A stretch of DNA of 33,467 bases from positions 1 to 33,467 of the IMG/VR virus record IMGVR_UViG_3300030106_005376, one strand, 5' to 3'. Below are positions 1 to 33,467 of this stretch, piece after piece. The notes beneath the pieces were generated by a model. That model ran no database searches. It had not been told where the DNA came from and was given only the letters and a program-made list of their open reading frames with translations. Position 1 is the first letter of the stretch, and every line of letters begins with the position of its first letter. Origin of the DNA: a virus. The translations under genes were made by a program, and so were the position numbers.

Positions 1-1
1 T

Positions 2-328
2 TCAGCCCAAAGACAAATAGTTGGTGGTAAGTTGAAAATAGATACAAGTTCTGTAATTCAGAATAATTATAAACTACAATTGTTAGAGATGTTATCCAAT
101 GATAGTAAATTAAATGACATCAGACAATTAATCGCTGATAATTCTATTTCAGATTATTCAGAGTTGTATAGATTATTGTATGATGAGGTTGATAATTATG
201 GTAATGGAAAACAAGCTGAGTGTATTATGAACATCGCAGAAGCTCAGTATCAAGATGTACATGTTGTAGATAAAGAGATTAACTTTATGTCACTAATAAT
301 AAGATTAACAAGGATATTAAAAAAATGA
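2..328 (+). CDS. 44: Clamp-loader large subunit, gp44-like (C-terminal part; 5' end outside window)
   Basis: The reading frame is open from base 2, so the gene starts before the window; an in-frame TTG at 32 is probably only an internal Leu codon. What remains is the helical C-terminal collar region of a T4 gp44-type AAA+ clamp loader. The last 40 residues, including IAEAQYQDVHVVDKEIN, resemble the C-terminus of marine T4-like gp44 proteins as I recall them. The Walker motifs would lie upstream and cannot be checked. The gp62-like partner lies 390 bp downstream, which supports the call. gp44 and gp62 together load the sliding clamp gp45 at replication forks. The stop overlaps the next ATG (ATGA). 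Confidence 0.72.
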   Translation, partial: SAQRQIVGGKLKIDTSSVIQNNYKLQLLEMLSNDSKLNDIRQLIADNSISDYSELYRLLYDEVDNYGNGKQAECIMNIAEAQYQDVHVVDKEINFMSLIIRLTRILKK

Positions 329-483
329 AACGATTCAGAGTAGAACATAATGATATGGAAAAGGGTATTTTGTATATTACATTACATCACCCACCATATG
401 AAGATGAGAACATCTTATCTAGAATAAAATGGGAACAAAAAGATGTTACGATAACAGAGGTATATCTAGGGGGAGAGGAATAA
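325..483 (+). CDS. Small hypothetical protein between clamp-loader genes
   Basis: A 52-residue ORF starting MKRFRVEHNDMEKGILYITL and ending in EVYLGGEE. Its ATG overlaps the gp44 stop (ATGA) and its TAA overlaps the ATG of the next gene (TAATG), so it is translationally coupled on both sides, which is the main evidence that it is real. It has no membrane segment or recognisable motif; the composition suggests a small mixed alpha/beta protein. I do not recognise the family. Its place inside the clamp-loader operon suggests a role linked to replication or simply co-expression. Confidence 0.6.
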   Translation: MKRFRVEHNDMEKGILYITLHHPPYEDENILSRIKWEQKDVTITEVYLGGEE

Positions 484-719
484 TGATGATACCAGGTAAA
501 AATGGACAAATGGAACAAACAATTGACTTTAGTAAAACAACTGAAATATGTTGTGAGGCATGTGGTGGTAAAACATTTAAACAAACACTTTTATTAAGAA
601 AGATGTCAGCATTAGTTGCACCAGGTGGACAAGAAACTATAATCCCAATGCAAGTATTCGCTTGTGAAAAATGTGGACATGTGAATAAAGAGTTCGCAGA
701 CGTGGATGGAATTCAGTAG
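483..719 (+). CDS. Small zinc-ribbon protein
   Basis: The start is taken at 483, where TAATG overlaps the upstream stop and a GGGAGAGG ribosome binding site lies just before; ATG at 486 is equally possible. The 78-residue product begins MMIPGKNGQMEQ and carries two CxxC knuckles, CEACGG near residues 21-26 and CEKCGH near residues 62-67, a typical zinc ribbon with a 35-40 residue insert. Zinc ribbons of this size bind DNA, RNA or protein partners. Its position between gp44 and gp62 suggests an accessory role in replication or late transcription, but that is inference only. Confidence 0.65.
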   Translation: MMIPGKNGQMEQTIDFSKTTEICCEACGGKTFKQTLLLRKMSALVAPGGQETIIPMQVFACEKCGHVNKEFADVDGIQ

Positions 720-1138
720 TGACAATATTCGATTGGATAAATCAAATACTTGTAAAGAAAACTCATTGGGATGAATTTACAGAAGATGAACAAAAGAGAT
801 TCAGCCCATTTATAATTAATCGTTGGTTGTCAATGGACAAAGACTTTCTTGAGATTGTAAATTTCTTTCAAAAGTATTCCATTGGAACATTAGAACCACG
901 AGAGGTTTACAAATGGTATTGTGATATGTTACCAAGAGGTAAGAGATTCAATAAATATATCAAAGGTAAAAAAGACAAGAAATACAATACTGAATTAATT
1001 GATATTATGGTTACACATTTTGAATGTAGTAAATCACAAGTAAAAGATTATTTGGATTTAATTGCTAAAAATGAGTTGATTGAAATATTAGAAAAGTATG
1101 GAATGAATGAAAAAACAATAAAGAGGTTATTAAAGTGA
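719..1138 (+). CDS. 62: Clamp-loader small subunit, gp62-like
   Basis: A 139-residue protein with a GTG start that shares a base with the preceding TAG. The segment LPRGKRFNKYIK at residues 71-82 matches the most conserved block of T4 gp62 (VPRGKRYGKW) and of cyanophage gp62 (RPRKRFAKW). The N-terminus FSPFIINRWLSM also fits marine gp62 homologues. gp62 is the single non-ATPase subunit that completes the gp44 tetramer into the clamp loader. It is shorter than T4 gp62 (187 residues), as in other marine relatives. The gp44-gp62 order is that of T4, except that two small genes sit between them. It overlaps the next gene by 4 bp. Confidence 0.82.
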   Translation: MTIFDWINQILVKKTHWDEFTEDEQKRFSPFIINRWLSMDKDFLEIVNFFQKYSIGTLEPREVYKWYCDMLPRGKRFNKYIKGKKDKKYNTELIDIMVTHFECSKSQVKDYLDLIAKNELIEILEKYGMNEKTIKRLLK

Positions 1139-1527
1139 AAATAAAAGAAAATGACTTGACGATAACTGAAACAGACTTGTCAGTTACAAAACATCCAATT
1201 GTTGAACAAATGGAAAAAGAATGGCCTGAAATGACTGGTGAGTTTAGAAGATTACAAAGGGAACAATATGAATTATTTTGTAGAAAACAACACGATTATG
1301 GTCCTGGTAATATTTCAGTTGGAACACAATTATCAACGGATGATGAAATTAAGTTATCATTAACTGGATTGTGGTTTAGAATGAATGATAAAATACAAAG
1401 ACTAAAAACTTTATTAATGGGGAATAAAGATACGGCTGTAGACGAACCATTAGAAGACGCATACTTAGATGTATCTAATTATGGTATTATGGCTACAATA
1501 GTTAAGAATGGAAAATGGGGAAAATAA
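1135..1527 (+). CDS. Nucleotide modification associated domain 1 (DUF1599/Nmad1) protein
   Basis: A 130-residue protein with a GTG start overlapping the gp62 stop and an AGAGG ribosome binding site. Diagnostic segments are KQHDYGPGNIS, LWFRMNDKIQRLKTL and EPLEDAYLDVSNYGIM, which match the all-alpha DUF1599/Nmad1 family related to MazG-like nucleotide pyrophosphatases. Family members are common in phages and are linked by genome context to base modification or dNTP pool control. The acidic and histidine positions expected of the family (HDYG, NDK, ED) are present, so the protein is probably active. A Mom-like DNA modification protein lies two genes downstream, which fits. Confidence 0.75.
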   Translation: MKIKENDLTITETDLSVTKHPIVEQMEKEWPEMTGEFRRLQREQYELFCRKQHDYGPGNISVGTQLSTDDEIKLSLTGLWFRMNDKIQRLKTLLMGNKDTAVDEPLEDAYLDVSNYGIMATIVKNGKWGK

Positions 1528-1528
1528 A

Positions 1529-1741
1529 ATGAATCAATTAATAAAAGCTGCGATAGATTATTATCAAGCACAAAGAACAGAGGCATTGGCTCACTTAGAT
1601 TTATTATTCAATGATGCTGTTCAAATAGGAGAACACTCAGATTTATTAACTGAGGTAAAGAAATGGACAGATAGTTTATCACAAGCTGAAGAAAATTTAG
1701 AAACATTAAAGAGAAACTTTGACTATAATCAATCCAAATAA
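1529..1741 (+). CDS. Small helical hypothetical protein
   Basis: I take the ATG at 1529, two bases after the upstream stop and preceded by GGGGAAAA, over an upstream in-frame start at 1508. The 70-residue product is almost entirely helix-forming, with heptad-like spacing in the second half (LLTEVKKWTDSLSQAEENLETLKR), so a coiled coil is likely. It has no catalytic motif. It overlaps the next gene by 23 bp. I do not recognise a function. Confidence 0.6.
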   Translation: MNQLIKAAIDYYQAQRTEALAHLDLLFNDAVQIGEHSDLLTEVKKWTDSLSQAEENLETLKRNFDYNQSK

Positions 1742-2477
1742 AATAACCATAAGAGAAATATCAAAGAAGATAGCTAAAGATATGATTGTAAAAAATCATT
1801 ACAGTCATAAGTGGACAAGTTGTAGATACGCTTTAGGTGTATTTTTTAAAACAGATAACGAACATCAGTTTTTTGATGAGAAAGATGAAAAGTTAGCTGG
1901 TGTAGCTATCTATGGTTATCCTGTTGGTAGGAGTGCTCCCAAATCTATTTCACCTGAATTAAAGGAAGAAGAAGTATTGGAGTTAACAAGGTTATTTATC
2001 TTTGATGATTATGGTAAGAATACAGAGAGTGTGGTTTTATCTAAAACATTCAATTGGTTAAAAATAAACGCTAGTGAAATAAAAGTATTGGTAAGTTATT
2101 CAGACCCGGAACAAGGGCACTTGGGTATTATTTATCAAGCTACTAATTGGATATATCAAGGAAATAATATTAGGTTGATGCCTAATTACGCTATACGACT
2201 TACAGAAGATGGTAAGTGGATGCACTCAAGAAATGTTACAACGAAGTTTGGTTCTCACAATCTTGAGAAATTGAAGAAGAAAATCGGACATACATTTTGG
2301 AGAAAAGAAGAACCTGAAAAACATAGATACTTATATCTGTTATGTGGAAAGAAAGATAAGAAAAAAATTATGAATACATTAATACATAAACCTAAACCAT
2401 ATCCAAAAGACGCTTATCAATTCTATCCAGAGATACAAAAGATTGAAGTAGAATCAAAGGAGAAATTTTATGGGTAG
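1719..2477 (+). CDS. Mom-like GNAT-family DNA modification protein
   Basis: A 252-residue protein. NHYSHKW at residues 26-32 and the block SYSDPEQGHLGIIYQATNW (near residue 130) are hallmarks of the Mu Mom-related acyltransferase-like family found in many phages. Mu Mom modifies adenine to N6-carbamoylmethyl-adenine and shields phage DNA from restriction. The chosen start is TTG at 1719 with an AGAGAAA-type upstream sequence, because the family's conserved N-terminal segment begins only a few residues later; the first ATG (residue 22) would cut into it. It stands next to an Nmad1 protein and close to the clamp loader, which suits a role on replicating phage DNA. Whether this protein makes the Mu base or another one is unknown. 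Confidence 0.72.
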   Translation: MTIINPNKITIREISKKIAKDMIVKNHYSHKWTSCRYALGVFFKTDNEHQFFDEKDEKLAGVAIYGYPVGRSAPKSISPELKEEEVLELTRLFIFDDYGKNTESVVLSKTFNWLKINASEIKVLVSYSDPEQGHLGIIYQATNWIYQGNNIRLMPNYAIRLTEDGKWMHSRNVTTKFGSHNLEKLKKKIGHTFWRKEEPEKHRYLYLLCGKKDKKKIMNTLIHKPKPYPKDAYQFYPEIQKIEVESKEKFYG

Positions 2478-3330
2478 AATATCTTATTCACAATTATCAA
2501 TGTTTTCAGAGTGTCCACAAAGGTGGAAACTAAATTACATAGATGATGTAACGGAAAGAGAACCAAGTATACATTTATTATTTGGAACAGCGATGCACGA
2601 AGTTATACAAACTTGGTTAGAAGTTATGTATCACGATAGTGTGAAAAATGCAAACAAATTAAATCTTGAACAAAGATTACATGATAAAATGATGGAGTTA
2701 TTTAAACATGACAAAGAAGTTTATGGTAAGAATCCTTGTACATTAGAAGAAATGAGAGAGTTTTTTCAAGATGGTGTAAATATATTAGATTTCTTAAAAA
2801 AAAGAAGAGCTGATTATTTTAACAAAAGAGGTTACAAACTTATAGGTTGTGAAGTTCCAATTGAAGTAGATTTAAAAAAGAATGTTAAAATAGTTGGTTA
2901 TTTAGATTTAGTTATATTAGATGAAAGAACTGATATAATAACAATTTACGACATAAAAACATCTACACAAGGTTGGAATAAATGGATGAAAAAAGATGAG
3001 AATAAAACTCAACAATTATTATTATATAAACAATTTTATTCTAATCAATACAATCATCCAATAGATAAAATAGAAGTGGAATACTTCATAGTGAAAAGAA
3101 AACTATGGGAAAATGCTATGTTTCCTCAAAAAAGAGTTCAAAAGTTTTCACCAGCGAGTGGGACTGTAAGTATGAACAAGGTTGCTAAACGACTAAACAC
3201 ATTCTTAGATTTAGCATTCAATGATGAGGGTGAAAGAATATCAGAAAACATTATACCAACACCAAGTAAGAAAGCTTGTAAATGGTGTGAATTTAATCAA
3301 ACAGAGTATTGTAGTGTGGGGGTAAGATGA
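2470..3330 (+). CDS. PD-(D/E)XK exonuclease with Fe-S cluster (Cas4/RecB-like)
   Basis: A 286-residue protein with an AAGGAG ribosome binding site. Catalytic features of the RecB/Cas4 nuclease fold are in order: H43 in FGTAMHEVIQ, D146 in GYLDLVI, D161 and K163 in YDIKTS, and the QLLLY motif at residues 182-186. C15 in SECPQRW plus C270, C273 and C281 near the C-terminus give the one-plus-three cysteine pattern of a 4Fe-4S cluster, as in Cas4 and AddB. Homologues are common in marine T4-like phages and are thought to act in recombination or DNA processing. No cas1/cas2 or CRISPR array is nearby, so a CRISPR adaptation role is not suggested. Confidence 0.85.
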   Translation: MGRISYSQLSMFSECPQRWKLNYIDDVTEREPSIHLLFGTAMHEVIQTWLEVMYHDSVKNANKLNLEQRLHDKMMELFKHDKEVYGKNPCTLEEMREFFQDGVNILDFLKKRRADYFNKRGYKLIGCEVPIEVDLKKNVKIVGYLDLVILDERTDIITIYDIKTSTQGWNKWMKKDENKTQQLLLYKQFYSNQYNHPIDKIEVEYFIVKRKLWENAMFPQKRVQKFSPASGTVSMNKVAKRLNTFLDLAFNDEGERISENIIPTPSKKACKWCEFNQTEYCSVGVR

Positions 3331-3665
3331 AAATAAGATTAGATAAAACTGATAGTAAAGTTATAAAATCAAACAAAACATATGATGTTATAGATAATAC
3401 AAATTTAAATAATTTAGTTGTGTCAAAAACCATATTACACGCAGGAAAAAAAACTGGTGGACATAATCATAGCGGGCAAGAAGAGGTTTATATCTTTATG
3501 AAGGGTGAAGGTACAATGATTGTAGGGACTAATACATTTGAAGTAAAGGCTGGTGACACAATTTTAATACCAGATGGTGATTTTCATCAAGTGCATAACA
3601 CAGGTTTTTATGCTGAAGATGATTTAGAATTCATATGTGTTTTTGATGGGGGAAGAAATCACTAA
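3327..3665 (+). CDS. Cupin-domain protein
   Basis: A 112-residue single-domain cupin. Motif 1 is GGHNHSGQEEVYIFMKGEG and motif 2 is AGDTILIPDGDFHQVHNTG, giving the usual two-His/Glu plus His metal set. Small cupins of this type include sugar-phosphate isomerases, epimerases and binding proteins; the substrate cannot be told from sequence. It overlaps the upstream gene by ATGA and the downstream gene by TAATG. It lies in the replication-side operon rather than the sugar cluster, but only 1 kb from it. Confidence 0.78.
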   Translation: MKIRLDKTDSKVIKSNKTYDVIDNTNLNNLVVSKTILHAGKKTGGHNHSGQEEVYIFMKGEGTMIVGTNTFEVKAGDTILIPDGDFHQVHNTGFYAEDDLEFICVFDGGRNH

Positions 3666-4066
3666 TGAAAGTCGCAATCATAGGGAGTAGAAGATATGAA
3701 AACAAAAAAAAGATTAAGGATTTTGTATTTAAATTAAAACAACAATATGGTGACAAAACCATAGTTGTTAGTGGTGGGTGTAAACAAGGAGCTGATAGAT
3801 ACGCTAAGAAATATGCATTAGAGTTAGGTTTACAGTATGAGGAGTATCCACCATTTCACGAGGTTCATAACTTATATTGTTCTTTACCTGAATCAAGGTA
3901 TGACAAACCATTTAGTATGAGAAACTTTTTTGCTAGAAACAAGATAATCGCTGGCACTGCAGACTTTATCGTAGCATTCATACCTGAAGGCGTTGAGGCT
4001 AATGGAACAAAGAATGTATTAGAATATGCAAAAAAGTTAAATAAGAAAAGAATAATAATTTCATAG
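3665..4066 (+). CDS. SLOG-superfamily (DUF2493/YspA-like) nucleotide-binding protein
   Basis: A 133-residue Rossmann-like protein. MKVAIIGSRRY at the N-terminus and VVSGGCKQGADRYAKKYA near residues 37-54 are the signature of the DUF2493 (YspA/cpYpsA-related SLOG) family, which binds nucleotides or nucleotide-sugar ligands. It ends in an alpha/beta pattern, ADFIVAFIPEG and KKRIIIS. SLOG proteins are proposed ligand sensors or nucleotide-cleaving enzymes in phage and bacterial conflict systems; no specific function can be assigned here. It is the last gene before a short promoter-like gap. Confidence 0.75.
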   Translation: MKVAIIGSRRYENKKKIKDFVFKLKQQYGDKTIVVSGGCKQGADRYAKKYALELGLQYEEYPPFHEVHNLYCSLPESRYDKPFSMRNFFARNKIIAGTADFIVAFIPEGVEANGTKNVLEYAKKLNKKRIIIS

Positions 4067-4112
4067 TTTTTTTATATTTGTATATACTTATATATGTAAA
4101 TACGATGGAGAA
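4059..4112 (+). promoter_or_regulatory. Promoter-like AT-rich gap upstream of the RHH-like gene
   Basis: The gap between 4067 and 4117 contains TTTGTATATACTTATATATG, with TATATA at 4081-4086 as a possible -10 and a poor -35 candidate (TTTCAT, 4059-4064). It shares the TT(T/C)GTATAT core with the gaps at 10007-10015 and 30168-30176. A GATGGAG ribosome binding site follows at 4104-4110. The -35 match is weak, so the call is tentative. Confidence 0.35.
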
Positions 4113-4117
4113 ACAAT

Positions 4118-4312
4118 ATGAAAAATACAAAATTAACATCGGTTAAAATATTAGAATCATTGTATGAACGATTCAAACTAAACACAGTCAATACTAAAAT
4201 GACTTTACAAAAATTGACAAATCGTTCAGTTGATAAGTTTTTAACAGATAAAACATTTAGAGAAGAAATTGAAACATACGATAATCTAACGATTAGCGGA
4301 AGTAATTTTTAA
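4118..4312 (+). CDS. Small ribbon-helix-helix-like DNA-binding protein
   Basis: A 64-residue basic protein. KLTSVKILESLYERFKLN followed by two predicted helices (MTLQKLTNRSVDKFLTD, then FREEIETY) matches the shape of phage RHH/Arc-like proteins, in which a short strand pairs across a dimer and contacts DNA. It has its own ribosome binding site and is the first gene after a promoter-like gap, so it could be autoregulatory or could control the sugar operon that follows 18 bp later. That role is inference. Confidence 0.6.
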   Translation: MKNTKLTSVKILESLYERFKLNTVNTKMTLQKLTNRSVDKFLTDKTFREEIETYDNLTISGSNF

Positions 4313-4330
4313 AATAGGAGAAAATAGGTT

Positions 4331-5725
4331 ATGTTAAAGAAAAAAATTCTACTTTTATCGGATGACTTACGAATGCATAGTGGTATCGCTACTCAATCAA
4401 AAGAATTTGTAATGGGAACAATAGATAAATATGATTGGGTTCAATTGGGAGGTGCAGTTAAACATCCTGAACAAGGTAAAATTGTAGATATGAGTCAGGC
4501 TGTACAAAATGAATATGGAGTGAATGACGCATATCTCAAAATTTATCCAATATCAGGTTATGGCAACCCACAAATTTTACGAGAAATAATTTCAATGGAA
4601 AAACCAGATGCTATTTTACATTTTACAGACCCAAGATTTTGGATTTGGTTATATAATATGGAACACGAAATAAGACAAAACATTCCTATTTTGTATTATA
4701 ATATTTGGGATGATATTCCAGACCCATTATATAATACAAATTTCTACAGAAGTTCAGATATGTTGATGTCAATTTCAAAACAAACCTATGGTATTAATAA
4801 AAGAATACTTTCAAAATATGGTTATGAAGATTGGCAATTAGATTATGTACCACATGGTATAACTAATCAACGTATATTTAAAATACAAGATAAAGGTGAT
4901 ACTAAATTTAGAGAATTTGAACAAAGAATGGGGTTAGATAAATATAAATTTAAAATACTTTATCTAAATCGTAACATTAGAAGAAAGTCGCCTGGTGATG
5001 TCGCATTAGCTTATAAACACATGATGGATAAGTTAACACCTGAGCAGAGAAAAGATTGTTGTTTAGTTTGGCACGCTACACCAAGTGATGAAAACGGAAC
5101 TGATATGAGAGCTGTTTGTAAAACATTGTTACCTGATTATCCAATAATATTCACACACGATAATCATCCAAATGGTTCTTTTAATGATGAAGAAATGAAC
5201 TTTATTTATAATTCATCTGATGTGTATATTAATATGGCATCAAATGAAGGATTTGGTTTAGGGAGTTGTGAAGCACTTCACACTGGAACGCCAATTGTAG
5301 TAAATGTAACAGGTGGATTACAAGACCAATGTGGGTTTATGGATTCATCGTCAGATGGTGGAGCACATAGATATTTAGACGCTGAAGATTATGTTGAATT
5401 ACAATCTAATCATAGAGGAAAATATACAACTCATGGTAAATGGGTAAAACCTGTATTTCCATCAAATATAAGCTGTCAAGGTTCACCACTTACACCATAC
5501 ATATTTGATGACAGATGTTCATTTGAGGATGCTGGTGATGCACTTTTACAGTGGTATAACGAGGGTGATAAGGAAAGAGAAAGATGTGGTGAATTAGGAA
5601 GACAATTCGTTTTAAATGAAGGTAGAATGACTGGAAAACATATGTCAGAATCATTTATTAAAAATATAGAAACCACTTTTGAAAAATGGAAACCAAGAGA
5701 AAAATATGTATTGGAGGTTTGTTAA
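4331..5725 (+). CDS. GT-B fold glycosyltransferase (group 1/GT4-like)
   Basis: A 464-residue protein with a TAGGAG site upstream. The N-terminal domain starts with KKILLLSDDLRMHSGIATQS, the first strand-loop-helix of GT-B enzymes. The C-terminal domain carries YINMASNEGFGLGSCEALHT followed by GTPIVVNVTGG, the E-x7-E nucleotide-sugar-binding block of GT4 retaining glycosyltransferases. Between them, FKILYLNRNIRRKSPGDVALAY is the usual first strand of the donor-binding domain. No transmembrane segment is seen, so it is probably cytosolic or peripheral. It opens the sugar cluster and is translationally coupled (TAATG) to a second GT-B gene. Donor and acceptor are unknown. Confidence 0.8.
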   Translation: MLKKKILLLSDDLRMHSGIATQSKEFVMGTIDKYDWVQLGGAVKHPEQGKIVDMSQAVQNEYGVNDAYLKIYPISGYGNPQILREIISMEKPDAILHFTDPRFWIWLYNMEHEIRQNIPILYYNIWDDIPDPLYNTNFYRSSDMLMSISKQTYGINKRILSKYGYEDWQLDYVPHGITNQRIFKIQDKGDTKFREFEQRMGLDKYKFKILYLNRNIRRKSPGDVALAYKHMMDKLTPEQRKDCCLVWHATPSDENGTDMRAVCKTLLPDYPIIFTHDNHPNGSFNDEEMNFIYNSSDVYINMASNEGFGLGSCEALHTGTPIVVNVTGGLQDQCGFMDSSSDGGAHRYLDAEDYVELQSNHRGKYTTHGKWVKPVFPSNISCQGSPLTPYIFDDRCSFEDAGDALLQWYNEGDKERERCGELGRQFVLNEGRMTGKHMSESFIKNIETTFEKWKPREKYVLEVC

Positions 5726-7068
5726 TGAAAAAAATGATGTTAATATGTGCACCTGTTTCATCGAGAAGTGGATATGGTGACCACGCTAGAGATTTAGTTC
5801 AATCTTTTATTAATCATAATAAATATGATATAAAAATTTATGATGTAAATTGGGGTGAAACACCAAGAGACGCACTAAATAAAAAGAAAGATGAACAGAT
5901 TATTAAAAGAATTTTGAAAGAACCAAAAGTAAGTAGACAACCTGATGTATATGTTGATATTAGAATACCAAACGAATTTCAAACACATGGGAAAGTAAAT
6001 ATTGGAATTACCGCTGGAATCGAAACAACAGCTGTCTCTAACGCGTGGATAGAGGGATGTAACAAAATGGATTTAATAATTGTTCCATCTGAACACTCAA
6101 AAGAGGGATTTGTAAAAGCTTTATATGAAAAATTACAGACTTTGCCTGATGGTAAACAACAAAAAATTGGTGAATTAAAACTTGAAAAACCAATTGAAGT
6201 ATTATTTGAAGGTGCTGATAATGAAATATATAAATCAATCGATAATTCATCATTAGATTTAGTTGATGACATTAAAGAAAACTTTGTATTTCTACACGTT
6301 GGATTGTGGGGTAAAGGTGGTTATGGTGAGGATAGAAAAGACATAGCTAAATTAGTTAAAGTTTTTTATGAATCCTTTGCAAACAAAAAAGAACAACCAG
6401 CACTTATTTTAAAAACAAACGCAGCTACGTTTTCCATTTTAGATAGGGAAGAGTGTTTGAAAAAAATTAGACAAATTAAAAATGGTTTTCCATCTGATTG
6501 GAATTTACCAAATATTTACTTGTTACACGGTTCTTTATCAACAGAGGAAATGAATAAATTATATAATCATCCAAAAGTTAAAGCTATGATTTCATTAACT
6601 CACGGTGAGGGATTTGGAAGACCATTATTAGAGGCTTCAATGGTTGGGTTACCTGTAATCACTAGTGGTTGGAGTGGCCAAATGGATTTTCTCAGTCAGA
6701 CGGATTCAATGTTATTAGGTGGTGAATTGGTTAATGTTCCAAAATCACAACATTGGAAAGATATAATTATACCCGAATCACAATGGTTTAATGTAAATGA
6801 ACAACAGGCTTATAAAGCTATGAATTATTGTTTTGAAAATTATGATGATGTTAAACAAAAAGCGATTAATTTAATGAACATAAATAGAGATAAATTTACA
6901 TTAGATAAAATGAAAGAAAAACTTGATAAAATTGTCACACCATTTATAGACAAAGTCCCTACACAAGTTGGTTTAAAACTTCCTAAATTAAAAAAAGTGG
7001 GAGCATCACAAACACCAAAAATAAAATTACCAAAATTAAAAAAAGTTACTGACGAGGTAAAAGTATGA
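5725..7068 (+). CDS. GT-B fold glycosyltransferase with repeated basic C-terminal tail
   Basis: The start is ATG at 5725, which overlaps the upstream stop (TAATG) and follows GGAGG; upstream in-frame starts lie inside the previous gene. The 447-residue product has LTHGEGFGRPLLEASMVGLP and VITSGWSGQ in the donor domain, typical of GT4 enzymes. The N-terminus, MLICAPVSSRSGYGDHAR, fits the acceptor domain. The last 30 residues carry two exact copies of KLPKLKKV (residues 418-425 and 434-441) outside the fold. The following gene starts within the stop (ATGA). Confidence 0.8.
   Translation: MKKMMLICAPVSSRSGYGDHARDLVQSFINHNKYDIKIYDVNWGETPRDALNKKKDEQIIKRILKEPKVSRQPDVYVDIRIPNEFQTHGKVNIGITAGIETTAVSNAWIEGCNKMDLIIVPSEHSKEGFVKALYEKLQTLPDGKQQKIGELKLEKPIEVLFEGADNEIYKSIDNSSLDLVDDIKENFVFLHVGLWGKGGYGEDRKDIAKLVKVFYESFANKKEQPALILKTNAATFSILDREECLKKIRQIKNGFPSDWNLPNIYLLHGSLSTEEMNKLYNHPKVKAMISLTHGEGFGRPLLEASMVGLPVITSGWSGQMDFLSQTDSMLLGGELVNVPKSQHWKDIIIPESQWFNVNEQQAYKAMNYCFENYDDVKQKAINLMNINRDKFTLDKMKEKLDKIVTPFIDKVPTQVGLKLPKLKKVGASQTPKIKLPKLKKVTDEVKV
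6976..7047 (+). repeat. Two-copy in-frame repeat encoding KLPKLKKV
   Basis: Copies at 6976-6999 and 7024-7047 each encode the same eight residues, spaced 48 bp apart. The codons differ in places (ctt/tta, cct/cca, gtg/gtt), so selection on the peptide rather than recent DNA duplication may keep them alike. The tail is strongly basic. Confidence 0.7.
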
Positions 7069-7520
7069 AGGATATAATTAGTAATTGTTTTATTTGTGGT
7101 GAAAAATCTTTACATGTAGCTGGTAAAGAAGATGCACAGGTAATGCAGTGTATCAACTGTGGTTATACAACTTCAACTAAATTCACAGGCACAAAAGAAA
7201 CCAATGAAGAGTTTAAAAAACTTGGTGAGGACATGAAAAATTGGGCTAAAGAGGAAAACGGATATATTTGGATTCCAACTGTAATGGCTTTACCAATCGG
7301 TATGTTGTACCCAATTAATGTTAAAAAAGAAATGAAATGGGCTTTTGCACCTATGATAGAAATACCTGAGGAAGATAGAAAAAATTTCCCAAATCCAAGT
7401 GCACCAGGTAAGTTTTACGACAAAAAAGTCGACACAGAAAATTCAATTATTTATGATTTATTTTTAGATGGTATTTCATATGTCAATAAATTATTAAAAG
7501 AAAAAGTAGATGGCGAATAG
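7065..7520 (+). CDS. Zinc-ribbon protein, conserved phage type, unknown function
   Basis: A 151-residue protein. The N-terminus has two cysteine knuckles, CFICGEKS (residues 8-15) and CINCGYT (near residues 28-34), which form a zinc ribbon. The rest contains IPTVMALPIGMLYPINVKKE and KWAFAPMIEIPEEDRKNFPN, a pattern I associate with uncharacterised proteins of T4-like marine phages. It has no enzymatic motif. It overlaps both neighbours and lies between glycosyltransferase genes, but nothing ties it to sugar metabolism. Confidence 0.6.
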   Translation: MKDIISNCFICGEKSLHVAGKEDAQVMQCINCGYTTSTKFTGTKETNEEFKKLGEDMKNWAKEENGYIWIPTVMALPIGMLYPINVKKEMKWAFAPMIEIPEEDRKNFPNPSAPGKFYDKKVDTENSIIYDLFLDGISYVNKLLKEKVDGE

Positions 7521-7992
7521 AAAACAACCATATTCTTGGAATAGAGTTAAGCCTGGTGATATTATTTCATTTAGATATAAATCAGTAAGAAAGGGTACAA
7601 CTCGTACACATTCTGTTTTAGTTTTAAATCCAAAATTAAATGTAAAATTAAAAGATGGATTTGTAACAAAACATTTAGTTGGTGTTAAATTAGAAGAATC
7701 TAATAGGATGTCACTAACACTTGATAAAAGAGAAGTTTCCTTATTAGAAAGGATAGGTAATTTTAGACAAATAGATGTTAAAAACAATTTGTATAAATTA
7801 ATTATAGATAGAAGATATATTGTTAATGATATTTTAGGTGTTAAAAAAACAGCATATGACATTTTAGCAAAAAGTTTTAAAATTGCAAAACAATATAGAA
7901 CTTATGATTTTTTAGAAGCTGCCAAAAGTGCAGTTTTTTTAGAACCCATAAGAGTGTTTACAGATATAGAAACTGAACCTGATGAAGATTAG
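7510..7992 (+). CDS. Conserved phage hypothetical protein with SH3-like N-terminus
   Basis: A 160-residue protein. It starts within the end of the previous gene (ATG at 7510, 11 bp overlap). The N-terminal half, VKPGDIISFRYKSVRKGTTR followed by THSVLVLNPK, looks like a small beta-barrel. The second half is helical and rich in Lys, Leu and aromatic residues (DILAKSFKIAKQYRTYDFLE). I do not recognise a named family. It stays coupled to the GT2 gene that follows, also by an 11 bp overlap. Confidence 0.55.
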   Translation: MANRKQPYSWNRVKPGDIISFRYKSVRKGTTRTHSVLVLNPKLNVKLKDGFVTKHLVGVKLEESNRMSLTLDKREVSLLERIGNFRQIDVKNNLYKLIIDRRYIVNDILGVKKTAYDILAKSFKIAKQYRTYDFLEAAKSAVFLEPIRVFTDIETEPDED

Positions 7993-8602
7993 TTATAGCA
8001 TATTAACTCATAATGAAGACGACTCACTACAAAAGTTACTTGAGTTTTTAGTTTCTCACAAAGATGATGAAGACGAGATAGTAATTCTTGATGATTTTTC
8101 AGACAATCCAAAGACAATAGAAATATTAGATGTGATGACATCGATGTATGAAATGACTTTTGAACAAAGACATTTATTAAAAGATTACGCAGGACAAAAA
8201 AATTATTTAAAAAATATGTGTAAAGGAGATTATATTTTTAATCTTGATGCAGACGAGTTACCACATAAACAATTAATAAAAAACATTAAACCAATATTAG
8301 AATCTAATCCAACAATAGATTTATATTGGGTGCCAAGGGTAAATACGGTTGATGGTATCACACAAGAACATATTAATAAATGGGGTTGGAGAGTTGATGA
8401 TAATGGTTGGGTAAACTTTCCTGATTATCAAGGTAGGATTTGGAGAAATCGTCCAAACATATTATGGAAGAATAAAGTGCATGAAGTGTTAATAGGTTAT
8501 CAGGAACATACTTATTTACCGGCTGAAGAACAATTCTCATTCTATCATCCAAAAACAATAGATAGACAAGAAAAACAAAATAAGTTTTATGATACAATTT
8601 AG
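7982..8602 (+). CDS. Glycosyltransferase family 2-like protein
   Basis: A 206-residue GT-A protein. It begins KISYSILTHNEDDSLQKLL, then EIVILDDFSDNPKTIEIL, the usual first half of GT2 enzymes. D89-A-D91-E in YIFNLDADELP is the DxD metal/nucleotide-sugar site. The C-terminus, FYHPKTIDRQEKQNKFYDTI, resembles the HxKT..RQ..QN ending of short GT2 proteins of the WaaE/KdtX type involved in LPS core glycosylation. It is shorter than typical 250-residue members. Its donor is unknown; an LPS-core-like acceptor is a reasonable guess. Confidence 0.75.
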   Translation: MKISYSILTHNEDDSLQKLLEFLVSHKDDEDEIVILDDFSDNPKTIEILDVMTSMYEMTFEQRHLLKDYAGQKNYLKNMCKGDYIFNLDADELPHKQLIKNIKPILESNPTIDLYWVPRVNTVDGITQEHINKWGWRVDDNGWVNFPDYQGRIWRNRPNILWKNKVHEVLIGYQEHTYLPAEEQFSFYHPKTIDRQEKQNKFYDTI

Positions 8603-9983
8603 TTTAGACGAAATTGACGTATCAAAATTTCAATCAATAAAAAGTAGAGAGAAATGGTATGATTATCAGGACCATTCTCGTTGGATATTTTATGATAAAA
8701 AAAATAAATTATATTATAAATTATGGAATGATACATACGTTAGAAAAAATACAATTATTGAAGCGTTTGAATCAGGTTTTTATGATGAACAATTGTTACC
8801 TGCTTTAAAAGGTATTATTGTTTGGGAGGGTGTATGTCGTGGTTATGTAATGGAAGAATGTGAAAATTATGGTATAATGGACGTAAATTTTTTTGATGAC
8901 ATTAAAACCAGAACACAAAATTGTAATATGTTTGCTTATGATTTATGTCCAAATCATATTTTTAAATATAAGGGAAAAACAACTATTATAGATTTAGAAG
9001 GTGTTTATAACTTAAATGAATATGAAACTAAAACAAAAGAACATTACTCATTAGGCATACCAGGTAGATTTGTCGAATATCAACCTTATGAAAAATATAT
9101 CAATAAATTAAATTATAAACCATTATCTGAAGAACAATTTTTAAGTATGCCTTTACAAAAAGGTAAAGGTGGTAAGGAAATAATATTAAATGATTATACT
9201 TTAAAAACAGTGAAAGATGTGATTGATTTTTACTCTGATAAGAATAATGTTAAATATATAGAGTCAAAATTAAAACCAAGTAATTGGCAATATTTTAATT
9301 GTATGATGGCTGAATTTAGACATAATGTTAAAGACCATCATGAAATGGGTTGGGAAAATATGACTAAAGAGTATTATGAGTCTTTGTCAATGATGAGTGA
9401 TAATGAGATAGAGACATTTTTAAGAAATAGTCCAGCACCATTTGATGTATGTTTTATAAAACACGGATTTCATAGAGCTGTATCTATGATAGGAAGAATG
9501 ATAAAAGGAAAACCATATATACCATTTTATGTAAAAAAGAATGTTGTTAATCCAATAAATAACATAAACTATTTAGATAAAATAAAAGATTGGCCAAAAG
9601 AAGAGTACACGATTGTACAAAGTGGTATTTTAGCTTTGATGGGTATTAGAAAAAATAGTGACTTAGATGTTGTTATCTCTTCTAAATTAAAAAATGAAAT
9701 TAAAGAAATCCCATCAGGTGTTGAGGTTATGTCTAATAGAGCTAAGTTTAAAGTATTTGGTTGTAAAGATGATGATGACTTAATTTATAATTATAGTATT
9801 AACATAGATGGATATAATTTTGCTGAACCAAGATTTTACTTTAGTAGAATTTGGCCTGATAGAGAAAGTAAAATTCAAGACCAAAAAATGATACTAAATT
9901 TTAGAGTTAGAGGCTCTCATAATGTAAATCAATTTTCTAAAATATCTAATGAAAAATGGGGATTTGAACTTTTACCAAAATAA
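8589..9983 (+). CDS. Two-domain protein: kinase-like N-terminus and nucleotidyltransferase-like C-terminus
   Basis: A 464-residue protein. Residues 30-140 have the layout of an atypical protein/sugar kinase: K44 in YYKLW, a hinge at YVMEEC (residues 86-91), a catalytic-loop-like YDLCPNHIF (117-125) and a DFG-like IIDLEGVY (133-140). Residues 284-315 contain PFDVCFIKHGFHRAVSMIGR, a segment I cannot name. Residues 348-363, LALMGIRKNSDLDVVIS, look like the G-x...DxD of a nucleotidyltransferase or LicD-like fold. A role in phosphorylating or decorating a glycan is plausible but unproven. The ATG lies 14 bp inside the previous gene. A promoter-containing gap follows its stop. Confidence 0.55.
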   Translation: MIQFSLDEIDVSKFQSIKSREKWYDYQDHSRWIFYDKKNKLYYKLWNDTYVRKNTIIEAFESGFYDEQLLPALKGIIVWEGVCRGYVMEECENYGIMDVNFFDDIKTRTQNCNMFAYDLCPNHIFKYKGKTTIIDLEGVYNLNEYETKTKEHYSLGIPGRFVEYQPYEKYINKLNYKPLSEEQFLSMPLQKGKGGKEIILNDYTLKTVKDVIDFYSDKNNVKYIESKLKPSNWQYFNCMMAEFRHNVKDHHEMGWENMTKEYYESLSMMSDNEIETFLRNSPAPFDVCFIKHGFHRAVSMIGRMIKGKPYIPFYVKKNVVNPINNINYLDKIKDWPKEEYTIVQSGILALMGIRKNSDLDVVISSKLKNEIKEIPSGVEVMSNRAKFKVFGCKDDDDLIYNYSINIDGYNFAEPRFYFSRIWPDRESKIQDQKMILNFRVRGSHNVNQFSKISNEKWGFELLPK

Positions 9984-9986
9984 AGC

Positions 9987-10015
9987 TTGTTTTAAATTAA
10001 AATATTTCGTATATT
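9987..10015 (+). promoter_or_regulatory. Sigma70-like promoter upstream of the second sugar operon
   Basis: TTGTTT at 9987-9992 and TATATT at 10010-10015 are 17 bp apart. The surrounding bases AAAGCTTG and GTATATTAA recur in the same order upstream of 30205, which supports a common promoter type. A TTAGGAG ribosome binding site follows at 10028-10034. Confidence 0.5.
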
Positions 10016-10041
10016 AAAATTAACTAATTAGGAGTTTTAAA

Positions 10042-10815
10042 TTGAAAGAACTTAAAGACACAATAACAATATTTCAAAACTTTGCATGTACAAAAAAAGA
10101 AAGACTTGATTTTGTTACGAATAATGTACCAAAATTGGCTGAAGTTTGGGGTGATTATAATCATCACATAAACTACAATCACACACAATACTTTGAACAA
10201 TATCATAAACTTTACAAAGACAATTATCCTAATTTAGTTATGTATAATGATTTAACAAAAGATTGGGTTTTAATTGCTTTGTCTATGTTACAAGAGATTA
10301 ATACACCTTACATATTAAATTATGCTGAGGATTTTGAGTGTAATATGACAAAGCAAGAATGGGAAAATTTTGCAAATGAAGCTATATTTGAAAAACAAAT
10401 AAAGTTTGTAAATCTTACAAAAATTAGAAAATATACAAGAGAGGTGTTTCCTGGTTATGAGGATGGTAAATACGGATATTATTATAAAGCTGAAGATTCA
10501 CCACCAACACGAATATCAGGTACAGGTATTTTTGAAAAAGAATGGTACGTACAAATTTTAACAGATTTTGTTGAAAACAGAGATAGTTATTTAGATAAAA
10601 TACCATATGGTTATTTAGAATTACCAAATTGTCTTGAAGGTTATCTTGATTATGAAAGAGGTATACGAAAACATGGTGATATGCAATGTGGCATACCTAA
10701 AAAAGATATTTTTGTTCATTGGGACGCTGTAACACAACAGGCTGAATATGTAAACAAACAAACTGGTGTTCCAAAAGGTAACGCTAGAGACCATAATGAT
10801 TATTGGGCGAGGTAA
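10042..10815 (+). CDS. Putative GT-A glycosyltransferase
   Basis: A 257-residue protein starting at TTG 10042, chosen because GGAG at 10031-10034 is correctly spaced and no ATG lies nearby in frame. The N-terminal third, DTITIFQNFACTKKERLDF, and YILNYAEDFECNMTKQEW near residues 93-110 recall the strand-helix pattern of GT-A enzymes, with an acidic pair (ED) where DxD is expected. No recognised family signature is complete, so this rests partly on its place inside a glycosylation cluster. It is the first gene after the promoter at 9987-10015. Confidence 0.45.
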   Translation: MKELKDTITIFQNFACTKKERLDFVTNNVPKLAEVWGDYNHHINYNHTQYFEQYHKLYKDNYPNLVMYNDLTKDWVLIALSMLQEINTPYILNYAEDFECNMTKQEWENFANEAIFEKQIKFVNLTKIRKYTREVFPGYEDGKYGYYYKAEDSPPTRISGTGIFEKEWYVQILTDFVENRDSYLDKIPYGYLELPNCLEGYLDYERGIRKHGDMQCGIPKKDIFVHWDAVTQQAEYVNKQTGVPKGNARDHNDYWAR

Positions 10816-10817
10816 AA

Positions 10818-11294
10818 ATGATAGATGGATTAGAAATATTTAAACCAGATAGATGGGAAGATTTTAGGGGGGATATTTACACGACTTGGAACAGTGAAAA
10901 ATATCCAAAATTAAATTGGAGATTAGATAAGTTTTCACATTCAAGAAAAAATACATTGAGAGGTTTACATGGTGATTTTTCAACTTGGAAACTTATTAAT
11001 TGTGTTTATGGTAAATTTTATTTAGTGGTAGCGGATAATCGTAAGGATTCACCAACATATAAAGAATGGCAGTGGTTTATATTATCGGCTGAAAATAGAG
11101 AACAAGTATTAGTTCCACCTGGTTGTGGCAATGCTCATTTTGTTTTATCAGACGATTGTACATTTCATTATAAATTGGCTTTTGATGGTGATTATGTTGA
11201 CATAGACGGCCAATTTGTAATTAAATGGAATGATAAGGATTGGAACTTTGAATGGCCACATAAAAATCCGATATTATTTGGGAGAGATAATTAA
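10818..11294 (+). CDS. RmlC-like dTDP-4-keto-sugar 3,5-epimerase
   Basis: A 158-residue protein; ATG at 10818 follows GCGAGG two bases after the upstream stop. RmlC features are present in order: DRWEDFRGDI (residues 11-20), LRGLHGDFSTWKLI with catalytic His51, VVADNRKDSPTY (70-81), LVPPGCGNAHFVL (98-110), and HYKL with Tyr118. RmlC-type cupins epimerise 4-keto-6-deoxy sugars at C3 and/or C5. It is shorter than RmlC (about 180 residues) and may belong to the single-site epimerase subfamily. Its neighbours are ThDP enzyme subunits and SDRs that could make and consume keto sugars. Confidence 0.8.
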   Translation: MIDGLEIFKPDRWEDFRGDIYTTWNSEKYPKLNWRLDKFSHSRKNTLRGLHGDFSTWKLINCVYGKFYLVVADNRKDSPTYKEWQWFILSAENREQVLVPPGCGNAHFVLSDDCTFHYKLAFDGDYVDIDGQFVIKWNDKDWNFEWPHKNPILFGRDN

Positions 11295-11905
11295 TGAAAA
11301 AAGTAAGAGATATAAATATAACGGTAGATGATTTAAAATCATTTGAAGAAGAGGTAAAAGTAACGTATGAAGCGGGTGGTATAAAAGCTCCAGTGCACTT
11401 AGCAGGTGGTAATGAACAAAATTTGATTGATATATTTCAATATGTTCATAAAGATGATTGGGTGTTTGCTAGTTGGAGAAATCATTATCACGCATTGTTA
11501 CACGGAATCCCAAGAAATACATTGATGGATTTAGTTGTTCGTGGTAAAAGTATGAGCGTATATTCAAAAGAACCAAAACTTTATACATCTTCAATAGTTG
11601 GTGGTATTATTCCAATAGCTTTAGGAACTGCAAAAGCCCAAAAAGAAAGTGGTAGTGATAGAAAGACTTGGTGTTTTATTGGTGATATGACATTTGAAAG
11701 TGGTATTTTTTATGAAGCTTACAAATATGCTAAGAACTTTAATTTACCACTACAATTTGTAGTTGAAGATAATAATATGAGTACGAACACACCAACGGAT
11801 GAAACTTGGGGTGGGGTTAAAAGAAATGTACCTGATGATGTGATTTATTATAAGTATGAGAGAGAGTTTCCTCATCATGGTACTGGTAATTGGGTTCTAT
11901 TTTAA
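11294..11905 (+). CDS. Minimal ThDP-dependent E1-alpha-like subunit
   Basis: A 203-residue protein resembling the ThDP-binding part of pyruvate/acetoin dehydrogenase E1-alpha. Visible features are WRNHYHALLHGIPRNTLMDL (61-80), IVGGIIPIALGTA (101-113), and the ThDP motif from G130-D131 to N160-N161 (GD, 28 residues, NN). Typical E1-alpha proteins have 320-370 residues, so about 130 residues at the C-terminus are absent. The ending, PHHGTGNWVLF, looks natural rather than frameshifted. The partner beta subunit is encoded 9 bp downstream; no E2/E3 genes are seen. It probably generates an activated aldehyde or acyl unit for carboligation rather than for acyl-CoA synthesis, which is inference. Confidence 0.8.
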   Translation: MKKVRDINITVDDLKSFEEEVKVTYEAGGIKAPVHLAGGNEQNLIDIFQYVHKDDWVFASWRNHYHALLHGIPRNTLMDLVVRGKSMSVYSKEPKLYTSSIVGGIIPIALGTAKAQKESGSDRKTWCFIGDMTFESGIFYEAYKYAKNFNLPLQFVVEDNNMSTNTPTDETWGGVKRNVPDDVIYYKYEREFPHHGTGNWVLF

Positions 11906-11914
11906 GGGGATAAA

Positions 11915-12445
11915 ATGAAATATAAAGATGAATTAATAAGGTCGATGGAGTGGTTATCAGAAAAAGATAACACTATTTTTCTTGGACAATCAGTATCATA
12001 TAGTGGTAATGCTATATTTAATACTTTAAAAACTTTACCAGAGGAAAAAAGGATAGAACTTCCTGTGTTTGAAGAAATTCAAATGGGTATGTCGACTGGT
12101 TTAGCACTTGAGGGTTACGTTCCAATTAGTTGTTATCCAAGATTTGATTTTATGATGAGAGCTATGGATTCTCTTGTTAACCATTTAGATAAATTTAAAG
12201 TAATGACAGAAAATAATTGGAAACCAAAAGTAATATTAAGAACATCGATTGGGTCTACAAACCCATTAAATGGGGGAGTTCAACATACACAAGATTACAC
12301 TAAACAATTTAAAGAAATGTTAACTGAAGTTGAAGTTGTTATGTTAGATAAAACTGAAGATATATTCACAGAGTTTAAAAAAGCGTACAATAGAGATGGT
12401 TCAACATTGTTAGTAGAACATGGGGATTTTTATAATGATAAATAA
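11915..12445 (+). CDS. Minimal ThDP-dependent E1-beta-like subunit (pyrimidine-binding domain)
   Basis: A 176-residue protein with an AGGGGAT ribosome binding site. RIELPVFEEIQMGMSTGLAL (residues 46-65) aligns with the P-I-S-E-x-G segment of E1-beta, keeping the glutamate (E53) that activates the thiamine aminopyrimidine. YPRFDFMMRAMDSLVNHLDK (74-93) matches the following helix. The C-terminal transketolase domain of about 140 residues found in normal E1-beta is absent, and the protein ends soon after LLVEHGDFY. Together with the short alpha subunit it makes a complete ThDP site of about half the normal size. It overlaps the next gene by 11 bp. Confidence 0.78.
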   Translation: MKYKDELIRSMEWLSEKDNTIFLGQSVSYSGNAIFNTLKTLPEEKRIELPVFEEIQMGMSTGLALEGYVPISCYPRFDFMMRAMDSLVNHLDKFKVMTENNWKPKVILRTSIGSTNPLNGGVQHTQDYTKQFKEMLTEVEVVMLDKTEDIFTEFKKAYNRDGSTLLVEHGDFYNDK

Positions 12446-13319
12446 AAATGTTTTAGTTACTGGTGGTAATGGTATGATTGGTAAAAGATTAGTTGAATTA
12501 CTTGAACATAAAGGTGCTAATGTATACATAGCAGATTTACCAAACGATTTAAGAGATAGAAAAACTTGTAAAGAAGTTTGTGAAGGTATGAATTATATTT
12601 TTCACTTAGCGGGTATTAAAGGTTCACCACAAAGAACTATGGAACAACCAGCTAGTTTTAGTGTTCCTATGATTCAGTTCAATGCAAATATGATTGAGGC
12701 AGCCTACAACGCAGGTGTGGAGTGGTTTTTATACACAAGTTCAGTTGGTGTTTATCATCCCGCTGAAGTATTTAAAGAGGATGATGTATGGAAAACATTT
12801 CCATCTGAACACGATTGGGAAGCTGGTTGGGCTAAAAGAATTGGTGAAATGAATGTTCAAGCTTATATGAAAGAACATAATTGGAATAAATGTTCAATAG
12901 TTAGACCAGCTAATGTTTATGGTATAGATGATGATTTTGGTAAATGGTCTATGGTTATTCCATCACTAATTAAGAAAGCTGTAGAGAATGATAAACTTGA
13001 AGTGTGGGGTGATGGTTCACCAATTAGAGATTTGATATATGCTGAAGATGTAGCTCAAGGAATGATTCATATGGTTGAAAACAAAGTTACAGAACCAGTT
13101 AATTTAGCTAGTGGTACAGGTGTAACTATCAAAGAGATAGCAGAGATAATTTCTGAATACTTTGGAAAAGAAATTGTATGGGATACGGATAAACCGATGG
13201 GTGATATGAAACGAATTATGGACACCACACGAGCTGAAAGTTATGGGTTTAAAGCTCAAACAACATTAAAGGAAGGGATTGAAAAAACAATTGAATGGTA
13301 CTTGGAAAAAAACAAATAA
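12435..13319 (+). CDS. Extended SDR NDP-sugar epimerase/dehydratase-like protein (atypical active site)
   Basis: A 294-residue protein; ATG at 12435 follows GGGGA, overlapping the upstream gene by 11 bp. The NAD(P)-binding GGNGMIG motif is at residues 10-16, IFHLAG follows, then SSVGVY with the catalytic Ser/Thr region, and RPANVYG. The YxxxK motif is altered: in WEAGWAKR the Lys is K134 but the position four residues before it is Ala130. WGDGSPIRDLIYAEDVAQGM is the usual substrate-domain block. It may be an epimerase or reductase using another general acid, or it may be non-catalytic. The paralogue at 14097 shows a similar change. Confidence 0.75.
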   Translation: MINKNVLVTGGNGMIGKRLVELLEHKGANVYIADLPNDLRDRKTCKEVCEGMNYIFHLAGIKGSPQRTMEQPASFSVPMIQFNANMIEAAYNAGVEWFLYTSSVGVYHPAEVFKEDDVWKTFPSEHDWEAGWAKRIGEMNVQAYMKEHNWNKCSIVRPANVYGIDDDFGKWSMVIPSLIKKAVENDKLEVWGDGSPIRDLIYAEDVAQGMIHMVENKVTEPVNLASGTGVTIKEIAEIISEYFGKEIVWDTDKPMGDMKRIMDTTRAESYGFKAQTTLKEGIEKTIEWYLEKNK

Positions 13320-14100
13320 GATATATGATTTGTGTGATGGAGATTACACATATTTAAAATCTAATTGGAATGAAAAATTTAGACTTGAGATATTAAGACT
13401 TCTCAGGCAAAAAAAAGTAATCACAAAAAACTTTTCAAACTTAGAGAATATCCACAAAAACGTATTAGATACAAAGTTATTGAACTATGATTTTAATTCT
13501 GGTGTTAATGGGATTACGAAAGAATTATATGACGTTGATGATTCTTTTATGGACGTCTATTATTCCTTTATAAAGTATTTATATGAATCATTAAATTTTA
13601 ATTTTTATTTTCAAGCGACACCAACGATAAGAGTTCATTGTCCTAAAGCTAAAAATGAACATCATTATCCGAGATACCATAATGATGTTTTTTATGGTCA
13701 TCCACCAGAGGAGTTAAATGTGTGGTTTTCACTAACTCAAAATAAAAATTCAGGTTTTAACGTGATTGATTTTGATAAAAGTAAACAATGGTTTAATGAA
13801 TGTAATAATGATGTTAGTGGATTCATAGATAAAGCTATTGGTGATGTAGAGTTTAATAAAAAAGGTGATGACTTATCATTTGAAGTAGATTCAGATATAA
13901 ACAATGTCTTTATTTTTAATTCTTTATGTATCCATACTAACAAACCGAGATTAAGTGATTCAAGAGTTTCAATAGATGTTAGAATAAATCCAGTAGATGA
14001 TTTTGTTGATGGTTACATTGGAGTTGGAAGAATGAAAGCTGAATTTAAACCAGATGGAAAATTTGGTTATTATAAAAAATCGATAGAGGAGATGTTATGA
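13279..14100 (+). CDS. Fe(II)/2-oxoglutarate dioxygenase-like protein
   Basis: A 273-residue ORF. It opens at a TTG inside the previous gene; TTGs at 13291 or about 13330 are also possible, since the GGAAGGG at 13271 is too close to the first. RYHNDVFYGH supplies H134 and D136, and CIHTNKPRLSDSRVSIDVR supplies H219 and Arg231, the HxD...H plus 2OG-binding Arg set of the double-stranded beta-helix oxygenases. PTIRVHCPKA before it and NVWFSLTQ after it fit the beta strands of StrG-like or related sugar-cluster oxygenases. It may hydroxylate or oxidise a sugar intermediate; the substrate is unknown. The stop overlaps the next ATG. Confidence 0.6.
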   Translation: MKKQLNGTWKKTNKIYDLCDGDYTYLKSNWNEKFRLEILRLLRQKKVITKNFSNLENIHKNVLDTKLLNYDFNSGVNGITKELYDVDDSFMDVYYSFIKYLYESLNFNFYFQATPTIRVHCPKAKNEHHYPRYHNDVFYGHPPEELNVWFSLTQNKNSGFNVIDFDKSKQWFNECNNDVSGFIDKAIGDVEFNKKGDDLSFEVDSDINNVFIFNSLCIHTNKPRLSDSRVSIDVRINPVDDFVDGYIGVGRMKAEFKPDGKFGYYKKSIEEML

Positions 14101-15038
14101 GGGTATTAGTCACTGGAGCTAGTGGTTTAATTGGTTCTAATTTAGTTGAGTCTTTACAAAAAGATGGACATGATGTTAGGGGCACTTATAGAACAAATAT
14201 AGAAAATATATCTGATGGAGTTGAATGGATAAAGGGTGATTTGTTAGATTTTAATTTTTGTAGAGAGATTACAAAGGATATTGACATTGTTTTTCATTGT
14301 GCAGCTAATACATCAGGTGCACATGTAATGTCTTCCACACCATTAGTACATGTCACACCAAACATAGTAATGAACTCACAATTAATGGAAGCCTCTTATG
14401 AAGCAAAAGTAAAAAAGTTTATATTTATGAGTAGTAGTGTAGTATATCCGTACACAGCTGAAAAACCTAATCACGAAGATGAATTTATTTTTGGTGATAT
14501 ATATGAAAAGTATTTTGCAGTGGGTTGGATGAAAAGATATACGGAAAAATTATGTGAAATGTACTCGAAAGTTTTAAGTCCATCAATGCAATGTATTGTT
14601 TTGAGACCAGCTAATATATATGGTGCGAATGATAAGTTTGACGATAGGTCACATGTCTTACCAGCTACAATTATGAAAGTTGTTAATAAACAAAATCCAA
14701 TTGAAGTTTGGGGCGATGGTAAAGATATAAGAGACTTCATACATATAGATGATTTTGTAAGAGCTTGTATGATTGTAATGAACAAAGTTGATAGTTACGA
14801 TATTTTTAACATTGGCTCTGGTGTAGGGAAGTCTGTTGATGACATCTTGTTTACTTGTATGGAACTTGAGGGATATGACACAGATGTTACTTATAATTCT
14901 GATAAACCATCTATGATTCCAATTAGACTTTTAGATGTTTCAAAGGCTAAAGATAAACTTGGGTTTGAAACTGAAATATCCCTAAAGGAGGGATTGGAAA
15001 AAACAATTAAATGGTATAAAGAAAATTATGACAAATAA
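14097..15038 (+). CDS. Extended SDR NDP-sugar epimerase/dehydratase-like protein (atypical active site)
   Basis: A 313-residue protein with GAGGAG just upstream. TGASGLIGSNLVESL binds NAD(P). VFHCAANTSG, FMSSSVVYP and VLRPANIYGANDKF are typical of extended SDRs, as is the WGDGKDIRDFIHIDDFVRA block. In AVGWMKRY the Lys is K146 but the residue four before it is Val142, not Tyr, as in the paralogue at 12435. The two proteins also share the C-terminal LKEGxEKTIxWY. It is followed directly by another Fe(II)/2OG oxygenase gene with an 11 bp overlap. Confidence 0.76.
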   Translation: MRVLVTGASGLIGSNLVESLQKDGHDVRGTYRTNIENISDGVEWIKGDLLDFNFCREITKDIDIVFHCAANTSGAHVMSSTPLVHVTPNIVMNSQLMEASYEAKVKKFIFMSSSVVYPYTAEKPNHEDEFIFGDIYEKYFAVGWMKRYTEKLCEMYSKVLSPSMQCIVLRPANIYGANDKFDDRSHVLPATIMKVVNKQNPIEVWGDGKDIRDFIHIDDFVRACMIVMNKVDSYDIFNIGSGVGKSVDDILFTCMELEGYDTDVTYNSDKPSMIPIRLLDVSKAKDKLGFETEISLKEGLEKTIKWYKENYDK

Positions 15039-15630
15039 TATTTTAGAATATAATGAAAATGGTTTTTTTACGATTAAAAACTTTTTTACTAAAGAACAAA
15101 TGGATTTAGTTAAAAAAGATTTGATGGACATAGCGGATGATAAATATTCTGATATGATTCATCCACATAAAAAGTCAAAAGAAACTAAGAAACTCATTTT
15201 TGATAAAAAACTTAATAAAATTGTAAGACAGATTTTTGATTGTGACTATGACGCTGTCCAAAGTCAATTAAGATATAAACAACCTGGTTCAGATGGTTTT
15301 CCGTTACATCAAGATGATTTTTGGACAAGAGCTGGTTTTGGTAACACTTTAAATGTTTTAGTACATGTGGATGATACCAACGAAGAAAATGGATGTATTT
15401 ATGCATATCCTAAAAGTCACAAACCACCATTTTATAGTGAGAAAGTAAACTTAGAGGCTAAAAGTGGCGACATAACATTTTTACATAATTTTATATTACA
15501 TGGAAGTGATATGAATAAAAGTGATAAATTTAGAACAAATTTATTACTTATGTATGTTAAAAAAAATGTTAAATATAGAGTTGGGGAATCCGCAAAAAGA
15601 AAAAAAATTAATTTGGATGTTTCCATTTAA
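15028..15630 (+). CDS. Phytanoyl-CoA dioxygenase (PhyH)-like Fe(II)/2OG oxygenase
   Basis: A 200-residue protein. It starts NILEYNENGFFTIKNFFTKE, the classic opening of PhyH-family proteins. FPLHQDDFW gives H94 and D96, FLHNFILHGSDMN gives H158, and R169 in FRTNLLLMYV would bind 2-oxoglutarate. The GCIYAYPKSHK segment precedes the distal histidine as expected. It is shorter than most PhyH proteins (250-300). Relatives hydroxylate lipids, amino acids and natural-product sugars. Its position after an SDR repeats the arrangement seen at 12435-14100. A promoter-like gap follows. Confidence 0.78.
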   Translation: MTNNILEYNENGFFTIKNFFTKEQMDLVKKDLMDIADDKYSDMIHPHKKSKETKKLIFDKKLNKIVRQIFDCDYDAVQSQLRYKQPGSDGFPLHQDDFWTRAGFGNTLNVLVHVDDTNEENGCIYAYPKSHKPPFYSEKVNLEAKSGDITFLHNFILHGSDMNKSDKFRTNLLLMYVKKNVKYRVGESAKRKKINLDVSI

Positions 15631-15665
15631 TTTCATATATTTATATATATAATAAAAAGGTTACA
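15631..15665 (+). promoter_or_regulatory. AT-rich promoter-like gap upstream of the Gmd-like gene
   Basis: The 35 bp gap is made only of TTTCATATATTTATATATATAA-type sequence followed by AAAAAGG, a possible ribosome binding site for the ATG at 15666. TATAAT at 15648-15653 is a good -10, but no convincing -35 is present 16-18 bp upstream. It shares the TTxxTATAT core with the other gaps. Confidence 0.35.
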
Positions 15666-16622
15666 ATGAATATATTAATCACAGGAATAACAGGTTTTGT
15701 TGGTAGTCACATGGCTGACTACATTTTAGAGCATACTGATGACCATATTTATGGATTTAAGAGGTGGATGGAGGATACAAAAAACATCGACCATTTAATA
15801 GATAATCCAAGAGTTACATTATTTAGTGGTGATTTAGTTGACTATGCTAGTGTAGATAGAGCAGTTAGACTCTCTAATCCAAATAAAATATTTCATTTTG
15901 CAGCACAAAGTTTCCCTGAATCTAGTTTTAAAAATCCAATCATTACTTTACATACAAATGTTTTAGGGACTACTCATTTATTTGAATCAATAAAGACGAA
16001 TAAATTAAATCCTGTTATCGTTAGTGTATCAACAAGTGAAGTTTATGGTATGCCAAAAGAAGATGAAATACCAATCAAAGAAACAAATCCTATCAGAGCT
16101 GCTAATCCATATTCAATATCCAAAGTTGGACATGATTTAATGTCACAATATTATTACAATGCTTATGGTATGAAGATTATAACTACAAGAATGTTTAGTC
16201 ACGAGGGTGCTCGTAGAGGTAAGGAGTTTGCTGTATCATCATTTGCATACCAAATAGCTAAAGGTGAAAAAAATGGAAACTATGTGGTAAAACACGGAAA
16301 TTTAGATTCAATTAGAACATATAATCATATTGATGATGCCATTGAGGCATATTGGTTATGTTCTGAAAGTGATAGATATGGTGAAATTTATAACATAGGT
16401 GGTGATGAAACCTGTAAAGTTGGTGAGGCACTTGATGAAATGATTAAAAAATCAGATAAACCATTTACAAAAGAATTAGACGAAAAGAGACTTAGACCAA
16501 CAGATATAACTTTACAGATACCATCAACAGAAAAATTTAAGAATCATTTTAATTGGAAACCTAAGAAAACTATGGATGATATTTGGAATGACTTATTAGA
16601 ATATTGGAGAGCTATTGTATGA
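15666..16622 (+). CDS. gmd: GDP-mannose 4,6-dehydratase-like SDR
   Basis: A 318-residue protein. TGITGFVGSHMADYIL binds NAD(P). HFAAQSFPESSF, then NVLGTTHLFESI, VSTSEVYGMP and NPYSISKVGHDLMSQYYYNA follow, with Y149 and K153 intact and the T-S-E catalytic set of 4,6-dehydratases. TRMFSHEGARRG and the GNLDSIRTYNHIDDAIEAYW block match GDP-mannose 4,6-dehydratase (Gmd) and its close relative Rmd. I favour a dehydratase because of the TSE motif. The product would be GDP-4-keto-6-deoxymannose, a branch point for fucose, rhamnose, perosamine and related sugars. Confidence 0.78.
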   Translation: MNILITGITGFVGSHMADYILEHTDDHIYGFKRWMEDTKNIDHLIDNPRVTLFSGDLVDYASVDRAVRLSNPNKIFHFAAQSFPESSFKNPIITLHTNVLGTTHLFESIKTNKLNPVIVSVSTSEVYGMPKEDEIPIKETNPIRAANPYSISKVGHDLMSQYYYNAYGMKIITTRMFSHEGARRGKEFAVSSFAYQIAKGEKNGNYVVKHGNLDSIRTYNHIDDAIEAYWLCSESDRYGEIYNIGGDETCKVGEALDEMIKKSDKPFTKELDEKRLRPTDITLQIPSTEKFKNHFNWKPKKTMDDIWNDLLEYWRAIV

Positions 16623-17422
16623 AAAATGTAATATTTTGGACAGGTATAAAAAACAATTCACCAAATATGGTAGAAAAATATGGTGGTTATGATTGGATGG
16701 ACATATCAAAAAAAAGTTGGGAATATTGGTGTAAAAAAAATGATTGTATTTTTTATCATTATGATAATCCCTCTGAAAAAGATTTAATAGAGTTTAGGGT
16801 TACGTGGCAAAGATGGTTTGATGTTTATAATGAGTTAGAAAAAAATAATATTGATTATGATAAAATATTTGTTGTTGACGCATGTTCAATAGTTAAATGG
16901 GATTGTCCTAACTTTTTTGATTTATGTGATGATAGAATAACAGCTTGGTTGGATAAAGACAATTGGGGATGGATTTATCAAAGTGTTGTTGGTTATAAAG
17001 ATTTCTTTAATACCAATTTATCTTCAAGAGAAATAGTTAATAATTATATAAATGCTGGAGCGGTTATAATTAATAAAAATCATAAAGAATTTTTCGAATC
17101 ACTAAAAGAATTTTATTATGACAATAAAGATAGACTTATAAGTTTACAAGATAAAGAAATAATAAAAGGCACTGACCAAACACCATTTAATTATTGGTTA
17201 CAAATTAAAAATATTAATGTTAATACTTCACTGCCATTTATGTATAACTTAACTCATATGCATAGAAAAAGTATGTTTATGTATAATTGGCAACTTGAGG
17301 ATGATAAAACACCTTATTTTATAAAGTATGGTTATGTTTGGAAATATAACGGCATACCTAAAAATGAAAGAACTAATTTGATGAAACAAACTTGGGATTT
17401 AGTTGGAGGTATGTATGGATAA
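16619..17422 (+). CDS. Putative GT-A glycosyltransferase, tandem copy 1 (degenerate DxD)
   Basis: A 267-residue protein; ATG at 16619 overlaps the Gmd-like stop. It is paralogous to the next gene: both have WxxWCKKNDC near the N-terminus, TWQR in the middle third, IDYxxxxxVDA and PNFF, and INxGxxIxNKxHKxF later. The GT-A metal site is DxD in copy 2 but reads D87-A-C89 here. The layout recalls GT8-like or nucleotide-diphospho-sugar transferase families. No membrane segment is present. With the altered metal site it may use a different donor or be inactive. Confidence 0.62.
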   Translation: MKNVIFWTGIKNNSPNMVEKYGGYDWMDISKKSWEYWCKKNDCIFYHYDNPSEKDLIEFRVTWQRWFDVYNELEKNNIDYDKIFVVDACSIVKWDCPNFFDLCDDRITAWLDKDNWGWIYQSVVGYKDFFNTNLSSREIVNNYINAGAVIINKNHKEFFESLKEFYYDNKDRLISLQDKEIIKGTDQTPFNYWLQIKNINVNTSLPFMYNLTHMHRKSMFMYNWQLEDDKTPYFIKYGYVWKYNGIPKNERTNLMKQTWDLVGGMYG

Positions 17423-17531
17423 AAATATAGTTTTTATACCCTGGATAAAAGATGAAAGTAGAGCTACTCGTTCCTTACCATATAAATATTCAATATCAAG
17501 TTGGAAACAATGGTGTAAAAAAAATGATTGT
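16727..17531 (+). repeat. Tandem paralogous genes sharing an identical 21-bp segment
   Basis: The 21 bases at 16727-16747 are identical to those at 17511-17531; both encode WCKKNDC. Together with further shared motifs in the same order, this marks the two glycosyltransferase genes at 16619 and 17415 as a tandem duplication that has since diverged widely. Confidence 0.7.
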
Positions 17532-18185
17532 GAATTAGTTATAATGGACGAACCAATTTGTCCTGTAAATGAAATGAAAATAACTTGGCAAAGATATTAT
17601 GTATTAGACATATTAGAAAACAGTGGTATAGATTATAACCAAGTGCTTATGGTGGACGCTGATACGATAATACACCCAGACACACCAAATTTTTTTGAAA
17701 TGACTGATGGTAAGTTTACAGCTGTTCATAATGAAGGTTGTTATGATTGGATATGTCGAAGTATTGAAAATTACCATAAACATTTATTTTCTGATATAGA
17801 AATACCATTTGGTTTAAATGAATACATAAATACAGGTTTTTTAATTTTTAATAAATCACATAAACAATTTATAAATAAATTTTTAGAATTTTACAATAAA
17901 AACGCTGACAAAATAAATCAAATACAAGAAACTTTTAAAGTAGGGACTTGTCAATCAGTAATTCAATACTTATTAAAAATTGAAAATGTTGATTTAAATC
18001 TTTTACCATATGAATATAATATGTGTGATTTACCAAGAAAAGAAATATTAGATGAACAATTAACCATGACAAAAGTGGGTTGGATTTATCATTACAATGC
18101 TATTCCAAATAATCACGACGCTAGTTTGACAATGTATTGGATGAAAAAAACCTATGAACATTTATATGGGAACTTAAGTGATTAA
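17415..18185 (+). CDS. Putative GT-A glycosyltransferase, tandem copy 2
   Basis: A 256-residue protein; ATG at 17415 is preceded by GGAGG and lies 8 bp inside copy 1. VLMVDADTIIHPDTPNFFEM gives the D81-A-D83 metal motif followed by the acidic/PNFF stretch seen in copy 1. EYINTGFLIFNKSHKQF and VGTCQSVIQYLL are the later acceptor-side blocks, with a Q where many GT8-like enzymes have DQ. It ends in WIYHYNAIP. The complete DxD suggests that this is the active member of the pair. Confidence 0.68.
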   Translation: MDKNIVFIPWIKDESRATRSLPYKYSISSWKQWCKKNDCELVIMDEPICPVNEMKITWQRYYVLDILENSGIDYNQVLMVDADTIIHPDTPNFFEMTDGKFTAVHNEGCYDWICRSIENYHKHLFSDIEIPFGLNEYINTGFLIFNKSHKQFINKFLEFYNKNADKINQIQETFKVGTCQSVIQYLLKIENVDLNLLPYEYNMCDLPRKEILDEQLTMTKVGWIYHYNAIPNNHDASLTMYWMKKTYEHLYGNLSD

Positions 18186-19923
18186 AATTGGATTAATAGG
18201 TAATGGTAAATGGGGAAAGATACTTCATAAAAATCTTAAAAATAATTATGACGTAAAGTTTGTTTGTAATAGTAAAGATAATTATGAATCTAAACTAAAG
18301 GATGTAGATTGGGTTGTTGTCGCAACACCAGATGACACACATTTTAAAATAGTTAGAAATTGTATATTAGCTAGGAAAAATGTATTTTGTGAAAAACCAT
18401 TAACACCAACTTACCAACAATCTAAGATTTTATTTAGATTCGCAGAAATGTACAATGTTAAACTATACGTAAATGACATACAAAATTATAGACAATACGA
18501 TTATACTTTAATGGAGAATAATTTAATAGAGCGAAGAAAAGGTGGAGGTGGTAGTGTAAGAAATATATTATATAGATTAACTTATCACGATATATATACT
18601 ATATACAAACATATAAAATACTCTCAGATAGACTCTATAATACCAATAGATTTAAAAAATAAATTACATTTTAAAATAAATTTTAACGATATAAATATTG
18701 AGTTTTTGTATGATATAAATGCTGATAATAAAGAACATCATATAAACGGAAATAGTTTAATATCGAGTGATAATATATTACCTATAATGTTCAATAAGGT
18801 TTTTAATCAAGACGTTGATTTTAAACACAATAAAGAAATTAGTTTATACACTAATAAACTTTTAGACGAAATAAACAAAAAATTATTTAAAAAAATAGCA
18901 GTAGTGGGGGGTGGTATATTTGGTTGCACTACAGCTTGGAAGTTTGCAAAAAATGGTTATGATGTAACTCTATTTGAAAAAAATAACGATATAATTACTC
19001 AGGCTTCAAATATTAATCAGTATAGATTACATAGAGGTTATCATTATCCAAGAAGCACAGAAACAGCTATACAATCACAATGGGGTGAAAAGAGTTTTAT
19101 AAAGGAGTATGGTGATTCGATTGTAAACGGAGACATTGAGCATTATTATTGTATAGCTAAAGAGGATAGTTTAGTTTCAGCAGAAGAATATAAAGATTTT
19201 TTAAATAACATTAATTTAAGTTATGAGGAAAAAAAGCTTGACTTTATATACAAAAATGTTGTAGATTTAACTGTAAAAGTAAATGAATATTTATTTGACC
19301 CTAATAAATTAAAACAAATTTGTTGGGACAAATTAGAAAAATATAAAGTAAATGTTAGACTAAATCAAAATGACTTTAAATCTGAATCATTTGATTATGT
19401 GGTAAACGCCACATATTCTAATTTGAACAAATTTTTACCAACAAAGTTACAGAGGGATTATCAATTTGAACTATGTGAGAAACCAGTTATTAAGTTACCT
19501 GAACAATATAAAAACAAGAGTGTTGTTATAATGGATGGTCCTTTTATGTGTATAGACCCATTAGGAGACTCAGGTTTACATGTTATGGGTAATGTTGTTC
19601 ACGCTATCCATAATACTAATGTTGGTAAGTTTCCAGAATATGATGAAAAGTTTGATAAGTTATTAAATAAAGGTATAGTTGAAAATCCTTCGATAACTAA
19701 CATTGATAAATTTATAGAATCAGCAAAAACTTTTTTTGTAGATATTGATAAAGCAAAACATATTGGTTCAATGTTTACATTTAGAACTGTATTACCAAAC
19801 AGAGATAACGATGACGCTAGGCCAACTTTAGTTGAAAATGTTACTGATAAAATATTCAATGTATTTTCAGGTAAAATAGGTACATGTGTTTCATCAGCAG
19901 AAAAATTAATGGAGTGCGTTTAA
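18178..19923 (+). CDS. Fusion: Gfo/Idh/MocA oxidoreductase N-terminus + FAD-dependent DAO-type oxidoreductase
   Basis: A 581-residue protein with a GTG start inside the end of the previous gene. Residues 1-120 are a Gfo/Idh/MocA Rossmann domain: IGLIGNGKWGKILHKNL, VVVATPDDTHF and the E72-K73-P74 motif in VFCEKPLTP. The rest of the MocA substrate domain is reduced (about residues 120-235). From residue 240 a second Rossmann domain begins, IAVVGGGIFGCTTAWKFAKN (G244-G249), followed by RLHRGYHYPRS, typical of DAO-family FAD enzymes; YVVNATYSNL lies near residue 410. It ends in FSGKIGTCVSSAEKLM. Each half normally occurs as a separate enzyme. Together they could carry out paired sugar redox steps, but the substrate is unknown. 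Confidence 0.72.
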   Translation: MIKIGLIGNGKWGKILHKNLKNNYDVKFVCNSKDNYESKLKDVDWVVVATPDDTHFKIVRNCILARKNVFCEKPLTPTYQQSKILFRFAEMYNVKLYVNDIQNYRQYDYTLMENNLIERRKGGGGSVRNILYRLTYHDIYTIYKHIKYSQIDSIIPIDLKNKLHFKINFNDINIEFLYDINADNKEHHINGNSLISSDNILPIMFNKVFNQDVDFKHNKEISLYTNKLLDEINKKLFKKIAVVGGGIFGCTTAWKFAKNGYDVTLFEKNNDIITQASNINQYRLHRGYHYPRSTETAIQSQWGEKSFIKEYGDSIVNGDIEHYYCIAKEDSLVSAEEYKDFLNNINLSYEEKKLDFIYKNVVDLTVKVNEYLFDPNKLKQICWDKLEKYKVNVRLNQNDFKSESFDYVVNATYSNLNKFLPTKLQRDYQFELCEKPVIKLPEQYKNKSVVIMDGPFMCIDPLGDSGLHVMGNVVHAIHNTNVGKFPEYDEKFDKLLNKGIVENPSITNIDKFIESAKTFFVDIDKAKHIGSMFTFRTVLPNRDNDDARPTLVENVTDKIFNVFSGKIGTCVSSAEKLMECV

Positions 19924-20924
19924 TGTTATTAAATAAAAAATATATAATTGGAACACATGTTATGTTTTATGAAGTTGAAATGATTTCAGAATTTGTAGAT
20001 AGTGTTTATAAAGCAATTGAGCAAGTTGATAACAAAAACAATATAACTATTGATTTTTTGTTTAATTTTTCACAATATTTTGAAAAGGTTGACACTAATC
20101 AAATAACAATTGAAGATATTAAAACAAAATTTATAAATCAAGTTGAAAAACTAAGGTCTACAGATGTAAATGTTAGATATAATTTTTATGAAGATGATGA
20201 AAATATTTATACGATTGGTAATTATCGTAGAGATTTAAATTATAATTATTGTGATGATTATGATTTTATCATTTGGGGTGAAAGTGATTGTTTAGTTCCT
20301 TTGGAACTTTTTACTACTTTAGATACCTTATCAAATTATGCGAGTGAGAATAATATAAATAGATATATCACCACGTTTGCTACAAGAAAAATGTGGGACA
20401 ATAGTTGGAGTATTTTAGAACATTCTGATTTTTCTAATTGTAGATTTTACGATATGAAAGAGGAAGGTTGGAAAACCGATAAGTCAAGTATTTGGTATAC
20501 AATGTCATTAGATGAGATGAATGAAATAAATTCAAAATCAAAAGAGTTGGACATCAGAATATCTAATGAACCTAAATTTGATGGTTCTTTATTAATAATA
20601 TCATCAGATTTAATTAGAGCTGGGGTTAATATACCTCACGCTTGTTACGCTTGTGGTGAAGACGCATCATTCGAAAGAATGTGTAAAATAATAATGGGTA
20701 AATCCTACGTTCAATTTATTATCAAAAATATATTAAAGGTTCATAATAGAGTTCATCCAATGAAAAGAGAGTATGTTTTAGGTGAAAAAGAATTTCAAAA
20801 TGTAAAACAAAAAAGAAAATCAAATAATCGTTGGCAAGAATTTCATAAAATATGTGAACATAATTTGTATACATTAGGTGAAAATCAAACGAAATTTAAA
20901 AATGTTGGGGATATAAATGATTAA
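19923..20924 (+). CDS. Putative GT-A glycosyltransferase-like protein
   Basis: A 333-residue protein; ATG at 19923 overlaps the upstream TAA. NKKYIIGTHVMFYEVEMI at the N-terminus and DDYDFIIWGESDCLVP around E120-S121-D122 look like the first strand and DxD-type site of GT-A enzymes. Later blocks include KFDGSLLIISSDLIRAGVNI and ACGEDASFERMCK, where ED-x-x-F is a common catalytic-side motif in GT2-like families. It is long for a simple GT2 domain. The call rests on motif layout plus the cluster context. Confidence 0.5.
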   Translation: MLLNKKYIIGTHVMFYEVEMISEFVDSVYKAIEQVDNKNNITIDFLFNFSQYFEKVDTNQITIEDIKTKFINQVEKLRSTDVNVRYNFYEDDENIYTIGNYRRDLNYNYCDDYDFIIWGESDCLVPLELFTTLDTLSNYASENNINRYITTFATRKMWDNSWSILEHSDFSNCRFYDMKEEGWKTDKSSIWYTMSLDEMNEINSKSKELDIRISNEPKFDGSLLIISSDLIRAGVNIPHACYACGEDASFERMCKIIMGKSYVQFIIKNILKVHNRVHPMKREYVLGEKEFQNVKQKRKSNNRWQEFHKICEHNLYTLGENQTKFKNVGDIND

Positions 20925-21672
20925 ATTTTTAGTTATAGGTGATAGTTGTACAGATGTTCACATTTATGGAAAATGTAATCGATTAAGTCCTGAGGCACCT
21001 GTTCCAATATTAAATCCTATAAAACAAATAAAAAATGGTGGTATGGCTAAGAATGTTAAGTCTAACTTAATTAAAATGGGTGCTGATGTTCAAATTGTTA
21101 CAAATCCAAATAATATAAAAAAAATTAGGTATGTAGATTCACACACCAATGCTATGCTGTTAAGGGTAGATGAAAATGACTTTACAAATAAAGTTTCAAA
21201 TAATGTGTTATCAAAAATACAAAAAAATACTTATGAAGATTTTGAATTTGACGGTTTAATTATTTCTGATTATTGTAAGGGATTTTTAAGTGAGGAAGAT
21301 ATAGAATATTTAATTAAAAATAATAAAAATGTTTTTTTAGATACTAAGAAAATTTTAGGTAAATGGATGTATGATGTTAATTTTGTTAAAATAAATGAAA
21401 AAGAATATGAAAAAACAAAAAGATACATTGATAATGATAAACTTAATAATAGATTAATAATTACAAGAGGGCCTGAGGGTTGTCAATATCAAGATAAATT
21501 ATTTCCAGTCCCACAAGTTGATGGTGTTAAGGATTATTCTGGTGCAGGTGATACCTTTTTATCAGGTTTTGCATATCAATATATGAAAACTAAAAATATA
21601 GAATCTGCTATTAATTATGCTCAAGAATGTGCGACAATAGTCGTTCAAAAACATGGAGTAGCAACAATATGA
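20917..21672 (+). CDS. HldE-N/HldA-like PfkB sugar kinase (heptose kinase type)
   Basis: A 251-residue PfkB-family kinase. FLVIGDSCTDVHIYGKCNRL followed by SPEAPVPIL (24-32) is typical of the kinase domain of HldE (RfaE domain I). GGMAKNVKSNLIKMGA is the substrate-side glycine block, and DYSGAGDTFLSGF at residues 206-218 is the PfkB signature with catalytic D212. It is shorter than HldE-N (about 315 residues), with much of the lid region missing. HldE-N phosphorylates D-glycero-D-manno-heptose 7-phosphate at C1. A HAD phosphatase, a cupin and an HldE-C-type transferase follow in the same operon, which strongly supports a heptose or related activated-sugar pathway. Confidence 0.8.
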   Translation: MIKFLVIGDSCTDVHIYGKCNRLSPEAPVPILNPIKQIKNGGMAKNVKSNLIKMGADVQIVTNPNNIKKIRYVDSHTNAMLLRVDENDFTNKVSNNVLSKIQKNTYEDFEFDGLIISDYCKGFLSEEDIEYLIKNNKNVFLDTKKILGKWMYDVNFVKINEKEYEKTKRYIDNDKLNNRLIITRGPEGCQYQDKLFPVPQVDGVKDYSGAGDTFLSGFAYQYMKTKNIESAINYAQECATIVVQKHGVATI

Positions 21673-21959
21673 TAATTTATGTAGACATAGATAATACTAT
21701 TTGTCATACTGAAAATTCAGATTACAAAAATTCAAAACCAAGACAAGAGCAAATAGATAAAATAAATAAATTACATAATGAGGGACACACGATTATATAT
21801 TGGACAGCTCGTGGTGGACATAGTGGAAAAGATTGGACTGCGTTCACTAGATTACAACTACATAATTGGGGTTGTGAATACACAAGAATTGAAAAAGAGA
21901 AAAAACCATCGTATGATTTGTTCATATGTGACAAGACAAAAAGGATAGAAGAAATATAA
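21669..21959 (+). CDS. Small HAD-superfamily phosphatase
   Basis: A 96-residue protein; ATG at 21669 overlaps the kinase stop. YVDIDNTIC gives HAD motif I (D6 and D8), IIYWTARGG is motif II, and the C-terminal KPSYDLFICDKTKR supplies the acidic motif III/IV region. It is a minimal, capless HAD phosphatase, like small proteins of capsule clusters. In canonical heptose synthesis GmhB, also a HAD enzyme, removes the C7 phosphate after the kinase step; its place right after the kinase suggests that role here. It is much smaller than GmhB (about 190 residues). Confidence 0.72.
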   Translation: MIIYVDIDNTICHTENSDYKNSKPRQEQIDKINKLHNEGHTIIYWTARGGHSGKDWTAFTRLQLHNWGCEYTRIEKEKKPSYDLFICDKTKRIEEI

Positions 21960-22351
21960 TGGGTCATAAAATAAAACCAAAAGTATGTGAAGGTTGTAAA
22001 GTTCCTAAAGGTTGGGGTGAAGAAATTATTATAGAAAATAATGAAATGTATTGTGGTAAACTTTTAATCTTTAAAAAAGGTTGTAAGTTCTCAATGCATT
22101 ATCATTTAATTAAAGATGAAACTTGGTATGTGGATAAAGGTGAATTTCTTTATAGATGGATTGATACAGAAAACGCCGATGTTCATGAGCAAAAACTAAA
22201 ACCAGGTGATGTAGTAAGACAAAGAGTTGGACAACCACATCAGATAGAAGCCTTAACGGAAGGGACTATATTTGAAGTATCAACACAACACTTTGATGAA
22301 GATAGTTACAGAGTGTGGAAAGGAGATAGTCAAAATGAAAGTATGGACTAA
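21959..22351 (+). CDS. Cupin sugar-isomerase-like protein
   Basis: A 130-residue cupin coupled to the HAD gene (TAATG). GWGEEIIIENNEMYCGKLLI followed by KKGCKFSMHYHLIKDETWYV carries cupin motif 1 (HxH, E), and GDVVRQRVGQPHQIEAL carries motif 2 (His). This arrangement is like type II phosphomannose isomerase and related sugar-binding cupins. It sits between the HAD and nucleotidyltransferase genes, where a sugar-phosphate isomerase or epimerase would be useful. Unrelated cupin 3327 has only generic similarity. Substrate unknown. Confidence 0.7.
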   Translation: MGHKIKPKVCEGCKVPKGWGEEIIIENNEMYCGKLLIFKKGCKFSMHYHLIKDETWYVDKGEFLYRWIDTENADVHEQKLKPGDVVRQRVGQPHQIEALTEGTIFEVSTQHFDEDSYRVWKGDSQNESMD

Positions 22352-22730
22352 TGGATGTTTCGATGTTCTACATAGAGGACATTTAGAGTTGTTCAAGTTT
22401 TGTAAACAGATAGCTGGAAGAGATGGTGAGTTTATAGTAGGAATAGATACTGATGAAAAAGTTAAATCGGATAAGGGTAGAAATAGGCCAATAAATAATC
22501 TACAAGATAGAATGGAAATGTTAAATTCAATAGTTTATATTGACAAGGTTATACCATTTAGAAGTGCACAAGAATTAGAGAGATTAGTAAAATGGATACA
22601 TCCTTCTGTTATGGTAATTGGTTCTGATTGGAAAGATAAAGAAGTAATTGGAAAAAAATGGACGGATAGATTAATGTTTTTTGATAGAGTGGGTGATTAT
22701 TCAACAACAAATATATTGGAGAAAAAATGA
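22335..22730 (+). CDS. HldE-C/RfaE2-like nucleotidyltransferase
   Basis: A 131-residue cytidylyltransferase-like protein; ATG at 22335 follows AGGAGAT and lies 17 bp inside the cupin gene. KVWTNGCFDVLHRGHLELF has the HxGH nucleotide-binding motif (H13, H16), and VKSDKGRNRPINNLQDRMEM is the following conserved loop of the RfaE domain II family. VMVIGSDWKD and ILEKK complete the fold. In HldE this domain transfers AMP to heptose-1-phosphate. The kinase and transferase domains are encoded here as separate genes with two other enzymes in between. Confidence 0.82.
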   Translation: MKVWTNGCFDVLHRGHLELFKFCKQIAGRDGEFIVGIDTDEKVKSDKGRNRPINNLQDRMEMLNSIVYIDKVIPFRSAQELERLVKWIHPSVMVIGSDWKDKEVIGKKWTDRLMFFDRVGDYSTTNILEKK

Positions 22731-23131
22731 GTAAACGAAAATATTTACCAACATTAGCTGAACTTATAGATAGATTGTCTATTATACAATTAAAAGAAGT
22801 ATTCATAACAGAGCATAAAGAAGAGTATGCAAAAGAAATAAAAGATATTGTTTATGATATTGACTTAATATTAAAAGATGAAAATGTTAAATTAAGTGGA
22901 AAAGATGTAAGGGCGATTATTGTTTTATCACAAATGAATCTTCATATTTGGCATAATGAGTCCGAAGCTAGAAAAGGCATAAACGCTGGTGAAAATCTTT
23001 TACTTACTCACGGATTAAATGGTATTCGAAACACTTCAAAAAATATCATACAAGAAAATGTTGGTGGTAGAAAAGATTATAAAATAGATTGTATCGCTGA
23101 TGAATTTAAAGATTGGGAGGTTAGTTGGTAA
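22727..23131 (+). CDS. Conserved all-helical protein of unknown function in the heptose module
   Basis: A 134-residue protein whose ATG overlaps the transferase stop. It opens LPTLAELIDRLSIIQLKEVF, a segment I have seen in uncharacterised proteins of phage and bacterial sugar clusters, and is predicted to be helical throughout, with conserved-looking NLHIWHNESEARKG. It has no signal peptide and no standard catalytic motif. The coupling to the nucleotidyltransferase suggests that it works in the same pathway, for instance as a partner or an unrecognised isomerase. No function can be given. Confidence 0.55.
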   Translation: MSKRKYLPTLAELIDRLSIIQLKEVFITEHKEEYAKEIKDIVYDIDLILKDENVKLSGKDVRAIIVLSQMNLHIWHNESEARKGINAGENLLLTHGLNGIRNTSKNIIQENVGGRKDYKIDCIADEFKDWEVSW

Positions 23132-23961
23132 TGAAATTACAATTTATAATATGTGGTTGGCATATGAATCGAAAAAGTTTGATAGATGGTATGTATGATT
23201 TGAAAAACCAAAATAAAGGTGTTGTTGATGTGTTTTGGTCTTGTCATAGAGAACCAACTAATGAAATAAAAGAAAAATTCAATCATAAATTATTTTTTAA
23301 TGGTGGTGAAGAGTATGGTGCTTATCAACAAGCTGTAGAACATTTAAATTTAGATGATGATACGATTTGTTTTTTTCTACATGATGATTTAGTTTTAAAA
23401 AGTTTTGACTTCATACCATTGTGCATTGAGGCTTTAAAAAATTATAAGGTTATTGGTAATTGTTTAAACTATGGTGAAAATTCATATGACCCAAATAAAG
23501 TTATTGAAATTGGTATAAAAGAAGAGTTTGATAATAAATCAAGAGTTGACTATGTTATGGACAAAAACAAACACTTTTTCAATAAAGGAGCTATACCACT
23601 TAAAACTGTAAGACCTAGTTTTGTGTGTATGAAATATAGTAGTGTGAAAGAAATAGGTGGATTTGAACCAAGAGTTGAGGCCTATGATTACCCAAGAAAA
23701 AATGAAGAAGGCACATATGTTTACAGAGGAAATAAAGGTATGAGTAGTTGGGGAAATGAATTTCCACAATTAAATAATTATAAATTTAATGTTGTTTTTG
23801 GACCTGAAAAAATAGGATATTTGAGTAAAACTTATTTAGATTCAGAATACATCTATGAGTGTGCTAGAGGTAATGTAGTTTCTGACCATCCAATTACAAA
23901 TGTAAAAAATATAATGGTTAAAGATGTTAAAACACAAACATTTTATATGAAGGAAGATTAA
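23131..23961 (+). CDS. Putative GT2-like glycosyltransferase
   Basis: A 276-residue protein; ATG at 23131 overlaps the upstream TAA and follows GGGAGG. LQFIICGWHMNRKSLIDGMY and VDVFWSCHREPTNEI form the N-terminal Rossmann-like half. TICFFLHDDLVLKSFDFIPL (near residues 75-94) has the HDD/DxxL metal-site layout of GT2 enzymes. FVCMKYSSVKEIGGFEPRVE resembles the acceptor-side helix of GT-A enzymes, where a new residue is recognised. Substrates are unknown. Confidence 0.6.
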   Translation: MKLQFIICGWHMNRKSLIDGMYDLKNQNKGVVDVFWSCHREPTNEIKEKFNHKLFFNGGEEYGAYQQAVEHLNLDDDTICFFLHDDLVLKSFDFIPLCIEALKNYKVIGNCLNYGENSYDPNKVIEIGIKEEFDNKSRVDYVMDKNKHFFNKGAIPLKTVRPSFVCMKYSSVKEIGGFEPRVEAYDYPRKNEEGTYVYRGNKGMSSWGNEFPQLNNYKFNVVFGPEKIGYLSKTYLDSEYIYECARGNVVSDHPITNVKNIMVKDVKTQTFYMKED

Positions 23962-23962
23962 T

Positions 23963-24211
23963 ATGGAAAAAGATATAATAAATGAATTAGAAGAAATGAA
24001 AACCAACTTACTATCTTCAGTAAATAAAGAAGGTGAACATGTAACACAGATAATTCATTTTAAAGATGGACAAAGAAAAACTATACATGGTATAATATCA
24101 CATAGTATTGAAACAGGTAAGTTTACTAAATTTAATTGTAAAGATGGTAGAATGATTATGGTTAACGATGAAAATGTAAATATGATTGAAACATTCGGAG
24201 AGGAAAAATAA
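23963..24211 (+). CDS. Small hypothetical protein
   Basis: An 82-residue protein starting one base after the upstream stop with AAGGAAG before it, and overlapping the aminotransferase ATG (TAATG). After a short helix, the segment HVTQIIHFKDGQRKTIHGII and the later FNCKDGRMIMVNDENV suggest a small beta-barrel. No family is recognised. It could be a regulator or an unrelated passenger gene. Confidence 0.5.
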   Translation: MEKDIINELEEMKTNLLSSVNKEGEHVTQIIHFKDGQRKTIHGIISHSIETGKFTKFNCKDGRMIMVNDENVNMIETFGEEK

Positions 24212-25314
24212 TGGATATAAGGGAGAAAATGTTACCAGTATTACAACCCAGTGGTGGTAAGGAAGAAATAGAAGCACTTAGTGAAGTTATTAATAGTGGT
24301 TGGTGGGGTAAAGGACCAAAAGTAGCTGAATTTGAAGAAAAGTTTGCAAAAATGGTTGGACATAAATATGCAGTCGCTGTAACATCTGCATCTCACGGAC
24401 AAGATTTAGTAATGAAAGCACTAGGTATGAAAGGTATAGATGTAATAAATCCAGCTATTTCTTTTATTGCGACAGCGATGATTCCATTGTGGAATAACTT
24501 TACAACAAATATAGTCGATGTCAAAAGAGATACTTTATGTATAGACCCACAAGATGTTGAAAAATATAAAAAACCCAATAGTGAAGTTTTAATTGCAGTT
24601 GATGAAGCTGGAGTCTTAGCAGATTATGAGGGGTTAAGAAAAGTGTTTGGTGGATTTATACTTGAAGATTGTGCTCATAGTTGTTGGACACCTGGTGCAG
24701 GTTTAGGTGGTGATTGTGCAGTTTGGTCTTTTCAGGCTGTTAAGACAATGCCAATGGGTGATGGAGGCATGATTACCACAGATGATAAAAAATTAGCTGA
24801 TAAATGTAGAGAGATGACTTGGTTTGGAGTTTCTTCAACTTGGAGTAGAGCTTCTGGTTCAACACCAGGTTATGCTTGGGATTATCAAGTTGATTTACTT
24901 GGTTACAAATATTATATGATTGACATTATGGCTGCGATTGGATTGGAACAAATGAAAAAACTACCAAAACACTTAGAGTTCAGAAGACATATACAATCAA
25001 GGTATAATAAAGAATTGAATCCAATGATTGAGAGACCACCACACTCAGAAACAGTTCAATACTATGTAGCAAGAGTTCCAAGTGAACATAGAGATAAATT
25101 AATTGACTATTTGGCTGATAAAAAGATACACACATCAGTTCATTTTAAACCATTGTACAAATACACACCACTTTTACAAGATAGGGAGTATCCTGTATGT
25201 GAATCGGAATGGACAAAATTAATTTCATTACCTTGTCATAATAATATGAAGGATGAAGATGTTGATTATGTGGTTTATTGGGTTAATAAATATTTTGAGG
25301 AGAACATAATATGA
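24211..25314 (+). CDS. DegT/DnrJ/EryC1/StrS-family sugar aminotransferase
   Basis: A 367-residue PLP enzyme of fold type I. SGWWGKGPKVAEFEEKFAKM and VAVTSASHGQDLVMKAL are the N-terminal family blocks. FILEDCAHSCW holds the cofactor-binding acid/His region. VWSFQAVKTMPMGDGGMI carries K178, the PLP lysine. The C-terminus, YYVARVPSEHRDKLIDYLAD and HVHFKP-like VHFKPLYKYTP, matches the family ending. These enzymes put an amino group on a keto sugar, usually at C3 or C4, using glutamate. The adjacent SDR at 25311 could provide the keto-sugar, giving an amino-deoxy sugar such as perosamine or a viosamine-like one. Confidence 0.88.
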   Translation: MDIREKMLPVLQPSGGKEEIEALSEVINSGWWGKGPKVAEFEEKFAKMVGHKYAVAVTSASHGQDLVMKALGMKGIDVINPAISFIATAMIPLWNNFTTNIVDVKRDTLCIDPQDVEKYKKPNSEVLIAVDEAGVLADYEGLRKVFGGFILEDCAHSCWTPGAGLGGDCAVWSFQAVKTMPMGDGGMITTDDKKLADKCREMTWFGVSSTWSRASGSTPGYAWDYQVDLLGYKYYMIDIMAAIGLEQMKKLPKHLEFRRHIQSRYNKELNPMIERPPHSETVQYYVARVPSEHRDKLIDYLADKKIHTSVHFKPLYKYTPLLQDREYPVCESEWTKLISLPCHNNMKDEDVDYVVYWVNKYFEENII

Positions 25315-26303
25315 AAATATTAATTACAGGTGGAACTGGTTTTCAAGGTTCTAATTTATCAAAAAGTTTGTTGAATGATGGACATGATGTTGTAATATTA
25401 AACTTACACTCTGATAAAAATGAAACAAATATAAAACGATTTGGATTACAAAAAGCGTATAAAATGTGGGGTTCAATAAATGATATGAGAACTGTTAAAG
25501 ATGCGATGGCAGGTGTTGATTTAGTTGTTCATACAGCTGCAAAAATTCATGTCGATGATTCCATAGAGAATCCAACAGATTATTTTGAAACAAATGTTAT
25601 GGGTACAAATAATGTGTTAGAAGCAGCTAGAAGATTCGATGTACCCGTAATGCATATTTCAACTTGTGAGGTTTATGGTTTTCAAGATGAAGATTTAATA
25701 GAAACATCACCACTTATGCCACGTTCACCATACGCTGCATCAAAGGCAGGTGCAGATAGAATGGCTTATTCTTATTATACAACATATGATATGAATGTTT
25801 GTATTATAAGGCCGTTTAATGTATTTGGACCTGGACAAAAAGATGGTAAGTGTGGTGCTGTAATACCAATATGGGCTACAAATCTTATGAATGGTGAAGA
25901 CATAAAAATATATGGTGATGGCACTCAATCAAGGGAATTTATTTATATAGATGATTTAATATCTGCTTATAAAATAATAATTTCAAAGATGGTTAAAGGT
26001 AAGGAATTAGCTGGACAGGTATTAAATATTGGAACTGGTATTGATGTAAAAGTCAATCACTTAGCTAAGGTTATGGTTGATAAAATAGACGGTGTTTGGA
26101 TAGAGCCTAAAAATCATGACTTTTCTTATCCAGTTGGAGAAAGTAAAATCAAACAAGGTAAAATAATATACGGAGAAGCTAGGCCTGGTGAAGTAAAAAG
26201 ATTCATATCTAATTCAGACAAAATGAAATCTTTTGGTTGGAAACCTAAAGTTGATTTAGAAGAGGGATTAAAAAAATATATTAATTGGAGAAAATCTTTA
26301 TGA
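25311..26303 (+). CDS. Extended SDR NDP-sugar 4,6-dehydratase/epimerase
   Basis: A 330-residue protein overlapping the aminotransferase stop. TGGTGFQGSNLSKSLL binds NAD(P). VVHTAAKIHVDDSIENPTDY, then NVMGTNNVLEAARRF and ISTCEVYGFQ follow; the T-C-E sequence takes the place of the T-D-E of dTDP-glucose 4,6-dehydratase. SPYAASKAGADRM has intact Y141 and K145. RPFNVFGPGQK and YGDGTQSREFIYIDDLISAY are the substrate-domain blocks. The C-terminal SFGWKPKVDLEEGLKKYINW fits the family. A dehydratase supplying the neighbouring aminotransferase is most likely; an epimerase is possible. Confidence 0.78.
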   Translation: MKILITGGTGFQGSNLSKSLLNDGHDVVILNLHSDKNETNIKRFGLQKAYKMWGSINDMRTVKDAMAGVDLVVHTAAKIHVDDSIENPTDYFETNVMGTNNVLEAARRFDVPVMHISTCEVYGFQDEDLIETSPLMPRSPYAASKAGADRMAYSYYTTYDMNVCIIRPFNVFGPGQKDGKCGAVIPIWATNLMNGEDIKIYGDGTQSREFIYIDDLISAYKIIISKMVKGKELAGQVLNIGTGIDVKVNHLAKVMVDKIDGVWIEPKNHDFSYPVGESKIKQGKIIYGEARPGEVKRFISNSDKMKSFGWKPKVDLEEGLKKYINWRKSL

Positions 26304-27292
26304 AATTAGCTTGGTTGAGTGAGGGTGGATATTCTGGTAAAGTTCCAAGAGAACAAACAGCAAACGCTGGTGTGTTATGGGCATGGATGTCTAATTTAGA
26401 GGTAGACCACTATCCAATATTAAACTTTGAACACGCACCAACTAATGGTTATGATTACTTAATATTACAAGTTCCAAAAACACCACAAGTTAGAACTGCA
26501 TTATTTGAAAGAGATATAGTGAAACAAGCGAGAAGAATAGCCAAGAAGATATTATTCTTTCAAGAAGGACCTGTTTGGGTGTATCAAGATATGCCATTGG
26601 AACAACAATTTTGGCATTACAATACATTGGTTGATGTGGATTTAATATTTTGTGAGAACACAACGGATATTCCATACTATAAAGGATTCGTTCCAGGTAA
26701 ACCAGTAATCAATTTACCTGATTTAATTGTTGATGATACTTTAGTTGGAATCGAAAATGTAGAAAAACAAAATAAGGCAATTATAGGTGGAAACTTTTGT
26801 AGATGGTATGGTGGATTCGATTCTTATATTATCGCTCAAGAGTTTGGCGTTCCAATGTATGCTCCGACAATGGGTAGAAAAGTTGAAGGTGAAGAACAAA
26901 TACCTGATTTAACTCATTTACCTTTTATGCCTTGGAAAGATTGGATGTTTAAATTAGCAGAGTTTAAATATGGTATTCATTTGATGCAAACATATGCTGC
27001 TGGTTCTTTTATGATGAATTGTGGTTATCTTGGAATACCTTGTATTGGTTATAATCATACGGATACACAGAGAAATATATTTCCAGATTTATCAATAAAC
27101 CAAGATGATTTAGATACAGCAAGAAAATTAGCTAGAAAATTAGTAGATGATAAAGATTTTTATAATGAATGTTCACAGAAAGCTGTAGTGAATTTTAAGA
27201 AACATTCAAGTGAAAATGCTTTTAACAATTGGAAAGAAAACTTTTTTTCAAACATAGACAAATTTATAGGAGAGTGGAATGAAACCAATTAG
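26300..27292 (+). CDS. GT-B-like glycosyltransferase
   Basis: A 330-residue protein; ATG at 26300 overlaps the SDR stop. KLAWLSEGGYSGKVPREQTA, then LIFCENTTDIPYYKGF, belong to the N-terminal domain; IGGNFCRWYGGFDSYIIA and LMQTYAAGSFMMNCGYLGIP with a GYN ending form the donor domain. The short linker and the absence of an E-x7-E motif make it an unusual, compact GT-B member. No membrane segment is predicted. It overlaps the next GT gene by 14 bp. The call is from fold layout and context. Confidence 0.55.
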   Translation: MKLAWLSEGGYSGKVPREQTANAGVLWAWMSNLEVDHYPILNFEHAPTNGYDYLILQVPKTPQVRTALFERDIVKQARRIAKKILFFQEGPVWVYQDMPLEQQFWHYNTLVDVDLIFCENTTDIPYYKGFVPGKPVINLPDLIVDDTLVGIENVEKQNKAIIGGNFCRWYGGFDSYIIAQEFGVPMYAPTMGRKVEGEEQIPDLTHLPFMPWKDWMFKLAEFKYGIHLMQTYAAGSFMMNCGYLGIPCIGYNHTDTQRNIFPDLSINQDDLDTARKLARKLVDDKDFYNECSQKAVVNFKKHSSENAFNNWKENFFSNIDKFIGEWNETN

Positions 27293-28469
27293 TTTTATAA
27301 TACCCAGTAGAAATAATTTAAAATATTTAAAGTGGTGTTACAACTCCATTAGAAAAAATCTTGGATACGTGCATGAAATTTGCATCGCAGATGACGCTTC
27401 TGAGGATGGAACTTGGGAGTGGTTACAAGAAATTTCAAAAAAAGATGGTGAAGTAAAAATACATCGTAACAAAGGACCTGAAAGACAAGGTTTGGTTGTA
27501 TTGTATGACAAACTTGTAAAGGATTATTCTACCAATGACATAATTATGATATTTCACGCTGACATGTATGCGTGTCCAGGTTTAGATGAAGCTGTTCTTA
27601 AACATATAAATAAAAAAACTATCGTGTGTGCTACACGAGTTGAACCATCATTACATCCACCGGGTCCTGAAAAAATAGTTTCAGACTATGGTATAGAACC
27701 TGAGGATTTTGATGAACAAAAGTTCTTAAATGATTTAAATAAGTTTAGAGATAAAGATAAAATAACTCACGGTATCTTCGCGCCTTGGGCAATATATAAA
27801 GAGGACTTTTGGAGTGTTGGTGGTCACGATGAATTATTCTCACCAACGAGTAGAGAAGATTCAGATATATTTAATAGATTTTTTTTAAATGGTTGTAAAT
27901 TTATTCAAACTTGGGATGGAATGGTTTATCATTTAACAAGTAGAGGTAGTAGATTTAATTCATTTAGTGGTGGAAAACCAGGTGAAGTAAACTCTAAAGA
28001 ATGGCAATACACTAATCATAAAAACATTAGAAACTTTATCAGAAAATGGGGTTCTATGGTAAAACATGATGATTTAATGATGCCAATAATTACACCAAAG
28101 TATGACATTGGATTTGTAGTAAAAAATTGTAATGAACAACTTTTAGAGTTATTAGAGCCTTGGTGTTCTACAATTTACATAGACCATACGTTTGACGCAA
28201 AATACTACATTGAAAAAGAGCAAAAAAATACTTTAATTGACTTAGATAAAAGAATACAATCAATTTATTCTGAAAAACAAAATGATATAGAGGTTAGATT
28301 TGATGGTAGTAAGTTAACAAATGAAAACTTTCAATATATTCAACAATTACCAGAAATATTAGCTAATGACGAAGAACTTAAAGAGGGTAGTTTTGAATTA
28401 GATATATTTGAAATAATAATTAATAATCTACAAACATACGAAAAGGAGTTAATTAAATGCGAGTGTTAA
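27279..28469 (+). CDS. Glycosyltransferase family 2 protein with C-terminal extension
   Basis: A 396-residue protein with GGAGAG before the ATG. ISFIIPSRNNLKYLKWCYNS and EICIADDASEDGTWEWL are the classical GT2 nucleotide-binding start; IIMIFHADMYACPGLDE supplies the DxD-like site (HADM). HGIFAPWAIYKEDFWSVGGH with SREDSDIFNRFFLNG (ED motif) is the catalytic-base block. After residue 265, a further 130 residues of helical and beta structure do not match GT2. It is probably active; the extension may bind partners or the acceptor. It overlaps the next gene by 13 bp. Confidence 0.78.
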   Translation: MKPISFIIPSRNNLKYLKWCYNSIRKNLGYVHEICIADDASEDGTWEWLQEISKKDGEVKIHRNKGPERQGLVVLYDKLVKDYSTNDIIMIFHADMYACPGLDEAVLKHINKKTIVCATRVEPSLHPPGPEKIVSDYGIEPEDFDEQKFLNDLNKFRDKDKITHGIFAPWAIYKEDFWSVGGHDELFSPTSREDSDIFNRFFLNGCKFIQTWDGMVYHLTSRGSRFNSFSGGKPGEVNSKEWQYTNHKNIRNFIRKWGSMVKHDDLMMPIITPKYDIGFVVKNCNEQLLELLEPWCSTIYIDHTFDAKYYIEKEQKNTLIDLDKRIQSIYSEKQNDIEVRFDGSKLTNENFQYIQQLPEILANDEELKEGSFELDIFEIIINNLQTYEKELIKCEC

Positions 28470-29293
28470 TAACTGGTGGTGTAGGATTTATAGGAACTAA
28501 TTTATGTAAAAGATTAATCAATGACAATCATAAAGTTTGGTCTATTGATAACTATTCAACTGGTAATAAACAGAATGAAATTAAGGGTGTAAATTATCTT
28601 AACTTTGATATTAGGGATAATTTTTATAATAACATATCTGAAATAGATGTAATATTTCATTTAGCAGCGTTACCAAGAATTGGGCCTTCATTTTCAAATC
28701 CAAAAGAAGTTTGTGATATTAATGTTGGTGGAACACATAATATTTTAGAGTATGCTAGAAAACATAAAATACCTGTAATATATGCTGGTTCAAGTTCTTT
28801 TTGGGGTGGTGTGTATAAAAACCCATATACATTCAGTAAATGGCAGGGTGAAGAGTTATGCAAAATGTATGAACAAATATATGAATTAAACGTAACCATT
28901 TGTAGATTTTATAATGTATATGGTGATTATATGCCAACAGATGGAGAGTATAGAACAGTATTACCTATATTTTTAGAACAATATAAAAATGGTGAACCAT
29001 TAACAATCACAGGTGATGGAGAACAAAGACGAGATTTTACGCACGTGGATGACATAGTGGACGCAATGGTTAAAGTAGTGCAATTAAATAAATGGGGTAG
29101 TGTTTATGAATTAGGTAGAGGTAAAAATCACTCTATAAATGAGGTAGTTCATATGTTTAACAGTGAAAGAATTTACATAAAACAAATACCAGGTGAGGTT
29201 AGAAATACTTTATGTAAATCAGAATTAGCAAGAAAAAAATTAAAATGGAAACCAAAAATTAATTTAGAGGAATGGATAAGGGAGCAAATATGA
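28457..29293 (+). CDS. Extended SDR NDP-sugar epimerase (GalE/WbpP-like)
   Basis: A 278-residue protein following AAAAGGAG. TGGVGFIGTNLCKRL binds NAD(P). IFHLAALPRIGPSFSNPKEV resembles the substrate loop of UDP-sugar 4-epimerases and decarboxylases. AGSSSFWGG holds the Ser and NPYTFSKWQGEEL the intact Y124/K128 pair. CRFYNVYGDYMPTDGEYRTV and GDGEQRRDFTHVDDIVDAMV are the usual later blocks. Since the next gene is a UDP-glucose-dehydrogenase-like protein, a UDP-sugar or uronic-acid epimerase is plausible. Confidence 0.78.
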   Translation: MRVLITGGVGFIGTNLCKRLINDNHKVWSIDNYSTGNKQNEIKGVNYLNFDIRDNFYNNISEIDVIFHLAALPRIGPSFSNPKEVCDINVGGTHNILEYARKHKIPVIYAGSSSFWGGVYKNPYTFSKWQGEELCKMYEQIYELNVTICRFYNVYGDYMPTDGEYRTVLPIFLEQYKNGEPLTITGDGEQRRDFTHVDDIVDAMVKVVQLNKWGSVYELGRGKNHSINEVVHMFNSERIYIKQIPGEVRNTLCKSELARKKLKWKPKINLEEWIREQI

Positions 29294-30138
29294 AAATAGG
29301 AATAGTAGGACAAGGTTATGTGGGAACTGCGGTTAAAGAAGTATTCAGTAAACACTATAACGTAGAAACATATGATTTAGATAAAGATAAATGTAGTGTT
29401 GATTATTTAGAAGAAATAGTTGAATTATCAAATATTATATTTGTATGTGTTCCAACACCAATGAAAAAAGATGGTAGTTGTGATACGAGTATAGTTGAAG
29501 CTGTGGTTAAAGATATAAATGATATGGTTATAAGTAGAAATGTATCAGGTACAATAGTTGCGATTAAATCTACAATTCCACCTGGTACAACAAATAGATT
29601 AAATAAAGAGTGTAAAAACATATCAGTAATATTTAATCCAGAGTTTTTAACAGAGGCTAATTTCATTGATGATTTTAAGAATCAAAATAGAATTATAATT
29701 GGTGGTGAAAGACCATCAACAACTAAGTTAAGACAAGTGTATTCATTAGCGTTTCCTAATGCGAAGATAGTTAAGACTGGTTCTATAACCGCTGAAATGG
29801 TTAAATATATGACCAACACATTTTTAGCAACAAAAGTATCATTTGCAAACGAAATGAAATTGATATGTGATGAATTAAATATTGATTATGATAAAGTTGT
29901 AGAGTATTCTACTTATGATGAACGATTAGGTAAATCACATTGGGCAGTTCCAGGACCAGATGGTAAAATGGGTTTTGGTGGTAGTTGTTTTCCAAAAGAT
30001 ATAAATGCGTTACTTGATTTGGCTAATAAACTTGAAATTAATATTTTCACCTTAAATGGTGCATGGGAAACTAATTTACAAGTAAGGCCGGAAGAGGATT
30101 GGAAAGAGTTAAAAGGTAGGGCTGTTGTTGATGAATAA
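29290..30138 (+). CDS. UDP-glucose/GDP-mannose dehydrogenase-like protein lacking C-terminal domain
   Basis: A 282-residue protein; ATG at 29290 overlaps the SDR stop. KIGIVGQGYVGTAVKEVFSK binds NAD. FVCVPTPMKKDGSCD, then AIKSTIPPGTTNRL and IFNPEFLTEANFIDDF are family-defining. EMVKYMTNTFLATKVSFANE and GFGGSCFPKDINALL follow, with the catalytic Cys C233. The enzyme oxidises an NDP-hexose to the uronate in two steps. Usual members have 390-450 residues; the C-terminal UDP-binding domain is missing, with only about 40 residues after FPKD. It may act on a different substrate or need a partner protein. A promoter lies just downstream. Confidence 0.8.
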   Translation: MKIGIVGQGYVGTAVKEVFSKHYNVETYDLDKDKCSVDYLEEIVELSNIIFVCVPTPMKKDGSCDTSIVEAVVKDINDMVISRNVSGTIVAIKSTIPPGTTNRLNKECKNISVIFNPEFLTEANFIDDFKNQNRIIIGGERPSTTKLRQVYSLAFPNAKIVKTGSITAEMVKYMTNTFLATKVSFANEMKLICDELNIDYDKVVEYSTYDERLGKSHWAVPGPDGKMGFGGSCFPKDINALLDLANKLEINIFTLNGAWETNLQVRPEEDWKELKGRAVVDE

Positions 30139-30146
30139 AAAAAAGC

Positions 30147-30176
30147 TTGACTTATATTGTATTCTTTTTGTATATT
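30147..30176 (+). promoter_or_regulatory. Sigma70-like promoter upstream of the lipoprotein gene
   Basis: TTGACT at 30147-30152 and TATATT at 30171-30176 are 18 bp apart, and AAAGCTTG and GTATATTAA flank them as at 9987-10015. The bases between 30186 and 30204 lead to AAAGGAG, a strong ribosome binding site for the ATG at 30205. This is the clearest promoter in the window. Confidence 0.58.
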
Positions 30177-30204
30177 AATTAAAATATATTAAAGGAGATA
30201 AAAT

Positions 30205-30654
30205 ATGATTAAAAATATAATTAAATATATATTTATATACATTATATGTATAATTACAACTAGTTGTGATAATCCAATGTCAGTTACAACTTGTGATTAT
30301 TGTTATTTGAACTTAGAAGCACCTGATTTACAAATTGATGAAAATGGTATTTATCATTTAGATTATAATAATGGTGAGGTACAAACATTTACTAAATTAA
30401 GAGCATATGTTGGTTATGAATATGAATATGTTGGATGGACAACTGATGTCTCATTTGAGGGTTGCACTTGGGATTATTGTGAAGATGTACCTGTAATTAA
30501 TGGAAGTGGTTATTCATCAGCTGATGGATATTCATATCAAATGATGGGTGTAATGGAAGAAAACATTGGTGATATCGCTACAATTTGGGTAGGATATTAT
30601 GATAGTTATGGTAATCAATGGTTAGATAGTATAAAGGTAAAAATAAATGAATAA
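30205..30654 (+). CDS. Predicted small phage lipoprotein
   Basis: A 149-residue protein. Residues 1-20 are a short basic start (KNIIKY) followed by a very hydrophobic run (IFIYIICIITTS) and Cys21, which would be lipidated (ITTSC lipobox). The mature part is rich in Tyr, Gly and Asp, with cysteines at CDYC and CTWDYC that might pair, and predicted beta strands in AYVGYEYEYVGWTTDVSFEG. The fold resembles a small secreted beta-sandwich. It could sit on the host surface or envelope, for example to change phage entry by others, but this is only a possibility. It has a good promoter of its own. Confidence 0.6.
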   Translation: MIKNIIKYIFIYIICIITTSCDNPMSVTTCDYCYLNLEAPDLQIDENGIYHLDYNNGEVQTFTKLRAYVGYEYEYVGWTTDVSFEGCTWDYCEDVPVINGSGYSSADGYSYQMMGVMEENIGDIATIWVGYYDSYGNQWLDSIKVKINE

Positions 30655-30865
30655 ATTAGGTAGTTATATAACAAAATTAATGACAACTATTCTTGACTCA
30701 GAACAAGAAGAGTTTGTTAAAGAATTAGCATTAAGTGAATTAAGAAGACTTAATATTGATGTAAATGATTTTATTAGAAAACATACAAAAGATGATTTTG
30801 ATAAAGCAAAAGAAACAGAAAAAAAGTTATTACAGGAGGACAGAAAAAATGTCAAAGATAAGTAA
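30647..30865 (+). CDS. Small charged helical hypothetical protein
   Basis: A 72-residue protein overlapping the lipoprotein gene by 8 bp. EFVKELALSELRRLNIDVND and FDKAKETEKKLLQEDRKN are strongly helical and charged, suggesting a coiled coil or helical hairpin. No signal or motif. It overlaps the next gene by 17 bp. Function unknown. Confidence 0.5.
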   Translation: MNKLGSYITKLMTTILDSEQEEFVKELALSELRRLNIDVNDFIRKHTKDDFDKAKETEKKLLQEDRKNVKDK

Positions 30866-31073
30866 AGAAGGTTACGAACAAATACAAGTAATTAAAAATG
30901 CATTAAATTCAATGTATGATAAATTAGATAAACCCGTATATGTTCCAAAAGGTAAACCATCAAAAAATGTGGATGGTAGTTACGAGTCCATAAATTTATT
31001 TGATTCGGTAAAAGATGAGTTTCAAGCTATTTCAGGTATAATTGAACAGAGTGGAACTTGGGAGGAAGTTTAA
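30849..31073 (+). CDS. Small hypothetical protein
   Basis: I use the ATG at 30849, because AGGAGG lies just before it at 30834-30839; upstream in-frame starts are inside the previous gene. The 74-residue product opens with a helix (KISKEGYEQIQVIKNALNSM) and has a middle loop rich in Pro and Lys (YVPKGKPSKNVDGS). It ends in SGTWEEV. I do not recognise a family. Confidence 0.55.
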   Translation: MSKISKEGYEQIQVIKNALNSMYDKLDKPVYVPKGKPSKNVDGSYESINLFDSVKDEFQAISGIIEQSGTWEEV

Positions 31074-31306
31074 TGCCAACTAATAACACAGCAGGTGATT
31101 TTTATAATCCACCAAGTAATATGAGTCAAGACTTTGAAGAATATTATTTTGAAGATTTAGAGGTTGACGAATTGTTTTGGCAAACTAATAAACCAAAGGA
31201 AGAACAAATTCCTTGGCGTAAAACAAGTTTATCAGAAGCTACAAACTTAAAAACTCAAAAAACTTATAGTTTTCAAGGCAAAACAAAAGTATTTCAGAAA
31301 ATATAA
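31073..31306 (+). CDS. Small conserved phage protein, unknown function
   Basis: A 77-residue protein; ATG at 31073 overlaps the upstream TAA and follows GGGAGGAAG. The stretch YYFEDLEVDELFWQTNKPKE and then IPWRKTSLSEATNLKTQKTY resembles short uncharacterised proteins in T4-like marine phages, which have FEDLxVxELFW followed by a Lys/Thr-rich end. It has no catalytic motif. The stop overlaps the next ATG. Confidence 0.58.
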   Translation: MPTNNTAGDFYNPPSNMSQDFEEYYFEDLEVDELFWQTNKPKEEQIPWRKTSLSEATNLKTQKTYSFQGKTKVFQKI

Positions 31307-31809
31307 TGAGTGCAAATCGTCCTTTAAATATTCCTGGTAGAAGAAAAGTAATAACCAAGAATATGATATTGGAAGCTCAGAAACATACAAAGTCCAATAT
31401 GGCTGCGGCTAAATGGATGGGAGTGTGTTATACCACTTATAGGAAATGGGCTAAGTATTATAAAGTATTCGACCAACATTTGAATCAAACAGGTGTGGGT
31501 ATTCAAAAAGGTTGGGTAACCAGAACCACAAATGTTGAAGATATAATACTTGGTAAAAGAAAAGTTCCAAGAAAGTGGAGTCAATCAACAGTCAAAGAAG
31601 AATTGATTAAAAAAGGTTATTGGTTAGAAGAGTGTCATAATTGTGGCTATAATGAAAAAAACTTAGCTACAGGTAAGGTTTGTTTAGGGATAGATTTTAA
31701 AAATGGTGATAGTAAAGATTGGTTAAATGATAACATTAGATTATTGTGTGCAAATTGTTATTATTCATTTAATGGATACTTTCCAAGTGCAAAGAAGTTT
31801 TGTAAATGA
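31306..31809 (+). CDS. HNH-fold protein lacking catalytic histidines, with N-terminal helical DNA-binding-like region
   Basis: A 167-residue protein. Residues 15-60 (KNMILEAQKHTKSNMAAAKW, then MGVCYTTYRKWAKYYK) look like a helix-turn-helix DNA-binding region. Residues 106-160 have the zinc-finger layout of HNH endonucleases: C110 and C113 in ECHNCGYN, then LGIDFKNGD, then C148 and C151 in LLCANCYYSF. The HNH catalytic His in the D-H-I/x pair is Phe131, and the final His after the second CxxC is Tyr152. It therefore looks like a nuclease-derived DNA-binding protein without cleavage activity. It lies in an ordinary run of phage genes. Confidence 0.68.
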   Translation: MSANRPLNIPGRRKVITKNMILEAQKHTKSNMAAAKWMGVCYTTYRKWAKYYKVFDQHLNQTGVGIQKGWVTRTTNVEDIILGKRKVPRKWSQSTVKEELIKKGYWLEECHNCGYNEKNLATGKVCLGIDFKNGDSKDWLNDNIRLLCANCYYSFNGYFPSAKKFCK

Positions 31810-32087
31810 ATGGTAAGGGGGATAAGTGGAGAGGTGGTTGGTCCCATAAATACGCGAATAATCATAATAAAATATTTGGAGAAAAAATGATTGATTGTAA
31901 GGGTAGGATTTTAAAAGTAGGTGAAAAGGCTTGTATTCAAGAGGATATATCGACGGTTGATGGTATGTTATATAAAAACACAATTGTAAAAGTTGAAACT
32001 TATAAAAATGATAAAATACAAGTTCAAGATAGAAGTGGAAAACTTTGGTGGGTAGGTAGTAACCAAATAAGTGCAAGTTTTTTATAA
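31806..32087 (+). CDS. MNGKGDK-type phage protein with C-terminal SH3-like domain
   Basis: A 93-residue protein whose ATG overlaps the upstream stop. The N-terminus, MNGKGDKWRGGWSHKYANNH, is the hallmark of a short peptide family found in many phages. From residue 28 (MIDCKGRILKVGEKACIQED) a different domain of about 66 residues begins, rich in beta strands and resembling a small SH3-like barrel. The internal ATG at 31887 has its own GGAG at 31878-31881, so this domain could also be made alone. Function unknown. Confidence 0.62.
   Translation: MNGKGDKWRGGWSHKYANNHNKIFGEKMIDCKGRILKVGEKACIQEDISTVDGMLYKNTIVKVETYKNDKIQVQDRSGKLWWVGSNQISASFL
31878..31889 (+). promoter_or_regulatory. Internal ribosome binding site and start codon within the MNGKGDK gene
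   Basis: GGAG at 31878-31881 is followed 5 bp later by an in-frame ATG at 31887-31889. A second product from 31887 to 32087 of 66 residues would contain only the C-terminal domain. Confidence 0.45.
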
Positions 32088-32338
32088 TGGGATATGATAT
32101 GGAAATGGAAGAGTATCACGAAGAAAAAGAAGCTTTTGAAAAAGAGTTAGAAGAATTAAAAAAAGAAATAATGGAAGAAGCTAAAAAGGTTGTTGATAAC
32201 TATGTTGAAAACCCAAGTGATATATCAGGTAGCACAGTCAACATACATCAAAATAGTCCTTTTTTAGATTCAGATAAAGATGGAGAACCATTGTTTAGTG
32301 GTAGTCGTTGGACTAAAGTAATAAGGACCAAAACATAA
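32087..32338 (+). CDS. Small acidic coiled-coil protein
   Basis: An 83-residue protein coupled on both sides (TAATG). Residues 4-40 (EMEEYHEEKEAFEKELEELK and onward) form an acidic, heptad-patterned coiled coil. The remaining half is polar with SGSTVNIHQ and LFSGSRWTKVIRTK. No family recognised. Confidence 0.55.
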   Translation: MGYDMEMEEYHEEKEAFEKELEELKKEIMEEAKKVVDNYVENPSDISGSTVNIHQNSPFLDSDKDGEPLFSGSRWTKVIRTKT

Positions 32339-32748
32339 TGTTAATAAGAGAATTTATATCAGAAACAAATAAAAATAAAATGATTTCAGACTTATTGAAA
32401 TACTATAAAGTTGGTAGTGTTAGAGTTAAATTGAAATCAATGAAGAATCATGCACATTATGATGTAGATAGAGGAACATTAGAATTATCTACAAAATATA
32501 AGACGATTAAGAATAGTCAACTAAAAGAGTTTTTGATTACAATACTTCACGAAATATATCATGCTATGGACGCCAAGAAATATGGTTGGAAAAATTTCAA
32601 AGATATGTATGAAATGGAAATGAACTTACAAATATCCAAAGGTAAAGACGAGTACAAGAACAATAAGTATGAAATAAATGCTGAAAAGTTTGGACAAAAG
32701 AATTGGTCTAAATGGAAAAGAAGATTTAAAAAAGAGGGTTTAATATAA
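32338..32748 (+). CDS. HExxH metalloprotease-like protein (SprT-like context)
   Basis: A 136-residue protein. H71-E-I-Y-H75 in TILHEIYHAMDAKKYGW is a zincin HExxH motif, followed about 40 residues later by EINAEKFGQKNW with a possible third zinc ligand. The beta-strand-like HYDVDRGTLELSTKY before the motif matches the usual zincin layout. It ends in WKRRFKKEGLI, a basic C-terminus. It may be an SprT- or DUF-type phage zincin. No signal peptide, so it would act in the cytoplasm. It is translationally coupled to the next small gene. Confidence 0.68.
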   Translation: MLIREFISETNKNKMISDLLKYYKVGSVRVKLKSMKNHAHYDVDRGTLELSTKYKTIKNSQLKEFLITILHEIYHAMDAKKYGWKNFKDMYEMEMNLQISKGKDEYKNNKYEINAEKFGQKNWSKWKRRFKKEGLI

Positions 32749-32906
32749 TGTATGAATTATTGTTAAAAGATGAAGTTGTAGATAAAGCACCATTAGCTAA
32801 CTTAGAACAAGCTAAAATATTCTTTATGAAAAGAAAAATGATGTCAGAGGAACAATTTGATAATTTAGGTTATTCTGTTAGACAATACATACCAAAAAAA
32901 AGATAA
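32748..32906 (+). CDS. Small conserved phage protein (52 residues)
   Basis: The ATG at 32748 overlaps the upstream stop (TAATG) and the ORF runs to TAA at 32904-32906, ending four bases before the tRNA. The product begins MYELLLKDEVVDKAPLANLE and ends QYIPKKR. FFMKRKMMSEEQFDNLGYSV in the middle recalls short helical proteins in T4-like marine phages. The tight coupling and coding-like composition make it likely to be real. Confidence 0.6.
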   Translation: MYELLLKDEVVDKAPLANLEQAKIFFMKRKMMSEEQFDNLGYSVRQYIPKKR

Positions 32907-32909
32907 ATA

Positions 32910-32982
32910 GGGGATGTAGCTCAATTGGGAGAGCACTACACTTGCACTGTAACGGTTGGGGGTTCAAGTCCCTCCATCTCCA
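32910..32982 (+). tRNA. tRNA-Ala (anticodon TGC)
   Basis: The acceptor stem is GGGGATG (32910-32916) with CATCTCC (32975-32981), including the G3:U70 wobble that identifies alanine tRNA. The D stem is GCTC/GAGC, the anticodon loop is CTTGCAC with TGC at 32943-32945, and the T arm is GGGGG-TTCAAGT-CCCTC. The outermost pair of the anticodon stem is a C-A mismatch. The discriminator base is A and no CCA is encoded, so the 3' end must be added. A single tRNA next to phage genes is common in T4-like phages and often compensates for codon use. Confidence 0.93.
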
Positions 32983-32991
32983 CAATCCAAA

Positions 32992-33019
32992 TGTAACAAT
33001 CCTGTTACAAACTGTTACA
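32992..33019 (+). repeat. TGTAACA/TGTTACA inverted and direct repeats downstream of the tRNA
   Basis: TGTAACA at 32992-32998 and TGTTACA at 33003-33009 form a perfect 7-bp inverted repeat with a 4-base spacer. A second TGTTACA lies at 33013-33019, 10 bp on, about one helix turn. TTACAA and TTGTAA just beyond form another short inverted repeat. The gap contains no gene. It could be an operator or a weak hairpin; it has no U-tract, so it is not a clear terminator. Confidence 0.5.
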
Positions 33020-33056
33020 ATTAAAATGTTGTAATCTAGCCATATATTCCTTAATT

Positions 33057-33062
33057 TATAAT
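33057..33062 (+). promoter_or_regulatory. Possible -10 element upstream of the last complete gene
   Basis: TATAAT at 33057-33062 is a perfect -10 hexamer 38 bases before the ATG at 33100. No -35 lies at the usual distance; TTGTAA at 33029-33034 is 22 bp away. The TGTTACA repeats lie just upstream, where an activator or repressor could bind. Confidence 0.35.
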
Positions 33063-33099
33063 AGTGATTGAGATTAAAAATATTAAAAAAGGAGAAAAT

Positions 33100-33426
33100 A
33101 TGGTTTTAATGAATGGTTTAGATTATATAGAATTAGATAGTGTTGGTTCAACATTAACAAAAGATTTATTAGTGTTCCCAACTGATTGTAGTGAGACACC
33201 TGAAACAGCGAGTGAAGCTGAAGCAATAATGGGTGTTCACATTTATGATTTAGATAATGGATGGTATAATAGTTTAAGTTCAGATGATTTAAAAGATTTT
33301 CTTGAATTTATAGAACTTAATATCGGAACTAAATTAGTAAAGTCTGTGTTTGATATGTGGAAAACTCAAATATGGGGTTCTTGGGAAGAGGCTAATAATT
33401 GTTATATGAATTTGGAGGTTGCATAA
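33100..33426 (+). CDS. Hypothetical protein downstream of the tRNA
   Basis: I choose ATG at 33100 because AAAGGAG lies just before it; an upstream GTG at 33064 has no such site. The 108-residue product begins MVLMNGLDYIELDSVGSTLT and is acidic, with Thr/Ser/Glu-rich SETPETASEAEAIMG and a helical second half (DLKDFLEFIELNIGTKLVKS). No motif or membrane segment. Function unknown. The stop overlaps the next ATG. Confidence 0.58.
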   Translation: MVLMNGLDYIELDSVGSTLTKDLLVFPTDCSETPETASEAEAIMGVHIYDLDNGWYNSLSSDDLKDFLEFIELNIGTKLVKSVFDMWKTQIWGSWEEANNCYMNLEVA

Positions 33427-33467
33427 TGAATTGTGATAAATGTAATAAACCAAACCCACCTGTAAAT
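33426..33467 (+). CDS. Start of a further gene, cut by the window edge
   Basis: ATG at 33426 overlaps the previous TAA. The visible 14 residues, MNCDKCNKPNPPVN, include a CxxC that may begin a zinc ribbon. The rest is outside the window. Confidence 0.5.
   Translation, partial: MNCDKCNKPNPPVN

Follow-up and report, generated by a model that had tools for sequence, protein, structure and literature searches.

An uncultivated phage carries in its DNA-replication operon a gene for a genuine, full-length relative of the Mom protein of phage Mu, and this gene sits there as a swappable cassette. Mu Mom modifies adenines in phage DNA, and host restriction enzymes are thereby blocked. The DNA analysed here, referred to as the window, is taken from a virus fragment of 36,038 bases and covers bases 1 to 33,467 of it. 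A near-identity search of the window against isolate phages gave no match. Its closest isolate proteins are those of Flavobacterium phage immuto, Microcystis phage Mel-JY01 and Polaribacter phage P12002L, and Bacteroidota account for many of the cellular contigs in which Mom occurs; the host is likely a member of the Bacteroidota, and the phage itself is probably marine. Mostly marine phages that probably infect Bacteroidota are thus seen to have a Mu-type DNA hypermodification enzyme in their replication operon.

Organisation of the replication operon

The window begins inside a clamp-loader gene, and from there a compact operon runs along the plus strand (Table 1). From gp62 through to the gene for a SLOG-fold protein at 3665, adjacent reading frames share between 1 and 23 bases; the Nmad1 frame overlaps that of gp62, and the overlap between the frames for Mom and the PD-(D/E)XK nuclease amounts to 8 bases. 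The nuclease gene is followed by genes for a cupin and the SLOG-fold protein and by a small gene, and the operon as a whole by approximately 25 kb given over mainly to sugar-nucleotide and glycosyltransferase genes. A scan for promoters and terminators revealed nothing clear above shuffles. The earlier note had rightly set Nmad1 next to gp62; it had also described the Nmad1 and Mom genes as two genes apart, and this has to be amended, only one gene (1508-1741) lying between them.

Table 1. Features of the replication operon in the window
Feature	Position	Strand	Supporting match
gp44-like clamp-loader large subunit, C-terminal part, truncated by record start	2..328	+	phrog_168 clamp loader, E 4.7e-10
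Small zinc-ribbon protein, between gp44 and gp62	429..719	+	weak Pfam zinc-ribbon match
gp62, clamp-loader small subunit	719..1138	+	PF16790, E 5.8e-9; phrog_225 clamp loader, E 3e-20
Nmad1 (DUF1599), 130 aa	1135..1527	+	PF07659, 34.2 bits (cut-off 25)
77-aa protein, phrog_1811	1508..1741	+	PHROG, E 9e-11
Mom-family protein, 252 aa, TTG start, overlaps the 1508-1741 gene	1719..2477	+	PF25680, 176.7 bits
Exchangeable cassette; locus L072 has a putative DNA methylase gene instead	1722..2470	+	
PD-(D/E)XK nuclease, core gene 3' of the slot	2470..3330	+	PF12705, E 3.5e-23

Identity of the Mom protein

The Mom reading frame matches PF25680 (cut-off 27.1 bits) over profile positions 2-202 of 202, with E 6e-52, and PHROG 1384, annotated 'Mom-like', with E 2e-53. 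As for Nmad1, the profile match lies above its cut-off with a score that excludes chance, so both of the genes proposed in the earlier note are real and their coordinates are right; the motifs NHYSHKW and SYSDPEQGH are likewise found in the Mom protein. The sole solved structure matched by its sequence is that of Mu Mom (8bv8, whose record title reads 'inactive mutant S124A'), and BLASTP comparison of the two proteins gave 25% identity with E 1e-20. An AF2 model of the window protein (pLDDT 87.8) matched the crystal structure of Mu Mom S124A (8bv8_A) with Z 21.3 (3.8 Å, 178 residues), the runners-up being ordinary GNAT acetyltransferases with Z of at most 11.9, and Foldseek comparison of the model with the Mu Mom structure gave E 6e-14. 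The two proteins have in common the GNAT fold, the invariant motifs HYS, ELxR, NxES (containing S124) and SxxD (containing D149), and a similar length; they differ in that only 26% of their residues are identical, and in the location of the window gene within a replication operon.

Across the window protein, Mu Mom, the Mom of the Polaribacter phage and those of six uncultivated phages, 21 positions are identical, including H58, Y59, E108, R111, S124 and D149 of Mu (the active-site positions S124, mutated in the inactive Mu protein, and D149 corresponding to S104 and D129 in the window protein); such conservation indicates family membership, not activity. The median dN/dS of Mom, over 23 relatives, is 0.056, compared with 0.100 for gp62 and 0.099 for the nuclease: the gene is intact and maintained, under strong purifying selection. 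Its identity is therefore secure, and it represents a new member of an already known family.

In Mu, com and mom form a separate unit at the end of the genome, whereas no Com-type partner is evident beside the window gene. The gene that overlaps Mom on its upstream side (1508-1741) belongs to phrog_1811 and has no zinc finger, so no Com-type zinc-finger translational activator overlapping mom was encountered. The zinc-ribbon gene at 429-719 was considered as a Com analogue and rejected, being a core gene that is conserved in loci with and without Mom.

The nearest relative from an isolate is the Mom-like protein of Polaribacter phage P12002L, with 54% identity over 88%; in that 48.7 kb genome, which lacks Nmad1, the gene instead lies beside a DNA methyltransferase. 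Large phages are also the setting of the Mom-REase fusions of jumbo phages, for which a division of roles into protection and attack has been proposed (PMC7824862). These share with the window a Mom-family enzyme in a large phage, but in the window Mom and nuclease are separate reading frames, and the nuclease is a core gene that is present without Mom.

An exchangeable slot in the operon

Locus L072 is the key comparison. Its DNA is 85.7% identical to that of the window over positions 194-1722 and 86.8% identical from position 2470, the start codon of the nuclease, with no DNA identity between 1722 and 2470. In Mom's place L072 encodes a 392-residue PF01555-like protein with a TSPPY motif, which matches PF01555 with E 1.1e-5 and a PHROG DNA methyltransferase with E 2e-7. 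Because its Pfam score (26.0 bits) falls just below the cut-off of 26.7, this protein is only a probable DNA methylase. With approximately 86% identity on both flanks and a putative methylase gene in the Mom position, L072 nevertheless establishes that the slot is exchangeable. The same order of HolB ATPase, small gene, clamp loader A, Nmad1 (51% identical), slot and PD-(D/E)XK nuclease is found in Mel-JY01, whose slot is occupied by genes for a SAM synthetase and an unmistakable C5 DNA methylase, and whose genome lacks Mom. Since genes of other kinds, encoding Clp protease and RimK-like ATP-grasp proteins, also occupy it, the slot is a general variable spot. That Mom and a putative DNA methylase naturally replace each other at one spot is evidence for an anti-restriction role, obtained without a cultured phage.

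Mom or its relatives were found at at least three positions around the operon, namely after Nmad1, in the gap between gp62 and Nmad1, and 5' of gp44; the type in the gp62/Nmad1 gap is shorter and about 33% identical. In many relatives without Mom (loci L073-L132), the interval from Nmad1 or gp62 to the nuclease is occupied by a Clp-protease-like gene. A gene for a RimK-like ATP-grasp ligase is located 3' of Mom in the slot in L009, L010, L011, L013-L017 and L027, and in L009 and L013 it is followed by a SAM synthetase gene. Further processing of the modification is a possible role for the ligase and the synthetase.

Nmad1 belongs to the operon core

The match of Nmad1 to PF07659 covers profile positions 16-59 of 61, and the same family was matched by all 33 of the 33 aligned relatives. 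In 80 contigs gathered by Nmad1 similarity the order gp44, zinc-ribbon gene, gp62, Nmad1, PD-(D/E)XK nuclease, SLOG recurs. Mom is present between gp62 and the nuclease in 24 of the 65 complete Nmad1-anchored intervals and absent from 41, where absence may mean a location elsewhere in the genome, all close relatives being uncultivated contigs. Whole-record searches of 50 records found both genes in 19, Mom alone in 16, Nmad1 alone in 14 and neither in one, counts that show separability and not true frequency, the records being in many cases fragments and having been selected for their resemblance to the two query genes. Complete isolate genomes show the same separation: Mel-JY01 has Nmad1 without Mom, and P12002L has Mom without Nmad1. 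In addition, Nmad1 can be only 48-65% identical in loci where Mom is 94-95% identical (L010, L011, L015, L017, L025), and from this discordance it follows that the two genes also recombine independently.

Nmad1 thus belongs to the core of the gp44-gp62-Nmad1-PD-(D/E)XK operon, with or without Mom, and its neighbourhood, searched for Mom and a small number of other modification families, is tied to the clamp loader and not to Mom. An Nmad1-like gene lies just 3' of DNA polymerase I in crAss phage cr112_1, and a streptococcal phage has a distant Nmad1 relative close to a primase/polymerase gene (PMC10221047). Since even distant relatives occur in replication modules, the context of Nmad1 points to replication more than to Mom. 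Nmad1 was also weighed as a possible MazG-like protein of the all-alpha NTP pyrophosphatases: its model is all-helical (pLDDT 71), and its matches to 2p06 (Z 7.5) and to iMazG 2q73 (Z 6.0) stand amid unrelated helical ones; nothing in the fold search reached E ≤ 0.001, no MazG-type family of Pfam was matched even at E 10, and an hhalign comparison of Nmad1 with one phage pyrophosphohydrolase was negative.

The downstream sugar cluster

The cluster encodes GT4- and GT2-type transferases, epimerases, enzymes of dTDP- and UDP-sugar metabolism, an aminotransferase and TPP enzymes, an inventory typical of surface or protein glycans. A comparable cluster lies directly 3' of the same nuclease gene in phage immuto, which has neither Mom nor Nmad1. 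Among the 50 records, many of them fragments, so that this is not proof, no Mom-bearing relative had a member of the thymidylate-synthase/hydroxymethylase family; a thymidylate-synthase-like hydroxymethylase was seen in two of the 50, as immuto itself and as a weak match in one Mom-less record. A search for Tet/JBP oxygenases was uninformative, giving no matches even among the controls. The tentative suggestion in the earlier note that transferases of the cluster glycosylate bases is accordingly not supported, nor is sugar on the phage DNA, within the limits that fragmentary records set on excluding it. The glycan cluster also contains a gene that seems to join a GFO/IDH/MocA-type oxidoreductase to a DAO-type FAD oxidoreductase (18178-19923) and a PhyH-family dioxygenase (15028-15630).

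Proposed role of Mom and alternatives

To the family membership, fold, conserved active-site positions, purifying selection and slot exchange described above, we add a chemistry and protective role for Mom, co-expression with the replisome and a function for Nmad1, all of which we infer, and the resulting account seems to us highly probable. Mom, with its GNAT acyltransferase fold, would place the Mom group (methylcarbamoyl/carbamoylmethyl) on the N6 position of adenines at particular sites in phage DNA that has been replicated, and host restriction enzymes would then be unable to cut. As their reading frames overlap, Mom would be produced together with the replisome, unlike the late, tightly controlled Mom of Mu. 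The gene is cargo in the variable slot of an operon gp44-Zn-gp62-Nmad1-[slot]-PD-(D/E)XK, of which Nmad1 is a standing member, present independently of Mom and more likely to serve general replication or nucleotide metabolism. At only 26% identity to Mu Mom, the window enzyme may differ in the group transferred or in site specificity. The expectation in the earlier note that this phage carries modified bases is retained in part: a genuine Mom enzyme makes modified adenines probable, while the partnership with Nmad1 and the glycosylation are not supported.

That partnership, in which Nmad1 and Mom act in one base-modification pathway and the cluster glycosyltransferases add sugars to the bases, is suggested by the closeness of the two genes and by the name of the Nmad1 family, which records a proposed link to base modification. 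It is unlikely, given that the genes separate in both directions even in complete genomes, that their alleles are discordant, that an Nmad1-like gene adjoins a polymerase gene in cr112_1, and that immuto keeps its sugar cluster after the same nuclease with neither gene. Proximity to Mom is no evidence for a common pathway, and a tempting inference is thereby corrected. The GNAT superfamily acts on a wide range of substrates, and varied GNAT matches did appear in the structure search, so that the window protein might act on protein, RNA or a small molecule, or be inactive. This too is improbable in view of the gap between its Z scores to Mu Mom and to other GNATs, the conservation of Mom-specific positions, the strong purifying selection and its replacement in the slot by putative DNA methylases, which of all the indirect evidence speaks most strongly for a role of Mom in DNA modification. 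Equally improbable is an arrangement akin to restriction-modification, in which Mom shields the phage DNA while the nuclease attacks that of the host or of rivals. The overlap of the two genes would fit such a pair, but the nuclease is kept in both relatives and isolates that lack Mom, by PHROG comparison it resembles a replication/recombination exonuclease, and it is not fused to Mom here.

Multiple Mom genes in relatives

Going beyond the earlier note, relatives of the window often carry two or three divergent Mom genes, and one carries four in tandem. Mom scored above the cut-off in 35 of the 50 whole records, and 21 of these 35 had at least two copies, a count that includes a marginal second copy in G027 (28.6 bits) and a copy in G013 containing a stop. 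The two or three paralogues of a phage lie at different genome positions (for example in G003, G008, G012, G031 and G040). With window Mom as the tblastn query, a less sensitive test, isolates gave one place per record in 323 records. The four full-length genes of L052 (1816-2448, 2620-3300, 3476-4186 and 4164-4904) each score 128-162 bits against PF25680, are 30-39% identical to one another and fall on separate tree branches, all four keeping the serine equivalent to S124. L143 and L045 each contain a subset of this array in the form of a pair; L045 stems from a different metagenome, so an assembly artefact is less likely. No description of such stacks was found in the literature, coverage of which was thin for subscription journals.

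The divergent stacks suggest that the specificity of Mom varies from paralogue to paralogue. Tentatively, this mostly marine phage group may use Mom proteins combinatorially: divergent paralogues, up to four in tandem, would each mark different sequence contexts or add a different group, and would trade places, as cassettes, with DNA methylases at set positions around the clamp-loader operon. If so, the stacking of hypermodifications would help these phages to stay ahead of diverse restriction systems in their hosts.

In L052 a gene for an HNH endonuclease (1317-1829) precedes the array. One Mom branch (L052:4164-4904, L043, L051 and L054) has serine at the position of Mu D149 and keeps S124, and its chemistry is possibly altered. 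In L130 and L115 a short Mom gene is followed by a DruA-like gene (L130:4309-4926 and L115:1490-2086) whose match to PF14236 is just below the cut-off; the PHROG profile of Mom is matched by this gene as well (E 2e-7 in L130), hinting that DruA of Druantia and Mom may be related.
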